A model generated the notes under the pieces. That model was not told the DNA's origin. It saw only the letters and a list, made by a program, of their open reading frames with translations, and did no database searches. From an uncultured Fluviicola sp. (GTDB lineage Bacteria; Bacteroidota; Bacteroidia; Flavobacteriales_D; Crocinitomicaceae), in contig NZ_CABHOL010000052.1 in assembly GCF_902168135.1 (NCBI RefSeq), forward strand, positions 1-64,000: 64,000 nucleotides of DNA. The letters are read 5' to 3'. A program made the position numbers and the translations under genes. This document shows positions 1 through 64,000 of the stretch, one piece after another; the stretch's first letter is position 1, and each line of letters starts with the position of its first letter.

Positions 1-47
1 CTACACTATCCTCTTCGTCGGCAGCGTCAGATGTGTATAAGAGACAG
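1..47 (+). other. Illumina Nextera P5/i5 adapter remnant (not genomic)
   Basis: Bases 1-6 match the end of the P5 flow-cell oligo, 7-14 (TATCCTCT) match a standard Nextera i5 index (S503), 15-28 match the Nextera read-1 linker, and 29-47 are the 19-bp Tn5 mosaic end AGATGTGTATAAGAGACAG. The order is exactly that of a Nextera library molecule, so this is untrimmed adapter at a contig end and not a natural transposon end. Genomic sequence starts at 48. Open reading frames that enter this stretch have artificial ends. Confidence 0.98.
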
Positions 48-527
48 ACTTGTAATGGACATGGAATTCGGATTCACAGTCTGGAACTTACAATCGTACG
101 AACCTCCACCCCATGGTGCACTTACCGCAAATACGTTTCCACCCGGATCGTTCGTCAAAACATCCAAACGGTCAAACACAAAACTTCCTGCAGATGACAA
201 GGTACTGTTTGCAATCTCGTATCCCGTACAAATGTTATTTGTGTAATCCATTGCCAGGTATTTATTCCCGATCTGGTGATAGTACATCCATCCCATTTGT
301 TCGATTCCGTTTCCTGAAGCTGAAATTGTTCCCGACATCAAATCTGTCGACGTTACCAAATACTCAGCATCAGCTCCGGCACTGGTAGTTTTTAATCCCA
401 AAACGTATCCGGAAGCCGGAACCAGGGTTTCATCTTCTTCTGTCGTTTTTTTCTTTTTACAGGAAGTAATTGAAGTCATTCCTAACAGAGCGATCACAGC
501 AATTACAAGTGTACTTTTTGTTTTCAT
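48..527 (-). CDS. DUF4374-like surface lipoprotein, XusB-like, truncated by contig end
   Basis: The start is ATG at 527. A signal peptide with a lipobox (SITSC, Cys23) is followed by a lysine-rich stretch and an acidic TTEEDE segment, as in Bacteroidota lipoproteins. Residues about 50-100 (YLVTSTDLMSGTISASGNG onward) resemble the start of the DUF4374 beta-propeller. Only about 160 genomic residues remain, against roughly 400 in the family; the last six codons of the open frame come from adapter sequence. It lies 71 bp downstream of the TonB receptor in the same direction. DUF4374 lipoproteins beside TonB receptors include XusB of Bacteroides, which captures ferric siderophores at the cell surface. 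The lipoprotein call is firm; the XusB role is inferred from family and context. Confidence 0.75.
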
Positions 528-598
528 TTAACTTTTGTTTTAAAATTATATCCCGGTGGATCAGTTGTCGGTCGATCTTACCGGACAGGATTACCATT

Positions 599-2968
599 CT
601 ATTTTATCGAAAGCGGTGCTTTCTTTTGTAAATAGTAGCGAAGTTTGATATTAAAGCTCCTTCCGGGTTTCTGCACCCGGAAATTATCGTAGCACATGGC
701 ATCAAACAGGTTCATGCATGAAAGAGAAATATTGTACCGCCCGGAATGACTTGTGAAACTCACGGAAACATTACTTATAATTTGTCGCGGGATGACGAAT
801 TTGGAACTCAACGCCCCCAAACTAGGCCACTTCAGGTAAAACTCTTCAATATAGGAGGTGTTCCAGTTGAAATTAAATCGCTGCTTATATTTCCCGAATT
901 GCCGGGTATTGAATGTGAATGATGCATTCCCGAACAAGTACGGAGCATTCGGCAGGCGGTCCATGTACAACTCATCCGGTTCACCGTTGTCTTTTAATGA
1001 TGCATTCAGGATATTCTGGTATGTAGCATTGAACTCAATCTTGAACCAATCATTGTATCCATAACTAATTGCCCCTTCCAGGCAGTTTACTTTTGCCCGG
1101 CTCAGGTTTTCATAGCGCGAAGTAATCCCCATAGCCACTGAGCGGATCAGGTTTTGCGGAAGCCTGTACATGTAATTAAAATCCACATTCACCAAATGTT
1201 TTCCGAAACGCTTTCCGAACAGGAAACCTGCATTGATATTCTGACTTTTCTCAGGCTGCAGATCGGCATTAGGCAATTGAAGCAATCCATCTCCGAATAC
1301 TTCATAACCTTCCGGCAAACGATAGGTATTCTCATAAGAAGCTTTCAGCTGTAAATAATTCAGCACGAAAAAACTGCTGGCAATTCCGTAACCCGGCAAT
1401 TGAAAATCGTTATCCATTCTTCGAATATCTCCTGTATCATCATCTGATTTATACAAAATGGAATTCATATTGAACATCTTCCCGAAAACAGAGGTCGTCC
1501 ATCGGTCCCGGAATAATTTCAACTGGTAGGAAATCCCGGTAAAATTCTTCTCAAGGATATTCGGGTCTTCAAACGGAAGCGGATCTACTTTCAGCGGATC
1601 ACTTCCAACTCTTCGCATGCGGGAATAGGTGTTATTGAGTGTAAACTGATGGTGTTTTCCAAGTTTGTAATTCAATGTTGCAACGGCAAGTGCTGCCTGA
1701 TCATTGAAAGTATACAGGGTTTTGTACCAGTTCAATTCACCGGAAGTATTCGAAAGCAATTTCAAAGTGTGATTCCCTTCCCAATCATAAATGCGGGAGC
1801 TTGTATCAACGGTCTGCTGTTCAATTGTACTGTAAAGTCCTGAAACTTTAAGACTCAGGTTTTTGACAAATAAATGGTTCTTTTCGTATTTCAATGTTGG
1901 GATGAGACTGTTTTCGGTTCGGTGAACTTCTCCTGCAACAATGGTCATATTAGCTCCCTGCTGAATCTCTTTGTAAGTTGTATTCGCAATTAATCCAACC
2001 ATTAACCGGTCTGCCCATTTCTTATTCACTACTCCGAATTCCACCATTCCCGTTGCAGATTTGAATGCATCGTTAAAACGCCTTACGGAAGTAGTATGCT
2101 CGTCAATTTTCCCGGTTTTCTTGTCGAACAGGTTGATATCCACTTTAAAATCATTGTCGGAATAATTGTAAAATGCACTTGCACTAACCATAAATCCCTT
2201 TTTAGTGGTATACCTTCCTACCAAACTTGCCTGGTGCGTATTAAACGATCCGAATCCGTAAGAAACATCCAAAAAGTTACGTACGGTGTTATTGGTTACA
2301 ATATTTACGGCCCCGCCCAAAACATCAGAACCCAGGTTGATCGGAACAACACCTTTGTAAATCTCCACCCGCTCCACATTGTTCACAGGAATAGCATTAA
2401 TACTGAATGACCTTCCCATAACATCAGTAGGCAGTCCATCTACGAAAAAACGTACCTGGTTCCCTGTAAAACCACTTAATGAAAATACGAAGTCAGATCC
2501 AAGACCACCGCTCTCGCGAATACGCACGCCTGTTGATTGGTTCAATACCTGATTGACATTCAAATTCAGGTTCTGGACCGGCTTCATATCAATAGATTCC
2601 ACTGCAAAGGGTTGTTCCTTCACTTCCTGCACCTTTGATTTCGCCAAAACGGTAACCTCATCAATCTGGGCAATCTTAACCAGGGGTAATGCTCCCAAAT
2701 CCAGTTCGGGCTGCTGCAGGTCTACTTGTTTTTCATAGGATTCGTGCTCCGAACTGTAAGCTTTCAACACATAATTTCCGTAAGGAACATTCGAAATTCG
2801 AAAAACTCCATTTTCATCCGTTGGAGCTGATAATGATGTCCCCTCAAGTCCTACAGTAATGAAAGGAACTGCCTGGTTGTTCTCCTGGAACTTGCCGCTG
2901 ATCACTCCTTGCTGAGCAAATAGAACAGGACTGGAAATCAAAAGGAAAAGAAGAATACTATTTTTCAC
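599..2968 (-). CDS. TonB-dependent outer-membrane receptor, probable (xeno)siderophore receptor
   Basis: The 789-residue protein has a signal peptide (to about residue 18), a carboxypeptidase-regulatory-like beta-sandwich (about 22-100), a plug domain (about 115-230, with VRFFVDGLPTDVMGR and VERVEIYKGVVPINLGSD) and a long barrel typical of ligand-gated receptors. Such receptors import large ligands through the outer membrane using TonB energy. No SusD-like gene is adjacent. The downstream DUF4374 lipoprotein suggests a XusA-like iron-siderophore receptor over a glycan receptor. The upstream region (2969-3217) shows no obvious Fur box that I can defend by eye. The receptor family call is secure; the substrate is inferred. 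Confidence 0.9.
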   Translation of the reverse strand: MKNSILLFLLISSPVLFAQQGVISGKFQENNQAVPFITVGLEGTSLSAPTDENGVFRISNVPYGNYVLKAYSSEHESYEKQVDLQQPELDLGALPLVKIAQIDEVTVLAKSKVQEVKEQPFAVESIDMKPVQNLNLNVNQVLNQSTGVRIRESGGLGSDFVFSLSGFTGNQVRFFVDGLPTDVMGRSFSINAIPVNNVERVEIYKGVVPINLGSDVLGGAVNIVTNNTVRNFLDVSYGFGSFNTHQASLVGRYTTKKGFMVSASAFYNYSDNDFKVDINLFDKKTGKIDEHTTSVRRFNDAFKSATGMVEFGVVNKKWADRLMVGLIANTTYKEIQQGANMTIVAGEVHRTENSLIPTLKYEKNHLFVKNLSLKVSGLYSTIEQQTVDTSSRIYDWEGNHTLKLLSNTSGELNWYKTLYTFNDQAALAVATLNYKLGKHHQFTLNNTYSRMRRVGSDPLKVDPLPFEDPNILEKNFTGISYQLKLFRDRWTTSVFGKMFNMNSILYKSDDDTGDIRRMDNDFQLPGYGIASSFFVLNYLQLKASYENTYRLPEGYEVFGDGLLQLPNADLQPEKSQNINAGFLFGKRFGKHLVNVDFNYMYRLPQNLIRSVAMGITSRYENLSRAKVNCLEGAISYGYNDWFKIEFNATYQNILNASLKDNGEPDELYMDRLPNAPYLFGNASFTFNTRQFGKYKQRFNFNWNTSYIEEFYLKWPSLGALSSKFVIPRQIISNVSVSFTSHSGRYNISLSCMNLFDAMCYDNFRVQKPGRSFNIKLRYYLQKKAPLSIK

Positions 2969-3166
2969 AAGATTGTTTGTTTTATCCCGAGCACGGATTT
3001 TTTTTGCAAAGCTACATCGTGTTTGAAGCTATAACCAATACCTTTTTGAGTGTAAAAAGAGGAACAACTACCATGCAGAGAGTATATAAGTCCGGGAATG
3101 ATTGATAACACTGCTAATTCCTTTTAGCATTCTTCAAAACAATTTTTCAACGACCTGCAAAAAAAA

Positions 3167-3190
3167 GAGGTTCCGCATTTGCGAAACCTC
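3167..3190 (-). terminator. Rho-independent terminator of the metalloprotease gene
   Basis: A 10-bp stem (3167-3176 with 3181-3190, one G-T type mismatch) and a 4-nt loop are followed on the minus strand by a run of T (3159-3166 on plus reads all A). It lies 28 bp past the stop of the minus-strand protease gene. Confidence 0.85.
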
Positions 3191-3217
3191 TCCTGAATAG
3201 ATTGGGTTAACGATTTT

Positions 3218-5587
3218 TTACTCCTTCACAAATTTGATTTGCGTTGACTCATTGGCCGTCGAAGTAATTTTCACTAAATAAACTCCGGAGCTGATATCCG
3301 AAACATCGATTGTAGCATTGCTGCGCAATTCGGTTTTAGAGAGCACTTTACCACTCATATCCATCACCTCTACTTTCAGGATTTCATCCGGATTGGACGA
3401 ACTAACAGCTAGTTTATCCTTTACAGGATTCGGATAAAGTGAATATGTTGACGCTTTCGGTTCTTCTCCGAAGAAAGAGGCCGAAGTTCTTGCCACGTTC
3501 AGGGTATAACAAGTTGCACTGTTTGCACCATTGTACCCAAACACACGAACTGTGTAAGTTCCAACAGCCAGGTTTGCAATCGAGACATTCTCCGTAGCAG
3601 TTGATCCCACTCCCGAACCGATCAAAGTTCCGGCACTGTTGTAAATATTCAGGTCATAATCAACACCGGATGGCCCTGCCAATGCAAATAAATGTGTTCC
3701 GGAAGCAGTTGTTGTTACCTTGTAGTAATCCTGGTCCGTACCAGATGAAATTGCAGCAGAAATGGTAGTTGCCAATGGAATTGTTGCTGCAGCAGACGAA
3801 GAATTATTCGGCTCATAAGCTGTAGAGCAGTTGTTTACTGCTGTCGCAGTTGCGGTCAGCGTATAGCAGGTAGCACTTACGGCATTGTTGTATCCGAAAA
3901 CTTTTGCATAATAAGTTCCGGCAGCCTGTCCGTTCAATGTAACGGATTCTGTTGCGGTACTTCCTGCTCCGGAACCGATTTGTGTTCCGGCACTGTTGTA
4001 AATCACCAGGTCGAAATCCACACCGGAAGGTCCTGCCAGATTGAACACATTATTAGTGGTAGTCGAAGTTGTGATCTTAAAGAAATCGGCATCTCCGGAG
4101 GTTGCAATTGCCGCTGAAACGGCCGTTCCACTTGTTAATGTTGCTGCAGCAGCCTGTGTTTCATTCGGTTCGTAGGCATTTGTGCATGTTTGCCCGCCGC
4201 CATCGGTATCACAAGTCAAAGTGATGCAGCTGTTAACACGGCTTCTGATCAGGTTTCCGGGTTGAGGCCCAAAGCCCAGCGTAAAGTTCATTCCGGCACT
4301 TACCAGGTGGCAATAACTCATGATTGTTCCGCCATTCGAAGGAATAGGACCGTTGCAGCCTTCCGAATATCCTGCCTGCGGACCACATCCATCAATTGCT
4401 CCGCCTGACCAACTGCAGGCATGTGTATGTGGAGAACCAAGGTTGTGTCCAATTTCGTGAGCTGTAACATTTACCGCCCAGCTGTAAGTTGGAACCGCAT
4501 TTACCGTTCCGCCGACAGCCCCGCAGAACCCATGTTTGTAATATTCATTGCTTCCGCACAACTGATCCAGCCATGCAACTCCGCCACCGCCGGTAGTTGA
4601 AAACAATGTTGCGATATTAGCCCCGAAATTTGAGCGGTTAGCCGAGAAGGTATTCAGATTATCATTATACGTATCAGCTGTTGTCCAGATATAAAGCTGG
4701 TTCAGCTTCGAACCGATCTGCTCATTTTCATAAAGCAATTTGAAGTTATTGAAAATGTTAGTGATATGATTGGTAACAGCCTGGGTGCTTCCTTTTGAAG
4801 TATACAGGTTGTAACGCGTTTCCCAGAAATAGGTCACGCACTTATAAGTTGCCTTTTCCATATCCTTCAACTCCCCTTTTTGGGATGAAAGGCGTTCAAC
4901 CGCCTCCCGGTATTGTTCCAAATCTTCGGAACCGCACGAGTAAACCGGTTTATCTTTCAAATCATCATCCGAATAAACCACATGGATTCCGGCATTGTTT
5001 TCCGGAAGTCTGATCAAACCGGCCTCAATCGTTGCATCTTCCGGTGAATTTCGGTTAATCAATACAAAAAATTCATCTTCGAAGAAACTCACTCCAACTA
5101 CTGCGTCTTCATTTCGAAGCGTTCCCTGGTAATACACCCCTAAATCTACCCCCTGCTCTAATCCCGGTGTACTGGTTTCCAGCTTAAATTCATCCGTAAA
5201 GAGATTCACCCTTACCAAATCCAAGGTCAACAAACGGTCTTCGTAAGGCAATTGAACGGAAAGAACTTCCGGCCGGACTGCCAGCAAATTTGAAATTGAA
5301 GCCGTATTTGAGTAGGCAACAAATCCCGACTTTTCGAGTGCCAGACTGGCTATTGATTCGATCTGCTGAGATACGGATTTCGGACGGGAAGCGGCAAAAT
5401 CAAAAGAATAAATTTCTTTTAGCCCTTTGAAAGCATCATTCACTCGCTTCTGGTTCACACGTTCGAAAGCTTTTGCTTCCGAATAAACTCCCTTGGGAAG
5501 GGATACTTTTTTAAATTCCTGGGAATAAGCACTTAACGCACCACCTGCGACCAATAAGGTCGTCACTAAATAGTTCATCTTCTTCAT
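3218..5587 (-). CDS. Secreted reprolysin-like zinc metalloprotease with two PPC domains and T9SS tail
   Basis: The 789-residue protein starts with a signal peptide (to about residue 22) and a propeptide-like region, followed by a metzincin catalytic domain with the zinc motif HEIGHNLGSPH (His377, Glu378, His381, His387) and a Met-turn (GGTIMSYCHL). Two tandem bacterial pre-peptidase C-terminal (PPC) domains follow, each starting with a NAYEPNE or TAYEPNN motif and containing GPSGVD(F/Y)DL. The last about 75 residues (YSLYPNPVKDKLAVSS onward) are a T9SS type A sorting domain ending in KFVKE. It is expected to be exported by Sec, moved across the outer membrane by T9SS and released or anchored outside the cell. 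The gene stands alone between terminators and a divergent promoter region. Confidence 0.92.
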   Translation of the reverse strand: MKKMNYLVTTLLVAGGALSAYSQEFKKVSLPKGVYSEAKAFERVNQKRVNDAFKGLKEIYSFDFAASRPKSVSQQIESIASLALEKSGFVAYSNTASISNLLAVRPEVLSVQLPYEDRLLTLDLVRVNLFTDEFKLETSTPGLEQGVDLGVYYQGTLRNEDAVVGVSFFEDEFFVLINRNSPEDATIEAGLIRLPENNAGIHVVYSDDDLKDKPVYSCGSEDLEQYREAVERLSSQKGELKDMEKATYKCVTYFWETRYNLYTSKGSTQAVTNHITNIFNNFKLLYENEQIGSKLNQLYIWTTADTYNDNLNTFSANRSNFGANIATLFSTTGGGGVAWLDQLCGSNEYYKHGFCGAVGGTVNAVPTYSWAVNVTAHEIGHNLGSPHTHACSWSGGAIDGCGPQAGYSEGCNGPIPSNGGTIMSYCHLVSAGMNFTLGFGPQPGNLIRSRVNSCITLTCDTDGGGQTCTNAYEPNETQAAAATLTSGTAVSAAIATSGDADFFKITTSTTTNNVFNLAGPSGVDFDLVIYNSAGTQIGSGAGSTATESVTLNGQAAGTYYAKVFGYNNAVSATCYTLTATATAVNNCSTAYEPNNSSSAAATIPLATTISAAISSGTDQDYYKVTTTASGTHLFALAGPSGVDYDLNIYNSAGTLIGSGVGSTATENVSIANLAVGTYTVRVFGYNGANSATCYTLNVARTSASFFGEEPKASTYSLYPNPVKDKLAVSSSNPDEILKVEVMDMSGKVLSKTELRSNATIDVSDISSGVYLVKITSTANESTQIKFVKE

Positions 5588-5886
5588 AAATAGCGTTTTA
5601 ATGTTAGCCGGAGGAATATTACAACTATTGTTTGAATTAAAACAATTAACAATGTTAAAATCTTATTTTTTAACAAATGAAAGATAAATTAACAGCTGAA
5701 AATCTATTTGGCAGCAAATTGATACACAATTAGTTATAAAACATTACTTAACAAAAAACTTCAAAACCAAATTTTTAGACCTCTCAACTATCAGTTTTGA
5801 GATTTTTTTATCTTTTTAAAAAAGAAATTCCGGAACTTGGTTCATCTTCAAACTAAAATTGCGACCTTTAATTGAATTCGAAGGAC
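5588..5886. promoter_or_regulatory. Divergent promoter region between metalloprotease and hydroxylase genes
   Basis: This AT-rich 299-bp region separates two divergent genes and should hold both promoters. TAAAATTG at 5854-5861 is one mismatch from the Bacteroidota -7 box TAnnTTTG and sits 25 bp before the chosen ATG of the plus-strand gene. I see no other structure in it. Confidence 0.4.
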
Positions 5887-6675
5887 ATGGAAAGCTTTTA
5901 CAATTTTTGGCCGGAAATCGCTTACTATATTTCACTCCGTTACCTGATTATTGCAGGTGGTGCATACCTTTTGTTTTATGTTTTGTTCCGTAACCAGTGG
6001 TTCCGGCAAAAAATCCAGTTGGTATTCCCAAAGAACAAACGCATTCTGATGGAAGTGCTGTATTCCATGCAGACAACGGTCATTTTTGCCACTATTTTTT
6101 TACTGGTCGTGATTGTCTTACGTCCGTACACCAATCTTTACGAGGATGTTGACGCTTATGGATCGGTTTATTACCTATTTACAATTCCGGTAATGTTCGT
6201 GATTCACGACACTTATTTTTACTGGATGCACCGGGCAATTCATCATCCGAAATTATTCCGGCACATTCATTTTATTCATCATCAATCCACCAATCCCACA
6301 CCTCTGGCAGCTTACTCTTTCCATTTTTCAGAGAGTATCCTGGAAGGAATGATTATTCCTATTATTGCATTTACAATTCCGGTCCATACCAGTGCTCTGA
6401 TTATTTTTTTACTCGGGCAGTTTATCATTAATGTCTACGGTCATTTGGGATTTGAATTGTTCCCTGCACGCTTTCATAAAACATGGATCGGCAAATGGAT
6501 CAATACTTCCGTGGCCCACAACCAGCACCACAAACACTTCAATGGAAATTACGGATTGTATTTCCTGTTCTGGGACCGCTGGATGGGAACCCTCAGGACG
6601 GATTACGATGAAACTTTTGACGAAGTAAAAAATAGAAAAGAAGTTATTCATGGAGAATTACAAGGAAATAAATAA
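5887..6675 (+). CDS. Sterol desaturase/fatty acid hydroxylase superfamily membrane protein
   Basis: The 262-residue integral membrane protein has the eight-histidine di-iron pattern of the family: HDTYFYWMHRAIHH (His107, 115, 119, 120), HIHFIHH (126-132) and HNQHHKHFNGNYG (211-217), between hydrophobic segments. Members hydroxylate or desaturate lipid substrates at the membrane using oxygen; the substrate here is unknown. An in-frame TTG lies at 5872, but the ATG at 5887 fits the family start. The gene overlaps the next one by 26 bp, indicating co-transcription with the methyltransferase and DUF1304 genes. Confidence 0.88.
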   Translation: MESFYNFWPEIAYYISLRYLIIAGGAYLLFYVLFRNQWFRQKIQLVFPKNKRILMEVLYSMQTTVIFATIFLLVVIVLRPYTNLYEDVDAYGSVYYLFTIPVMFVIHDTYFYWMHRAIHHPKLFRHIHFIHHQSTNPTPLAAYSFHFSESILEGMIIPIIAFTIPVHTSALIIFLLGQFIINVYGHLGFELFPARFHKTWIGKWINTSVAHNQHHKHFNGNYGLYFLFWDRWMGTLRTDYDETFDEVKNRKEVIHGELQGNK

Positions 6676-7444
6676 AGAACAATGGAATCAGCGGGTTGAT
6701 CCGCATGTGGAGTCCGATTTTTACGACCAATCAGCTTTTTTGGCAGGAAAGAATTCCTTGCAGGAAACCGAACTTGCCCTGCTTGGAGACGTGAGCGGGA
6801 AACGCATTTTGCATTTGCAGTGCCATTTCGGGCAGGACACGATCTCACTTGCGCGCATGGGAGCAAGCACGGTTGGTGCTGACATTTCCGACAAAGCTAT
6901 TGACAAAGCACGCGAAATTGCATCCATAACCGGTGCCGATGCAACTTTTGTTTGCTGCGATCTTTATGATTTGCCGCAAAACCTGGAAAGCCAATTCGAT
7001 ATCGTTTTTACTTCTTACGGAACAATAGGCTGGCTTCCCGATCTTGACAAATGGGCTTCGGTGATCACTCATTTTTTAAAGCCCGGCGGAAAGTTTGTCT
7101 TTGTTGAGTTCCATCCCGTAGTTTGGATGTTTGATGACGATTTCCAAAAAGTTGGATACCGTTATTTCAAATCGGAACCCATTATAGAAACAGCAAGCGG
7201 CACGTACGCCGACCGGGACGCTGAAATCAAAACGACCTCCGTAAGCTGGAACCATGCCATGAGTGAAGTGGTTACAAGTTTATTGAAACATGGGATCCAA
7301 TTGCAGGACTTGCAGGAGTACGATTTCTCAAACTACAACTGTTTCGCTCATACAGACGAATTCGAACCGGGAAAATACCGGATCAAACATTTGGGTAATT
7401 TTATCCCGATGATGTATTCGATTGTTGGGATGAAATCGCACTAA
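6650..7444 (+). CDS. Class I SAM-dependent methyltransferase
   Basis: The 264-residue soluble protein has a Rossmann methyltransferase fold: motif I is ILHLQCHFGQDTISLARMG (about residues 52-70), followed by the acidic end of beta-2 (GADIS, about 77) and motif FDIVFTSYGTIGWLPD (about 116-131). The substrate is not evident; similar proteins are annotated only as small-molecule methyltransferases. It overlaps the hydroxylase gene by 26 bp and ends 3 bp before the first DUF1304 gene, so the four genes probably form one operon. Confidence 0.85.
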   Translation: MENYKEINKEQWNQRVDPHVESDFYDQSAFLAGKNSLQETELALLGDVSGKRILHLQCHFGQDTISLARMGASTVGADISDKAIDKAREIASITGADATFVCCDLYDLPQNLESQFDIVFTSYGTIGWLPDLDKWASVITHFLKPGGKFVFVEFHPVVWMFDDDFQKVGYRYFKSEPIIETASGTYADRDAEIKTTSVSWNHAMSEVVTSLLKHGIQLQDLQEYDFSNYNCFAHTDEFEPGKYRIKHLGNFIPMMYSIVGMKSH

Positions 7445-7447
7445 CGA

Positions 7448-8242
7448 ATGGAAATCGCTCTTAAAATTGTAATCGGAATTGTGGCCCTTTTTCACGTGTA
7501 TGTGATGTGGCTCGAGATGTTTGCCTGGACAAGCAAAGGTCCGAAAACCTTCAAGAATTTTGAAAAGGACTTGTTCCCGAAAACAAAAGCACTGGCAGCC
7601 AACCAGGGATTGTATAACGGATTTTTAGCCGCCGGATTGATTTGGTCTTTTTTTCTCTCCAATCCCAAAACACAAATTGAAGTGCAGCTATTCTTCCTGA
7701 TCTGTGTTTCTATAGCTGGTATTTACGGAGCATTGACAGCAGACAAAAAGATTTTTTTCGTACAGGCGCTTCCGGCATTAATTGGAATTGTCCTACTACT
7801 TTTCTTTTTCGAGTACGAAATAAGCACTGAAAAAAATCATATATCAATTACTCAGAAACCAAACCAAAAATTCGACAACCGATTGGTATATCTTATCGAT
7901 TCCAAAGGAAGAAAACTAAGCGATCCTTTTCCAGTATACACTAATAACAAAGCTGATTTTTCAGATTCATTGTTCTTATCAGTAACTTTCACTGATGAAC
8001 TGGAAAGATCAAACAAATTGGATTTTTACGGGCCTTCACAATATGCCATCGGGAACAGAGAAGCATTCAAAGTTACTTTAAATAATCATGGTGTGATTTA
8101 CTCCGAAAATCCAAGGATGGAGAATTATGTTCTACTCAAAAGCACTGATAAAGATTTGAGTTCAGTTATTTCGCTGGCATTGGTCAATATCCTCAAACAT
8201 AAAAAACAGGTGGTAGAAAAAATACTCCAAAATCAACGATAG
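7448..8242 (+). CDS. DUF1304 membrane protein with extra C-terminal domain (copy A)
   Basis: Residues 1-120 match DUF1304: four hydrophobic helices with the family motif around HVYVMWLEMFAWT and a conserved NQGLYNGFLAAGLIW stretch. DUF1304 proteins are usually about 120 residues; this one has a further 140-residue predicted soluble domain of unknown function, anchored by the last helix. Function of the family is unknown. The next gene is a paralogue with a nearly identical N-terminal half and a strongly diverged C-terminal half. The gene begins 3 bp after the methyltransferase stop. Confidence 0.82.
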   Translation: MEIALKIVIGIVALFHVYVMWLEMFAWTSKGPKTFKNFEKDLFPKTKALAANQGLYNGFLAAGLIWSFFLSNPKTQIEVQLFFLICVSIAGIYGALTADKKIFFVQALPALIGIVLLLFFFEYEISTEKNHISITQKPNQKFDNRLVYLIDSKGRKLSDPFPVYTNNKADFSDSLFLSVTFTDELERSNKLDFYGPSQYAIGNREAFKVTLNNHGVIYSENPRMENYVLLKSTDKDLSSVISLALVNILKHKKQVVEKILQNQR

Positions 8243-8288
8243 CACCACCAACTAAGTCAGATTGATAGTCAAAAAAAACTTGTAAATT

Positions 8289-9095
8289 ATGGAAATCGCT
8301 ATTAAAATTGTAATCGGAATTGTGGCTCTTTTTCACGTGTATGTGATGTGGCTAGAAATGTTTGCCTGGACAAGCAAAGGTCCGAAAACCTTCAAGAATT
8401 TTGAAAAGGACTTGTTCCCGAAAACAAAATCGCTGGCAGCCAACCAGGGATTGTACAACGGATTTTTAGCCGCAGGATTGATCTGGACGTTTTTTATCTG
8501 TAACCCGGAATGGCGCTTCAATGTGAGCATGTTTTTCCTGGTCTGTGTTTCCGTTGCAGGAATTTACGGCGCAGTGACGGCAGACAAAAAGATCTTTTTC
8601 GTGCAGGCCCTGCCGGCATTGATTGGAATTGCCCTGCTATTACTCTCTCCACGGAAGTGTGATACGGAGCAGCAAACCTGTCACAAAATGAAGGAGCGAT
8701 TGACCTATTTTTACATGCCCAATGACAAAAGAGGAAAAATGGACACAGTTTCCAGAACCGAGATCCTGAAAAGAAACAGCAAAGATTCATTGATAGGAAT
8801 TGGCTTTGTCGATGATATGAACGGAAAAGGAGTCGGCGTTTCACTTGTTACAAACCAGCACTACGCACCGATGGACAGTGATCTCAACAAAGGTTATGTT
8901 GAAGGAATCGGGGAAATCTACCGCCATTCAATTACCTGGAGGAATTTCAGTATTCTTCACACCAACAATGACAGCATCAACCGGATAATCGCATTAGGCC
9001 TGGGAAGATTGCTGACACTGGAAACAGAGAACCGCATTGCCGCCGTTCCTGTTGTTCGTTCGGAAAAGACAATCCACTTCGAACCGGTTAAATAA
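8289..9095 (+). CDS. DUF1304 membrane protein with extra C-terminal domain (copy B)
   Basis: This 268-residue paralogue follows copy A by 46 bp. Its first about 65 residues are almost identical to copy A, also at synonymous sites (7448-7650 against 8289-8491), and the four-helix DUF1304 part stays similar to about residue 117. After that the C-terminal domains are only faintly alignable (for example DSLIGIGFVDD against DSLFLSVTFTD, and a shared late amphipathic helix). The pattern points to tandem duplication with later sequence conversion of the 5-prime part. The role is unknown. Confidence 0.82.
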   Translation: MEIAIKIVIGIVALFHVYVMWLEMFAWTSKGPKTFKNFEKDLFPKTKSLAANQGLYNGFLAAGLIWTFFICNPEWRFNVSMFFLVCVSVAGIYGAVTADKKIFFVQALPALIGIALLLLSPRKCDTEQQTCHKMKERLTYFYMPNDKRGKMDTVSRTEILKRNSKDSLIGIGFVDDMNGKGVGVSLVTNQHYAPMDSDLNKGYVEGIGEIYRHSITWRNFSILHTNNDSINRIIALGLGRLLTLETENRIAAVPVVRSEKTIHFEPVK

Positions 9096-9100
9096 GATTG

Positions 9101-9370
9101 AACACAAGGCACACCAAGCCCACGAGGATTTTTCATCTCATTACCGATTAATCCCAAGAAGAAGGACACGGAAACGATTCTTAAATTTACTGATCTATGT
9201 TTCTCCTCTTAAAGAGAAACGCTTTATACCGTTCTACACTGGTTTATCGTTGAAATGAACCACTAATAAGACCCGGCTCACGAGGATTTTTATCTCCGTT
9301 CCCATGCTCTCTATAACACCAAAAACAGGCGAAAAAACAAAAAATCGTGTGCTTCGTGCGGTTTGTGGTA
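9101..9370. repeat. Degenerate intergenic element with imperfect terminal inverted repeats
   Basis: The left end (9101-9133, AACACAAGGCACACCAAGCC and on) and the reverse complement of the right end (about 9332-9370, ACCACAAACCGCACGAAGCA and on) align over about 30 bp. A second internal copy of CACGAGGATTTTTxATCTC lies near 9279-9297, matching 9120-9138. The region carries no credible gene. It resembles the ACCACA-type intergenic repeats seen in Bacteroidota; mobility is not shown. Confidence 0.5.
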
Positions 9371-9376
9371 AAATAG

Positions 9377-9808
9377 TCAATAGCCGATCTTTCCCCGCGG
9401 ATTTGCCTTGAACCACTCCAAAGCCAAACGATAACCATCCATGCCGAAACCCATAATGGAACCCGCGCAAACAGCTGTTATAAATGAGTTGTGGCGAAAT
9501 TCTTCGCGCTGGGCCAGGTTGCTGATGTGTACTTCTACTACCGGTATTTCAATTCCCGAAATCGCATCTCTGATTGCAATGCTTGTGTGCGTATAACCTC
9601 CGGCATTCAGGATAATTCCATCGTGCTTTGATTCGTGAAGCGCATTGATCAATTCGCCTTCTACATTGCTTTGAATGTATTCGATTTCTCCCGAAAAATG
9701 CTTCTTCAGCTCTTCCAAAACCTGTAAAAAGGTACGATTTCCGTAAATTTCAGGCTCACGTGTTCCTAAAAGATTTAAATTCGGGCCATTGAGAATTAGA
9801 ATGCGCAT
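9377..9808 (-). CDS. aroQ: 3-dehydroquinate dehydratase, type II
   Basis: The 143-residue protein matches type II dehydroquinase: the N-terminal MRILILNGPNLNLLGTREPE with catalytic Tyr22 in EIYG, Asn-Ala-Gly-Gly-Tyr-Thr-His (68-74) and VEVHISN with His94. It removes water from 3-dehydroquinate in the shikimate pathway, as a dodecamer in the cytoplasm. Two ATGs stand in tandem (9811 and 9808); the second gives the usual family start. The gene is head to head with xerD, whose TTG start is at 9811. Confidence 0.95.
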   Translation of the reverse strand: MRILILNGPNLNLLGTREPEIYGNRTFLQVLEELKKHFSGEIEYIQSNVEGELINALHESKHDGIILNAGGYTHTSIAIRDAISGIEIPVVEVHISNLAQREEFRHNSFITAVCAGSIMGFGMDGYRLALEWFKANPRGKIGY

Positions 9809-9810
9809 CA

Positions 9811-10716
9811 TTGAAAAATTGGGAACGTACTATTAAACAATTTGTTCATTACCTGAAGATTGAACGAAGCCTGGCTGAAAATTCCATTTTCGCCTATCAA
9901 CAAGACATTGCTAAGTTACGTGACTTTTGCGAATCTTACACACTTTCTCCCGAGCACATTCAAACGGGACATTTAAAACAGTTCATTGCTGAATTGTACG
10001 ACATGGGATTAAGTGCGCGTTCGCAGGCACGAATTATAAGCGGCTGGAAACAGTTTTTTGATTTCCTGCTCCAGGAAGATATCCGGAAAGATGATCCTTC
10101 TGAAAGTTTGGAGCTCCCGAAAGTCGGCAGGAAATTGCCCGAAGTGTTGACAATCGAAGAAATTGACGCAATGATTGACGCGATAGATCTCAGCTCAAAT
10201 GAAGGTCAGCGGAATAAAGCTATTTTGGAAACACTTTACAGCTGCGGATTGCGTGTGAGTGAGCTGGTTTCCCTGCGCTTCGAGGACTGTTTTTTCGACG
10301 AAGGTTTTATCCGCGTAATCGGGAAAGGAAATAAAGAACGCCTGGTACCTGTAAGTCCGAGCGTGGTGGAAGAAGTGACCTTATATGCAGAAAACGACCG
10401 GGGAAATGTTCCTGTAAAAAAAGGAAGTGAGGCGATTGTATTCCTGAACCGGCGCGGCGCGCAGTTAACACGCGTGATGATCTTTACCATTATAAAGCGT
10501 TTAGCTGAAACAGCCGGGATAAAAAAAACGATCAGTCCGCATACTTTCCGGCATTCGTTTGCAACGCATTTGATTGAAGGCGGAGCGAATTTGCGCGCTG
10601 TTCAGGACATGCTCGGACACGAGAACATTACGACGACTGAAATTTATACGCACCTGGACCAGCGTTTTCTGCGGGATGCTATTTTGACTTACCATCCGCG
10701 GAATACAATCAATTAA
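9811..10716 (+). CDS. xerD: Site-specific tyrosine recombinase XerD/XerC-like
   Basis: The 301-residue protein has a SAM-like core-binding N-terminus (1-95) and a catalytic domain with all expected residues: Arg148 (CGLRVSEL), Lys172, His244 and Arg247 (PHTFRHSFATH), His270 (MLGHENI) and Tyr279 (TEIYTH). It should resolve chromosome dimers at dif. The start is TTG at 9811: MKNWERTIKQFVHYLKIERS agrees with the family N-terminus and no ATG fits. No other Xer gene is in the window, so xerC against xerD is by similarity only. The stop overlaps the convergent downstream gene by 4 bp. Confidence 0.92.
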   Translation: MKNWERTIKQFVHYLKIERSLAENSIFAYQQDIAKLRDFCESYTLSPEHIQTGHLKQFIAELYDMGLSARSQARIISGWKQFFDFLLQEDIRKDDPSESLELPKVGRKLPEVLTIEEIDAMIDAIDLSSNEGQRNKAILETLYSCGLRVSELVSLRFEDCFFDEGFIRVIGKGNKERLVPVSPSVVEEVTLYAENDRGNVPVKKGSEAIVFLNRRGAQLTRVMIFTIIKRLAETAGIKKTISPHTFRHSFATHLIEGGANLRAVQDMLGHENITTTEIYTHLDQRFLRDAILTYHPRNTIN

Positions 10717-12230
10717 AACTTAAAGGCAATCCCGAATTGCGGCAGGAACAACAAGGACTTTCTACGATCTATGAATAGGTTATCGTTCTTTCTCATAAGT
10801 TCATAGCGCGTATCCAACCCGACCCTGAACCGGAAACGGTTCCAATCGTAGTAAACACCCAGTCCTAACAGGATTTGAGAACTGGAGGTGGAAACGCTCC
10901 CGCTGTCTGAAAATTTGAACTTGTTTACGGAATAATAGTATCCGGGTACAACCGCCAATCCAAATCCGGCACCCAAATTAAAATTGAACTGTGCTTTCAA
11001 CCCGAATGCAAACCGGGTAATACTTGAATTTCGTGTATTCTCAATAGTACTTGTAGTCGTGTCGTAATTATTGTAATAAGTATAACCTGCCGGAACCGTA
11101 TCTGTGATCGTATCAAAATATGGAATGGAGTCAATTCCTACAAAATAAACCGAGTTTGTTATGATATTCTGTTTATACGATTCCTTTCCGGAGCCGTATT
11201 CACCATCAAGTGTTATGTATTTCAAAGGTCCTAATTCCAGGTTCCTTGAAAAACCTAAACCAATCTGGTAAGAAGTTGCTTCTTTCAGAACAAAATCGGT
11301 TTTTGATGTTTTCGCCCCGAAACGCGGACCTACATACAGTTCTAACATCCATTTTTTCGCCTTCGATTCATCTTTCGTAGGTTTTACTTTTGACGTTTCA
11401 TCAAGTGGTTTTGACAAAGAATCCGTTTTAGCAGCAGTTGTTGAAGTGTCTGCTTTTTGCAAGGAATCTGAAGGCTGATTCTTAACAGACTTATCCTTCG
11501 GAGATTTCGCATCTTCTTTTTGCGTTGATTTAGCATCAATGGGCTCTGTGTTTTGCGGTGAACCGGATAAATTTGTCTGTTCCAAATCGAGTTGTTGCTT
11601 CGAATCTCCTGAAGCGTCATTTGTTCTTTTTGAACCGGCTCCTGATTTCGACATATTGGATACAGCTCTTTTTGTTGCTTTCGTTGATTGCCCGGATTTA
11701 GCGTTTTTTTTGATTTTTCCGGATTTCGATGTCCCACCTTTTTCTTCCGTAACCGATTCATTCTGATTTGATCGAACAGTATTTCCCTTTTTCAAAGTAA
11801 GTTGCTGTTTTGTTCCTCTTTGATCCACAATTACTGATAATTCCTCCGAAGATCCATTCTCTTTCTCATTCTTCTTATCATTCTCTATCTGTTTTTCACT
11901 CCGGCCTGACTTAGTATAGACGTTCGAAGCCGATGAATTTTCTGAAGTGTGATCTAAGGACGAACTACCCTGCCCCACAGATGTATCGTTGAACTCCGAA
12001 ACAACGCGGGACTGATTTGTTTCCGATTCGCCTGAGCCATTCCGGAGCACTGCAAAAGCAATTCCTCCCAACAGCAAAAGCACTACCGGAAGCCACCAAA
12101 AGATAAATCGGAACTTTCTTTTAGGCCCAAGCTGCTTATCAATTTCCATTTTCACAGAAACAGGAGGAGTCACTTCGAGATTCTCAAAGACACCCCTGAA
12201 CAACTTATTTATGTTATTGTCCTCTGTCAT
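10713..12230 (-). CDS. Inner-membrane helix plus outer-membrane beta-barrel protein coupled to ECF sigma factor
   Basis: The 505-residue protein has a short cytoplasmic N-terminus (1-41), one transmembrane helix (about 42-62, FIFWWLPVVLLLLGGIAFAV), a 220-residue Ser/Lys/Thr/Glu-rich low-complexity linker (about 65-290) and a C-terminal PorT-like outer-membrane beta-barrel (about 292-505, starting WMLELYVGPRFGAK). The layout suggests a single chain that spans the whole envelope, with the linker crossing the periplasm. Its start overlaps the stop of the ECF sigma gene by 4 bp (ATGA), so the two are translationally coupled and the N-terminus may act as an anti-sigma part. That role is inferred; no known anti-sigma motif is visible. 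Confidence 0.8.
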   Translation of the reverse strand: MTEDNNINKLFRGVFENLEVTPPVSVKMEIDKQLGPKRKFRFIFWWLPVVLLLLGGIAFAVLRNGSGESETNQSRVVSEFNDTSVGQGSSSLDHTSENSSASNVYTKSGRSEKQIENDKKNEKENGSSEELSVIVDQRGTKQQLTLKKGNTVRSNQNESVTEEKGGTSKSGKIKKNAKSGQSTKATKRAVSNMSKSGAGSKRTNDASGDSKQQLDLEQTNLSGSPQNTEPIDAKSTQKEDAKSPKDKSVKNQPSDSLQKADTSTTAAKTDSLSKPLDETSKVKPTKDESKAKKWMLELYVGPRFGAKTSKTDFVLKEATSYQIGLGFSRNLELGPLKYITLDGEYGSGKESYKQNIITNSVYFVGIDSIPYFDTITDTVPAGYTYYNNYDTTTSTIENTRNSSITRFAFGLKAQFNFNLGAGFGLAVVPGYYYSVNKFKFSDSGSVSTSSSQILLGLGVYYDWNRFRFRVGLDTRYELMRKNDNLFIDRRKSLLFLPQFGIAFKF

Positions 12231-12766
12231 GCTTTTTGGTTTGAAACTTCAAGTAAACTATGAATCATCTTCTTAGCTTTGAAGTATTGGGTTTTACTGG
12301 TACTTTCGGAAATAGACAAATACTCGGCTATTTCTTTGTGCGTCAAATTGTCGATTACAAAAAGATTAAAGACCGTTCTGTAACCATCGGGCAGTTCATT
12401 GAGGATTCGAATTAATTTGTTCTTTAATTTCTCCTGGTCCTCCTGATCGAAGTGCACCTCCTGTTGTTCATCAAAAAAATCGTCGTCTTCATGCAGCTCA
12501 AATCGGTAATTCTTTTTAATGTAGGATAACGCTGTATTTATGGTAATTGTTTTTATCCAAGCCGCAAGGGGTTTGTCCATCGAATACTGATCACAGCTTT
12601 TATACACTTTTATGAAAGCCTCCTGAAGCACATCCTGGGCATCATCGGAACAACGGGTATAACGCAGGCACAGAGCAAACATCGCCGCAGAAAATGCAGC
12701 ATACACGGCATCGAAGGCCTTTCGATCGCCCTTTGTAAATTGTTCCTCAATTTCTTTGGTCAGCAC
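12227..12766 (-). CDS. ECF-type RNA polymerase sigma factor
   Basis: The 179-residue protein has sigma region 2 (about 22-90, with DAQDVLQEAFIKVYKSCDQY and the region 2.4 stretch LAAWIKTITINTALSYIKK) and region 4 (about 125-172, with LPDGYRTVFNLFVIDNLTHK and EIAEYLSISESTSKTQYFKA). It should direct RNA polymerase to a small regulon. It is the first gene of a two-gene unit with the trans-envelope protein, the usual layout for a sigma factor and its membrane regulator. Confidence 0.93.
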   Translation of the reverse strand: MLTKEIEEQFTKGDRKAFDAVYAAFSAAMFALCLRYTRCSDDAQDVLQEAFIKVYKSCDQYSMDKPLAAWIKTITINTALSYIKKNYRFELHEDDDFFDEQQEVHFDQEDQEKLKNKLIRILNELPDGYRTVFNLFVIDNLTHKEIAEYLSISESTSKTQYFKAKKMIHSLLEVSNQKA

Positions 12767-12918
12767 TTGTTAATTCCCTTTCCGCATCCTTACCCGCTTT
12801 GATACTTCACGAAATAAATCGGTCAAACGAATAGAAAAACACTTTTCTTCTCAATTTTTTTATCATTCTGACTTAGTTACTCCCTCCAAAATCAAAGGTT
12901 GCCCGGAATCCAAAAAAA

Positions 12919-13923
12919 TTAAAATAATTCTGTTCCTTCGATGCGGATCCTGGCTTTGGAGATAAACTGCCCGAGACTTTCAAAGTAAGCGTTTCTCTGG
13001 CGTTGATTTTCTTCGGAGATCTTCACACAGCTTTTCAGCATCGAATGAAAAACGGCAAAAGATTTATTGACATAATCCTGATCGATTGTGAATAGATAAT
13101 TCAACATATTATGTGTGATATAGAGCATTCGGTAAGCATTTGTTTCCGAAATGATCGTATTATCCTGGATATAGGTTTGATGGAGGTATAAATGGAAATT
13201 GTCTGAATCTGTAATTACAGGCTGGCCTTTGATAAATTTCCGTCCGATCTCTGCCTGTTTTTTGATATGTTCTACCAGGTCGGCAACCTCATCGATCAGG
13301 AAAAGGGCATCTTCAGGTGTTTCAAAATATCCCAGCTCATAGAACGAAACTATTTCCCGTATCAATCCTTTTCCGGCATCGTAGCCGATCACTTCCGTTG
13401 ATTTCACACGGATATAGAAATTAGCCATCTGCTGCAGCTGTTCATCGGAAATATCGCCTTTCCATCCTTTGTGGAATTTGACGTTCTCCAACTGCCCAAG
13501 CTTCAAATAACATTTCCCGAAATACAACAACTTAAATCGTAAGAGAGCCGGAGAATTCAATAACTGGAAGATAATCAAATCCAGGTTCGACATATAAAGC
13601 TCTTGCGTACGCTGGGCCACCATCCGTTTAAAACCATCCATGATTCCGTTCAGATAAGTCTCGAAAGAAAATTCCGAACGCTGGATCGGATTATACTGAA
13701 AAGTCACACTTTTCCCCGAAACACCAATAATTTTATCGATCGACAGATCGTACTTTTGACAAAGCAGGTTGATTTCCTCCGGTTTCAATGCCGTTTCACC
13801 CCGGGCTCTTCGATAAGCAGAATCCCGTGATAACTCCAAATCATCCATCAACAACTTACCCAGTGAAGTTTCAGGTGGAAGTTTCGCTTTTAGCTGTTCA
13901 AGTAGTCGGTTTTGAATGTCCAT
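12919..13923 (-). CDS. XRE-like helix-turn-helix regulator with long C-terminal domain
   Basis: The first about 65 residues form a helix-turn-helix unit: SLGKLLMDDLELSRDSAYRR with RARGETALKPEEINLLCQKY, in which a second helix LSRDSAYRRARG is the likely recognition part. The remaining 270 residues are helical, without a recognisable ligand domain. Bacteroidota contain many proteins of this plan of unknown target. It stands alone between the ECF operon and a secreted protein gene. A DNA-binding function is likely; the regulon is unknown. Confidence 0.65.
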   Translation of the reverse strand: MDIQNRLLEQLKAKLPPETSLGKLLMDDLELSRDSAYRRARGETALKPEEINLLCQKYDLSIDKIIGVSGKSVTFQYNPIQRSEFSFETYLNGIMDGFKRMVAQRTQELYMSNLDLIIFQLLNSPALLRFKLLYFGKCYLKLGQLENVKFHKGWKGDISDEQLQQMANFYIRVKSTEVIGYDAGKGLIREIVSFYELGYFETPEDALFLIDEVADLVEHIKKQAEIGRKFIKGQPVITDSDNFHLYLHQTYIQDNTIISETNAYRMLYITHNMLNYLFTIDQDYVNKSFAVFHSMLKSCVKISEENQRQRNAYFESLGQFISKARIRIEGTELF

Positions 13924-14003
13924 GGCGCCAAAATAAGAAAAAAATAAAAGTCGTCCGTTTCCGAACGACTTAAAATAGGATTATTAACTATCATTTACTT
14001 AGG

Positions 14004-15284
14004 TTACCTGTACATTCTTTCCGTTGTTCCGTCGGAGTAATAATAGATTACCACTCCTTTACAGTTTTCGTCAACTTCCTGTCCCATCGTATTGAAAACG
14101 CGTTCCACTTTTTTGATACCCCGGGAATTGTCGGCACTTAACATCTTAGCACTGAATGTTGTTTTGGAACCATCCAAATCGATCAGATTTAAACGGTAAT
14201 AATTGATCTCACTCACGGAAGGAGCCGCATGGATCGTATTGTAATGATAGTTTTCCTGGGAATAACCACGGGCCTTCACATTCGCAATCTCTTTCCAATC
14301 TCCTGAAGCCGGATCTGTTGTCCATTCCACCGTGAAATAATCCGTTCTGTCCTCTGTTTCCGTTACCCAGCTCAACCTATTTCCCTGGGAAGTTTTTGCA
14401 ACGTTAAAATCAGCCAGCACTATTGGCAATACAACTGGCGTACATCCCAAAACAGAAGTTCCGCCGAAAGATAAATTATAGGGCTGTCCCGAGTTGGAAA
14501 AATTATCCACCAAAAGGATATAGACCTGATTCGCTGAAGTTGATAAAGCTGAAATCCAGCTATCTCCACTAGCTGATTCACTGGTACCGGTACCTGTAAC
14601 GGGACCATAGCATGTCGAAAGTCCAAAAAACCCACATGACCAGCAGCCATCCCCGGTACCGATTCCGGTAGGACCGGTACAGGCCGAATAACTACAGCGG
14701 GCCGGAGCAGATATTGGCGGGCAGTTTGTCCCTGCAGTGGCAGTTGTAAATGGTCCCCAGATTGCAAAATCATAATCATCACTACTGCTATTCGGGTTAA
14801 TGGTCATTGTTAACGTGCCACCCGTTTGAATATTCAAATAGTACCATGAGGATTGATGCTCAGTTCCCAGGCATCCCTGATTAGCCCCGGTTAATTCCTG
14901 TGTTCCTGCGCCACCGCTATTTGCTGTTTGCGAGGTATTGGAACACAATAATTCTGCAGCTTCGCAATTGTTTCCCCCGGCTTTTTCTCTGAATGGTATC
15001 ATGATCTTAGAACTGGTTACGTTCAGCACAGGAATTTCGGCTGATTCAAATACAGAACGTACATAAGTCTCAGCATGTTCCTGCTCCAGAACCAGTTCAA
15101 ACCATTTTTCAGCAATGTACCGTCCACGATTAGGAATATTATCCGTAGCTGAGGCAAGATAATTTTTCGTGAGATAACTCTGAGGTACAAAAACTTTGTA
15201 ATTGGTCTGTGCCTGTGTAGTAGCAGTCGCTAAGAGTAATAGTACGGCAATCTTAATTGCCTTAAGTTGTAGTAAATATTTCAT
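14004..15284 (-). CDS. Secreted protein with a T9SS-like but atypical C-terminus
   Basis: The 426-residue protein has a signal peptide (to about residue 25, TTQAQ), a cysteine-rich middle domain (about 105-285) with GGTLTMTINPNSSSDDYDFA and a late beta domain (about 290-385, LADFNVAKTSQGNRLSWVTE, fibronectin-like). The final 40 residues (KVERVFNTMGQEVDENCKGV, ending SDGTTERMYR) look like the NxMGQ(E)V block of sorting tails but lack the usual YPNP start and end in Arg. The middle domain is related to that of the secreted protein at 55503-57374. Function is unknown; extracellular location is likely. Confidence 0.7.
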   Translation of the reverse strand: MKYLLQLKAIKIAVLLLLATATTQAQTNYKVFVPQSYLTKNYLASATDNIPNRGRYIAEKWFELVLEQEHAETYVRSVFESAEIPVLNVTSSKIMIPFREKAGGNNCEAAELLCSNTSQTANSGGAGTQELTGANQGCLGTEHQSSWYYLNIQTGGTLTMTINPNSSSDDYDFAIWGPFTTATAGTNCPPISAPARCSYSACTGPTGIGTGDGCWSCGFFGLSTCYGPVTGTGTSESASGDSWISALSTSANQVYILLVDNFSNSGQPYNLSFGGTSVLGCTPVVLPIVLADFNVAKTSQGNRLSWVTETEDRTDYFTVEWTTDPASGDWKEIANVKARGYSQENYHYNTIHAAPSVSEINYYRLNLIDLDGSKTTFSAKMLSADNSRGIKKVERVFNTMGQEVDENCKGVVIYYYSDGTTERMYR

Positions 15285-15410
15285 AGTGTTTAAGTTGTAA
15301 TTCTAAAATTAGAATCTTCCTGATTTCTTAATGACACTAATTAATATTTAGCCGATTTCAACAAACAAACGCCTTGTTTCGTCGAAAATTAAAACTTTTT
15401 AATCGAAAAA

Positions 15411-15437
15411 AAACCACACTTCATCGAAGTGTGGTTT
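15411..15437 (-). terminator. Bidirectional-type terminator hairpin
   Basis: A perfect 12-bp stem (15411-15422 with 15426-15437) with 3-nt loop is flanked by A and T runs on both sides. It lies 42 bp past the stop of the large secreted repeat protein on the minus strand. Confidence 0.85.
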
Positions 15438-15478
15438 TTCAACTATTTGATAATTAAACAGTTAGTTGATATGTCAAT

Positions 15479-17782
15479 TTATTGCTTCTGTATACGGAAG
15501 ATAAAATGTTCTCCGTTCGCAAATCCTTTTACGAAATAAACTCCCGGCTTCTGACCAGAAAGATCCACCTCTATTACTGATGCAACAGATTCGGAAGAAA
15601 CAAATTGAACTTCTTTCCCCTGAACGTCCATTACACTTACAATTGAAAACTCAGCTCCCGAAGATGCAGCCGCAATGAATTTGCCATTGGTAGGGTTCGG
15701 ATAGACCTCCAATCCTAAATCCTGTCCATTTTCAGCAAGTCCTAAACATCCGCTAACGTTCATGGTAAATGTTGCTTCACCTTCACATCCGTTCACATCC
15801 GTAAACGAATAAGTAATCACATGATTTCCTATTCCTGCTGTTACCGGATTGAAACTACCTCCTGTTACTCCTGTACCGCTATAAGTTCCTCCCACCGGCG
15901 TTCCGCCTGAAAGAGTCAATGGCGCATGGTTCAAACACATGCTTGAAACCGGTGAAACAAACGCTACAGTTGGAGCAGTGTTTACCGTAATAGTTGTTGA
16001 AGCTCCTTCCGCACAACCGTTTCCGTCTGTGAATGTATAAGTAATTGTCTGCGTTCCTGAAGCAGGATCAAAGTCAGTTCCTGTAACACCCGTTCCACTA
16101 TAAACTCCTCCTGCCGGACTTCCACCAGTCAGTGCAAGTACCCCCGAATTACTGCAGACTGCAGAAATAGGATCCTGAGTAACCGTTGGAGCATCATTTA
16201 CAGTAATTGTCGTCGAAGCATCATTCATACAGCCGTTTGCATCTGTGAATGTGTAGGTAATTGTCTGTGTCCCTGACGCAGGATCAAAATCAGATCCTGA
16301 AACTCCAGTTCCGCTGTAAGATCCACCCGCAGGACTTCCACCTGTCAGCGCCAGCATTCCTGAATTACTACAAACTGCAGAAATCGCACCCTGAGAAACA
16401 GTAGGTGCTGTATTTACGGTAATAAGCTGCGCATCGGTATTGGTACAGCTATTTGCATCTGTGTAAGTATAAGTTATAGTCTGTGTACCGGAAGCAGGAT
16501 CAAAGTCAGTTCCCGTAACACCAGTTCCGCTATATGTTCCTCCGGCCGGAGTTCCACCCGTCAACGCAATAGTTCCCGCATTATCACAAACGGCTGCAAA
16601 AGTACCCAGGGAAACCATCGGAGCCGTATTTACTGTGATCGTATAATTTGAATTAAATGAACATCCGTAAGGATCCGTGTAATCATAAGTTACCGTTTGC
16701 GTACCCATTGCAGGATTAAAAGTACCTCCCGAAACTCCCGCTCCGGAATATGTTCCACCGGCAGGTGATCCTTGTACTAAAGTATATGCACTTCCGTTAT
16801 CACACAATGCCGGTGCAGGTGTAAAAGAAATCGGGTTTGGAGGACAAACCACCGTGATCGAATAAGCCTGCGACCCGGAACATCCGCTAGCATCACTCAC
16901 TGTTGCCGTGAAATTGAAGGTTCCTGTTGCAGTCGGCGTTCCGGAAATTGTTCCGCTTGCCGACAAAGTCAATCCCGGAGGAAGTGCTCCTGCGGTGATT
17001 GCGTAACTAGGCGCTCCCAAAGCACCTGTTTGTGTCAATCCAAGTGAATAAGCAGAACCTGCGGTTCCACCTGTCAAGGCACCACCGGTAGTCATTGTGA
17101 ATGCAGGACAAACGTATGGTGTGTAAACGACCTGGTCAATCCCAATGTAATCCGAATTCGATCCCAACGAACCTGCCCCGGTTACAAAATAACGGAAAGC
17201 AATTCTTCCGGATGTTGGTGCTGGAAGCCCCGAAATTGTGATCGTATATTGTGTCCATACCTGTGGATAAACGCCCGCAACTAATGTCGGATTGACACTT
17301 AATAACAATGTAGTAAAATCACCCGTAGCTGTAGCTCCACTACCGACGTTGGTACTAGCCCCGTTGGTGCTCAAACGAACTTCCAAACGATCCGGATAAT
17401 CTGTTTGACCAGCCCCGATGGTTGGTTTTCTGGTATAAAATGTAAACACATCCCCGTTTTTCAAGGTACGGTTCGGAGTTATCAGCCAGTTACTGATTGT
17501 TCCGGTACTTCCGGTACTGTTGAAATTTACTCCGATGTAAGAGTTGGCGGCTCCGGTATATGAGTCGAATGGTCCGGGAGTTGGGGTCGCATTTGTTGCC
17601 GTTCCCTGAAACCAGCTAATACTTCCGACCGGCGTACTATTGTTTTGAATAAGCCAACCATTACCAGTCAATAACGTAATGTCATCAAATGATTCGGTAT
17701 AAGCCTGTGCGCTGTACTTTGATATACACCCAAGTACGAACAAACCGCAGATAGCAGCTGTTTTTAAAATGCTTGTTTTCAT
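15479..17782 (-). CDS. Large secreted repeat protein with choice-of-anchor-like domain, Ig-like domain, five repeats and T9SS tail
   Basis: The 767-residue protein has a signal peptide (to about residue 26), an N-terminal beta-sandwich (about 27-225; YTESFDDITLLTGNGW start, as in choice-of-anchor J proteins), a putative Ig domain (about 230-310; ALPPGLTLSASGTISGTPTA), five tandem repeats of about 80 residues (about 311-690) and a T9SS type A tail (LGLEVYPNPTNGKF). It should be a surface or released adhesin-like protein. The small gene 17794-18147 lies 11 bp upstream in the same direction. Confidence 0.85.
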   Translation of the reverse strand: MKTSILKTAAICGLFVLGCISKYSAQAYTESFDDITLLTGNGWLIQNNSTPVGSISWFQGTATNATPTPGPFDSYTGAANSYIGVNFNSTGSTGTISNWLITPNRTLKNGDVFTFYTRKPTIGAGQTDYPDRLEVRLSTNGASTNVGSGATATGDFTTLLLSVNPTLVAGVYPQVWTQYTITISGLPAPTSGRIAFRYFVTGAGSLGSNSDYIGIDQVVYTPYVCPAFTMTTGGALTGGTAGSAYSLGLTQTGALGAPSYAITAGALPPGLTLSASGTISGTPTATGTFNFTATVSDASGCSGSQAYSITVVCPPNPISFTPAPALCDNGSAYTLVQGSPAGGTYSGAGVSGGTFNPAMGTQTVTYDYTDPYGCSFNSNYTITVNTAPMVSLGTFAAVCDNAGTIALTGGTPAGGTYSGTGVTGTDFDPASGTQTITYTYTDANSCTNTDAQLITVNTAPTVSQGAISAVCSNSGMLALTGGSPAGGSYSGTGVSGSDFDPASGTQTITYTFTDANGCMNDASTTITVNDAPTVTQDPISAVCSNSGVLALTGGSPAGGVYSGTGVTGTDFDPASGTQTITYTFTDGNGCAEGASTTITVNTAPTVAFVSPVSSMCLNHAPLTLSGGTPVGGTYSGTGVTGGSFNPVTAGIGNHVITYSFTDVNGCEGEATFTMNVSGCLGLAENGQDLGLEVYPNPTNGKFIAAASSGAEFSIVSVMDVQGKEVQFVSSESVASVIEVDLSGQKPGVYFVKGFANGEHFIFRIQKQ
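15750..16850 (-). repeat. Five in-frame tandem repeats (about 240 bp each) in the secreted repeat protein
   Basis: Each unit encodes a cysteine, a GG(T/S)PAGG(T/S)YSGTGV core, (D/N)FDPASGTQTITYTFTD and (N)GC, then an ITVN-AP linker. Units 2 to 4 are the most alike and keep long nucleotide identities, so recent unequal exchange is likely; units 1 and 5 are more diverged. Confidence 0.9.
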
Positions 17783-17793
17783 AAACTCAGTGA

Positions 17794-18147
17794 TTAACGT
17801 GTTGGGGAATTCGCTACTTCAGAGTAACGTGTGATTTCTTCCTGCAACTGAGTCTTCAGTTGTGCTTCCGTGACTTTCTCCAGTTCCGCAGTTAGTAATC
17901 GAACATATTCTTCCTTCAAAACACGGAATTCCTCGTTCAGTTTACTCATTTGTGCTCTTGAGGAAGTAACAGCCTGATTGATTTCAGCTTGTTTTGAATC
18001 CAATTTGGCACGTTGGGCGCTAAGTGCCGGATGTGATGAAACAACAATCGGTGTTGATTCTTTTAGTGAAGTGGTTTGGGACTGCCCATAACTGAGATCA
18101 GCAAATGAACATACACAAAGCCCAATGAATAGTAACTTTTTTTTCAT
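17794..18147 (-). CDS. Small secreted coiled-coil protein
   Basis: The 117-residue product starts at ATG 18147 (MKKKLLFIGLCVCSFADLSY), giving a normal signal peptide; the frame is open 22 codons further upstream but that extension would hide the signal. The mature part is a charged heptad-rich helix (about 45-110: AQRAKLDSKQAEINQAVTSS and following). It sits 11 bp before the large repeat protein gene and is probably co-transcribed. Function is unknown. Confidence 0.7.
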   Translation of the reverse strand: MKKKLLFIGLCVCSFADLSYGQSQTTSLKESTPIVVSSHPALSAQRAKLDSKQAEINQAVTSSRAQMSKLNEEFRVLKEEYVRLLTAELEKVTEAQLKTQLQEEITRYSEVANSPTR

Positions 18148-18487
18148 AGCAACTTGTTTAATTTGTTCAAAAATAAGGGAATACAATCCGTACGAATCAG
18201 CTTTAGTGGTCAAAAGAATAAAATCAGGGGTTTACCCTTAAGTGAAAAATTTGTCGAAATCAATTCATGAAACTGAATCGAAAAAAAGATGATATTCTGA
18301 TGTTTTCAGATCTTACGCATGAATAGTAACCATATTTTTAAGTTAGTAATAGTATTGTACCCACCAAAAATAGCATTAAATCACTGAGTTATCAATTTGC
18401 TCATCGACAAATGACAGAAATACAGCTATGAACTAACAAATTCAAGCGCTGAACAAACATTTAATATTAAATTAATGGTTACTAAAC
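18148..18487. other. Intergenic region with promoter for the small coiled-coil gene
   Basis: The only feature I can support in this 340-bp stretch is the promoter box near 18168-18175 on the minus strand. The rest is AT-rich with no clear hairpin, repeat or gene. Confidence 0.5.
18168..18175 (-). promoter_or_regulatory. Bacteroidota -7 promoter box (TATTTTTG)
   Basis: The minus strand reads TATTTTTG, a full match to TAnnTTTG, 20 bp before the ATG at 18147. No clear -33 TTTG lies at the usual distance. Confidence 0.5.
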
Positions 18488-19801
18488 TTATAGCACGAAT
18501 TTTCCGTAAAGATCATAGTGATCCGCAGAAGTAATTTCGACCATTGCGAAATCACCGATACTCACATATCCTTCGGATTTTTTCACAAGCACCTCATTAT
18601 CAACTTCCGGGGAATCGAATTCCGTGCGACCAATGAAATAATCTCCTTCGATGCGGTCGAATAGTACTTTAAATGTCTTTCCGATCTTTTCCTGGTTCAG
18701 TTCGTAGCTGATACCGGATTGAAGCTCCATGATTTCATCCGCCCGCTGGCGTTTCACTTCATCCGGAACATCATCTTCCAAAGAGTAAGCATGTGTATTT
18801 TCTTCGTGAGAATAGGTAAAGATTCCCAAGCGGTCAAAACGCATACGTTCCACGAATTCATACATTTCATCGAAATCCTCTTCTGTCTCTCCGGGATATC
18901 CGGCAATCAAAGTTGTGCGTATAGCAACTCCGGGAACCTTCTCGCGGATTGTATTCACCAAAGCTTCGGTTTTCTCTCGGGTAATTCCACGGCGCATAGA
19001 CTGCAGGATTTTTGTAGATCCGTGCTGCAAGGGCATATCGAGGTACAAACACACATTCGGATGTTTCACCATTGCATCGAGCACATCCATCGGGAAACCT
19101 GCCGGGAAAGCGTAGTGCAGACGGATCCATTCGATTCCTTCAACAGCAGCCAGCTGGTCCAATAATTCCGCCAAGTTGCGCTTTTTGTAGATATCCAACC
19201 CATAGTAAGTCAAATCCTGGGCAATAAGCAGAATCTCTTTCACTCCCTGGGCAGCAAGGCTTTTCGCAGAATTTACCAACTGGTCCATCGGTGTTGAAAC
19301 GTGTTTCCCTCTCATCAAAGGGATGGCACAAAACGAACAAGGCCTGTCACAGCCTTCTGCTATTTTAAAATAAGCATAATGGGATGGAGTTGTCAATAAA
19401 CGTTCTCCAACCAGCTCATGCTTATAATCTGCTTTCAATGTTTTTAGCAATCTCGGCAACTCTCTCGTTCCGAAAAAAGCATCTACCTCCGGAATTTCCT
19501 GTTCCAGGTCATCTTTATAACGCTGCGCCAGGCAACCGGTCACATATACTTTGTCTACCAACCCTTCTTTTTTCGCGTCAGCATAACGCAGGATGGTTTC
19601 AATGGATTCCTGTTTCGCATTGTCAATGAATCCACAGGTATTGATGATCACGATCTCTGAATCATCCTGCTTGGCTTCATGTTCCACTTCAAACTTGTTG
19701 GCTGCTAATTGCGCCATCATCACTTCAGAGTCAAAGGTATTCTTTGCACAACCAAGCGTTATCACATTTACTTTATTCTTACGAAGTGTTTTTGTTTTCA
19801 T
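18488..19801 (-). CDS. rimO: Ribosomal protein S12 methylthiotransferase RimO
   Basis: The protein (437 residues from the ATG at 19801) has the MTTase N-domain with Cys18, Cys56 and Cys90, the radical SAM cluster CDRPCSFC (Cys151, 155, 158) and a C-terminal TRAM domain. It adds a methylthio group to an aspartate of ribosomal protein S12 using two iron-sulfur clusters. RimO rather than MiaB is favoured by NVITLGCAKNTFDSEVMMAQ. A second in-frame ATG lies 4 codons upstream (19813). Confidence 0.95.
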   Translation of the reverse strand: MKTKTLRKNKVNVITLGCAKNTFDSEVMMAQLAANKFEVEHEAKQDDSEIVIINTCGFIDNAKQESIETILRYADAKKEGLVDKVYVTGCLAQRYKDDLEQEIPEVDAFFGTRELPRLLKTLKADYKHELVGERLLTTPSHYAYFKIAEGCDRPCSFCAIPLMRGKHVSTPMDQLVNSAKSLAAQGVKEILLIAQDLTYYGLDIYKKRNLAELLDQLAAVEGIEWIRLHYAFPAGFPMDVLDAMVKHPNVCLYLDMPLQHGSTKILQSMRRGITREKTEALVNTIREKVPGVAIRTTLIAGYPGETEEDFDEMYEFVERMRFDRLGIFTYSHEENTHAYSLEDDVPDEVKRQRADEIMELQSGISYELNQEKIGKTFKVLFDRIEGDYFIGRTEFDSPEVDNEVLVKKSEGYVSIGDFAMVEITSADHYDLYGKFVL

Positions 19802-19871
19802 GAAATCAACCAAAAGGGGTGCAAAGATACGACTAGTAATTCAATATTTAAAATGCAAAATTTGTCAGACC

Positions 19872-19918
19872 AAAAACGTAGGGGCGTCTCGGTTAAACCG
19901 AGACGCCCCTACGTTTTT
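19872..19918 (-). terminator. Long perfect palindrome acting as terminator of lgt
   Basis: Arms of 23 bp (19872-19894 with 19896-19918) are perfectly complementary around one central base and are flanked by A and T runs, so it can terminate in both directions. It follows the lgt stop by 9 bp. The core CGTCTCGGTTAAACCGAGAC is shared with the hairpin at 44481-44513. Confidence 0.9.
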
Positions 19919-19927
19919 TTCATTCTT

Positions 19928-20818
19928 TTATTTCAACGGAAGCGGTTTCGCTACAGCTTCGTCAAATTTGGTTTGTTCTTTCACAGGAACTTTGCGAAAG
20001 GTTAAGTATAACCCGATTAAAATAAAAGGTATACTTAACAACTGACCTGTATTCAACACCCAAACATCATCGCGCTGTGTTTGTCCTACTTTGATGAACT
20101 CGATCACAAAGCGCGCTGTCCAGATCAGGATCATGAACATTCCGAATAACCTTCCCGGAATCGCTTTTGCATTTGTTTTCCAGTACATTCTCATCAACAC
20201 GATGAATGAGAATAAATACGTGATGGACTCATACAATTGTGCCGGATGGCGCGGAATCGGATTTCCATTAGCATCAAAGTATTCCGGGGCATTGTAAAAC
20301 TTGAAACCCCATGGCAGATCTGTCGGCGTACCGATAATTTCATGATTTACCAGGTTCCCCAAGCGGATAAAACATCCTGCAATAGCAATCGGAGCTACAA
20401 TCCGGTCCAAAATCCACAACATCGGCCGGTGGATGACACTTCTAGAGTACACATAAAGCATCACCAGGATCATAATAGCTGCACCATGGCTCGCTAATCC
20501 ACCTTCCCAAACTCTCAAAATCGACATCGGATGGGAAAAATACCCTTCTTCGATCAATCTTCCGCTCGAATCAAACGTATCCCAATAAGGCCCGTAGAAC
20601 AAAACGTGGCCCAAACGAGCACCTATGACTGTTGCCGGAACAACATACAACAATAATTTATCGAGGTACTTATCGGAGATTCCCTCAGATTTAAACATTC
20701 TTTTGATCATGTAATATCCGAAGATCATTCCTCCTACGAACAACAATCCGTATAAGTTCGGGGTAGACCATCCGTCGATAAGTTGCGAGTCTACTTTCCA
20801 GTCAATTACTAATTCCAC
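19928..20818 (-). CDS. lgt: Prolipoprotein diacylglyceryl transferase
   Basis: The 296-residue membrane protein has about seven hydrophobic helices and the Lgt signature region IRLGNLVNHEIIGTPTDLPW (with the conserved Asn, Glu, Gly and Pro-Trp). It moves diacylglycerol from phosphatidylglycerol to the lipobox cysteine of prolipoproteins, the first step in making the lipoproteins seen at 48-527 and 31013-31228. The start is GTG at 20818 (MELVIDWKVD); no suitable ATG precedes it. Confidence 0.93.
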   Translation of the reverse strand: MELVIDWKVDSQLIDGWSTPNLYGLLFVGGMIFGYYMIKRMFKSEGISDKYLDKLLLYVVPATVIGARLGHVLFYGPYWDTFDSSGRLIEEGYFSHPMSILRVWEGGLASHGAAIMILVMLYVYSRSVIHRPMLWILDRIVAPIAIAGCFIRLGNLVNHEIIGTPTDLPWGFKFYNAPEYFDANGNPIPRHPAQLYESITYLFSFIVLMRMYWKTNAKAIPGRLFGMFMILIWTARFVIEFIKVGQTQRDDVWVLNTGQLLSIPFILIGLYLTFRKVPVKEQTKFDEAVAKPLPLK

Positions 20819-20851
20819 GTGCTTGATTTTTGTCGGCCTAAGTTAGCTGTT

Positions 20852-21895
20852 TTATTGATTCAATTTCTGCAACAAGTGCTCTGCCCGTCCTTTTTTAAAG
20901 ATTTTATTGCTGTTATCCTGTCCTTTTCTCAAGGCTTTCTGTTCTTCTAAAGGAAGATGAATGATTTCCTGGCATTCGGGAGTACAGCAGTTTTCGTATT
21001 TTTCATTGCATTTTTCACACTGAATAAACAGCAGATGACAAGCTTCGTTTGCGCAGTTTACGTGTACATCAGCCGGCTCTCCACACTGATGGCAGTTTGA
21101 AACAACATCCTCTGTAATCCGTTCTCCACGCCGTTCATCAAACACGAAATTTTTCCCTATGAAACGATTTTCAAGCCCTTTCTCCTTACATTCGTTTGCA
21201 TATTTGATGATTCCACCCTCCAGCTGGTGCACGTTCTTGAATCCGCGGTGTTTGAACCAGGCAGAAGCTTTTTCACAGCGAATTCCACCGGTGCAGTACA
21301 TCACAATGTTTTTATCCTCATTCCCCTTCAAATAGGTTTCTTCGATAATAGGCAGGGATTCACGGAATGTATCCACATCGGGAAGGATTGCACCTTTGAA
21401 ATGACCTACTTCGTGTTCGTAATGATTTCGGAAATCGATCAGGATCGTATCCGGGTCCTGCGTCAGTTCATTGAACTCTTCTGCCTTCAAATGTTTCCCG
21501 ATATTGGTAACATCGAATGTGTCATCGCTCAAACCGTCTGCTAAAATCTTATTACGCACTTTTACCTTCAGTTTCAGGAACGGGAATTCCGCACCCTCTT
21601 CCTCTACTGCAATATTCAATCGCACACCGTCCAGGAAGTCAATTGAATACAAGTCAGAACGAAAGTCATTCAACCGGTTGACGGGTACAGAAATCTGTGC
21701 ATTAATTCCTTCATGGGCGACGTAAATACGGCCCACCACCTGGCAGTTATCCAATAATTGGTATAAATAATCTCTGAAAATTTGAGGATTGGCAATTTTT
21801 GCATATTTGTAGAAAGAGATCGTCACAAACTCGTGACCGGCCTCGCGCAATTTTTGCTCCAATTCCTCTTTACTAAATGTGTTCCACAGTTGCAT
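20852..21895 (-). CDS. trhO: tRNA uridine 5-hydroxylase, rhodanese family
   Basis: The 347-residue protein matches the TrhO/YceA family: an N-terminal ferredoxin-like domain (about 20-110, HEGINAQISVPVNRLNDF), a rhodanese domain with Cys201 in MYCTGGIRCEKAS, and a C-terminal cysteine-rich zinc-type region (CHQCGEPADVHVNC, CEKC, CCTPEC). It hydroxylates uridine 34 of certain tRNAs. It lies 33 bp upstream of lgt in the same direction and may share its transcript. Confidence 0.92.
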   Translation of the reverse strand: MQLWNTFSKEELEQKLREAGHEFVTISFYKYAKIANPQIFRDYLYQLLDNCQVVGRIYVAHEGINAQISVPVNRLNDFRSDLYSIDFLDGVRLNIAVEEEGAEFPFLKLKVKVRNKILADGLSDDTFDVTNIGKHLKAEEFNELTQDPDTILIDFRNHYEHEVGHFKGAILPDVDTFRESLPIIEETYLKGNEDKNIVMYCTGGIRCEKASAWFKHRGFKNVHQLEGGIIKYANECKEKGLENRFIGKNFVFDERRGERITEDVVSNCHQCGEPADVHVNCANEACHLLFIQCEKCNEKYENCCTPECQEIIHLPLEEQKALRKGQDNSNKIFKKGRAEHLLQKLNQ

Positions 21896-22055
21896 ACTAT
21901 GTTTGTTTTTTGTAAAAAGTCGGTACAGCGCCTATGCCATCCTTGCTACGCCGGAGCGGCTTTGCGAAGGCTATGAGCTTCAGCGCCGGCACAAAGATAT
22001 TAAGATATTAGGACTTCAGGATATTAAGACTTCAAACTTTTTTACAAAAAAATGA

Positions 22056-22133
22056 AAACTCTGATTTACCGAAATAAACCAGAGTTTCCAACTTTAAACC
22101 TAACCCCCTAAATCTATCCGGTTAATTAACCGG
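22056..22133 (+). repeat. Single hairpin plus ACCTAAC box, related to the 58.7 kb array
   Basis: The stem AAACTCTG/CAGAGTTT (22056-22063 with 22080-22087) extends inward by TTTA/TAAA after one mismatch. It is followed after 10 bp by ACCTAAC (22098-22104) and then by CCGGTTAATTAACCGG. The order hairpin, T-rich end, ACCTAAC box is that of the repeat units at 58.65-59.35 kb. Confidence 0.5.
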
Positions 22134-22237
22134 GCTAAAACACACTACTGCAGAATGAAACTGCAACTATTCAAATCACATACGAACGAAAGTTTGTTTT
22201 GGATTTCGGGGAAATAAATTTCGTTCAAAATGGTTCA

Positions 22238-22267
22238 AAGGTTCAAAAAGCTCAATTTTTGAACCTT
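22238..22267 (-). terminator. Hairpin after the asparagine-synthetase-B-like gene
   Basis: A perfect 12-bp stem AAGGTTCAAAAA/TTTTTGAACCTT with 6-nt loop lies 48 bp past the minus-strand stop. The arms themselves end in A/T runs. It belongs to the GTTCAAA/TTTGAAC sequence type also found near 29.4 and 30.8 kb. Confidence 0.55.
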
Positions 22268-22314
22268 CTGTGTATTGTTTTAAACTATTAAACCATTTAA
22301 ACTTTTGAACTATC

Positions 22315-23568
22315 TTATGTTTTCCGCTTTTGCTTCTTAGCTGCCGGGAACAAAATATTATTTAGGATCAACCGGTATCCCGGTGAGTTCGGGTGCAGAT
22401 TCAAATCTGTTGGCGGATCCCCTACTCTGTGTTGAAAATCTTCCGGATCGTGCCCCCCGTAAAACGTCCAGGTTCCCTGACCCAATTCGCCATGAATGTA
22501 ACGAGCAGTGTTCAAAGCCTTGTTCTCTCCCATTACCAATACATTTGATTTAATCAAATCACGTCGAAAATCCGTTGTCTGTCCCATGAAACCATCAATC
22601 ACATCGGTATGACATTGTGTTAGCATTGCCGGAACAACATCCCATTTAGCTGAAAAATCAAACAAAGTAAATTTATCCTGGTTTGCCGGTAAACGGTGCA
22701 TCTCTGTCCCATCGATATTTGAATATTCATAAACCATCGGATCTTGTATCAGGATAAAATCCTTAAAAGCAAAGGTCATATTATAATCCAGTTCATTCTG
22801 ACAATTCGGATCTCTTGGATCTCCGTCAAACATACGCTCGCAAATATCCGTTTCGTGAGCTGCAAGTGCAATATCAAAGCTGTCGGTTCCGCTGCACATG
22901 GTAAATAAAAACCCACCACCCATTACAAAATTCCGCAGGTTATTTGCCACCGCGAGTTTTAACTGGGAAACTTTCGAAAAACCTAAGTTCGCAGCATCTT
23001 TTTCCGCATCTGCAACCTGGTTAATGTACCAGGCTTCGCGGTGAAAAGAAGCATAAAACTTACCATACTGACCTGTAAAATCTTCGTGGTGCAAGTGCAG
23101 CCAGTCATACTTAGGAAGAACTCCCATCACGATAGCCGAATCATAGATCTTATCATAAGGTATTTCGGCATAATCCAGGACCATCGTCACCGCATCATCC
23201 CAGGGAAGAGAGCTATTCGGTGTGTAAACCGCTATTTTGGGAGCCTTTTCCAGTTGAACAATTTCCATATTCACTTCCGGATTGGCAATCTCCGTACGGA
23301 TTGCATTTACCTGGCCATCAGCAACAATTTCATAACTCACTCCACGGATAATCAATTCCTCCTCAATAGTCTGTAAATGCGGGAATAAGAAAGATCCGCC
23401 GCGGTAGTTCAACAGCCATTCCATCACAACACCATTTTCAAGGACCCAGAAAGAAACTCCGTATGCCTTTAAATGATTGGTTTGTCTGTCATCCATCGGA
23501 ACGAGGATCGAAGAAGCCGAAGCAGTTTTTACAACGATCAAAAATGCGATTGCCAGGAAAAATCTCAT
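22315..23568 (-). CDS. Secreted conserved Bacteroidota protein often named asparagine synthetase B
   Basis: The 417-residue protein has a signal peptide (to about residue 19, KTASA) and conserved blocks ILVPMDDRQTNHLKAYG, NYRGGSFLFP and GGGFLFTMCSGTDSFDIALA, the last resembling the nucleophile region of class I glutamine-amidotransferase-like folds. Database entries of this family often carry the name asparagine synthetase B, but I see none of the AsnB features (no N-terminal Cys2 glutaminase, no SGGxDS PP-loop), and a signal peptide argues against it. The true function is unknown. Confidence 0.6.
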   Translation of the reverse strand: MRFFLAIAFLIVVKTASASSILVPMDDRQTNHLKAYGVSFWVLENGVVMEWLLNYRGGSFLFPHLQTIEEELIIRGVSYEIVADGQVNAIRTEIANPEVNMEIVQLEKAPKIAVYTPNSSLPWDDAVTMVLDYAEIPYDKIYDSAIVMGVLPKYDWLHLHHEDFTGQYGKFYASFHREAWYINQVADAEKDAANLGFSKVSQLKLAVANNLRNFVMGGGFLFTMCSGTDSFDIALAAHETDICERMFDGDPRDPNCQNELDYNMTFAFKDFILIQDPMVYEYSNIDGTEMHRLPANQDKFTLFDFSAKWDVVPAMLTQCHTDVIDGFMGQTTDFRRDLIKSNVLVMGENKALNTARYIHGELGQGTWTFYGGHDPEDFQHRVGDPPTDLNLHPNSPGYRLILNNILFPAAKKQKRKT

Positions 23569-23648
23569 AATATGCTTGTGATAGACCCTAAATTTAATTC
23601 AAAAAAGAAATAACGCCGTATTTACAACATAAATTGTGAATCAACCTG

Positions 23649-25223
23649 TTAAAAAGGTGTTTCGTCCGGACCGTTAAAATCTTCATCCGGAACATTGTTC
23701 ATATTACTTCCCAAAGTAATTGTTCTCGGTGCCTCATCAAATCCACGGTTCATAGACATTCCGGCACTCATTGAAGTCGGATTAAAATCACCGCCTCCGG
23801 AATTGTACTGATCTTCCATATTTTCGAAACGCGCATATTTCCCAACGAAACGCATCCGCACATTCTCCAAACCACCATTTCGGTGTTTTGCAATAATGAT
23901 CTCACCGACACCTTCGTTGGATGAACCATCTTCAGCAGTAGTGATCCCGTAATATTCCGGTCGGTACAAGAATCCAACAATATCGGCATCCTGCTCGATC
24001 GCTCCTGATTCACGAAGATCCGAAAGCACCGGGCGTTTATCCCCTCCACGGGTTTCCACCGAACGGGAAAGCTGGGAAAGCGCAATAATCGGGACGTTCA
24101 GTTCTTTGGCAATTTCTTTGATGGAACGGGAGATCGTTGAAATTTCCTGCTCCCGGTTACCGGTTCCTTTTCCACCACCGGCCGACATCAGCTGCAAGTA
24201 ATCGATAATTACCATTTGGATATCGTACTGCATTTTCAATCGGCGGCATTTTGCCCGTAAATCGAAGACGCTCAAACCGGGAGTATCATCAATGTAAATA
24301 GGTGCTTCAGCGAGTTTCGTCACACGCGTATACAGCTGCTGGAATTCATATTCCTCCAGTTTTCCTTTTCTCAGTTTCTCTGCGGAAATCATACTTTCTG
24401 CTGAGATCAAACGTTTTACCAGCTGCACGGAAGACATCTCCAGGGAGAAGATCGCCACCCCCATATTGAAATCAACAGCGGTATTTCGCGCCATGGACAA
24501 TACGAATGCGGTTTTTCCCATTGCCGGACGTGCCGCAATTACAATCATATCGGAGCGCTGCCACCCGGAAGTCAATTCATCCAGCTTGCGGAAACCGGTT
24601 GGAACTCCCGAAAGTCCGTCGCTGTTTTTAGCTGCCTGTTCAATTTCCTTAATCGCTTCACTCACCACGATATTCATGGTTGAAACTGTTTTTTTCATGT
24701 TGTTTTCGGCAATCCCGAACAAAGCTCCTTCGGCCTTGGTCAGCAATTCAAAAACGTCTGTCGTTTCATCATAAGCATCCCTCAATGTCTCTGAGCACAT
24801 GCGGATAACTTCCCGCTGAATGTACTTCTGAGCAATGATCCGTGCATGATACTCAATGTGTGCAACCGAACCCACCCGCTGTGTGAGGGAAGAGAGATAA
24901 ACCACTCCGCCGGCAGCTTCAAGCTCACCGTTCTGCTTCAGTCTATCGGCAACTGTCAATAAGTCAATCGGATTGGAAGTTCCGAATAATTCACGGATTG
25001 CTCCATAGATGTAAGTATGCTTCGGATCATAAAAACTTTCCGCCGACAACATATCAATGGTATCGGTGACGGCGTTTTTATCCAGCATCATTGCTCCGAG
25101 AACGGCTTGTTCTACATCAATTGCCTGGGGTGGAATTTTCCCCATTTCATTTGCAAGCGGTAAAATAGTATTCTTGGTACGAGCTCCTACCCTACGGGAA
25201 TTGTTCGACTGTTGTTCTTCCAT
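23649..25223 (-). CDS. dnaB: Replicative DNA helicase DnaB
   Basis: The protein (524 residues from the ATG at 25223) has the DnaB N-domain (about 30-135, PPQAIDVEQAVLGAMMLD), a linker and a RecA-like motor with Walker A ARPAMGKTAF (231-240), Walker B MVIIDYLQLM and the arginine-finger end SDLRESGAIEQDADIVGFLY. No intein interrupts it. It unwinds DNA ahead of the replisome as a hexamer. The frame is open 7 codons upstream, but MEEQQSNNSR is the better start. Confidence 0.96.
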   Translation of the reverse strand: MEEQQSNNSRRVGARTKNTILPLANEMGKIPPQAIDVEQAVLGAMMLDKNAVTDTIDMLSAESFYDPKHTYIYGAIRELFGTSNPIDLLTVADRLKQNGELEAAGGVVYLSSLTQRVGSVAHIEYHARIIAQKYIQREVIRMCSETLRDAYDETTDVFELLTKAEGALFGIAENNMKKTVSTMNIVVSEAIKEIEQAAKNSDGLSGVPTGFRKLDELTSGWQRSDMIVIAARPAMGKTAFVLSMARNTAVDFNMGVAIFSLEMSSVQLVKRLISAESMISAEKLRKGKLEEYEFQQLYTRVTKLAEAPIYIDDTPGLSVFDLRAKCRRLKMQYDIQMVIIDYLQLMSAGGGKGTGNREQEISTISRSIKEIAKELNVPIIALSQLSRSVETRGGDKRPVLSDLRESGAIEQDADIVGFLYRPEYYGITTAEDGSSNEGVGEIIIAKHRNGGLENVRMRFVGKYARFENMEDQYNSGGGDFNPTSMSAGMSMNRGFDEAPRTITLGSNMNNVPDEDFNGPDETPF

Positions 25224-25340
25224 TGAACAAAGATACGGAATCAAAAGCAGGCTTCAGATCGAAATCAAAATAATTAGTTACGAAAAGGTAATTAACAGGT
25301 TATAAACATCGTCTAATTTCTCAGATGAAACCAACCAAAA

Positions 25341-25371
25341 AAAGTCCCCTCAGTTAAACCGAAAGGACTTT
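25341..25371 (-). terminator. Terminator of the PorT-like barrel gene
   Basis: The stem AAAGTCC/GGACTTT (25341-25347 with 25365-25371) is followed on the minus strand by a T run (25337-25343 on plus is A-rich). It lies 25 bp past the stop at 25396. Confidence 0.7.
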
Positions 25372-25395
25372 CCAAATCAATAACAGGCTTCGAGA

Positions 25396-26025
25396 CTAGA
25401 ATCTGTAACCCAGTGTTAGCTGAAGCCATTGATTTTTATAGCGTGGAGCGGATGAGGAACCATCGCCATGGTTCGTTTGAAAATCCCATCCTGCTCTCGG
25501 AGACACCACAAAGTGGTTTACGTTAACGTCAAAACCGACTACTGCTCCAAGCGTGTTTCGGCGAATATCCGTGTCGAAATCACGGAATTCAGTAGCAGAA
25601 GAAGATCCTGTAGTGAAATTATCTTCCTGGCTCATTAAAAAAGAGTATTGCGGACCTGCAACGATCGAAAATGCCGGAAACGGCTTAAAAGTAAACAGGA
25701 TTGGTACGTCCAAATAGTTCGTTGTACGCTTGAAGGCATATTCCTGGCCAAGGATTGAACCCGAACCCTGAAACCCTTTTTGAGAGAATAAAACCTCCGG
25801 CTGAACCCCTAAGAATTTCCCGATCGGAATGTGCAAGAAAGCACCTCCTGCAAAACCTGCTTTCCCGTTTGCCTCAAAATCATTGTCCTGTTCGTCCCAG
25901 ACATTGGAGTAGTTAGCACCGGCCTTTAACCCGAATTTCAAATTCCCCCTGTAATCTTCCTGTGCATTCAAATTCGTCCCGAACAGTGAAATGCATGCTA
26001 TCAGCATTGTCGTAAGCTTTTTCAT
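25396..26025 (-). CDS. PorT-like outer-membrane beta-barrel protein
   Basis: The 209-residue protein has a signal peptide (to about residue 21, NLNAQ) and a small eight-strand-type barrel: FGLKAGANYSNVWDEQDNDF, later GFDVNVNHFVVSPRAGWDFQ and a C-terminal WLQLTLGYRF ending in Phe. Proteins of this type are outer-membrane barrels of mostly unknown role. It has its own terminator and stands alone. Confidence 0.8.
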   Translation of the reverse strand: MKKLTTMLIACISLFGTNLNAQEDYRGNLKFGLKAGANYSNVWDEQDNDFEANGKAGFAGGAFLHIPIGKFLGVQPEVLFSQKGFQGSGSILGQEYAFKRTTNYLDVPILFTFKPFPAFSIVAGPQYSFLMSQEDNFTTGSSSATEFRDFDTDIRRNTLGAVVGFDVNVNHFVVSPRAGWDFQTNHGDGSSSAPRYKNQWLQLTLGYRF

Positions 26026-26328
26026 GTTTCAATTTTTTAATCCGTTTGAAACACCAAAGGCCAAATCCATGCCCATACAAGGTTTGTGCACTCTTAAAAA
26101 AACTTAAACACTAACGGGGAAAAGGGATTCAAAAGGATGGTTTAAAAATAATGGCTGTGCCAAAAAGGAATATTAGTTTCATTTTGAAAAAGAGGGTTTT
26201 CATTTTGGAAATCACATCTGGATTTAACCACATAGGCCACATAGAACACATAGATATTTTTGAAGTGTTTATCATAGTGGAACATAATCCACATAAAACT
26301 ATGTGCATTATGTTCCTATGTTGTTTTA
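26026..26328. other. Intergenic region with an inverted-repeat element
   Basis: The first half (26026-26220) shows nothing I can name beyond upstream sequence of the barrel gene. The second half is the inverted-repeat element at 26226-26326. Confidence 0.6.
26226..26326. repeat. Inverted-repeat element of the ACCACATAGG type with nested hairpin
   Basis: The left end (26226-26253, AACCACATAGGCCACATAGA and on) aligns with the reverse complement of the right end (26299-26326). Inside, 26281-26295 pairs with 26300-26314 in a 15-bp stem with one mismatch and a 4-nt loop. It ends 3 bp before the stop of xth, so it may also limit that transcript. It is similar in plan to the element at 9101-9370. 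Confidence 0.55.
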
Positions 26329-27093
26329 TTACAATGCTAATTCCAATCCAACCGGGCAATGGTCAGACCCCATAATCTCATTATGAATAGTTGCTGCTTT
26401 CAAACTTGGAACAAATGCTTCGGAGACTAAGAAATAATCAATCCGCCAGCCCACGTTCTTCTCTCTTGCACCGCCGCGGTAGCTCCACCAGCTATATTTG
26501 ATCTCATCCCCGTTCAATACACGCCAGGAATCAACCAGTCCGCTCCCTACAAAAGCATCCATTCCGTCAATTTCTTCCTGCATGAATCCGGCTGATTTAT
26601 TGTAATTCGCTTTCGGGCGTGCCAGATCAATTGCTTTGTGAGCCACGTTGAAATCTCCGCAAACAATAACCGGCTTTTTCGCTTCCAGGTTTTTCAGATA
26701 TTTTAGAAAATCTGCATCCCATGCCTGGCGGTAAGGCAAGCGCAGCAATTCACTTCCCGAATTCGGTACGTAAACGGTGATCAGGTAAAATTGATCGTAT
26801 TCCGCACATATCACGCGCCCTTCTTCATCATGCTCGGCAACTCCCATGTCGTAAACCACCGAGATCGGTTCCATCTTTGAAATAATTGCCGTTCCGGAAT
26901 ATCCTTTTCTTCCCGCCTCATTGGCATACACAAACGGATAACCCAAAGGCTTTACCGTTTCCAATACTTGTTCTACAGTAGCTTTTGTTTCCTGCAGACA
27001 AATAACATCCGCATTCACCTGCTGCATATCGGTGATAAATGACTTTCCGGCTATTGCACGGATTCCGTTGACATTAAAAGAGAGAAGTTTCAT
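26329..27093 (-). CDS. xth: Exodeoxyribonuclease III (AP endonuclease)
   Basis: The protein (254 residues from ATG 27093, MKLLSFNVNGIR) has the exonuclease III motifs: Asn7 in FNVNG, Glu35 in CLQETKA, GYSGTAII, CGDFNVAHKAIDLARPK and the final SDHCPVGL with the catalytic Asp-His pair. It cuts DNA at abasic sites in base excision repair. An upstream in-frame start (27144) would add 17 residues absent from the family. Confidence 0.95.
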   Translation of the reverse strand: MKLLSFNVNGIRAIAGKSFITDMQQVNADVICLQETKATVEQVLETVKPLGYPFVYANEAGRKGYSGTAIISKMEPISVVYDMGVAEHDEEGRVICAEYDQFYLITVYVPNSGSELLRLPYRQAWDADFLKYLKNLEAKKPVIVCGDFNVAHKAIDLARPKANYNKSAGFMQEEIDGMDAFVGSGLVDSWRVLNGDEIKYSWWSYRGGAREKNVGWRIDYFLVSEAFVPSLKAATIHNEIMGSDHCPVGLELAL

Positions 27094-27284
27094 TACTAAA
27101 AGAAGTTTACAGTTAAATCTAAGGATGCTTTCGACTACACTCAATCACTTTAGCGATTGTTCGGACAAACTTTGAGGTAGTAAAAATAGAATTTTGTTGA
27201 TTGATTTTCGATGAAAACTAAAAAAACATCACATGATTCTTTTCGAGGCATTGTCCGATCCTAAATTGCCATTATTTTTACAGT

Positions 27285-29420
27285 ATGAAAGGATTTGATC
27301 AGCAAACACTTCACGATTTAGAATTCAATCAAATCAGGGAATGGCTCGCTGCGTTCAGTATTGGAGCAACCGCTCAAAAAAGATTGGAAGACCTGTCGCC
27401 GAATAATGATTTCGATGCGATCGAATTTGAACTGCTCCGATTGAACGAATTCAAACGCATTCGTGTGGAAGGAGAATCTTTCCCTGCACTTGACTTCGAA
27501 GAATTGCTGGCTGAGATTAAGTTACTTCCTATTCACAATGCCGTACTTCAGCAGGAAGGCTTTGTGCGCATTACACGTGCTTCCGAACTGGTGAACCACA
27601 TGCTGCATTTCTTCGACAAGCGTTCGCAGGATTTTCCGAACCTGTTTGCATTGCTGAAAAACGTCTATTTTACCCGGGAATTAATCGAAGCCATTGAAAA
27701 AGTATTTGACCGCAGAGGCCAGATCAAAGACGATGCTTCTCCGGAATTATACGCAATCCGACAACAAATTACCAAACTCCGCAACCAGATTAACCGCAAT
27801 TTCGACAAAGAAATGCGCCGTTACCTGAAAGAAGGATTACTCGGCGATACGAAAGAAGCCTTCATCAATGAACGACGAGTTTTAACCGTGCAATCCAGTC
27901 ACAAACGCAAGATCGGCGGAATGGTAGTCGGTTCGTCCAAAACCGGAAGTTTGACCTTCATTGAACCGGCGATCAATATTCCTTTGAATAACGAACTGGA
28001 AATGTCCCTGGACGATGAACGGAAGGAAATTTTCCGCATCCTGCAGGAGTTAACCCGGGAAATTGCACATCACCTGCCATTGATTGAGGCTTACCAGGAA
28101 TTATTGGTGGAATTCGATTTCATCAATGCAAAAACCAAACTCGCACTTGACCTGGATGCAAACCTGCCGGGAATCGTACGAAATACCCGGATAGAATTAA
28201 TCGACGCCTACCACCCGATTCTTTGGAAAACCAATAAAGCACTTGGAAAAGTAACGCTTCCGCAGAGCCTGATCCTGGATGCTAACAGCAGAATACTCGT
28301 TATTTCAGGTCCGAATGCGGGAGGTAAATCCATTACACTGAAAACAATCGGATTGTTGCAGATTATGCTGCAGGCCGGGTTGTTAATCCCTGTTCATGAG
28401 AACAGTAAATTCTGTTTCTTCCAACAAGTGCTGACTGATATTGGAGACAATCAATCCATTGAAAACGAATTGAGTACATATTCCTACCGGTTGAAGCGCA
28501 TGAAATTCTTCCTGAAGGTTTCCAACCGAAGAACGTTATTATTGTTGGACGAATTCGGAACGGGATCCGACCCGGAACTCGGCGGAGCATTAGCTGAAGT
28601 ATTTTTCGAGGAATTATACAAACGGAAATCTTATGGAGTAATTACCACACATTACGCCAATATCAAGCTGAAAGCTGACCGGCTGCCGAATGCGGTAAAC
28701 GGATGCATGCTTTTCAATACAGAGACATTGGAACCCTTGTACCGCTTCTCCATGGGACAACCCGGAAGTTCTTTCACTTTTGAAGTTGCTCAAATGAACG
28801 GAATCCCAATGGATTTGATTGAACAAGCCAAAGGCAAACTGGACCAGAACCGCGTGAAGATGGACCATTTGCTCAATGAGCTCAACAAAGAAAAAATGTA
28901 CTTGCAGCGTTTGAACAAGGAACACATCGAGGCACAGGAACTTGCAAATAATGCCCGCATGGAATTCATTGAAAAGAAAGAGCGGATCGATGAACGCCTG
29001 CGCAATCAACAGGAATTAGCGGAGAAAAACAACCTGTTCATTAATTCGGGTAAGAAAATGAAATCCTTCATTGACCGTTATCAGACACGTACCCGGAAGA
29101 AAGACGCCAACAATCCGTTGATGGAGGACGTGCGCAAATACCTCATGGTAGAGAAGTCCAAAATTGAGGAAGCAAAACGAAAAGTGGAATTAATAAAAGC
29201 GCAGGCCAAACCACAAAAACCGGTTGCTAAAAAACGCAAAACACAAAAACAGGAAGAAGACACTTATCAAAGGGATAAAATTGTAGTCGGCTCAACAGTG
29301 AAAATGATCGAAACCAAACAAAGCGGTACCGTCGAAGAAATCAAAGGACACATTTTAACGGTTGCTTTCGGGTTTATGCGCTTAAAAGTAGAACGGGAAA
29401 AATTAATGTGGATCAAATAA
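27285..29420 (+). CDS. MutS2-like ATPase lacking the Smr nuclease domain
   Basis: The 711-residue protein has the MutS2 N-terminal clamp/core (1-300), an ATPase domain with Walker A SGPNAGGKSITLKTIG (about 343-358) and Walker B LLLLDEFGTGSDPELGGA (about 418-435), then a long charged coiled coil (about 515-640) and a KOW-like end (VGSTVKMIETKQSGTVEEIK). Canonical MutS2 is about 780 residues and ends in an Smr domain; here the frame stops right after the KOW-like part with LMWIK. MutS2 acts on branched DNA or stalled ribosomes; this form keeps ATPase and clamp but not Smr. Confidence 0.88.
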   Translation: MKGFDQQTLHDLEFNQIREWLAAFSIGATAQKRLEDLSPNNDFDAIEFELLRLNEFKRIRVEGESFPALDFEELLAEIKLLPIHNAVLQQEGFVRITRASELVNHMLHFFDKRSQDFPNLFALLKNVYFTRELIEAIEKVFDRRGQIKDDASPELYAIRQQITKLRNQINRNFDKEMRRYLKEGLLGDTKEAFINERRVLTVQSSHKRKIGGMVVGSSKTGSLTFIEPAINIPLNNELEMSLDDERKEIFRILQELTREIAHHLPLIEAYQELLVEFDFINAKTKLALDLDANLPGIVRNTRIELIDAYHPILWKTNKALGKVTLPQSLILDANSRILVISGPNAGGKSITLKTIGLLQIMLQAGLLIPVHENSKFCFFQQVLTDIGDNQSIENELSTYSYRLKRMKFFLKVSNRRTLLLLDEFGTGSDPELGGALAEVFFEELYKRKSYGVITTHYANIKLKADRLPNAVNGCMLFNTETLEPLYRFSMGQPGSSFTFEVAQMNGIPMDLIEQAKGKLDQNRVKMDHLLNELNKEKMYLQRLNKEHIEAQELANNARMEFIEKKERIDERLRNQQELAEKNNLFINSGKKMKSFIDRYQTRTRKKDANNPLMEDVRKYLMVEKSKIEEAKRKVELIKAQAKPQKPVAKKRKTQKQEEDTYQRDKIVVGSTVKMIETKQSGTVEEIKGHILTVAFGFMRLKVEREKLMWIK

Positions 29421-29470
29421 TGTTCAAAAGTTAAAACGGTTCAAACGATCAATTTTTGATTAAAGTTCTA

Positions 29471-29533
29471 ATCTTTGAACTCTTTTGAACTCTTTTGAAC
29501 TCTTTTGAACTCTTTTGAACTCTTTTGAACTCT
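29471..29533 (+). repeat. Microsatellite of 10-bp units (TCTTTTGAAC) upstream of the POT-like transporter
   Basis: Five perfect copies (29481-29530), one preceding variant (ATCTTTGAAC) and a trailing TCT end 13 bp before the ATG at 29547. Each unit holds TTTG, the -33 element of Bacteroidota promoters, at helical-turn spacing. Confidence 0.95.
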
Positions 29534-29546
29534 ATAAAAAATAACT

Positions 29547-30776
29547 ATGCCAGCTAAAAATCAATACTACTTAGGACAATCAAGCATTCTAAACAGTTTA
29601 CTTTTCCTGGAACGATTTGCTTTTTACGGACTGCAAACCTTTGCCTACAGCTACCTCATCAGCGAGTCCATGAATTTATATGGTGATGATGCTAATGAGC
29701 TATTGCTCACATTTGCTTCTGCATTATTGTTTGCGCGTATTTTCGGCGGATTGATCGTAGACTTTTTACTCGGTCCCAAAATCGCGATTATTGTTAGTTG
29801 TGCACTCCAGATTTTCGGAATTCTGCTGTTTATGAAGGAAACGCTTGGAATGTTCTATTTGGGAATGTTTGTCTTCATTGTAGGGCAATGCATTTTCTCA
29901 CCGGCCATCTTAAAATCGATAGGAACGGTTTATTCCGATCGGAAACAGAAAATGGACGGAGCAATGACCCTGAGTATTTTCGCTATTAATCTCGGGTCCT
30001 TTCTTGCACCAAGAGCATTCCGCTACCTGGAATTAGCCGAAACCTTCAAAAGCGGGTTCACAACCTGTATTATCTGCTTCCTGATTATTATCGGACTGTG
30101 TTTCCTGATCAAAAAACCACAGGAACCAGCTGATGAAATCCGCGCAAACCAGGAATTTGGAAGCCGTATCAACGAGGTCATTTTCCTTTCCATTTTAGGC
30201 CTGTTCGTTTACTGGCTGTTCGAAACACTTTTGAACCGTACCATGCAGAATTTTAATTACAGCGGATTCAGATCTTCCGACAACAGTTTATTTATCAGCA
30301 TGATACCGACCCTCATTCCACTGATTGGCTACCTGATCTTCGGAATTGTATGGAACCGTTTCAAGTTCTCTCCGCTTTTAAAGATCAGTATCGGGTTCGG
30401 AGCTGCTACTATTTCCATTCTCGCGGCAATCATTACTATGTCGAATAGTCAAACCGATGATCCCAAGTTCATGACCGCTTTTCTGTGTTTGAATTTTATC
30501 GGAGAAATTTTAATCGTGCCGATCTTCTTAAGCCTCATCCTTCAATATGCTCCCAAGAAATTGATGGGCACTTATTCGGGAGCAGCATTGGCTATGTACG
30601 GTTTTCTTTCCATGTTTATCGGGAATAAGATTTACGAGGCAATTGGTGATGGAAATTACGCGATAACAACTATCGTTGCAGGAGTTGGCTTCTTCTTCAG
30701 TGCCCTCACAATGCTCATTTTCTTTCTGCTTAGCCGTAGAAACGATGTTGCACACGCTCATTTGGATGAATTCTAA
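29547..30776 (+). CDS. POT-like (peptide transporter) major facilitator membrane protein
   Basis: The 409-residue protein has about 12 hydrophobic helices. The N-terminal LERFAFYGLQTFAYSYLISE resembles the ERFxYYG motif of proton-coupled oligopeptide transporters, and an RIFGGLIVDFLLGPKIAI stretch matches the first inter-helix loop of the superfamily. It is shorter than typical POT proteins (about 450-500). The substrate is unknown. It is flanked by a 10-bp microsatellite before the start and an 8-bp microsatellite after the stop, so copy-number change could alter expression. Confidence 0.75.
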   Translation: MPAKNQYYLGQSSILNSLLFLERFAFYGLQTFAYSYLISESMNLYGDDANELLLTFASALLFARIFGGLIVDFLLGPKIAIIVSCALQIFGILLFMKETLGMFYLGMFVFIVGQCIFSPAILKSIGTVYSDRKQKMDGAMTLSIFAINLGSFLAPRAFRYLELAETFKSGFTTCIICFLIIIGLCFLIKKPQEPADEIRANQEFGSRINEVIFLSILGLFVYWLFETLLNRTMQNFNYSGFRSSDNSLFISMIPTLIPLIGYLIFGIVWNRFKFSPLLKISIGFGAATISILAAIITMSNSQTDDPKFMTAFLCLNFIGEILIVPIFLSLILQYAPKKLMGTYSGAALAMYGFLSMFIGNKIYEAIGDGNYAITTIVAGVGFFFSALTMLIFFLLSRRNDVAHAHLDEF

Positions 30777-30840
30777 GGAAGGTTTAAATAATTGAAAATG
30801 GACAATTGAAAAGTGAAAAGTTGTTTAGATGAAATTATTT

Positions 30841-30896
30841 GAACATTTGAACATTTGAACATTTGAACATTTGAACATTTGAACATTTGAACATTT
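30841..30896 (+). repeat. Microsatellite of seven 8-bp units (GAACATTT)
   Basis: Seven perfect copies follow the transporter stop by 64 bp. The unit is related to the TTTGAAC type of the upstream 10-bp array. Confidence 0.95.
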
Positions 30897-30916
30897 GATT
30901 TACTAAAAAAATAAAA

Positions 30917-30959
30917 CCCCGTCTTGAAAGAGATCGTGCCAATTTATTTCAAGACAGGG
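30917..30959 (-). terminator. Terminator of the small lipoprotein gene
   Basis: The minus strand forms a 12-bp stem (30947-30959 with 30917-30929, one bulge) around a 17-nt loop, followed by TTTTATTTTTTT. It lies 53 bp past the minus-strand stop at 31013. Confidence 0.75.
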
Positions 30960-31012
30960 CATTTATTATATACTGAAAGGTTTTAACCCTATCAATCATA
31001 TGAAACTTTACA

Positions 31013-31228
31013 CTATAAAAGTGTACATGTTTTCACAATAGAACCATCCGTTTCGTAACCATCACAGGTTTTTTTCGCGTCATCCAACGATGAATTCTTA
31101 ATGGTCTTGTGCTCTGTGACAGTTGTACTACCTGTATTTTGGTACGTACACTCACAATCATAATCCTTCTTACACGATGCCAGGCCCAACAATGCCATTG
31201 CTGAAACTCCCAAAACTAACTTTTTCAT
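31013..31228 (-). CDS. Small lipoprotein, cysteine-rich
   Basis: The 71-residue product has a signal peptide with lipobox GLASC (Cys19) followed by KKDYDCECTYQN. Three more cysteines follow (residues about 24, 26, 54 and 67 region), allowing disulfide bonds in the envelope. Similar short lipoproteins are common in Flavobacteriales without known function. It has its own terminator. Confidence 0.8.
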   Translation of the reverse strand: MKKLVLGVSAMALLGLASCKKDYDCECTYQNTGSTTVTEHKTIKNSSLDDAKKTCDGYETDGSIVKTCTLL

Positions 31229-31356
31229 AATTTCTGTTTTTAGTTTCTAATTCCTAATTAAGATAACTCGAATAGAAAGGCGAAAAAATCAACGTTTGTT
31301 AAAAAAGAATCGGGATGATTCAAAAAAAGATCAAAAACAGACATCTAAAAACAGCA

Positions 31357-32118
31357 CTATTCCCCTAAACGCAAGTGAATCCCGGCCAATGAACTAAAAA
31401 CTGTTTTCCTCACATTTACCGGCGGCGCACTGTCATAATAGATGTTAAATTCAAAACGCATGTCTAACCTTTTGGTGATCGCCTGGCCGATTGTGTACTG
31501 TCCGGAGAAGCGAAAATCATTAAACCGGTCCCATCTTGGCTGGTAATAAGTGGTAGCTGAAAAGCTGAACCCTGTTTTGGTACGAATAAACCAACTCAGG
31601 TAATTACTCCAGCGCATATTGTCATTAATAACACCATCTTCCGTTAACTCTTCATATTCCCAGAAAGCAGAGGTTCCTACAAAAAAGCGTACGTTGTTCG
31701 TATCGATAAACTTCCAGCGCGGACCGGTCCCTATCAAATACCTGATGCGCTGGTTCAACAGCTGGTTGTATTGAATCTGCGTATAAGCTTCCCATTTCCA
31801 CGGGCTGTTTTTAATCCGCCTCGCATACCGGAAGTGGGCCATCCCGGAATTGGCATAGGTTGTTTTATTAGACGCCGCATAATTCAGGTCAGTGATTACC
31901 AGGTAATGATTTTTACGGTTTTTGTATTGCACCCTTGGGCGGAAATTCCCCGAATACAAGATATCCGGTGAGTTTTGAGTTACGGAAAACCCTGCATCCA
32001 ATGCACCGCTCCAGCCTGAAGTATCTTCATAAATACGCCGGTTCTCAATATTTACAATTTGCGCGTGTAATCGATAAATACCCCCTGCCAATAAACAAAA
32101 TAAAACAATGAATCTCAT
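31357..32118 (-). CDS. DUF481-like outer-membrane beta-barrel protein
   Basis: The 253-residue protein has a signal peptide (to about residue 19, RLHAQ) and a beta-rich chain with alternating aromatic strands (for example WKWEAYTQIQYNQLLNQRIR, RYLIGTGPRWKFIDTNNVRF), as in DUF481 (YdiY-like) proteins. It ends with HLRLGE. Its start codon overlaps the lptG-like stop by one base (TAATG), so it is translated from the tgt-lptG transcript. The role is unknown. Confidence 0.7.
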   Translation of the reverse strand: MRFIVLFCLLAGGIYRLHAQIVNIENRRIYEDTSGWSGALDAGFSVTQNSPDILYSGNFRPRVQYKNRKNHYLVITDLNYAASNKTTYANSGMAHFRYARRIKNSPWKWEAYTQIQYNQLLNQRIRYLIGTGPRWKFIDTNNVRFFVGTSAFWEYEELTEDGVINDNMRWSNYLSWFIRTKTGFSFSATTYYQPRWDRFNDFRFSGQYTIGQAITKRLDMRFEFNIYYDSAPPVNVRKTVFSSLAGIHLRLGE

Positions 32119-33230
32119 TATTTAGGAGCAACGCGATACATAAATATAGCCAGGACACCAAAGATAATATTCGGGAGCCATACCGCTACAACCGGAGGAA
32201 AACCAACCGTTGTAGCCGCAACTGTTGTCACTTTCATGGCGAAAATATAGATGAATACAAACAGCAAACCGATTGCAATATTCACACCGATACCGCCGCG
32301 TTTCTTCCTGCTCGAAACACTCACCCCGATCAAAGTCAGGACATAAGTTGCGCAGGGATAACTGGTACGCTGGTAAAGTTCTATTTCGAAACTCGGTGTA
32401 TTGGCATTTCCCTTCTCCCGTTCCTTTTTAATAAATGCCTTTAATTCGGTATAAGTCATCGCTTCGGCAATATTATCCCGGATAGCCATGTCTTCGATCT
32501 TATAAGGCAGAATTGTATCCTTATTGTGTTTTTCGATCAGGTCCATTTTTTGATTCACCACCTGATCTTTAAACGGGAGTGTATCATTAAAGCTGATCAC
32601 CCGCTCGAACACATCAACCAAATGCCAGTTTGATGAATCAGGTGCAACAGTTGCCGTTCGCGCTTTTAAAAAGTGAACCAGGCGGTTGTGCTTATCGTAT
32701 TTTTCAATGACAAAATCATTGATGATATTCTCATGAGAATTATAACTCGCATAATGAACCAACTCATTTCCAGGAAATTCCGCATGGTAATTTTCCACCA
32801 ATAAACGGTCGCGGTAAAATGATTCCTCAAAGTCAAGCCGGACCCGATTCGCTCTTGGAAGCACAAAGTGGTTCAACACCAAAGACATCAGCATCAGGAT
32901 TGTTGCCGCGATCATATACGGACGGAGAATCCGGGTAAAAGGTCTTCCGCTGTTGAGCATCGGGATAATTTCCGCTTCCTGCGCCATTTTCGCTGTAAAC
33001 CAGATCACAGAAATGAAAACGATCATGGACGAGAATGTATTTCCGTAGTAAAGCAGGAAATTGAAATAGTAATCAAAAATAATTGCCTTTAAAGGCGCCT
33101 GGTTGCTGATAAACTCAGATAAACGCTCGGCAACATCGAAAACCATGGCCAAAAGCATAATAATCCCCAACATAAAAAAGAATGTTGTGAGAAACTTCCG
33201 AATGATATAGCGATCTAAGATCTTGAGCAT
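32118..33230 (-). CDS. LptG/LptF-family LPS export permease
   Basis: The 370-residue membrane protein has three N-terminal and three C-terminal helices around a periplasmic beta-jellyroll, as in YjgP/YjgQ (LptF/LptG). The start LDRYIIRKFLTTFFFMLGII and end region GGIGVNIAIGLLFVFIYIFA fit the family. It should work with LptB2 and LptC to extract lipopolysaccharide from the inner membrane. In Bacteroidota the lptG gene commonly follows tgt, as here (tgt stop and lptG start abut). Confidence 0.88.
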   Translation of the reverse strand: MLKILDRYIIRKFLTTFFFMLGIIMLLAMVFDVAERLSEFISNQAPLKAIIFDYYFNFLLYYGNTFSSMIVFISVIWFTAKMAQEAEIIPMLNSGRPFTRILRPYMIAATILMLMSLVLNHFVLPRANRVRLDFEESFYRDRLLVENYHAEFPGNELVHYASYNSHENIINDFVIEKYDKHNRLVHFLKARTATVAPDSSNWHLVDVFERVISFNDTLPFKDQVVNQKMDLIEKHNKDTILPYKIEDMAIRDNIAEAMTYTELKAFIKKEREKGNANTPSFEIELYQRTSYPCATYVLTLIGVSVSSRKKRGGIGVNIAIGLLFVFIYIFAMKVTTVAATTVGFPPVVAVWLPNIIFGVLAIFMYRVAPK

Positions 33231-34361
33231 TTAAATCCTTCTTCCCAGTTTTTTAACTTGTTCGTCCTTCCAGACCCTGAAAGTCCCATCCAGAATTCTT
33301 CTGCGGGCTTCCTTAACCAACGCCAAATAAAAGGCTAAATTGTGAATTGTCGCAATTTGAATGGCCAAATTTTCCTTTGCTTTGATCAAATGGTGCAAAT
33401 AGGCTTTTGTGTAAACCTGGTCCACATAAGCCGTACCATTCGGGTCCAGCGGAGAAAAATCCATTTTCCACTTGTGATTTTTGATATTGATCGTTCCTTC
33501 GGAAGTAAACAACATTCCGTGGCGTGCATTGCGTGAAGGCATCACACAATCAAACATATCTACGCCCATCGCAATGGATTCCAGAATATTTACAGGTGTC
33601 CCTACTCCCATCAAATAACGCGGCTTGTCCGTCGGGAGAATGGAGCAGACCAAATCGGTCATGCTGTACATATCTTCATCCGGTTCCCCCACGGATAATC
33701 CTCCGATGGCATTTCCAACAGCACCTTGTTCTGCGATAAATTCTGCAGATTCCTTCCTCAAATCCGGGTAAACACTTCCCTGTACAATCGGGAATAAAGC
33801 CTGGGAATAACCGTATTTCGGCTCTGTCGAATCCATTTGGGTTATACAACGTTTCAACCAGCGGTGAGTCATGTGCATTGATCTTTTCGCATAATTGTAG
33901 TCGCAGGGATATGGTGTACACTCATCAAAAGCCATAATGATATCTGCCCCGATTGTGCGCTGGATATCGATCGCTCTTTCCGGCGAAAAGAAATGATAGC
34001 TTCCGTCGTGATGTGATTGAAAACGAACACCTTCTTCGGTAATTTTACGGCTTGTAGCCAACGAATACACCTGGTAGCCGCCACTATCTGTTAAGATCGG
34101 TCTTTCCCAGCCAATGAACTGATGTAATCCTCCTGCCCCTTCAATGACTTCCAGTCCCGGACGCAGGTATAAATGAAAAGTATTCCCCAAAATAATCTGG
34201 GCTTCCACATCGTCCCGCAATTCCTGTTGATGAACGCCTTTTACTGTACCCTGAGTCCCAACAGGCATAAAGATCGGAGTTTCAATGGTTCCGTGATCCG
34301 TGTGGACCAATCCGGCTCTTGCTTTCGAATGTGGGTCGGTATGCTTCAGTTCAAAGTGCAT
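33231..34361 (-). CDS. tgt: Queuine/preQ1 tRNA-guanine transglycosylase without the zinc cysteines
   Basis: The protein (376 residues from ATG 34361) has the Tgt TIM barrel with the general-acid Asp92 (TDSGGYQVYSL) and nucleophile Asp271 (MFDCVMPSRNARHG). It exchanges guanine 34 for preQ1 in tRNAs with GUN anticodons. In the usual bacterial enzyme a CxCxxC plus His site binds zinc; here the aligned positions in PLDPNGTAYVDQVYTKAYLH are Gly309, Ala311 and Asp314, and only the His (340, TIHN) is kept. I recall the same loss in other flavobacterial Tgt proteins. The frame extends 9 codons upstream, but MHFELKHTD is the family start. Confidence 0.93.
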   Translation of the reverse strand: MHFELKHTDPHSKARAGLVHTDHGTIETPIFMPVGTQGTVKGVHQQELRDDVEAQIILGNTFHLYLRPGLEVIEGAGGLHQFIGWERPILTDSGGYQVYSLATSRKITEEGVRFQSHHDGSYHFFSPERAIDIQRTIGADIIMAFDECTPYPCDYNYAKRSMHMTHRWLKRCITQMDSTEPKYGYSQALFPIVQGSVYPDLRKESAEFIAEQGAVGNAIGGLSVGEPDEDMYSMTDLVCSILPTDKPRYLMGVGTPVNILESIAMGVDMFDCVMPSRNARHGMLFTSEGTINIKNHKWKMDFSPLDPNGTAYVDQVYTKAYLHHLIKAKENLAIQIATIHNLAFYLALVKEARRRILDGTFRVWKDEQVKKLGRRI

Positions 34362-34442
34362 AATTGTGTTGAAAAATAAACGCTGCAAAGATAAGGGGAT
34401 TTCGGAAAGAGCCCCATCTTTGTATGCGAAGAAGAGACTTTA

Positions 34443-35579
34443 ATGAAAATTATCCCCGAACTACAGGAACCAGGCGTATTTTATATCTTTTGGATTTTTG
34501 CAGGATTACTGCTTATTCAATTGCTTTATTCCATTTTCTTCTTCGGGAGACTGGCTTTTTGGAAAGGTAAGCCTGCCCAATCCAATTTGCCTCCGGTATC
34601 GATCGTGATTGCTGCACGCAATGAATCAGATAATTTATATGAGAACCTTCCCAAAATCCTGGAACAGGATTACCCGGCTCCGTTTGAAGTGGTTGTGATT
34701 AACAATCAATCCCTGGACGATTCGAGGTATTTACTGGATGCGCTGAGCCGGCAATACCCGAACCTCGTTGTAATGGAAGTGGAAAGAAGCAGACATTTGA
34801 CACCCAGTAAAAAATTCCCCTTGACTTTAGGGATCAAAAAAGCGCAATACGAGCACCTGGTACTAACGGACGCGGATTGCACTCCCGCAAGCGAATTCTG
34901 GCTGCGAAAAATGGCGGAACGTTTCAATGAGAAGAAACAGATCGTTTTAGGCTATGGCCCATACCGGAAGAAAAAAGGATTCCTGAATAAAATCATACGT
35001 TTTGACACTACTATGATTGCAGTGAATTACTTTTCCATGGCAATTAACAAAATCCCTTATATGGGAGTTGGCCGGAATATGGCTTACACAAAAGAAGTTT
35101 TCAAATCCACCAACGGGTTTAAGTCGCATTATTCCCTGATGTCGGGTGATGACGACCTGTTCATACAAGAAGCTGCAAGGAAAAGCAATTATACCATTCA
35201 ATTGGATCCGGATTCTTTCCAATACAGCGAAGCGAAAGAAGACTGGGAATCGTTCGTACTTCAAAAATCGCGGCACTACACCACCTCTCCTCGATACAAG
35301 GTTTTCAAAAAAGCAATGTTAGGAATATATCCTGCCACGCTGATTTTGATGCTGATATCTTTCGTTCTTTTGATTTTACAAAGTGGATGGTGGATACATG
35401 CTTTAGCAGGTTTTGGTTTTGTAACAGCAATAAAATGGTGGCTTTTGGGACTTTGTTTTAAAAAGTTGAAAGCCCCGGGATTTATTGCGCTACTGCCTAT
35501 TACGGACTTGGTATATGTTTTGATACTTCCATTTTTTTATTATTCAGCATTGCAAAAAAACTCTTCGAAATGGAAGTAG
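34443..35579 (+). CDS. Membrane-anchored family 2 glycosyltransferase
   Basis: The 378-residue protein has an N-terminal helix (about 14-34), a GT-A domain (PVSIVIAARNESDNL at about 50-64, DXD-like TDADCT at about 140-145, GDDDLFIQEA at about 237-246) and two or three C-terminal helices (about 283-370). It resembles ceramide-glucosyltransferase-like or polysaccharide glycosyltransferases; acceptor unknown. It overlaps the following sigma factor gene by 10 bp. Confidence 0.85.
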   Translation: MKIIPELQEPGVFYIFWIFAGLLLIQLLYSIFFFGRLAFWKGKPAQSNLPPVSIVIAARNESDNLYENLPKILEQDYPAPFEVVVINNQSLDDSRYLLDALSRQYPNLVVMEVERSRHLTPSKKFPLTLGIKKAQYEHLVLTDADCTPASEFWLRKMAERFNEKKQIVLGYGPYRKKKGFLNKIIRFDTTMIAVNYFSMAINKIPYMGVGRNMAYTKEVFKSTNGFKSHYSLMSGDDDLFIQEAARKSNYTIQLDPDSFQYSEAKEDWESFVLQKSRHYTTSPRYKVFKKAMLGIYPATLILMLISFVLLILQSGWWIHALAGFGFVTAIKWWLLGLCFKKLKAPGFIALLPITDLVYVLILPFFYYSALQKNSSKWK

Positions 35580-36172
35580 ATCACTTATCGGACAAGGCAC
35601 GCATAGACCTGGTTTTGGTAGACCAGGCAAGAAACGGCGACCAGGCTGCATATGCGCAATTGATGGACCGATACCGCGAATCTATTTATTTCATGATGAT
35701 GAAGATGGTCCGCAACTCAGACGATGCTGACGATTTAACGATCGAAGCTTTCGGAAAAGCCTTCAGCAGGCTCGACCAATATTCTCCGAGTTTTGCTTTT
35801 TCTACCTGGCTTTTCAAAATCGCTTCCAATAACTGTATCGACTTTATTCGTAAAAAACGTATCAAGCTGACATCTATGGATACCGGCTATACGAATGAAG
35901 ACGGAGAAGCAGTGGGTATCGACGCAAAATCAGATACTCGGGACCCGGAGGAACACATCATTCACAACCAAAAAGTGAAGCACATGCGTCAGTTGGTTAG
36001 TAAACTGAAGCCGCGCTACCGGGAGCTGATCGAAAAACGCTACTTTGAAGAATTGAGCTACGAAGAAATTGCCGAAGAATTAAATCTCCCATTAGGAACC
36101 GTAAAAGCCCAATTATTCCGGGCACGTGACTTCCTGGCTCAAATGATGGAGCAGACAAAAGACGCTATTTAA
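35570..36172 (+). CDS. ECF-type RNA polymerase sigma factor
   Basis: The 200-residue protein has sigma region 2 (about 20-100; DADDLTIEAFGKAFSRLDQY, FSTWLFKIASNNCIDFIRKK) and region 4 (about 140-192; PRYRELIEKRYFEELSYEEI, LNLPLGTVKAQLFRARDFL). The acidic linker is about 35 residues. No anti-sigma gene is adjacent, and it overlaps the glycosyltransferase gene by 10 bp. Such orphan ECF-like sigma factors are widely conserved in Bacteroidota. Confidence 0.92.
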   Translation: MEVDHLSDKARIDLVLVDQARNGDQAAYAQLMDRYRESIYFMMMKMVRNSDDADDLTIEAFGKAFSRLDQYSPSFAFSTWLFKIASNNCIDFIRKKRIKLTSMDTGYTNEDGEAVGIDAKSDTRDPEEHIIHNQKVKHMRQLVSKLKPRYRELIEKRYFEELSYEEIAEELNLPLGTVKAQLFRARDFLAQMMEQTKDAI

Positions 36173-36189
36173 ATAAATGATTTAGTATA

Positions 36190-36229
36190 AAACACGTAGG
36201 GCTGCGATGAATCGCAGCCCTACGTGTTT
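36190..36229 (+). terminator. Long palindromic terminator
   Basis: Perfect 19-bp arms (36190-36208 with 36211-36229) with a 2-nt centre follow the sigma factor stop and precede the convergent secreted protein stop. The outer ACGTAGGG arm is shared with the palindrome at 19872-19918. Confidence 0.88.
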
Positions 36230-36250
36230 CCGGACGAAACAAAAAAGAGA

Positions 36251-38104
36251 TTACTCTGTAATAATCTTATGAGCTTTAGTCACACCATCCGTTGTAATAT
36301 TCAGGATGTAAACGCCTTTAGCATTCCCGCTTAAGTCAAGTGACAAGCGTGTAGTTCCGGCTTCAATCACTTTGCTTGCAACTTTTTTACCGAACAAATC
36401 AAACACTTCAAATACCGTTTGTTTTGTTCCCTGGGATTCGCTCGCAACAGTAAAGATACCCGCACTCGGGTTCGGGCTAATATTCCATGCATTTTCAACT
36501 GCTTCTTTTACCGAAGGTTTGAAATCAGGAGCCTCTGTTTCCTGAACCATTACCTGGTAACCTCCTTCGTTTGCACTTTTAACGGTAGTCAAAATGTAAG
36601 CATATGCGTTCCAATCACAGTTATCGTTCCATGTTCCGCGTGTAATACGGTAAGTATGGTTGTAAAGGAAACGTCCTGCAGAAGGCGAACCTGGAAGTGT
36701 ATTGTAAGTTCCTGAGTAATTCAAGGAATAATCATCGAAACCTGTAAATGTACAACTTGCCGGATATGACCACCAAACATTAGGATTTGAAATGTGAAAA
36801 AGGGAATTGCCATTTGCATCCAATTCCTCTACCCCCCAATACTGTCCGAAACCTGAAACTAAATTTGCATTCATCACAATCGGTGTTCCTGTTACCGTGT
36901 AATAATTGTTATTAGAAGTATTTGTAGCAATATTGAATCGTGGTTCGTTAGGCAATACCGTAACTACTACCTGGTCAGTATTACTGCATCCGGTTAAATT
37001 ACTGGTTGCCGTAACAGTATAGGTTGTTGTTACTTCCGGACAAACCGAAGTAGTTAAACCGTACCCAACAGACGCTCCGTTGGCGGTCCAGCTGTAAGAA
37101 ACTCCTTTGTTCCCAATAGTAGTACCTACAGTAGCACATTCTCCCTGGCAAATCGTTTGATCGGCCCCTGCATTTGCAATTGGTTTACAAACATAACTGA
37201 AGATATGAAAATCCTGCGCCCAATTGGCACAGCTGCTTTCACGAACGGCCGCCAATACAGCCATATAATACTTCCCACAAGTAATATTCAGGTTTGACGG
37301 AAAAGTAAAATTACCGGTCGGAACACCCGTATACCACATTTCCCAGCTAAACCCGCCGTTTACCAGGTTACCCGCGGCATCACATTCCAAAATCTTCCAT
37401 AAATAATGTGTCGAAGGATTGCTGCCTAAAGCAAGAGACCCTCCAAATGTCAAAGGACTTCCCTGGCAGATCGTTGCAGGTCCTGTAACTACCGGATGAA
37501 TATTGAAATCTTCATTAATATATATTTCTCCACATAAATTGAATGCCGCTTCTGTGCCTTGTCCATTATAAGGATTATTGTAGGTCGTAACAGTGATAGT
37601 ATTAGTACCTACAGTCAAATGTGCAGGGGTAATGTAAAATTCCACATTTTGTTTCAACGGATCAAAATGATTGTTCCCACTCGGCATTCCAAGTGACGGG
37701 AGGTAATTGTTATTATTGATGCTAAAACCGGTTATTGAATTATCAGCACCAATAGCATTAATCACAAACCTGGCACAATTAATAGTCTGAGGTGTGATTG
37801 TAAAATTTAATTGATAGGTATAGGTCCCTGCAGCAGAATTGAGGGCGGTTCCATTGGATGCTACAACCGGAGAAACCCAGCGGCTGCAGCTGCTGCTATA
37901 ATCCCACAGCCCGCCATTCTGGCAGCTTTTCGGAGTAACCACGGTATTACCGGGAATCGTGACATTCCAGGAATCTTCCAGGGTATTTAAGGGCACAACG
38001 CCATTATTCCAGCCGGTGGAAACATTAATTGTCTGCTGTGCATAAGATGCCCCGGTTAAAACCAAAGCCAATCCAACCAAAATTTGTTTTAATCTATGAT
38101 TCAT
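36251..38104 (-). CDS. Secreted multi-domain protein with T9SS tail
   Basis: The 617-residue protein has a signal peptide (to about residue 22, GASYAQ), an N-terminal domain (about 25-190), a region with ANAGADQTICQGECATVGTT (about 310-330, the start of an Ig/PKD-like repeat common in these proteins) and a T9SS type A tail (WNISPNPSAGIFTVASES, ending HKIITE). It is expected outside the cell. Binding target unknown. It is convergent with the upstream sigma gene across the 36190 palindrome. Confidence 0.82.
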   Translation of the reverse strand: MNHRLKQILVGLALVLTGASYAQQTINVSTGWNNGVVPLNTLEDSWNVTIPGNTVVTPKSCQNGGLWDYSSSCSRWVSPVVASNGTALNSAAGTYTYQLNFTITPQTINCARFVINAIGADNSITGFSINNNNYLPSLGMPSGNNHFDPLKQNVEFYITPAHLTVGTNTITVTTYNNPYNGQGTEAAFNLCGEIYINEDFNIHPVVTGPATICQGSPLTFGGSLALGSNPSTHYLWKILECDAAGNLVNGGFSWEMWYTGVPTGNFTFPSNLNITCGKYYMAVLAAVRESSCANWAQDFHIFSYVCKPIANAGADQTICQGECATVGTTIGNKGVSYSWTANGASVGYGLTTSVCPEVTTTYTVTATSNLTGCSNTDQVVVTVLPNEPRFNIATNTSNNNYYTVTGTPIVMNANLVSGFGQYWGVEELDANGNSLFHISNPNVWWSYPASCTFTGFDDYSLNYSGTYNTLPGSPSAGRFLYNHTYRITRGTWNDNCDWNAYAYILTTVKSANEGGYQVMVQETEAPDFKPSVKEAVENAWNISPNPSAGIFTVASESQGTKQTVFEVFDLFGKKVASKVIEAGTTRLSLDLSGNAKGVYILNITTDGVTKAHKIITE

Positions 38105-38283
38105 ATGAATTAAATTAGTTAAGTCGCTAAAATAGAGCTATAAAAGCACCATTCAGTCAAAAAACCATCTCACTTTTCAAAATGCGCGTTCCTCCCTCTC
38201 TAAAACCACTTCTGAGCATTCAACGGTAAATTTAGATGACCGAAAAACGGTAAAACGCCTCCTTTTGAGTGAATATTTAGCAT

Positions 38284-38315
38284 AAAAGCCCCGGACAAAA
38301 TCATCCGGGGCTTTT
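38284..38315 (-). terminator. Terminator hairpin after the phosphatase gene
   Basis: A perfect 12-bp stem AAAAGCCCCGGA/TCCGGGGCTTTT with 8-nt loop lies 33 bp past the minus-strand stop at 38348. Confidence 0.88.
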
Positions 38316-38347
38316 CGTATTCAGTAATTCATTTCTTTTAAAGTGGA

Positions 38348-41083
38348 TTATTTGACAATAAGCTTGTATCTGAATAATTTTCTTGCCTGAACCTCAATTA
38401 TATAAGAACCTGCAGGAAGCTGCTCCGTTAACAAAGAATACTTTTGATCAAATACGTTTTCCGTATGGTAAATCTTTTGTCCGGTTTCATTATAAATGGT
38501 TATAAACTCAATAGGATACTCCGATGAGATAACCGTCGGTGCATTGGAAGACGCAGGGTTCGGATAAACATTAATTCCATGCTGTATTTCATTTAATCCT
38601 AAAGAAGGATCAACAATCGTAAAAGAAACGCGATTGGAAACTTCGGTATAGGAATCATTGGTAAACATCACAATAAAATAGTTTCCTGTTTGAGTTGGCA
38701 CCAGTGTATCATTCAATGTTTTACTTCCGAATGGAACTCCGTCAAAATAAGAGTAAATCAATAAAGGATCAACATTGGGATCATCACCCTGGTTGTAAAT
38801 CCCCAACCAATCTTTGACAATACCCGGAGCGTCCGTCCAATTGGCAATAATGTCATCCCCTAAATTGTAGATCGGCTGGTTAATCCATAAGTTGGTAATT
38901 GTATCTCCGACCGAGAAATAATACGGTTGACCGATAACCGTACTTCCTTTGAAATAATAAGTCGCCGAATAATATCCTTTTGGCAGAGCACCGATCGGAA
39001 TGGTCGTGTTTTGAGCAGATACAGCCCCCCAGAACGAAGATACCTGAGCTCCATGCACATATCCCACTTTCAATACTTCTACTGAATCTGCAACAGCCGG
39101 TGCATGTGTGATATCCAAATTGATCGATTGACCTACAGGATATGCGTTCGTATCCGATGTAATAACCGGAATACTTCCATAGTAAAAAGTATCGCGTGCG
39201 GCAACTTCATTGTAGCCGTCTAATTCGAAGAATCCTGCAAAATAAAGTTTGTTCGGAGTAATTCCACTTCCCTGGAAGTTAATGATCCCTGTTGAACCGG
39301 TACAATACGCCCATTCATCGGAATTAATGCTGCCCGGAACGTTCCCTAATTGATACAAACCAATCCAATCCGTGGCATTTCCGGGACCGTTTACATAGGT
39401 TGCTTTTAGAATTGAACCTGTATGATATTCTGCGGAGTCCATCACCAGGTAAGGCCCCGTATTGAACGAATTATACACTTTAAAGGAATCAACGGGACTC
39501 CAATTCGACCATTCCAAATTGCGATCGCGGTGTCTGACACGTACATAATGCCATCCGTTCGGCAAAAGACCTGCAGGAACGGTATAATCCAGAATATTTA
39601 CTCCCGCATTTAAGTCCTGCGAAGAATCCGCGGCCTGGCCCGGTGCCTGGCCATATAGATTTTCATAATCGCGCAATTTATAATGCTCTATCACCGCAAA
39701 ATCATTCGACTGGGCGAATTCGAATTCGGTACTGTTTAACAATTCGGAGGTCGATGTGGAAAATACACTGGAATGAATCGTCACCGGCAACTCCAATGAA
39801 TCGGGAAAGTTATTCTGAATATCAGGAGTGTTTGGCTGTGGCTGGTTCTTGTACCTGTGGAATGAATCTACTAATTCATTGTTTTTGTAATCACCATTCG
39901 AAAATAAGATAGGCGAACCGATCGAATAAGTTTCGATATCGATCTTTCCATTTGCGACATCTACATCCACGATATTATAACACCAATTGGAAATGGTTTT
40001 TTGGATGTATTCAAAATCTTGTTCGTTGGATTGTCCCCAATACTGGTCCCACGCTGTTCCTCCGGAAATAATATTATAAACAGGAGCATCTTTCAATTGA
40101 CCTCTTGAATACAAGTGATGATGCGCTCCCACATGCATTACATACTTTTCGTGCTGGAGACATTCAGGAACGGCTGTATTCTTTACCCAGGATGAAATAT
40201 CCCCGACGTATTGCTCTGCTTCGTATGGCCTATGAGAAAAAGTCAGTATCCAATCCACTGTATTATCGGTATCAGCTGCATTCAAAACACTTTCCAGCCA
40301 GGTAAATTGTGACGCTCCCGTGTGTTCGGAACTCAAACTGATAAACAAAACATTCCCGCATTGATAGGCATAGTAATTCTCATTCCCGGAAGAAATTCCC
40401 TGGTAAGTCATTTGGTCCAGGTAAAAATGTGAGTAGTAAGCATTCATTCCCATCGATCCATAAGTTTCATGGTTTCCAACAGTTGTTTGAATAGGAATAT
40501 ATCCTGAAAGCGCCTTGTTGTAATCAAAATGAATGTTCTTATATTGATTTAAGTTTCCCAAATCAACCTGGTCTCCAACCATAAAAGTCAACTCGATAAA
40601 ATCCGAAGGATCGCCTCCGTATTTTTGTCCGATCTTTCTTTTGGCCTGACCAACTAAACTATCGTATCTTCCGGATGTTTGAATTTGGTTATCCCCCATG
40701 ATCATAAAACGCATATGTCCGTCGGCAGAAGAAGCATTACCCGGCAGCGGAGAAGTTTTAAAACTCAAAGTATCCGAGAACTGACCGTTCAATTCAGCAC
40801 GATAATAATACTTCGTATTCGGCTGTAAGTTAATCACGTGCGAAGTATTGTAATAATAACTCGTTGCTCCATCCACAAATTGGTTCTGACCACCTGAAAC
40901 AGTCATATTCAATGCTGTGGGAGTAGTTCCGTAAACGATCGTCGGAGTTCCGGTTGCCGAAGAAATCCAATTGATATAAATGGATTGGTGTGTCTTGGCT
41001 TGTAAATATGGAAAAATGCTCTGGGCTTGTGTATTCCAAAGCCCGCTTCCAACTACGAGTAAAATGCTAAGTAATTTTTTCAT
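38348..41083 (-). CDS. Secreted purple-acid-phosphatase-like metallophosphoesterase with T9SS tail
   Basis: The protein (911 residues from ATG 41083) has a signal peptide (to about residue 21, TQAQS), a fibronectin-type N-domain (about 24-112, as in purple acid phosphatases) and a calcineurin-like core: Asp131 (MGDNQI), Asp171 (VGDQVD), Asn204-His205 (GNHE), His284 (SHRP) and His321/His323 (GAHHHLYSRG). Three beta domains follow, then a T9SS tail (INVYPNPASSNAPTVI). It should release phosphate from esters outside the cell. The open frame runs 41 codons further upstream, but the MKKLLSILLVV signal start is clear. It diverges from the TPR-HTH regulator gene. Confidence 0.87.
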   Translation of the reverse strand: MKKLLSILLVVGSGLWNTQAQSIFPYLQAKTHQSIYINWISSATGTPTIVYGTTPTALNMTVSGGQNQFVDGATSYYYNTSHVINLQPNTKYYYRAELNGQFSDTLSFKTSPLPGNASSADGHMRFMIMGDNQIQTSGRYDSLVGQAKRKIGQKYGGDPSDFIELTFMVGDQVDLGNLNQYKNIHFDYNKALSGYIPIQTTVGNHETYGSMGMNAYYSHFYLDQMTYQGISSGNENYYAYQCGNVLFISLSSEHTGASQFTWLESVLNAADTDNTVDWILTFSHRPYEAEQYVGDISSWVKNTAVPECLQHEKYVMHVGAHHHLYSRGQLKDAPVYNIISGGTAWDQYWGQSNEQDFEYIQKTISNWCYNIVDVDVANGKIDIETYSIGSPILFSNGDYKNNELVDSFHRYKNQPQPNTPDIQNNFPDSLELPVTIHSSVFSTSTSELLNSTEFEFAQSNDFAVIEHYKLRDYENLYGQAPGQAADSSQDLNAGVNILDYTVPAGLLPNGWHYVRVRHRDRNLEWSNWSPVDSFKVYNSFNTGPYLVMDSAEYHTGSILKATYVNGPGNATDWIGLYQLGNVPGSINSDEWAYCTGSTGIINFQGSGITPNKLYFAGFFELDGYNEVAARDTFYYGSIPVITSDTNAYPVGQSINLDITHAPAVADSVEVLKVGYVHGAQVSSFWGAVSAQNTTIPIGALPKGYYSATYYFKGSTVIGQPYYFSVGDTITNLWINQPIYNLGDDIIANWTDAPGIVKDWLGIYNQGDDPNVDPLLIYSYFDGVPFGSKTLNDTLVPTQTGNYFIVMFTNDSYTEVSNRVSFTIVDPSLGLNEIQHGINVYPNPASSNAPTVISSEYPIEFITIYNETGQKIYHTENVFDQKYSLLTEQLPAGSYIIEVQARKLFRYKLIVK

Positions 41084-41225
41084 CATTAAAATTTTGAGCA
41101 AATCTCCAATTTGCAGGTCGGTTTCGGCAGGTTTCCGGGTGGACATTCGGTGGACATCGATATAACTTAACAGGAAGAACACGCGCCGGTAAAAGTCTCT
41201 AAACATTCATAAGACAATAAGCGAA

Positions 41226-41233
41226 TACTTTTG
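41226..41233 (+). promoter_or_regulatory. Possible -7 box (TACTTTTG) immediately before the TPR-HTH regulator
   Basis: The sequence fully matches TAnnTTTG and ends 4 bp before the ATG at 41238. If used, transcription would begin at or next to the ATG, giving a leaderless mRNA. Confidence 0.35.
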
Positions 41234-41237
41234 CGAA

Positions 41238-43379
41238 ATGAAACGGCTTATTCCAACCCTTATCTGGGGACTTTCATGCTTCTATTTCAATTCAACAAAC
41301 GCTCAGAGCCCTGGGTTCGAAAAATTGTTTCATCAATTCCCGAATTACAACAGTCTCCCAAAAGAAACACAGCTTCAGAAGATAGACCTTCTCGTTTCCG
41401 CCGCCATTCGGAAAAAAGACTGGGATCTTGCTTTTAACGGAAATTACCTGAATGGAACCTGTTATTTAAGCCAAAACAAAAATGACCTGGCTAAAAAGTA
41501 CTTCCAACATGCACGGATTTACGCCAAAAAATGCTCAAAAATCAATTACCAGGCATGGGCAAACGAACGATTGGCTTTGATTTATTCTAAAAAAGGAATC
41601 ATAGACTCAACCGTGTCGCACTATCTCCGGGCGATGGCTTTATTTAAAAAGTTTGACACCTATAATTATGCACATGCCATTAATAATTTGGGAGAAACTT
41701 ATTTTAAGCTCGGAGCCTACAAGACCGCCTTAAACTATTACACCCATGCACTGGAAATCAAAAAGTCAAACAAAAAATGGGAAAGCGGCTGGGCATACGC
41801 TTATTGGAACATGGCCGAAGTCTATTATGAACTCAAAGAAACTGATTCTGCCTGGCATTATTATGAAAAAGCTTCCGAATCTGCTTTAAAAATACGCGCC
41901 ATCTCTTACTATGCCAATGAAGGATTCGCCCGGATCAATATGGACAGGGGAAATTATTCGCGGGCACTCAAAGAACTTTCAGAAATAAAAAAATGGTATT
42001 TCGAAACTCAAAATCCGCTGTGGATTGCAGACATGGGGCTGCTTTACATGGAAATATACCATAAACGGAACGAACAAAAGCCTTTTAGGCACTGGTCCGA
42101 AGTCGTGAAAAAGTGCATTCACCGGGAGTACATCCCGGAACAAAAACGCAAATTTTATCATTTGATGGCTTCCCATTTCAGGTCAGTTAACAACCTGGAT
42201 TCCGCCGTTTATTATCAGGAAGAAGCTTTGAAAGCCTGGGAGGAAAATTACATCAAACACGGCTTGACATCCATCAATCAATTGGCCCAATCCCAGGAAC
42301 AAATGATTGTCGCAAACAACCTGCTTCGCAGCCAGCAGGATTTGCAAAAAATCAAACTGGACCATGAACAGGTTACCTCCAGGAATTTAAGACTTGCACA
42401 CCGGAACTCCGTATTATGGATTTTTATCGTACTGACTTTAATCGTTCTGATCCTGGCGGGAATTTTCAGTTGGATAACCATGAGACTGCGCAACAAAACC
42501 CATACGGCTAACAAGCGCCTTATCGAGAAAGAAGAACGGATTCGTGAAACACAGATGCTCAATCCGCAGCCATTTGCCGTTGTTAAAAGGAATGGAGGCT
42601 TCCTGAGCTGCAATCAAGCTTTCATTGAGCTATTCGGAATTGATCCGAATGACCAGGCACAAACCCTTCCTGCATTTCTTCCAACTAATTTACAAACTAC
42701 ATTCTCAGAAATAGTAACCGCTTTACCTCCTTTTAAAAAGCAAACCAGCTTATGGATATGGGAGAATCGGGGAGAAAAGTTTGCCGTTCAGTTTTCAATC
42801 ATTAATCTGACTGAAGATCCAACCGTAAACGGGTTCATTCTGGAAGGCATCAACCAAACCACGGAATACCGTCGTCAAATGCAGGAGACGAAAAAAACAG
42901 AACAAGAACTCGCGGAAAAAGAAGCGCAATTGGCTGATTTAAGCCTGGAAACTGCCATTTCTCAGCTGGAACTGGAAAGCAACAGAAAAGTCCTTTCTTC
43001 GCTGAAAGAAAAATTGATTAGCCCTTATTCCTACAATCAGGCAGTTGAAATCAAACAATTGCTTTTACAGGAAAAAAACCAGGAGAAATTCTGGAAAAAT
43101 TACATCACACATTACAATCGGGCAAATAAGGGATTGATAGACTTACTCCTTGAAAAACATCCGTCACTGACTCAAAATGAACTCAAGCACTTCCTATACA
43201 TTGACATGCAGCTTTCCAATAAAGAGGTATCACAATTATTGGGTATTACAGACGAAAGTGTCAAAAAAGCACGCCAGCGCCTGAAGAAAAAACTGGGTTT
43301 GTCCACAGAAACAACACTTAAATCTTACCTGAATGAAATGGTTCATGCATCTGTTTCGAAAAAACATAAAAATTCTTAA
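41238..43379 (+). CDS. Membrane TPR sensor with PAS-like domain and LuxR-like helix-turn-helix
   Basis: The 713-residue protein has a signal peptide or N-terminal anchor (to about residue 23), a periplasmic TPR region (about 60-340), a coiled coil, one transmembrane helix (about 396-416, ILAGIFSWITM preceded by VLWIFIVLTLIVL), a PAS-like domain (about 437-550) and a C-terminal DNA-binding domain (about 640-700: LTQNELKHFLYIDMQLSNKE then LLGITDESVKKARQRLKKKL). It is a one-component regulator that could couple an envelope signal to transcription from the membrane. It lies back to back with the secreted phosphatase gene (154 bp apart), which may be a target. Confidence 0.8.
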   Translation: MKRLIPTLIWGLSCFYFNSTNAQSPGFEKLFHQFPNYNSLPKETQLQKIDLLVSAAIRKKDWDLAFNGNYLNGTCYLSQNKNDLAKKYFQHARIYAKKCSKINYQAWANERLALIYSKKGIIDSTVSHYLRAMALFKKFDTYNYAHAINNLGETYFKLGAYKTALNYYTHALEIKKSNKKWESGWAYAYWNMAEVYYELKETDSAWHYYEKASESALKIRAISYYANEGFARINMDRGNYSRALKELSEIKKWYFETQNPLWIADMGLLYMEIYHKRNEQKPFRHWSEVVKKCIHREYIPEQKRKFYHLMASHFRSVNNLDSAVYYQEEALKAWEENYIKHGLTSINQLAQSQEQMIVANNLLRSQQDLQKIKLDHEQVTSRNLRLAHRNSVLWIFIVLTLIVLILAGIFSWITMRLRNKTHTANKRLIEKEERIRETQMLNPQPFAVVKRNGGFLSCNQAFIELFGIDPNDQAQTLPAFLPTNLQTTFSEIVTALPPFKKQTSLWIWENRGEKFAVQFSIINLTEDPTVNGFILEGINQTTEYRRQMQETKKTEQELAEKEAQLADLSLETAISQLELESNRKVLSSLKEKLISPYSYNQAVEIKQLLLQEKNQEKFWKNYITHYNRANKGLIDLLLEKHPSLTQNELKHFLYIDMQLSNKEVSQLLGITDESVKKARQRLKKKLGLSTETTLKSYLNEMVHASVSKKHKNS

Positions 43380-43430
43380 TCTCATAATTGTGTAACACCG
43401 AATCAAAAACCGATCGATAATTTAAAAGCT

Positions 43431-44498
43431 ATGATTCTGGCAGAAACTATCGATTTGGATGCCTTTCCTGAAATGGCTGATTTGATCTACGTGTCGGTTT
43501 CCGATGCCGGAATTTCCCGTGTGCGAAAAGGAAAAGGATTTGAATATTATTACGGCAATAAAAAATTAGACTCGGAAAAGCAGCTGCAGCGAATTAAAGC
43601 TTTGGTCATACCGCCTGCCTGGGAGAATGTATGGATTTGTAAAGATGCGAACGGACATATCCAATGCACCGGAATAGATGCCCGCGGAAGAAAACAATAC
43701 CGCTATCACGCACTGTGGCAGAAGTCGAGAAATGAATCGAAATTCCTGCGTTTAACTGATTTTGGAAATGCAATGAAGAAACTTCGCAAACAGATAGCGA
43801 GTGATTTGAGAAAAAAAATACTGAGCGAAGATAAGGTAATCGCTGCTGTTCTGGCCCTAATGGATGAAACACAGATCCGCGTTGGGAACAGCTGTTATGA
43901 AAAAACCAATAAATCTTACGGATTGACCACCCTGAAGGACAGACATGTAGAAATCTCGGGAGAAAAAATCCATTTTTCTTTTATCGGAAAAAAAGGAATC
44001 CATCACACCATTTCACTGCGCAACAAACAATTGGCACGTATTGTCAAACAATGCCGCGACATTCCCGGAAAAGCACTCTTTCAATATTACGACCAGGCCG
44101 GAAACCGTCATACACTGGATTCGGGAAAAGTAAATGCCTATATCCGGAAATATACCGGGGATTCGTTTACTACCAAAGATTTGCGGACCTGGTCGGCAAG
44201 CGTCTGTGCGCTGCATCATTTTTTGAATTCAGATCCCGTGGACAATGAATCCGTACGCAAGAAAAAAACAATAGAGGTTTTGGACCTTGTCAGCAAACAA
44301 CTGGGCAACACACGAACTGTCTGCAAAAAATACTATGTTCATCCGGAAATCTTATCGCTTTACGAAAGCAGTCAGCTGGAAAGGCACATTAAAAATATTC
44401 CTTCTTCCGATAAATGGCTCTGCTCTGAAGAAAAATTGCTATTAAAGATTTTGAAGAAAATCTCAGTCCATAAAACCAAACAGGCACGTCTCGGTTAA
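43431..44498 (+). CDS. DNA topoisomerase IB (poxvirus/eukaryotic type)
   Basis: The 355-residue protein matches bacterial type IB enzymes: an N-terminal domain with GKGFEYYYGNKKLDSEKQLQ and PPAWENVWIC, a catalytic domain with ALMDETQIRVGNSCYEKTNK and SYGLTTLKDRH, KDLRTWSASV, and the Tyr-containing end VCKKYYVHPEIL. It relaxes supercoils through a 3-prime phosphotyrosine link. The last five codons (QARLG) and the stop are encoded inside the left arm and loop of the palindrome at 44481-44513, so the C-terminus appears to have been remodelled by that element. Confidence 0.92.
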   Translation: MILAETIDLDAFPEMADLIYVSVSDAGISRVRKGKGFEYYYGNKKLDSEKQLQRIKALVIPPAWENVWICKDANGHIQCTGIDARGRKQYRYHALWQKSRNESKFLRLTDFGNAMKKLRKQIASDLRKKILSEDKVIAAVLALMDETQIRVGNSCYEKTNKSYGLTTLKDRHVEISGEKIHFSFIGKKGIHHTISLRNKQLARIVKQCRDIPGKALFQYYDQAGNRHTLDSGKVNAYIRKYTGDSFTTKDLRTWSASVCALHHFLNSDPVDNESVRKKKTIEVLDLVSKQLGNTRTVCKKYYVHPEILSLYESSQLERHIKNIPSSDKWLCSEEKLLLKILKKISVHKTKQARLG

Positions 44499-44513
44499 AC
44501 CGAGACGTGCCTG
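44481..44513 (+). terminator. Palindromic terminator that supplies the topoisomerase stop codon
   Basis: Perfect 16-bp arms (44481-44496 with 44498-44513) surround one central base. The TAA stop (44496-44498) is the centre of the hairpin. The core CGTCTCGGTTAAACCGAGAC is identical to that at 19872-19918. The acyl-CoA synthetase gene ends convergently 23 bp further. Confidence 0.88.
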
Positions 44514-44535
44514 CAGGTTTCTATTTGTATTTTAA

Positions 44536-46311
44536 TTATTCGTGATGATCTTCTTTATAGAACCCATCAACCATATCCTTGTATTTCTCGAGGATTATTT
44601 TTCTTTTCAACTTCAGCGTAGGAGTTAATTCGCCGGTTGCAATTCCAAATTCGGTTGGAAGCAATCCAAACTTCTTGATCTTCTCCCAGCTTCCGTACCC
44701 TTCATTGATGCGGTCTACTTCTTTTTGAATGCGCGCAATCACATCCGGATTCTTTGCAATTTCTTCGTTGCTCGTTCCGATTTGCAAATTCTTGCGGTTT
44801 GCCCATTCCTTTACAAACGGGAATGCAGGAACAATCAATGCGGACGGGAATTTCTGTCCTTCGCCCAAAACCATGATCTGCTCAATGAAACGCGACTCCT
44901 TGAAGGTATTTTCCATTGCCTGTGGAATGATGTATTTCCCACCTGAAGTTTTGAAAATCTCTTTCTTGCGATCAGTAATCTTCAGGAAGATCCCATCCTC
45001 GAATGTCCCGATATCTCCTGTATGGAACCAACCGTGGGAATCAATTGCTTCGGCTGTTTTATCAGGCAGATTGAAATAGCCCATCATCACGTTCGGACCT
45101 TTCACCAAAATCTCTCCGTCTTCTGCAATTTTCACCTTTACACCGTCAATCAGCGGTCCAACCGTCCCTATCTTGATCCCTTTTTTCATGCAGTTTACAG
45201 AAATTACCGGAGATGTTTCTGTCAATCCGTACCCTTCCAGTACCGGAATTCCTGCTGCCAGGAAAATCTGGGCTAAACGAGGCTGAAGTGCCGCAGAACC
45301 GGAAGCTACCGCTCTCACCTCTCCGCCCAATGCCTCCTGCCATTTGGAGAATACCAGTTTTCGGGCAATTGCCAATTTCAATTTATACCAGAACCCTAAT
45401 TTGCCTGTATGGTATTGCTCGGCAACGGAAACCGACCAAAAGAATATCTTCCGTTTAAACCCGGTCAATGCTTCTCCTGTCAGCATGATACGGTCGAATA
45501 CTTTCTCCAGTAAGCGCGGAACAGCTGTAAACACATGCGGTTTTACCTCTTTCAGGTTCGCCCCGATGGTATCCATTGATTCTGCAAAGTAGATCGCAGA
45601 CCCACAATACATATACAGGTAGTGTAACATGCGTTCGTACACGTGGCAAACCGGCAAGAATGTCAATACACGCGAATGTTCGTCCGCAGGAATACTGATT
45701 TTACAGGAAAGCACGTTGGAAAGCAGGTTATTGTGAGACAACATAACTCCTTTCGGATTCCCGGTTGTTCCGGATGTGTAAATAATAGTCGCCAAATCTT
45801 CGTTACGCACATTGGCCTTTAATTCCGAGATCTTATTTTGAGGAACATCCTTACCCAAAGCGATCAATTCCTTGTAGTTGGTAAAGTCTTCAAGCTGATC
45901 AAAGGTAAAGATCTTCTCTAAAGTCGGGATTTGTGACTTCACGCCCTGGATCTTATGACCCAGTTCATCCCCGGCCACAAAGGCATGACGAACTCCTGAG
46001 TCGTTAAAAATATACACATAGTCGTGCTCCGAAATATTCGGATACACCGGAACTACAATTGCCCCAACCTGCTGAATGGCAATATCCATGATATTCCACT
46101 CTACCCGGTTCGGGGAAACCAATGCCACTCTCTCACCAACGGAAACACCAAGTTCCACAAGTCCCTTAGAGATTTGATTTGTAAGTGCTACAAACTCTTC
46201 GGTCGTCATAGGTACCCATACCCCCTCGGTTTTGGTAACAAACATGGAGGGATTGGGAAAGTTATTCAATTGATAAGCAGGCACGTCAAACAGTCGTCTT
46301 ACTTCATTCAT
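44536..46311 (-). CDS. Long-chain acyl-CoA synthetase (AMP-forming)
   Basis: The protein (591 residues from ATG 46311) has the ANL-superfamily motifs TIIYTSGTTGNPKGVMLSHN (P-loop), GYGLTETSP and the hinge with GWFHTGDIGTFEDGIFLKIT and DRKKEIFKTSGGKYI. The length and motifs match FadD15-like long-chain enzymes. It activates fatty acids with ATP and CoA. The frame is open 18 codons upstream, but MNEVRRLFD is the better start. Confidence 0.93.
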   Translation of the reverse strand: MNEVRRLFDVPAYQLNNFPNPSMFVTKTEGVWVPMTTEEFVALTNQISKGLVELGVSVGERVALVSPNRVEWNIMDIAIQQVGAIVVPVYPNISEHDYVYIFNDSGVRHAFVAGDELGHKIQGVKSQIPTLEKIFTFDQLEDFTNYKELIALGKDVPQNKISELKANVRNEDLATIIYTSGTTGNPKGVMLSHNNLLSNVLSCKISIPADEHSRVLTFLPVCHVYERMLHYLYMYCGSAIYFAESMDTIGANLKEVKPHVFTAVPRLLEKVFDRIMLTGEALTGFKRKIFFWSVSVAEQYHTGKLGFWYKLKLAIARKLVFSKWQEALGGEVRAVASGSAALQPRLAQIFLAAGIPVLEGYGLTETSPVISVNCMKKGIKIGTVGPLIDGVKVKIAEDGEILVKGPNVMMGYFNLPDKTAEAIDSHGWFHTGDIGTFEDGIFLKITDRKKEIFKTSGGKYIIPQAMENTFKESRFIEQIMVLGEGQKFPSALIVPAFPFVKEWANRKNLQIGTSNEEIAKNPDVIARIQKEVDRINEGYGSWEKIKKFGLLPTEFGIATGELTPTLKLKRKIILEKYKDMVDGFYKEDHHE

Positions 46312-46439
46312 ATCAGTTGTAATAGCACTCACAATATATGTATTAAAAATTAAGCAATAATGCAAAAATGTTCATTCAAAACCAGTGTTTGTTTTTTCAC
46401 ACCCAACCGTTAAGATACTACTTCTTATTTTTACGTTGT

Positions 46440-46573
46440 GGGAATATAGTTTCTAACTTCGATCAAGTGCAATTCATGAACTAGTTGGAAAGTTACAAAG
46501 AATTAATGACTTGTGTTTGATCGTTTTTGGTTTTTTGGTTTGTAGGGTTCGTTTGCCGGCGAGCCCTTTTTTT
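46440..46573 (+). ncRNA. Candidate structured small RNA ending in a terminator
   Basis: CGATCAA near 46461-46467 pairs with TTGATCG near 46517-46524, and the enclosed arms pair further with internal loops, giving a long irregular hairpin. It is followed by a rho-independent terminator (46544-46567, stem AGGGTTCG/CGAGCCCT with one GU pair, then seven T). No reading frame of note lies inside. The overall shape (long stem with a bulged middle, then terminator) allows a 6S-like RNA, but I have no sequence match to support that name. Confidence 0.35.
46544..46573 (+). terminator. Rho-independent terminator without an upstream gene
   Basis: The 8-bp stem AGGGTTCG/CGAGCCCT (one GU pair) with 8-nt loop is followed by T (46568-46573). 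It faces the plus strand, where the nearest gene starts downstream at 46635. Confidence 0.75.
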
Positions 46574-46634
46574 ATTTAAAAATTACAACCATTCCATATC
46601 ACATACATCTTTTGGAAAATAGGAATTATTCCGG

Positions 46635-47642
46635 ATGACACCCCTAAAACAACATCTTTTAATAAAACCTGCGATTAGTATCCTGATTATCCTCTTTGGA
46701 ATCATCTTCAACACTTATTCGCAGGAAAGCCTGATTCAAAATGGTAGTTTTGAAGAAAACACCTCTTGTTATGGAGATCCAGCAAATCTCGGTTTTGATG
46801 TTTTTCAATGGGCTGGCTGCACAGGCTGGACTTGTCCCACTTATGGCTCTAGCGACTTCTGGTGTGAAAATCCTGGCTTTGGAAGTTATGAGCCACCTGC
46901 AACACCTTTCGGATTTGAGTATCCGCGAACCGGTGAAAACATGGCTGGAATTTATTTATTCGTCAAACACGAAGAATACCGTGAATACATCCAATGTAAA
47001 ACGACAGCTCCTCTAAAAGAAAATGGTTACTATGAGTTTTCTTTATACCTCAACAACCCTTTCTATAATGAAAACCTTGCCTCAACAACATCTTGTTTCC
47101 AGGCATATTTCTCACATTCACCAGTACTTCAACCAACGTCTTATCTTGCAATTCCTGTTGAACCACAACTTAAAAATGATCCTGCAAATTTCTATACAGA
47201 CACCACTCAATGGATTTTATTTGAAGGGACTTACAAAGCTTCCGGAGGAGAAAACTATATTACCATCGGCTGTTTTGATACAGATTTCGAAATTCCACTG
47301 TCTTTTAATATTATCTCTGATTCAACAGTAACCGATATCTATTTTTTTATCGATGATGTTCAACTGCATGAAATCCCTTCAAGTCTGAAAGTACCTAATA
47401 TTTTCACACCCGACAATGACGGAGTAAATGATCTATTTTATCCAACCTTATTGAATATTCCGGATTGGGAAATGAATATTATGAACCGCTGGGGAAATCA
47501 AATAATTACATTGAACCCTGAAACACCCTATTGGGACGGGAACATTGGAAATAACGCCGCTTCTGAAGGAATTTACTTTTATACATTAAGATCAAGCAAT
47601 CAAACCTACAATCAAAACGGATTCTTTCAATTAATCAAATAG
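46635..47642 (+). CDS. Secreted protein with gliding-motility-associated C-terminal domain (T9SS type B)
   Basis: The 335-residue protein has a signal peptide (to about residue 29, NTYSQ), a beta-sandwich domain (about 33-245, starting LIQNGSFEENTSCYGD, like carbohydrate-binding or DUF642-type folds) and a C-terminal type B sorting domain (about 250-335: VPNIFTPDNDGVNDLF, MNRWGNQII, WDGNIGNNAASEGIYFYTL). Type B cargo is exported by T9SS without the usual tail cleavage. Its stop abuts the convergent amidohydrolase stop. Confidence 0.88.
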   Translation: MTPLKQHLLIKPAISILIILFGIIFNTYSQESLIQNGSFEENTSCYGDPANLGFDVFQWAGCTGWTCPTYGSSDFWCENPGFGSYEPPATPFGFEYPRTGENMAGIYLFVKHEEYREYIQCKTTAPLKENGYYEFSLYLNNPFYNENLASTTSCFQAYFSHSPVLQPTSYLAIPVEPQLKNDPANFYTDTTQWILFEGTYKASGGENYITIGCFDTDFEIPLSFNIISDSTVTDIYFFIDDVQLHEIPSSLKVPNIFTPDNDGVNDLFYPTLLNIPDWEMNIMNRWGNQIITLNPETPYWDGNIGNNAASEGIYFYTLRSSNQTYNQNGFFQLIK

Positions 47643-49271
47643 TCAGTCCATTGAAAATACCTGTTTCCCCCTTACAAATGTTCGGTTGGCATAATTCGGG
47701 TTATAAACTGCTTTGGAAGAGAACGGACTTTCCAGCATGACAAAAGTCGCATCCTTTCCTTTTTCCAAACTTCCTTTTGTTGCTTCCTGGAAACTCGCAA
47801 ATGCCGCCCAAATGGTCATTCCACGCAAACAAGCTTCTTCCGTCAACGCTTCCTCCATTAAAAAACCTTCGATCGGATCTCCCTCGGCATTCTTTCGGTT
47901 TACCGCTGCATGAATAGTCAGGAACGGGTTTGTGCTTTCTACCGGGAAATCAGTTCCGATTGCCAGCATACCTGCTTTTTGCAATAAGGTATTGTAAGCA
48001 TACGCTCCTCTTAAACGCGCTTTACCCAAACGGGACTCTGCCCAACGCTGGTCGCTCACAGCATGTGTTGGCTGCACGGAAGGAAAAGCTCCGGAACTTT
48101 CCAGTAAATCAAAATCTTTCGGGTCGATGACCTGCGCATGCTCCAGCCTCCAGCGGTGATCCGGATTTTTTTTCGAAAAGGCCCGGATTAATTCCAGCAC
48201 CAATCGGTTGGTTGAATCTCCGATCGCATGAATGTTCAACTGATAACCGGTCAATTCGGCAAGGGAAGAATAACGTTTTAAATCATCCACAGAAGTCGTC
48301 AACAGACCATGATTGTGCAAATCGTCCGAATAAGGCTGTTTCAAAAGAGCTCCTCTCGATCCTAAAGCTCCGTCTCCCATTACTTTGAACGAACGCACCA
48401 ACAGGTTTTTTTCCTTTAGAATTCCATGCTTTTTGGCAAAATCCGCATTTTCTTTTTCCGGGTAAAGCATGCCATAAATCCCGATCGTCAGTTTATTATC
48501 TTTAACCAAGCGGCGGACCAATTTAAAATCATGCGGTGTCAAACCTGCTTCATGCACATCGGTTATGCCGTATCCGTACAATTCCTGCTGGATTTCCAGC
48601 AGCGCAGCAGTCAACTCGCTATCCGGAAAATCCGGCAGTTTGTCACTGATTAATGAAATGGCATTGTCCAAAAGAATTCCGGTTAAAGTACCGTCCTCTC
48701 TCTTCAAAACAGCTCCGCCATCCACTTGTGAAGAAGCATTTATCCGGTATTTCTTCAGCGCAGCATCATTCACCAAAATAGCATGCCCGTCGATCCGGTA
48801 TAATACAACCGGTTTGTCCGGAAATTTTTCATTCAGCAGTTCATTGGTCGGAAGTTCTTTTGTGTTCCACAGACTCTGGTCCCAGCCGCCGCCAACAATC
48901 ACCGGACGTTCTTTCTTCTGTGAATACTTTTCCACCCGTACAATCAATTCCTCCATGGAAGTTGTTCCAACCAGGTTTGCAGATAATTTCTGACGGGCCA
49001 GGCTCATCATGTGTCCGTGTGCATCAGCAAATCCCGGGAAGATATCTTTGCCTTTTGCATCGATAAATTCGTCCGCGCTGTATTTGTTCATGATCTGCCT
49101 GTCGGGACCAACTTCAATAACTTTACCGTCCCGAATTGCAATGGCCTGCACCACCGAATTCCGGTCATCCATGGTATGGATTTTTGCATTGTGGATTACC
49201 AAATCAACCGACTGACCTTTCATACAGGAAGCACCGATTGCCAAAACCATTGAAAAAAGAATGTAACGCAT
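47643..49271 (-). CDS. Amidohydrolase family 3 (YtcJ-like) lipoprotein
   Basis: The 542-residue protein has a lipobox signal (AIGASC, Cys16), the N-terminal beta domain (VDLVIHNAKIHTMDD), the metal motif DAHGH (about 84-88), and late motifs LNIHAIGD, RWRLEHAQ and AIGTDFPVE. It should be an exported metal-dependent hydrolase of amide or imide bonds; substrate unknown. Its start overlaps the SDR gene stop by one base (TGATG), so SDR, amidohydrolase and the upstream membrane protein form one operon. Confidence 0.87.
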   Translation of the reverse strand: MRYILFSMVLAIGASCMKGQSVDLVIHNAKIHTMDDRNSVVQAIAIRDGKVIEVGPDRQIMNKYSADEFIDAKGKDIFPGFADAHGHMMSLARQKLSANLVGTTSMEELIVRVEKYSQKKERPVIVGGGWDQSLWNTKELPTNELLNEKFPDKPVVLYRIDGHAILVNDAALKKYRINASSQVDGGAVLKREDGTLTGILLDNAISLISDKLPDFPDSELTAALLEIQQELYGYGITDVHEAGLTPHDFKLVRRLVKDNKLTIGIYGMLYPEKENADFAKKHGILKEKNLLVRSFKVMGDGALGSRGALLKQPYSDDLHNHGLLTTSVDDLKRYSSLAELTGYQLNIHAIGDSTNRLVLELIRAFSKKNPDHRWRLEHAQVIDPKDFDLLESSGAFPSVQPTHAVSDQRWAESRLGKARLRGAYAYNTLLQKAGMLAIGTDFPVESTNPFLTIHAAVNRKNAEGDPIEGFLMEEALTEEACLRGMTIWAAFASFQEATKGSLEKGKDATFVMLESPFSSKAVYNPNYANRTFVRGKQVFSMD

Positions 49272-50035
49272 CAGGAATGTGTTTTATGGAAAATTGTTGA
49301 ACTTGCCTGGGCACTCGGCATGATTACCAGGTCGTTGATACAAACATGTTTCGGCCGGGAGCAGACATAATAAACTGCATCGGCAATATCTTCTGCCATC
49401 AGCGGATCAAAACCATCGTAGACATTTTTGGCCGTTTGTTCGTCCCCTTTAAACCTCACCAGTGAAAATTCCGTTTCAGCCGCTCCGGGAGCAATATTTG
49501 TAACCTTAATATTGTCATGCACCAGATCGATACGAATTGCCCGTGACAAAGCGTCTACCGCATGCTTCGTTGCGCAATAGACATTTCCTCCCGCGTAAAC
49601 TTCTTTCCCTGCAATACTTGCAATGTTTACAATATGTCCCCCGCCGTTCTTTTTCAAAATCGGGGAAATGGCACGAGTCACATACAACAAGCCTTTTACA
49701 TTCGTATCAATCATCCGGTCCCAATCATCCGTTTCACCGGTATCGATAGGTCCGCGCCCTACGGCCAGCCCTGCGTTATTGATAAGGATCGCAAGATCAT
49801 TCTTCACTTCTTCCGATAAGGATTCAATTGCCTTATTCACATCCTCCTCGCTGCGTACATCAAAATTCAGCAGCACGATATCAACCCCTTTTGACTGAAG
49901 TTCTTTTTTTAATGATTCCAGGCGATCCATTCTGCGGCCTGTCAGAACCAGGTTCCATCCGTTATCGGCAAAAACGCGTGCTGTTGCCTCTCCAAAACCG
50001 GCTGTTGCACCGGTAATCAAAATGGTTTTCTTCAT
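49271..50035 (-). CDS. Short-chain dehydrogenase/reductase (YdfG-like)
   Basis: The 254-residue protein has the classical SDR motifs: TGATAGFGEA (TGxxxGxG, about 8-17), NNAG (about 86-89) and the catalytic Ser-Tyr-Lys (NIASIAG, then YCATKHA). YdfG-type enzymes reduce 3-hydroxy acids such as serine or malonic semialdehyde; the family call is inferred from APGAAETEFSLVRFKGDEQT. It overlaps the membrane protein gene by 4 bp and the amidohydrolase gene by 1 bp. Confidence 0.9.
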   Translation of the reverse strand: MKKTILITGATAGFGEATARVFADNGWNLVLTGRRMDRLESLKKELQSKGVDIVLLNFDVRSEEDVNKAIESLSEEVKNDLAILINNAGLAVGRGPIDTGETDDWDRMIDTNVKGLLYVTRAISPILKKNGGGHIVNIASIAGKEVYAGGNVYCATKHAVDALSRAIRIDLVHDNIKVTNIAPGAAETEFSLVRFKGDEQTAKNVYDGFDPLMAEDIADAVYYVCSRPKHVCINDLVIMPSAQASSTIFHKTHS

Positions 50036-51477
50036 AATTTAAATTTGAATGGTCTTGAACCGATAAATGCGATTAAAAACAATGTTAAATATGCCGGCAT
50101 TCGGTAACGGACAACTGCTCCCAAAACCGGGGTCGTCCAACCTATAAGCACCAACAACACCAGTGAAAAGGTTATTAAAAACACCAGTATATTCTTTTCT
50201 TCCGGAGTCCTGTTTTTTCGATTATACCATAATCCGAAAGCAAGCAGTAAAAACAAAGCGATTGTTTCTAAAAAACTGAGGATTTTCAGTCTGCCTCCCG
50301 GATCCCGGAAAGTGGGTCGGAAAGCAGCATTGGAAAGCGCTTCGGGAATATTTTTCATTAACTGGCCGAAATCATTACCGATCGGAGTCAATTCGATGTA
50401 ACTTCCACAGGCTTCTCCGATAAAGACAACACTCCATGGTCCTTCTCCCGGTTTCAAACGGATATCCCTGAAAGGATAACTCATCCCGAAAGTCACTTTT
50501 TTTGCTGTCAGATCTTTCTTTGCCTGCACTCCTTTATCCGTAAATTCAAGGTCTGCAAATTGATCGCTCCGGAAGTAATAAAAGCACGAATCTGCATAAG
50601 CATGCATCCCACCCCGCCCCACATTGATAAAATCAAACTGCATGCGGGTCAAACGGTGGGTCACATTTTTTCGCAGCCCGGAAAACAAGGCAAAAACAAG
50701 GACCATTCCAACCAGCATTGTCAACGGCGCAAGCAGAACTCTTTTCCGGAATACCCATTTCCCCAATAAGAAAACCGGGATGCTTAACAGCAGACAACCC
50801 AGTACATAAGGTTTGAATCCAAGCATCAGCACAAAACCAAGTGCAAAACGCCACAACCTCGATTTTACGGACAATCCTCCGAACAAGGCATTCAGAATAA
50901 ATGCAAATCCCAGGATCATGAGAGGTTCTTTCAGAACAGAACTGGTCCAGAAGCTCAAAGTTGGAAAAAGGAACAACGCAAACCAGAACAAGCGTTTATT
51001 ATAAAATATGCGTTCCCGGAATGCCTGGAAAATTTCCCGCAATCCGATAAAAGAAAAGAAAGAGAAAACCAATATGTGAACATATACATTCCCGTTGGAA
51101 ATAAAGACGATCAAACTGTTTATACGTAAAACGTTCCGGGAATCGTTCATCAGGTCCAGGTCTCCGGCCGACCAATGATTCGTGTTGGAAAGGTAATGTC
51201 CGACAGCAGCTTCCGTATTCGTTCCGAACAAAAACCGCAGGTAATCTCCGAAAGACTGGTAAGCCACCTGATTGAGCGTAATGCTGTCCTCCATGTATTC
51301 CTCCCAATCAACCGTTACTTCACCAATGCCGTAGATTTTGGTATGAATGATCATGAAAAGCACTCCGAAAAGCACTTTAATTCCCCACCCGATCAATAAA
51401 TCAGTCCGTGACAAGCCATCTGTTTTGAACTTCCAAACAAACCAAGTTAAACCGACCAGAAGCAGTGTAAATACCAT
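50032..51477 (-). CDS. Polytopic membrane protein of unknown function
   Basis: The 481-residue protein has about ten to twelve hydrophobic segments with one larger non-membrane loop (about 285-375, containing TRMQFDFINVGRGGMHAYAD). The shape and the FWTSSVLKEP motif in a mid-helix recall membrane glycosyltransferase or polysaccharide polymerase-like proteins, but I do not recognise a defined family. It is the first gene of a unit with the SDR and amidohydrolase genes (4-bp overlap). Confidence 0.6.
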   Translation of the reverse strand: MVFTLLLVGLTWFVWKFKTDGLSRTDLLIGWGIKVLFGVLFMIIHTKIYGIGEVTVDWEEYMEDSITLNQVAYQSFGDYLRFLFGTNTEAAVGHYLSNTNHWSAGDLDLMNDSRNVLRINSLIVFISNGNVYVHILVFSFFSFIGLREIFQAFRERIFYNKRLFWFALFLFPTLSFWTSSVLKEPLMILGFAFILNALFGGLSVKSRLWRFALGFVLMLGFKPYVLGCLLLSIPVFLLGKWVFRKRVLLAPLTMLVGMVLVFALFSGLRKNVTHRLTRMQFDFINVGRGGMHAYADSCFYYFRSDQFADLEFTDKGVQAKKDLTAKKVTFGMSYPFRDIRLKPGEGPWSVVFIGEACGSYIELTPIGNDFGQLMKNIPEALSNAAFRPTFRDPGGRLKILSFLETIALFLLLAFGLWYNRKNRTPEEKNILVFLITFSLVLLVLIGWTTPVLGAVVRYRMPAYLTLFLIAFIGSRPFKFKL

Positions 51478-51498
51478 CAGACCTCTAAGTTAATTCAT

Positions 51499-51693
51499 AA
51501 TTACGAATGCCGAATGCCGAATTGAAAAATCCTTCGCCTCGGCATGAACAAATATACCTGCAGGATCACCCGGGTATTACCCGACCTACACCCGACTATA
51601 GAGCGTCTTTTGTACTAATTCTTAACACCTTCTCGTTTTATGAATTCACACTCCAAAATTCTCGCCCGGAATTCGAATTAGGCACTCGGAATT
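51499..51693. repeat. Intergenic element with AATTnCGAATGCC-type terminal inverted repeats
   Basis: The left end (51499-51523) and the reverse complement of the right end (51670-51693) match at about 19 of 25 positions. The interior carries no gene. It lies directly upstream of purL. It belongs to the AATTACGAATTACG class of repeats common between Bacteroidota genes. Confidence 0.5.
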
Positions 51694-51706
51694 AGCGAGG
51701 AATGAT

Positions 51707-51714
51707 TATTTTTG
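51707..51714 (+). promoter_or_regulatory. -7 promoter box (TATTTTTG) of purL
   Basis: A full match to TAnnTTTG lies 18 bp before the ATG at 51733, leaving a very short leader. No -33 TTTG is seen at 17-23 bp upstream. Confidence 0.5.
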
Positions 51715-51732
51715 CATCAAAGTTATAAGAAA

Positions 51733-53970
51733 ATGAGTACTTCCATTAAGCAAGAAGCTACAGTAGAGCAAGCGGTTGAATTAGGTTTACGCGCCGATGA
51801 ATTTGAGATGATCAAAGAAATCCTTGGTCGCACACCAAACTTCACTGAAACAGCAGTTTACTCTGTTATGTGGTCTGAACACTGTTCTTACAAAAACTCC
51901 ATTTACTGGTTAAAACAATTACCGAAAGATGGCCCGCACATGCTGGTAAAAGCCGGTGAAGAAAATGCCGGATTGGTAGATTTGGGAGATGGAATCGGCT
52001 GTGTTTTCAAAATCGAGTCTCACAACCACCCTTCTGCTTTGGAACCTTATCAGGGAGCAGCAACAGGAGTTGGGGGTATCAACCGCGATATCTTCACGAT
52101 GGGTGCCCGACCGGTTGCACAGTTAAACTCATTGCGTTTCGGAGATATTGAAGAAGCGCGCACAAAATGGCTGGTAAAAGGAGTTGTTAAAGGAATTGGT
52201 GATTATGGGAATGCTTTCGGTATTCCGATCGTTGGCGGGGAAGTTTTCTTCGACAAATCTTACAACCAAAACCCGTTGGTGAATGCCTTCTCAGCCGGAA
52301 TTATAGATACTAAGAAAGTAATTTCTGCAAAAGCAAAAGGACCGGGCAACCCGGTTTACATCGTTGGTTCTTCAACAGGAAAAGACGGAATTGCCGGAGC
52401 AGCATTTGCTTCAAAAGATATTACGGAAGAATCCGCTCAGGATTTGCCATCCGTACAGGTTGGTGACCCTTTCATGGAAAAATTGCTTTTGGAAGCTACC
52501 ATGGAATTGGCAAATACAGATGCAATTGTTGGAATGCAGGACATGGGTGCAGCAGGTATTACTTGTTCTACTTGTGAAATGAGTGCCGGCGGAGGTGTCG
52601 GGATGGAAATCCATCTGGACCGCGTTCCTACACGCCAGGAAAACATGCTTCCTTACGAAATCTTGCTTTCTGAATCCCAGGAGCGTATGCTTGTTGTGAT
52701 CCAAAAAGGAAAAGAAGCGGTGGTAAAAAGCATTTTCGACAAGTGGGATTTACATGCTGAAGAAATCGGAACCGTTACAGACGATGGTCGTGTTCGCTAC
52801 TATATGAACGGTGAACTGGTCGGAGATGTTCCTGCGGAGTCGTTGGTACTTGGCGGCGGAGCACCGCAATACCAGCGCGAATATTCAGAGCCTGCATATT
52901 ACCAGGAATATAAAAAATTCACTATTGATTCGGTGGAACAACCGGAAAACCTGAAAGAGATCGGGTTCTTCTTATTGAGCCAGCCGAATATTGCTTCCAA
53001 GCGCTGGGTTTACGAACAGTACGACTCGATGGTAGGAACAAAAACAATGACTACAAACCGTCCGACGGATGCAGGAATTGTGAACCTGAAAGGAACAGAA
53101 AAGGCATTGGCAATGACGGTGGATTGTAATTCACGTTACGTAAATGCCGATCCGGAAGTTGGAACAGCAATCGCGGTTTCAGAAGCTGCGCGCAACATCG
53201 TGGTTTCCGGAGGTATTCCAAGTGCCATTACCAACTGTCTGAACTTCGGTAATCCTTATAACCCGGAATCTTACTGGCAGTTTGTAGGTGCTATCAAAGG
53301 AATGTCGAAAGCATGTTTGAAATTTGAAACACCGGTTACGGGAGGAAACGTTTCTTTCTACAATCAAAGTAATATCGGAGGAAAAGAAATCCCTGTATTC
53401 CCTACTCCAACAATCGGTATGATTGGTGTGGTTCCGGATAAGTCTAAGATCATGTCTTTGGATTTCAAACAAAAAGGAGATTTGATCTTCATCTTGGGAG
53501 ATTGTGTAAACGACATTTCATCTTCCGAATATTTGGCGAAATACCATAAAATTGATGCTTCTCCGGCTCCTCATTTCGATTTGGAAAAAGAGTACGCATT
53601 ACAGGAAGCTGTAAAAGGTTTGATCAGCCAGGAGTTGATCAACGCTGCTCACGACTGTGCTGACGGAGGTTTATTCGTTTCATTGGTTGAAATGTCTATG
53701 CCTCGCGGACTTGGTTTCGATATCGTTACAGACTCAGAAGTTCGTGAAGATGCATTCCTTTTCGGGGAAGCTCAAAGCCGTGTGGTAGTGACGGTTTCCG
53801 AAGAAACAGAAGAAGAATTCATCGAATTCATGATGGGAAGCGGCGTAAATTATACGCTTCTCGGTCACGTTACAAAAGGTAAAATGATGGTTGACGACGA
53901 GCATTTCGGATTTATCTCTGAAGCAAAAGAGATTTTTGATAATGCTTTAGGAAAACTGATCGAAGGATAA
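51733..53970 (+). CDS. purL: Phosphoribosylformylglycinamidine synthase subunit PurL (small form)
   Basis: The 745-residue protein (start ATG 51733, MSTSIKQEA) matches the small PurL: WSEHCSYKNS, FKIESHNHPSALEPYQGAAT, GGINRDIFTMGARPVA and DMGAAGITCSTCEMSA, plus a second half-domain with GGNVSFYNQ and AHDCADGGLFVSL. It is the ATP-dependent synthetase subunit of FGAR to FGAM conversion in purine synthesis. The small form needs separate PurS and PurQ, which are not in the window. Confidence 0.96.
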   Translation: MSTSIKQEATVEQAVELGLRADEFEMIKEILGRTPNFTETAVYSVMWSEHCSYKNSIYWLKQLPKDGPHMLVKAGEENAGLVDLGDGIGCVFKIESHNHPSALEPYQGAATGVGGINRDIFTMGARPVAQLNSLRFGDIEEARTKWLVKGVVKGIGDYGNAFGIPIVGGEVFFDKSYNQNPLVNAFSAGIIDTKKVISAKAKGPGNPVYIVGSSTGKDGIAGAAFASKDITEESAQDLPSVQVGDPFMEKLLLEATMELANTDAIVGMQDMGAAGITCSTCEMSAGGGVGMEIHLDRVPTRQENMLPYEILLSESQERMLVVIQKGKEAVVKSIFDKWDLHAEEIGTVTDDGRVRYYMNGELVGDVPAESLVLGGGAPQYQREYSEPAYYQEYKKFTIDSVEQPENLKEIGFFLLSQPNIASKRWVYEQYDSMVGTKTMTTNRPTDAGIVNLKGTEKALAMTVDCNSRYVNADPEVGTAIAVSEAARNIVVSGGIPSAITNCLNFGNPYNPESYWQFVGAIKGMSKACLKFETPVTGGNVSFYNQSNIGGKEIPVFPTPTIGMIGVVPDKSKIMSLDFKQKGDLIFILGDCVNDISSSEYLAKYHKIDASPAPHFDLEKEYALQEAVKGLISQELINAAHDCADGGLFVSLVEMSMPRGLGFDIVTDSEVREDAFLFGEAQSRVVVTVSEETEEEFIEFMMGSGVNYTLLGHVTKGKMMVDDEHFGFISEAKEIFDNALGKLIEG

Positions 53971-53975
53971 AATTG

Positions 53976-54055
53976 AATTATCAATTATAAATGAAATAAT
54001 TATCAAGGGGCTTCGATTAACACGTATGCCCCTTGATAATTTATAATTGATAATT
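53976..54055. repeat. Inverted-repeat hairpin between purL and rsmG
   Basis: The left arm AATTATCAATTATAAA (53976-53991) and TTATCAAGGGGC (54000-54011) pair with the right arm 54028-54055 with an 8-nt insertion in the left arm. The loop is 16 nt. It follows the purL stop by 5 bp and could act as a terminator or stabilise the messenger; there is no long T run. Confidence 0.65.
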
Positions 54056-54069
54056 ACACAAATTGTTGA

Positions 54070-54699
54070 ATGGAATTAATTCTCAAATACTTCCCAGATC
54101 TCACAGAAGAACAACGTTCTCAATTTGAGCGATTGGAAGAATTGTATTTGTTCTGGAATGCTCAGATCAACGTAATTTCGCGTAAAGATACCGATGATTT
54201 TTACGAACGTCATGTGCTCCATTCACTGGGAATTGCAAAAATCATGGAATTCACACCCGGCTCTTCCGTTATGGATATCGGTACCGGTGGTGGTTTTCCC
54301 GGAATTCCCTTAGCTATTTTATTTCCGGAAGTACAATTCCACCTCGTGGATTCTATCGGAAAGAAGATCAAAGTAGTAAAGGAAGTTGCCCAGGCCCTGG
54401 GATTGAAAAACGTTCGTGCAACACATGCCCGTGCAGAAGAGATCAAAGAACAGTTTGATTTTATCGTGAGCAGAGCGGTAACAGCTATGCCCGCATTTTT
54501 ACCCTGGACCAAAGGAAAGTTCAAAAAAGAAGGTAAAAACCCGCTCCCAAATGGGATTTTATACCTGAAAGGCGGTGACTTGAAAGAAGAAATGGCTCCC
54601 GTAAAACAAAAATTTACCATCCATACCCTTCAAACTATTTTTGCCGGCGAGTTTTTTGAGACAAAAGCTGTGGTTTACGTTGATATGACCGGCAACTAG
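54070..54699 (+). CDS. rsmG: 16S rRNA (guanine527-N7)-methyltransferase
   Basis: The 209-residue protein has the GidB/RsmG motifs: NAQINVISRKD, HVLHSLGIAK, VMDIGTGGGFPGIPLAI (SAM-binding motif, about 66-82) and FDFIVSRAVTAMP (about 129-141). It methylates N7 of G527 in 16S rRNA. It stands alone after the hairpin following purL. Confidence 0.94.
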   Translation: MELILKYFPDLTEEQRSQFERLEELYLFWNAQINVISRKDTDDFYERHVLHSLGIAKIMEFTPGSSVMDIGTGGGFPGIPLAILFPEVQFHLVDSIGKKIKVVKEVAQALGLKNVRATHARAEEIKEQFDFIVSRAVTAMPAFLPWTKGKFKKEGKNPLPNGILYLKGGDLKEEMAPVKQKFTIHTLQTIFAGEFFETKAVVYVDMTGN

Positions 54700-54868
54700 C
54701 CAATTAATTGCTTTTCAGTAGCTTGCAGATTTGAATCAGCCGAAAATTCACAAAATATTCATTCACAATTAATCTACAATCAATGAAAGACACAATTTGT
54801 TCATTTTGACAACTTGTTAGTCTTTTAACTATTTGTTATTTTGTATACTTGCCTTAAATCTTGTGATA

Positions 54869-55492
54869 ATGAAGGCATTATACCTACTACTCTGCGTAAG
54901 CACAAGCATATCCTGTGCAGTTTTTGCTCAAACGGACTATTCCGTGATCGGTTCTAACCGAATGATCCAAAAACATCAAAAACCGGAAAGAATCCGAAAA
55001 ATCGCTCAAATTGATCCGCAAAGACTCCAGGTCCTGTGGAATTATTTTTCAGCTAGTTTTTCTTTCAACAGTACTGAAACCGGTATTTCTGTTCAGGAAT
55101 TGTTAAACATTCAGCATTTCGATGTTTCAGAATACGAATATTTGAGACAACCCAATGAACCTGTTCAATTCATTTACCGGGAAAGTATTTCGATTACATT
55201 AAAGTCAGGAGCTGAGCTAAACACCTTGCTTCAGGGTTACGATTTAAACTCCCTGCTGTACGAACTTCCTGAAAGACCTTTTCCAACATGGACAAGTACG
55301 ACTTTCTCAGAAACAGATTTTCAATCTTACAAAGAAAATGTTTGGGACTGGGCAAGAGATTACCCGGATGCATATCTGCAATTGACTTCCGACAACAACC
55401 GCCTTCACGTTAGTTTTAAAGAATTCAAAACATTGGATGATGTCAGACGCACACAGATCCTGACAGAATGGAACTACTTAATCATCGATTAA
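54869..55492 (+). CDS. Secreted protein of unknown function
   Basis: The 207-residue product (from ATG 54869, MKALYLLLCVSTSISCAVFA) has a signal peptide ending near FAQTD. The rest is a mixed-fold domain with the aromatic-rich ending WDWARDYPDAYLQL and FKEFKTLDDVRRTQ. I do not recognise a family. A TATACTTG box (54844-54851), one mismatch from TAnnTTTG, lies 18 bp upstream. The next gene starts 10 bp after, so the two are probably co-transcribed with the T9SS protein. Confidence 0.7.
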   Translation: MKALYLLLCVSTSISCAVFAQTDYSVIGSNRMIQKHQKPERIRKIAQIDPQRLQVLWNYFSASFSFNSTETGISVQELLNIQHFDVSEYEYLRQPNEPVQFIYRESISITLKSGAELNTLLQGYDLNSLLYELPERPFPTWTSTTFSETDFQSYKENVWDWARDYPDAYLQLTSDNNRLHVSFKEFKTLDDVRRTQILTEWNYLIID

Positions 55493-55502
55493 ATTTCCCC
55501 TT

Positions 55503-57374
55503 ATGAAAAAACACTACTTGCTATTACTTATTTCAGTACTTGCTGTTTATTCGGAAAATATACTTGCCCAATGTTCAGGAGGTTCTTCTTTTTCCACAGT
55601 TGCAGCTCCAACAGGCTCTACTGCTACTACCATTAGTTCCTGTAACTGGGCGGGTGACTACAATACAATTACCGGAGTTGTTGCGGGAAATTCTTACACG
55701 CTTACCGTTTCGCCCGCAGCATGTATTACTGTTCACAGCGGATCACCCACCGGACCGGTTGTTGCATTCGGAACCTCATCTGTTCCTTTCACAGCGGCAA
55801 CATCAGGAACCTATTACACTACCATAAACACAAACTGCAGTGGATGCGGAACAGGTGCAACTTGTTTGACAACAACTATCACCTGCACCTCCTGCGGGAC
55901 AGGACCATGTGCCAGTTCTTCGCCAATTTCCGGATGTGGACAAGCGTTCAACCTATCAACAACAGGTTCATCCTCCTTTGTTTCCAATCTTTGTTCCACT
56001 GCCACTCCGGGCTTGGAACAAGTATATAGTTATACAGCCACATCAACCGGAAACTATTCCTTCAATGTTACATCAGTTACAGGAGGAGGGTATGCAATCG
56101 GATGGAAAACCGGAGGATGCTCAGCAGCAGGCTGGAACTGTGCCGGATTAGCAACAACTCCCGGTTCCATCGGGTCAATTGCACTTACGTCAGGAACGAC
56201 TTATTACTTTTTGATGGATGCAACCTCAACTGCCGCGTCCTCCATCACTTTTTCATTGACTTGTCCGGCCGGCGGTCCAACAACAGCCGGAGATTGTGCC
56301 GTAGCGGCCAATGTTTGCTCCAATGCCTCTTTTTCTATTGACCCCAACGGCTACGGAGCAATTGATGAAATTTGTGATGCTGGTTTATGTGCAGCCAATC
56401 CGGACATTAATGTGAACAGTACCAATCCGGGATGTTTGCTTTCGGGAGAATTGAACAGCACCTGGATGATTGTAAATGTGTTAACAGGAGGAACGCTGAC
56501 ATTTGAGTTGGGAACGCCAAACTCCGGAACCTATAATTGCCTGGACTGGTCCATGTGGCCTTACACATCAAGCTCATGCGCAGGTATTTCAGGAGGAACC
56601 TTAGCCCCAATCCGTTGCAATTACAATGGGGATTGTGAAGAATTCACGGGCTTGGCCAGCACCCTGCCAGCAGGAGCAACCTCCATGACCAATTGGGAAG
56701 CACCCGTAACAGCTGCGAACTATACGCAGTACTTAATCTGTTTATCTAATTTCTCCTCCGCAAATACAACAGTTCCTTTATCATTCGGCGGAACAGCGGT
56801 GGTCAGCTGCTCACCGCTTGGTGCAGAAACCATGAACCTGTCCGGAGAAAGTGAAGCCGGGTACAACACTCTGAAATGGACCAGTTCAAGTGAATTCAAT
56901 GTTGATAAATACATCATTGAGCGCAGTGAAAACGGAAGTGAATACTCAGAGATCGGAAATATCGAAGCACAGGGCTTGAGTTTGGAGGCTATGGATTATC
57001 AATTCGAGGATTTGCAGCCACTGACCGGCACTGCTTATTACAGGGTAAAACTGGTCCGCAACAATGGAACATCTGTCTCTTCGAATACTTTAGCGATCGA
57101 ACAGCAATTTATGAGCGATCTTGAATTGGTAAAAGCATTTCCAAATCCGGCAGATGAGAACCTGAACATTGTTCTTTCATCCAAAACAGAGTCGACTTAT
57201 CAGCTTGCACTTTCAACCCTGAACGGTCAAAAGGTATTTGAAAGCAGCCAAACCATCCGGAAAGGATTAACGTACAATTCGATCAATATTCGCGAATTCC
57301 AAAACGGATTCTATTTCCTGACAGTTTCACGCGAAGGCAAAATCATTTCTACGCATAAAATTATCATTGAATAA
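55503..57374 (+). CDS. Secreted cysteine-rich T9SS protein
   Basis: The 623-residue protein has a signal peptide (to about residue 22, ENILAQ), several Cys/Thr/Gly-rich domains (about 24-265), a central domain (about 280-440) related to that of 14004-15284 (GGTLTFELGTPNSGTYNC, PLSFGGTAVVSCSPL) and a C-terminal fibronectin-like part plus T9SS tail (VKAFPNPADENLNIVL, ending HKIIIE). It is an extracellular structural or adhesive protein by inference. It follows the small secreted protein gene by 10 bp. Confidence 0.82.
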   Translation: MKKHYLLLLISVLAVYSENILAQCSGGSSFSTVAAPTGSTATTISSCNWAGDYNTITGVVAGNSYTLTVSPAACITVHSGSPTGPVVAFGTSSVPFTAATSGTYYTTINTNCSGCGTGATCLTTTITCTSCGTGPCASSSPISGCGQAFNLSTTGSSSFVSNLCSTATPGLEQVYSYTATSTGNYSFNVTSVTGGGYAIGWKTGGCSAAGWNCAGLATTPGSIGSIALTSGTTYYFLMDATSTAASSITFSLTCPAGGPTTAGDCAVAANVCSNASFSIDPNGYGAIDEICDAGLCAANPDINVNSTNPGCLLSGELNSTWMIVNVLTGGTLTFELGTPNSGTYNCLDWSMWPYTSSSCAGISGGTLAPIRCNYNGDCEEFTGLASTLPAGATSMTNWEAPVTAANYTQYLICLSNFSSANTTVPLSFGGTAVVSCSPLGAETMNLSGESEAGYNTLKWTSSSEFNVDKYIIERSENGSEYSEIGNIEAQGLSLEAMDYQFEDLQPLTGTAYYRVKLVRNNGTSVSSNTLAIEQQFMSDLELVKAFPNPADENLNIVLSSKTESTYQLALSTLNGQKVFESSQTIRKGLTYNSINIREFQNGFYFLTVSREGKIISTHKIIIE

Positions 57375-57395
57375 ATTTCATTCCCTCAAATAACC

Positions 57396-57425
57396 AAGGC
57401 CGATTCCTGAAAAAGGATCGGTCTT
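57396..57425 (+). terminator. Terminator after the cysteine-rich T9SS protein
   Basis: A 12-bp stem with one bulge and one GU pair (57396-57408 with 57414-57425) follows the stop by 22 bp; a T-rich tail comes 5 bp later. Confidence 0.65.
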
Positions 57426-57506
57426 GCTGTTTTAACAACATGCGATTGTATCTCGAATGGAATATCAAAAAACGATTTGAATCTTTTTTGGTATCTTAGA
57501 GGTATC

Positions 57507-57971
57507 ATGAGAACAGAAGGAACTACACCCGAACAGGTGATTGCAAACTGCCCGGAAGATCGGCAGGAAGCAATGATTAAACTTAGAAAAACAATTTTGG
57601 ACAATCTCCCTGATGGATTTAAAGAAGGGATCGGGTATGGAATGATCGGCTATGCAGTTCCGCATTCTTTGTATCCAGCGGGATATCATTGCGATCCCAA
57701 ACTGCCTTTGCCCTTTATGAGTTTTGCATCTCAAAAAAACTTCATCGCTTTCTACCACATGGGAATGTATGCAGATCCGGAATTATTGAACTGGTTTCAA
57801 ACAGAATACGCCAAAGCGAGCAAGACTAAATTAGACATGGGAAAAAGCTGTGTTCGTTTTAAAAAGCCGGACCAAATCCCTTTCGAGTTGATTGGTCAGC
57901 TGGTTTCAAAAGTAAAACCAGAAGAATGGATCGAAACCTATGAAAGAATTTATAAATCCAAATCAAAGTAG
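57507..57971 (+). CDS. DUF1801 domain protein
   Basis: The 154-residue protein (start ATG 57507, MRTEGTTPEQVIANCPEDRQ) matches DUF1801: a helix with EAMIKLRKTILDNLPDGFKE, then EGIGYGMIGYAVPHSLY and a late FKKPDQIPFELIGQLVSKVK. DUF1801 proteins are small soluble alpha-beta proteins of unknown function. It ends 3 bp before the LURP-one gene, so the two are co-transcribed. Confidence 0.8.
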   Translation: MRTEGTTPEQVIANCPEDRQEAMIKLRKTILDNLPDGFKEGIGYGMIGYAVPHSLYPAGYHCDPKLPLPFMSFASQKNFIAFYHMGMYADPELLNWFQTEYAKASKTKLDMGKSCVRFKKPDQIPFELIGQLVSKVKPEEWIETYERIYKSKSK

Positions 57972-57974
57972 ATT

Positions 57975-58625
57975 ATGAGTGATGTACTAGATAACATGAA
58001 TTTTTTTTCTCAAAAGAATGTCGATCTGGGAAACCTGAATTATCCCTTAAAGTTCACTTTCAAAATCGGGACATTGGCCAACGATTTCGTCATAGAAGAC
58101 GCAAACTCTGCAACATTGGCTTATGTACGCCAGAAAATGTTCAAGTTTATTGAGGAAATCCAGGTATTCACCGACACGAATAAAACAGCACTGGAATTCA
58201 CCATCAAAGCAAATAAGTGGATCGACTTCTCGGCAACCTATGTTTTCACAGATAAGAACGGGATTGAAAAAGGACGTGTAGCCCGCAAAGGCTGGGCATC
58301 CATCTGGAAAGCCCGGTACGATGTCTACGATCAGCACGAACACCTGGCTTTTCACATCATGGAAGAAAACGCATGGACAAAAGTTTTTGACGGCTTGTTC
58401 AGTGAAATTCCGGTTTTAGGAATGTTTACAGGCTATGTATTCAATCCGAAATACATTGTTGGAAGACCCGACGGATCAAAAGTGATGCGCTTGAAGAAAA
58501 ACCCTTCCATGTTCGGTCGAAAATTCACGCTTGAAAAAATCGGCCCGACACACAACACCAGCGAAGATGAATGCATTGTTCTTTCTTTAATGATGATGAT
58601 CTTACTGGAAAGAAGGCGTGGCTAA
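57975..58625 (+). CDS. LURP-one-related (tubby C-terminal-like) protein
   Basis: The 216-residue protein has the LOR pattern LKFTFKIGTLANDFVIEDAN, LAYVRQKMFKFIEEIQVF and WTKVFDGLFSEIPVLGMFTG, a beta-barrel with one central helix as in tubby C-termini. Some members bind membrane lipids; no function is known here. It follows the DUF1801 gene by 3 bp and ends at a hairpin terminator. Confidence 0.8.
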   Translation: MSDVLDNMNFFSQKNVDLGNLNYPLKFTFKIGTLANDFVIEDANSATLAYVRQKMFKFIEEIQVFTDTNKTALEFTIKANKWIDFSATYVFTDKNGIEKGRVARKGWASIWKARYDVYDQHEHLAFHIMEENAWTKVFDGLFSEIPVLGMFTGYVFNPKYIVGRPDGSKVMRLKKNPSMFGRKFTLEKIGPTHNTSEDECIVLSLMMMILLERRRG

Positions 58626-58644
58626 AATCACAACGATATAAATC

Positions 58645-58678
58645 AAAAGGAGTGCACCATGGCGCACTCCTTTTTTTT
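58645..58678 (+). terminator. Terminator after the LURP-one gene, first hairpin of the repeat region
   Basis: A perfect 11-bp stem AAAAGGAGTGC/GCACTCCTTTT (58645-58655 with 58664-58674) is followed by T to 58678. It is directly followed by the first ACCTAAC box. Confidence 0.9.
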
Positions 58679-59240
58679 ACTCAATTTACCTAACCCAACC
58701 TAAATCCAAGCGGATCCGATCGCTTTTTCAAAAGAACTATCCCTTCATGGATGCTCCTTTTTTACATTAACCAATTTACTAACCTAACCAAGTAATTCGT
58801 ATTTTATCGTTCCGGGTTCTGCAGGTTTGTTTTTTAGAAGAATCCAGGAGCCATCTATTTAAATCGACAACCCCTATTCTCCAAATTAACTATTCAACTT
58901 ACCTAACCTAACTCAAAACCTTATTCAGCAGCCAATGTTATTTTTAAGCTAAGAGGAATCAAAAGGTTTGATCCCTCTTTTCACTATTAAACCTAACCAC
59001 CTACTATTACTTCATTTTCATTTTATGTTCATCCAACCAGTCTGTTTTCCAGAAGAATGAAGGAGCATCTGCCGAGGCAAACACCCCTTATTCTTTACAC
59101 TATTCAACTTAACCTAACCGAAAGCGACTATCTTTTTTGTAATACCGCCCCTACAGTTGATCGTTGAGAAGCTGCCTGTAGTAAGGGACAACCTCTCTTT
59201 CACTATTCAACCTTACCTAACCACTCTTACTATATCTTCA

Positions 59241-59351
59241 ATGAATCATTCTAAACATTTTGTTTCGTGGAAGAACTATTTTAAAATGCTCTTCGGATAC
59301 GAATACAGTACAAAGCTAGAAGGCTTCACAGCTCTCGGGGATTTTTTTTGA
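59241..59351 (+). CDS. Possible 36-residue small protein in the last unit of the array
   Basis: The frame ATG 59241 to TGA 59351 encodes MNHSKHFVSWKNYFKMLFGY and further residues ending GDFF. It lies in the B3 unit. The related B units at 58782 and 58991 do not keep this frame, which argues against coding; the position before the regulator gene allows a leader peptide. Confidence 0.2.
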   Translation: MNHSKHFVSWKNYFKMLFGYEYSTKLEGFTALGDFF

Positions 59352-59380
59352 TAAGTGAGCAGAAATAAAAATAAGTGAGT
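59351..59380 (+). promoter_or_regulatory. Direct repeat ATAAGTGAGn at 20-bp spacing before the LytTR regulator
   Basis: ATAAGTGAGC (59351-59360) and ATAAGTGAGT (59371-59380) are exactly 20 bp apart, two helical turns, 107 bp upstream of the LytTR start. The second copy also forms an inverted repeat AAATAAGT/ACTTATTT. LytTR proteins usually bind two direct repeats at about 20 bp centre spacing, so this is a good autoregulatory site candidate. Confidence 0.55.
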
Positions 59381-59487
59381 AAACTTATTTGAAAAGTGCG
59401 TTTACAATTGTATTTTAGAGACGCTATTCATTTACATACACCTGTAAAGAAAGAGACAAAACACAACCGTTTAACATACAAATTAAA

Positions 59488-60192
59488 ATGATTAATTGTG
59501 TAATCGTTGAAGATGAACCGATCTGTCAGCAAGTTCTCTTACAAAAACTCAAGTTTCATTACCCGCAATGCGAGGTACTGAAGGTTTTTGACAATAAAGA
59601 CGATGCAATTAGTTACCTGAAATCAGCAGATAACATAGACCTGGTGTTTCTGGACGGACAAATAAACGGCGGAACTGGCCTGGATGTTCTGGCAGCCTGT
59701 GAAGGCAGATCCTTTGAAGCTGTATTCGTAACAGCTTATGATAAATTTGCCATTGATGCGTTGAATGCTGCTGCATCTTATTACTTGTTAAAACCAATTC
59801 GCACGGAAGACTTCAAACGGGGAATGTCACTTATTTTATCCCGGATCAATCAGTCAAACACGTCCAATACGATACTTGTTCCTTACAAAGGAAGTTATAC
59901 TGCTCTCAAGTACGATGATATCATTTACTTCGAATCGGATGGAGCTTATACCAACATCATTACAAAAGACGATAAGATAGTATCCTCTAAAAACTTAGGT
60001 CATTACGAAAAACTGCTTCCGAAAGAACAATTTAAACGTTCACATCACGGTTACATTGTCAACCTGAATCACATGCAGCTTTTAACGAAGGGAAGGACCG
60101 GAACGATCAAAATGGTTAATGGTACGGAAATCCCGGTAGCACAACGACGCATGCAGGAATTCATGCAGCTTTTTAATGAAGGCCAGCAGTAA
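59488..60192 (+). CDS. LytTR-family response regulator
   Basis: The 234-residue protein has a receiver domain (1-120) with Glu8-Asp9, the phosphoacceptor Asp56 (LVFLDGQI), Thr82 and Lys102, and a LytTR DNA-binding domain (about 130-234; IIYFESDGAYTNIITKDD, RSHHGYIVNLNHMQLLTKGR, EIPVAQRRMQEF). No histidine kinase gene is near, so the partner is unknown. It lies just after the repeat array and the candidate operator. Family call is secure. Confidence 0.93.
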   Translation: MINCVIVEDEPICQQVLLQKLKFHYPQCEVLKVFDNKDDAISYLKSADNIDLVFLDGQINGGTGLDVLAACEGRSFEAVFVTAYDKFAIDALNAAASYYLLKPIRTEDFKRGMSLILSRINQSNTSNTILVPYKGSYTALKYDDIIYFESDGAYTNIITKDDKIVSSKNLGHYEKLLPKEQFKRSHHGYIVNLNHMQLLTKGRTGTIKMVNGTEIPVAQRRMQEFMQLFNEGQQ

Positions 60193-60210
60193 TTTGACTA
60201 TTTTCGGGTC

Positions 60211-60645
60211 ATGACACTAACAATTTCAGGAATCCTTTTCGGGATTTTTCTATTCCTTTCTTCCCTCCATTTCTATTGGGCATTCGGTGGAAAATGGGGC
60301 TCAACAGCAGTTATCCCGACAAAAGCCGACAATACTTCTCAAAAAGCCTTAAGCCCCGGTATAATCGCCACACTGATCGTTGCTGTAGGGCTGCTTGCCT
60401 TTGGCCTTTTACCGCTAGTGATTACTGGTACAATCCATTTCCCGATTCCAAACTGGCTCCAAAAATCCGGCCTTTGGATCATTGCTGGAATTTTCGGTGT
60501 ACGCGCTATCGGTGATTTTAATTACGTAGGATTTTTCAAAAAAATCAAGCATACCACATTCGCAAAAAAAGATACCAGGTATTATTCGCCCTTGTGTGCA
60601 GTGATAAGTCTATTGGCGGCGGCTTTGATTTTCATTACATTCTAA
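60211..60645 (+). CDS. DUF3995 membrane protein
   Basis: The 144-residue protein has four hydrophobic helices with the family start FLFLSSLHFYWAFGGKWGST and the late FGVRAIGDFNYVGFFKK motif of DUF3995. Function is unknown. It starts 18 bp after the LytTR regulator and may share its transcript. Confidence 0.8.
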   Translation: MTLTISGILFGIFLFLSSLHFYWAFGGKWGSTAVIPTKADNTSQKALSPGIIATLIVAVGLLAFGLLPLVITGTIHFPIPNWLQKSGLWIIAGIFGVRAIGDFNYVGFFKKIKHTTFAKKDTRYYSPLCAVISLLAAALIFITF

Positions 60646-60735
60646 TGGAATTCCACATATTGCTGATAAGGTAATTATCACCTCACATCTTTTTATACTT
60701 GTTAGAGTTATCAATCTTGATATCTTATCGCTAAA

Positions 60736-60766
60736 ATACTATATTTATGCAAAAATAAAATAGTAT
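60736..60766 (+). promoter_or_regulatory. Inverted repeat ATACTAT/ATAGTAT next to the start of the InsA-like gene
   Basis: Two 7-bp perfect arms (60736-60742 and 60760-60766) with 17-bp spacing lie directly before the ATG at 60770. The position suits an operator or a translation-control hairpin. Confidence 0.4.
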
Positions 60767-60769
60767 CCG

Positions 60770-61189
60770 ATGAAAATTGAAAGCTGTCCTAAATGCAGAA
60801 GCCCCAAAATCATCAAGAGCGGAATTGTAAACAATCGCCAGCGCTACACCTGCAAGCAATGCTCCTACAACTTCACAGTTGATAAGATCGGTAAGAAAAT
60901 CGATGATTACTACATTACCAAAGCACTTCAGCTATACCTGGAAGGATTGAGCTACCGGGAAATCGAACGCATCATCGGAGTCTCTCACGTTACAGTTTCC
61001 AACTGGGTAAGACACTACAAAATCAAGCGTTTAAACGACGGAATGTACCATCCCACTTATCGGATCATTACACACCAGGAACTCGTTGAACAGTTAAAAA
61101 ACAAGGACTTCCTCACAGGAGCAGGCATGATTATTACAGAACTCGGAGACAAGTTCATGCTTATCAAATGGGAGCGGTTCCGGGACTAA
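60770..61189 (+). CDS. Small zinc-finger/HTH protein related to IS1 InsA N-terminal region
   Basis: The 139-residue protein begins with a zinc ribbon CPKCRSPKIIKSGIVNNRQR then CKQC, followed by a helix-turn-helix (ALQLYLEGLSYREIERIIGV, SHVTVSNWVRHYKIK) as in InsA and IS1595-type transposase N-termini. It has a different C-terminal part (LVEQLKNKDFLTGAGMIITE) and no DDE catalytic gene follows. No terminal inverted repeats flank it. It is likely a domesticated DNA-binding protein and not an active element. Confidence 0.75.
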   Translation: MKIESCPKCRSPKIIKSGIVNNRQRYTCKQCSYNFTVDKIGKKIDDYYITKALQLYLEGLSYREIERIIGVSHVTVSNWVRHYKIKRLNDGMYHPTYRIITHQELVEQLKNKDFLTGAGMIITELGDKFMLIKWERFRD

Positions 61190-61329
61190 CTATACTATTT
61201 ACAAAAATATATAACCCTTTTTATAGTTTAACCTGAATTACGGAATATTGGTAAAACGAAAACAACCGGGAGCTTCCGGAACTCTGCGGCTGTTTTGCTA
61301 CGAACTTATTAAACGTAATTCGAACAAAC

Positions 61330-62874
61330 ATGAGTAACAATACATCTACCAAAGGAATCTGGAAAGTCATTTCAGCCTCCTCCGTCGGAACACTCATTGA
61401 GTGGTACGACTTCTACATCTTCGGAAGTTTGGCCGTGGTTATTTCCACCAAATTTTTCCCTGCCGACAATCCTGTTGCAGCATTCCTCTCTACCTTGGCA
61501 ACATTTGCAGCCGGTTTCGTCGTGAGACCATTCGGCGCCTTATTTTTCGGACGCTTAGGTGATTTGATCGGACGGAAATACACCTTTATGGTTACCCTGC
61601 TTTTAATGGGAGGAGCTACTTTCCTGATTGGCTGTGTGCCGTCTTACGAAAGCATCGGAGTCTTTGCACCTATTTTGATACTGGTACTGCGCCTGCTCCA
61701 GGGACTTGCTCTCGGAGGAGAATACGGCGGAGCTGCAACTTATGTAGCCGAACATTCACCAGGTAATCAGCGCGGATACTGGACCTCCTGGATCCAGACA
61801 ACTGCTACTTTCGGGCTTTTCGTTTCATTGATGGTCATTTTGGTGACTCGCGGCGCTTTGAGTGAAGAACAATTCGACACTTGGGGATGGCGCGTTCCAT
61901 TCTGGGTTTCGATCCTGATGGTATTGGTTTCTTATCTCATCCGGAAGAAAATGCACGAATCACCTGAATTTGCAAAAGCAAAAAGCGAAGGAAAAATCTC
62001 TAAAAACCCATTAAAAGAAAGTTTCGGGAACAAACTGAATTTCAAATTTGTACTGCTTGCGCTCTTCGGTGTTGCTATGGGGCAGGGTGTTGTTTGGTAT
62101 ACCGGACAATTTTACGCCATGAGTTTCCTGAAGACCGTTATGAATATCGATGCACAGCAGGTGGACACCCTGATGGGCGTCGCACTATTGATCGGAACTC
62201 CCTTCTTCGTTGTCTTCGGATGGATGTCGGATAAAGTAGGACGCAAGAAGATCATGCTGGCCGGAATGCTTTTGGCAATTATTTGTTACCGGCCGATCTA
62301 TCGATTGATGTATGAGCGAACCAATGTTGAAAACAAGAAGGAACTGATCGTCTCCTCAAAAACCGATACCTCTGCAAGTATTGTTGCCAACGGAACAGAT
62401 TCAATCTATGTTACTACGACCAATTATTCGGACGGAACCGTCTGGAACCAAAAGAAAACCGTTCACCTGGACGAATCCGGAAAAGTCATTGTCGCAGCCG
62501 GAAAACCGCGGATCGACAACAAGGTTTCGATCACTATTCCAAATTCCGACAAATGGTTCCTGACATTCCTGGTTTTCATACAAGTCATCTTCGTAACGAT
62601 GGTTTACGGCCCGATCGCAGCATTCTTAGTCGAAATGTTCCCGGTACAAATCCGCTACACCTCCATGTCACTTCCATACCATATCGGGAACGGGATCTTC
62701 GGAGGACTTCTGCCTGCTATTTCAACTTACCTGGTAACACAATCAAAGGAGACGGGCAATACCGAATTCTACCTCGACGGCCTGTGGTATCCGATCATTA
62801 TTGCCGGAGTCAGCTTCCTGATCGGATTGATTTACGTGAAGGATAAGAAACCTGAACAAGTGAGTATTAACTAA
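61330..62874 (+). CDS. MHS-family major facilitator (metabolite:H+ symporter) with enlarged loop
   Basis: The 514-residue protein has 12 predicted helices and MHS motifs: ASSVGTLIEWYDFYIFGSLA, RPFGALFFGRLGDLIGRKYT, LQGLALGGEYGGAATYVAEH and YGPIAAFLVEMFPVQIRYTS. A hydrophilic stretch of about 75 residues (about 338-405, including TTNYSDGTVWNQKKTVHLDE) is inserted between helices 8 and 9. Known members carry dicarboxylates, proline/betaine, shikimate and others; substrate here unknown. The small membrane protein gene follows by 16 bp, and acetyl-CoA synthetase lies convergently beyond. Confidence 0.88.
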   Translation: MSNNTSTKGIWKVISASSVGTLIEWYDFYIFGSLAVVISTKFFPADNPVAAFLSTLATFAAGFVVRPFGALFFGRLGDLIGRKYTFMVTLLLMGGATFLIGCVPSYESIGVFAPILILVLRLLQGLALGGEYGGAATYVAEHSPGNQRGYWTSWIQTTATFGLFVSLMVILVTRGALSEEQFDTWGWRVPFWVSILMVLVSYLIRKKMHESPEFAKAKSEGKISKNPLKESFGNKLNFKFVLLALFGVAMGQGVVWYTGQFYAMSFLKTVMNIDAQQVDTLMGVALLIGTPFFVVFGWMSDKVGRKKIMLAGMLLAIICYRPIYRLMYERTNVENKKELIVSSKTDTSASIVANGTDSIYVTTTNYSDGTVWNQKKTVHLDESGKVIVAAGKPRIDNKVSITIPNSDKWFLTFLVFIQVIFVTMVYGPIAAFLVEMFPVQIRYTSMSLPYHIGNGIFGGLLPAISTYLVTQSKETGNTEFYLDGLWYPIIIAGVSFLIGLIYVKDKKPEQVSIN

Positions 62875-62890
62875 TTAAAAAATACGCATT

Positions 62891-63112
62891 ATGAATATTT
62901 TCAAACGAATTTTAGGAGTTGTCTGGCTTTTATTAGCTGCTCTCTCCGCTTACTTCTGTGTTGTCAAATTTGGAATCCCTAAGTTCTCCACGGGAAGCCA
63001 GGACGACCTGGTATTCGGGATCATCATTCTCTTTATACTAACTCCGCTGATCGTTTTGGGATTAGCCATTTTCGGGGTTTACGCTTTGAAAGGCGAATAT
63101 GACGACGAATAG
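62891..63112 (+). CDS. Small two-helix membrane protein
   Basis: The 73-residue protein has two hydrophobic helices (about 7-26 and 41-66) and an acidic end GEYDDE. It follows the MHS transporter gene by 16 bp and is probably co-transcribed, so it may be an accessory subunit. Similar small proteins beside MHS transporters occur in Bacteroidota; function unknown. Confidence 0.7.
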   Translation: MNIFKRILGVVWLLLAALSAYFCVVKFGIPKFSTGSQDDLVFGIIILFILTPLIVLGLAIFGVYALKGEYDDE

Positions 63113-63131
63113 TTAATCTGCATGTTTGACC

Positions 63132-63173
63132 AAGGATTAGGGGCGGAATATTTTCCGCCCCTAATCCTTTTTA
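63132..63173 (+). terminator. Terminator of the MHS transporter unit
   Basis: Perfect 17-bp arms (63132-63148 with 63153-63169), a 4-nt loop and a following T run lie 19 bp past the stop. Confidence 0.92.
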
Positions 63174-63205
63174 ATAATTTGCAAAACAGCCACACATACC
63201 TGCAA

Positions 63206-63240
63206 AAAAAGTCCCGATCGGAAACCGATCGGGACTTTTT
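63206..63240 (-). terminator. Terminator of acetyl-CoA synthetase
   Basis: Perfect 16-bp arms (63206-63221 with 63225-63240) with a 3-nt loop and A/T runs on both sides lie 15 bp past the minus-strand stop at 63256. Confidence 0.92.
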
Positions 63241-63255
63241 GTTTTTATGATCTTT

Positions 63256-64000
63256 TTACAAGGCGTTCTCCACAATCTCATCCACCACCAGCGGATCCAA
63301 AAGTGTAGAAGTATCTCCCAAACTCGTCACGTCTCCTTCTGCAATTTTTCGCAGGATACGACGCATGATCTTTCCGGAACGTGTTTTGGGTAAACCCGTA
63401 ACGAATTGGATCTTCTCCGGAATGGCAATTTTACCGATCTCTGCCGTAACAGATTCAACAATCGCTCCCCTTGCCTGATCCTGGTCCTCAACCGCAACTT
63501 CATGCTCACAAACCACAAACGCATAGATCGACTGGCCTTTTACCGGATGCGGATAACCCACCACAGCAGACTCGATAACCAATTCATTCGTATTGATTGC
63601 ATTTTCGATCTCAGCCGTACCAAAGCGGTGTCCCGAAACATTAATCACATCATCAATTCGCCCGATAATACGATACATCCCGTTTTCATCCCGTTTTGCT
63701 CCGTCGCCGGTAAAATAATACCCGTTGTAATGGGAAAAGTAATTGATGCGGCAGCGTTCGTGGTCACCGTAAGTAGTTCGCAATATAGATGGCCATGGGA
63801 ATTTAACGCACAAATATCCTTCTTCATTCGCCCCTTCAATCTCTTTTCCCTCCTGGTTCAATAAAACCGGCTGGATTCCCGGTAAAGGATACCCGGCAAA
63901 TGTTGGTTTCTGGGGTGAAATATTTCCAATTCCTGAAATCATGATTCCGCCCGTTTCTGTCTGCCACCAGTTGTCAACCACCGGACAGCGCCCTTTCCCG
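63256..64000 (-). CDS. acs: Acetyl-CoA synthetase, C-terminal part (gene continues past window edge)
   Basis: The visible frame runs through the window edge at 64000; the GTG at 63981 is internal. Motifs are VDNWWQTETGG, YYFTGDGAKRDENGMYRIIG, RIDDVINVSGHRFGTAEIE and the acetylation-site region PKTRSGKIMRRILRK. It converts acetate, ATP and CoA to acetyl-CoA. About 248 of an expected 650 residues are present. It is convergent with the MHS transporter unit, which could import a related acid, though this is only suggestive. Confidence 0.95.
   Translation of the reverse strand, partial: GKGRCPVVDNWWQTETGGIMISGIGNISPQKPTFAGYPLPGIQPVLLNQEGKEIEGANEEGYLCVKFPWPSILRTTYGDHERCRINYFSHYNGYYFTGDGAKRDENGMYRIIGRIDDVINVSGHRFGTAEIENAINTNELVIESAVVGYPHPVKGQSIYAFVVCEHEVAVEDQDQARGAIVESVTAEIGKIAIPEKIQFVTGLPKTRSGKIMRRILRKIAEGDVTSLGDTSTLLDPLVVDEIVENAL

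Follow-up and report, generated by a model that had tools for sequence, protein, structure and literature searches.

The array analysed here lies near the end of a window of 64,000 nucleotides from an uncultured Fluviicola sp. (genome G000), in a gap at 58626-59487 that separates a gene for a 216-aa protein without a Pfam match from the gene of a response regulator with a LytTR DNA-binding domain. A single ORF of at least 60 aa is found within the gap (59157-59351, plus strand, TTG start, 64 aa), and its counterpart in the close relative G002 has 36 aa. On the plus strand the motif ACCTAACC occurs at 58688, 58782, 58901, 58991, 59112 and 59215, and a seventh copy of the window, outside the array and on the same strand, is located at 22098; the seven copies compare with 1.17 expected, and none of 100 dinucleotide shuffles reached seven. 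All six box copies that a preliminary description had placed in the gap, as well as its single copy near 22.06 kb, were located, above the shuffled expectation in number, and the alternating spacing of about 92 and 120 that it had claimed was observed for the first four steps (94, 119, 90 and 121) and lost at the last (103). Read on the minus strand, each unit consists of a box, GGTTAGGTTAAGTTGAATAGTG, and then a hairpin; the core GGTTAGGT is present in 6/6 units, and a hairpin adjoins every box. Among the genomes of the genus, the array was found in three only, namely G000, G002 and G007.

The features of the locus are listed below, with the units in the presumed order of transcription. R1 is a covariance model built from 28 free-standing copies of a related small RNA in 13 genomes of the genus, with the array units left out.

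59488..60192, plus strand: response regulator with LytTR DNA-binding domain (Pfam Response_reg 1.2e-12, LytTR 1.2e-19)
59351..59379, minus strand: direct repeat CTCACTTAT-N11-CTCACTTAT, candidate LytTR response-regulator site
59311..59318, minus strand: -7 element TAGCTTTG (TAnnTTTG type), promoter-like site of the whole array
59223..59304, minus strand: presumed 5′ leader of the array RNA, between the -7 element and the first box, from a predicted start site
59166..59222, minus strand: unit 6 (first transcribed), box 59198-59222, hairpin 59166-59197 (-15.0 kcal/mol); R1 match 59182-59235, 25.3 bits, E 5.5e-4, mainly box
59054..59119, minus strand: unit 5, box 59095-59119, hairpin 59054-59094 (-19.9 kcal/mol); R1 match 59051-59129, 25.2 bits, E 5.8e-4
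58951..58998, minus strand: unit 4, box 58978-58998, hairpin 58951-58979 (-15.6 kcal/mol); R1 match 58944-59009, 25.2 bits, E 5.8e-4
58836..58913, minus strand: unit 3, box 58884-58913, hairpin 58836-58883 (seen in the fold); R1 match 58883-58918, box only, 11.9 bits, E 0.8, alone not significant
58730..58789, minus strand: unit 2, box 58762-58789, hairpin 58730-58760 (-11.7 kcal/mol); R1 match 58730-58802, 15.8 bits, E 0.096, weak
58645..58707, minus strand: unit 1 (last), box 58675-58707, hairpin 58645-58674 (inverted repeat 93%), likely doubling as the plus-strand terminator of the 216-aa gene; R1 match 58638-58710, 28.9 bits, E 8e-5
22048..22118, minus strand: single family member elsewhere in the window; R1 27.2 bits, E 2e-4 in 129 kb and 0.0068 genome-wide

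Repeats of other kinds were also seen. Two perfect tandem repeats lie in the window, TTTGAACTCT repeated six times at 29474-29533 and ATTTGAAC repeated 7.8 times at 30837-30898, and at three places in G000 (L006, L011 and L013, near position 1501, on C3, C21 and C21) a CTCTTACGCAAGAGTTAGTTAGGTTAAGTTGTAGTAG-like stretch stands directly before a terminator-like hairpin, as a further box-terminator combination of this genome. Integron attC sites carry RYYYAAC, which ACCTAAC fits, at one end and its inverted counterpart GTTRRRY at the opposite end. Cassettes of this type were rejected, because all seven ACCTAACC copies are on one strand and none is inverted, and because no inverted CCTAACC occurs in the G002 and G007 stretches.

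Strand and promoter of the array

Folding of 14 hairpins (six from the window, four from G002 and four from G007, of which G002 hairpins 3 and 4 have zero differences from the window over the measured stretches) gave a sum of -231 kcal/mol on the minus strand vs -153 on the plus strand, and 13 of the 14 preferred the minus strand. The exception is unit 2 of G002, with -12.4 kcal/mol on the plus vs -8.6 on the minus strand. Thirteen of the 14 minus-strand folds include G-U pairs, and these turn into A-C mismatches on the opposite strand. When the array was folded as a whole, with 60 shuffles for each strand, z was -4.6 on the minus and -0.9 on the plus strand. This strand-specific folding indicates that a unit reads box, A-rich gap and hairpin on the minus strand; the formerly described order of hairpin, T run and box holds for the plus strand, whereas on the structured minus strand it becomes box, A run and hairpin. 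The folds thus speak against the proposed row of plus-strand transcripts each with its own terminator, and separate small transcripts were not supported either, since a single promoter-like site is available for the whole array and its inner hairpins have, by inspection, no clear U run on the minus strand. Taken as a whole, the array very probably represents a non-coding RNA array on the minus strand.

TAnnTTTG is the Bacteroidota -7 promoter consensus. On the minus strand of 58626-59487 it is matched by TAGCTTTG alone, on the plus strand of 58561-59487 no TAnnTTTG was found, and none of the six units (0/6) has a promoter-like TAnnTTTG of its own. The direct repeat is positioned 32 nt upstream of the -7 element in G000, G002 and G007. 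Within 3 mismatches it has a single match in G000, and across 14 genomes of the genus it matched once in G000, once in G002, three times in G007 and nowhere else, each time at the array locus. The array is linked to the regulator gene and to the repeat and has one promoter-like site, and the repeat is probably the site to which the LytTR response regulator binds. In G007, the first repeat copy precedes a SprB-like/SprF/OmpA-type operon that is oriented divergently to the regulator gene, and the other two precede an adhesin-gene remnant and the four array units, respectively. On the G007 stretch itself (L043:1543-15232), the genes for a 3503-aa repetitive adhesin, PorP/SprF and an OmpA-type protein point away from the LytTR gene, and behind them lies a second adhesin copy that appears to be truncated.

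Conservation of boxes and stems

The array is kept in G002, which is 94% identical to the window over the locus. Differences affect 2/162 sites in the boxes, 10/211 in the hairpins, 16/197 in the spacers and 8/78 in the leader (59223-59300), and the regulator gene differs at 11/83 sites of its 5′ UTR. Hairpin 2 differs at 5/28 sites and so contributes five of all 10 hairpin changes, and two hairpin changes, at 59193 and 59082, convert a G-U into an A-U pair. The neutral yardstick is uncertain, because fourfold divergence from G002 ranges between 6% and 18% in the genes of the locus: the two flanking genes have 14/80 and 16/90 (30/170), the latter being the LytTR regulator gene (8/468 at positions 1 and 2), the next gene downstream has 11/65, and two genes further upstream have 5/55 and 14/223, with 60/513 for the five genes. 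Even the lowest fourfold rate, 6%, is still above the 1.2% of the boxes, and the boxes are under purifying selection. Decayed coding sequence, which the preliminary description had named as a refutation, was not borne out by the comparison of 2/162 with fourfold rates of 30/170 and 60/513, and as the present state of the region it was ruled out mainly by this box conservation.

ORFs of 25-64 aa occur in the array region, and several are in the same frame in G000 and G002, namely a 29-aa TTG and a 29/30-aa GTG ORF on the minus strand, and a 30-aa TTG, a 36/27-aa ATG and a 64/36-aa ORF on the plus strand. Such short ORFs may encode small peptides; as the identity of the two genomes is high, the frame sharing is unsurprising and the ORF comparison is not decisive. 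The stems of the array units covary at 14/14 pairs, with 97.5% of 121 cells paired, in an alignment of 14 pairs by 14 rows that was fitted to the structure and has letters on both sides in those 121 cells, many hairpin cells being gapped.

A family of free-standing small RNA genes

A search with a 22-nt box pattern (up to 3 mismatches, reversed pattern as control) gave matches in 14/14 genomes of the genus, with 1 to 8 in each vs 0-2 for the control, and two window units matched this degenerate pattern with 0 mismatches. Among 30 fetched matches, 28 are single genes outside the array, and L057 belongs to the G002 array. The alignment A2 comprises 28 of the 30 loci L053-L082, leaving out L057 and the sole locus of G010, L059; an earlier alignment, A1, in which array units stood together with free-standing ones, was poor and was set aside. 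A free-standing gene has its own promoter, the stretch GATTTAGGTGGTTAGGTTAGGTTGATTAGTG, and a covarying hairpin tipped with ACGCCYGT or a close sequence. GATTTAGGTGGTTAGGTTAGGTTGATTAGTG is nearly invariant in 27/28 genes (L076 has a TAGTAGG variant), and the TAnnTTTG element is exact in 19/28 and within one mismatch in 26/28, against backgrounds of 0.5% and 9%. In the stem, 10/14 pairs change on both sides and 95.0% of 317 cells are paired, and 0/500 shuffles reached any measure. The genes are multicopy, and each has a single-stranded 5′ stretch followed by a Rho-independent terminator, its T-rich tail recognized by inspection. At five free-standing loci, Rfam reported no family at the gathering threshold.

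With E<=0.1, R1 matched 46/60 genomes of the taxonomic family (Crocinitomicaceae) and 4/39 genomes of the same order outside it; its matches in 14/14 genomes of the genus are largely by construction, as the training copies came from 13 of these 14. In an even sample of the class, R1 matched 17/198 genomes with E<=0.01, three of the same family and 14 others. Seven of these 14 were inspected: five, all of one genus, have a shorter version with GUUAGGUUAGGUU, a hairpin with a GCCCG tip and a U-rich tail, and two do not resemble the family. A stretch of 21 nt from the 5′ domain was matched exactly in at least 80 stretches of named genomes; the isolates among the matches listed include Fluviicola, Brumimicrobium and Lishizhenia, and several metagenome bins among them carry unlikely titles. 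In Lishizhenia tianjinensis (L112:3183-3987) four complete family genes stand in a row, three with exact TATCTTTG and one with TATTTTAG. With gene names assigned by inspection, a lepB-like/WbqC-like neighbourhood is common to G000 and Lishizhenia, and a gap beside response-regulator genes is common to G000, Lishizhenia and G040.

Two members were encountered on contigs classed as viral. A complete free-standing member (L230:5932-6004, 77.6 bits) lies on IMGVR_UViG_3300031548_000029, where inspection showed genes for DNA methyltransferases and for Mu-like head and portal-type proteins, and another (L229:9319-9394, 68.6 bits) lies on a putative viral contig that is probably bacterial or a prophage edge, as it holds, by inspection, genes for DNA polymerase III alpha and a biotin carboxylase-like protein.

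On the window units, R1 scored 28.9, 25.3, 25.2, 25.2, 15.8 and 11.9 bits, with rough E values from 8e-5 to 0.8; a stray window match at 20472-20526 reached 13.0 bits, above unit 3, and the matches of units 6 and 3 are based mainly on the box. The control, made up of stretches from six relatives without CCTAACC at the corresponding loci, gave a maximum of 10.8 bits in 85 kb. The array units resemble the free-standing family, at least for four units, and have its conserved 5′ box GGTTAGGTTARGTTGAWTAGTG. Since the ACGCCYGT hairpin tip is absent from the array units and no unit has a promoter-like site, the array appears to be a divergent, clustered branch of the family and not a plain member. 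Rfam detected no family at gathering in the window; the best sub-threshold match was Plastid-psbA-2 on a hairpin, with 29.5 bits vs a threshold of 55.8. The earlier suggestion of a repeated RNA system under selection on structure is thus upheld by covarying stems and conserved boxes, and the covariation in relatives that was named as its test was found in both free-standing and array stems; the system is indeed repeated, but it is not confined to the array and a single copy, being multicopy across the bacterial family.

Discussion

Among known systems, FopS of Bacteroides thetaiotaomicron is similar to the present family in several aspects. As far as the part of the FopS report considered here describes, both are multicopy families of Bacteroidota, with sRNAs about 65-70 nt long and canonical Bacteroidota promoters, both include one 3′ UTR-derived member, FopS has a phage copy as the present family has a copy on a phage-like contig, and an RRM-1 protein is encoded in the genome in both cases (PMC11697453). 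The single-stranded 5′ stretch followed by a Rho-independent terminator, which that part of the report gives for FopS, is possessed by the free-standing genes and not by the inner array units, and the 5′ sequence found here differs, by inspection, from the R1′ seed consensus described there (PMC11697453). The free-standing genes have the FopS architecture with another sequence, while a six-unit row with one promoter-like site and an adjoining LytTR regulator gene sets the window array apart from FopS as described in the same part. Rfam scans of four free-standing copies detected no FopS, which Rfam 15 may not hold, and the GibS model gave 19.6 bits (E 4.6) vs a gathering threshold of 115. In the open-licence PMC literature, no paper on this family was found by title, nor was a case in which copies of a family's box stand in a row with one promoter-like site, next to a LytTR regulator.

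In CsrB/RsmZ and CrcZ, one RNA carries many copies of a protein-binding motif and is induced by a two-component system. As a putative multi-motif RNA under a two-component regulator the array resembles them, and it differs in that CsrA and Hfq/Crc are linked to those RNAs and not, so far, to the array. The LhrC copies are arranged in tandem, each as a separate gene; the array units are without promoter-like sites of their own, and LhrC belongs to another phylum; its Rfam model gave a match here with 25 bits vs a gathering threshold of 110, far below it. LhrC of Listeria monocytogenes is nevertheless like the array in being, according to the part of its report considered here, a multicopy sRNA tied to a two-component system, LisRK (PMC4132741).

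We propose, as the reading that we hold to be somewhat better than even, that the array encodes a regulatory RNA with multiple sites, which is under LytTR control and represents a clustered variant of a FopS-like family. The LytTR response regulator (59488-60192) would bind the repeat at 59351-59379 and activate the promoter at 59311-59318, and the product would be a single RNA, about 660 nt long and with its end near 58645, which, with its six exposed boxes, is the simplest product in view of the inner hairpins without a clear U run. Such an RNA would present six single-stranded GGUUAGGU-type boxes with hairpins between them, the boxes being putative copies of the conserved 5′ domain of the Crocinitomicaceae multicopy sRNA family. 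Upon induction it would flood the cell with boxes and could either compete with the free-standing sRNAs or add to them. In view of the likeness between its boxes and the 5′ domain of the free-standing genes' RNAs, the array RNA should meet their partner; by tying up this shared partner, perhaps an RNA-binding protein of the RRM type, it could act as a multi-site decoy. The partner may also differ, as the array loops have no ACGCCYGT tip. Every one of the 14 genomes of the genus has two RRM_1 matches, and it is this presence on which the link to RRM proteins is based. Transcription of the array, binding by the regulator, the partner and the decoy action are all what we infer from the DNA sequence.

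The array RNA may act as a decoy or by base-pairing, and both fit its anatomy. Base-pairing would mean that a long RNA is cut into box-hairpin units, that is, into polycistronic sRNAs whose boxes pair with mRNAs as FopS does with susC-type mRNAs, and we regard it as rather unlikely, although the long conserved 5′ domain in alignment A2 and the FopS-like architecture of a single-stranded conserved 5′ stretch plus hairpin, as given in the part of the report considered (PMC11697453), are in its favour. Against it, complementary 7- and 8-mers showed no enrichment at start codons in 422 genes of the window and 80 loci (L149-L228): for the 31-nt domain, 31 complementary 7-mers were counted at -40..+20 vs 82 +/- 27 for 60 shuffled domains, and 46 vs 85 +/- 24 in gene bodies. 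This test is weak evidence, because the loci were picked for holding the sRNA, starts were taken as the first ATG and genes near locus ends were dropped; the sample is small and biased with crude start calls, and a few strong targets would escape it. The complementary 7-mers were in fact rarer than for shuffled domains at both starts and gene bodies, which may reflect avoidance or plain composition. We favour the decoy over base-pairing, tentatively and with less than even confidence, on the basis of the missing complementarity enrichment, the RRM_1 genes and the precedent of FopS binding by an RRM-1 protein: the Bacteroides RRM-1 protein RbpB binds FopS RNAs and prefers single-stranded regions, according to the part of the report considered (PMC11697453).

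Two further readings would do without a minus-strand regulatory RNA or without any present function. Read-through from the 216-aa gene on the plus strand could yield an antisense sponge in which six CCTAACC sites pair with the free-standing sRNAs and remove them; each of the six plus-strand boxes has its complement within the conserved 5′ domain and G002 hairpin 2 folds better on the plus strand, but the absence of TAnnTTTG from that strand of 58561-59487, a hairpin (58645-58674) that with its T run resembles an intrinsic terminator and precedes the array, a plus-strand fold that hardly beats shuffled sequence (z -0.9), and a promoter and LytTR-type repeat that both face the minus strand make it highly improbable. 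The units could also be 3′-end fragments of duplicated SprB/SprF/OmpA-type operons left after deletion, with no present function. This is suggested by G007, in which the same flanks enclose a SprB-like/SprF/OmpA operon, accompanied by an adhesin remnant and four units (both adhesin features recognized by inspection), and in which the OmpA-type 3′ UTR gave an R1 match of 15.0 bits (E 0.15, not significant), and by G005, which seems, by inspection, to retain an OmpA-type 3′ end at the locus; four of eight flanks were inspected, L025, L027, L030 and L031, on the other side of the gene, being left out. Boxes that differ at 2/162 sites vs fourfold rates of 6-18%, covarying array stems, and the retained promoter and repeat argue against mere remnants, which we judge improbable as a description of the present state. 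History and function are compatible, so this reading may describe the origin of the array, and it is plausible that the window lineage lost the operon and kept the regulator, the promoter and the array.

In conclusion, the multi-site regulatory RNA could be carried one step further, to a statement that we consider doubtful in its entirety: the only recognizable genome site of a LytTR regulator (within 3 mismatches) would drive a six-site decoy RNA instead of a protein operon, and this RNA would soak up the partner, perhaps an RRM protein, of genus-wide single-box sRNAs. If true, it would be a CsrB-like switch built from an sRNA family's own box, and to our knowledge no such decoy RNA is known in Bacteroidota. 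Post-transcriptional control in Bacteroidota, a phylum reported to be devoid of classical RNA chaperone homologs (PMC11697453), is just opening up with FopS and RbpB in gut Bacteroides, and the Crocinitomicaceae family offers a second system for asking what RRM proteins do in this phylum, one that is testable in genera with named isolates, namely Fluviicola, Brumimicrobium and Lishizhenia.
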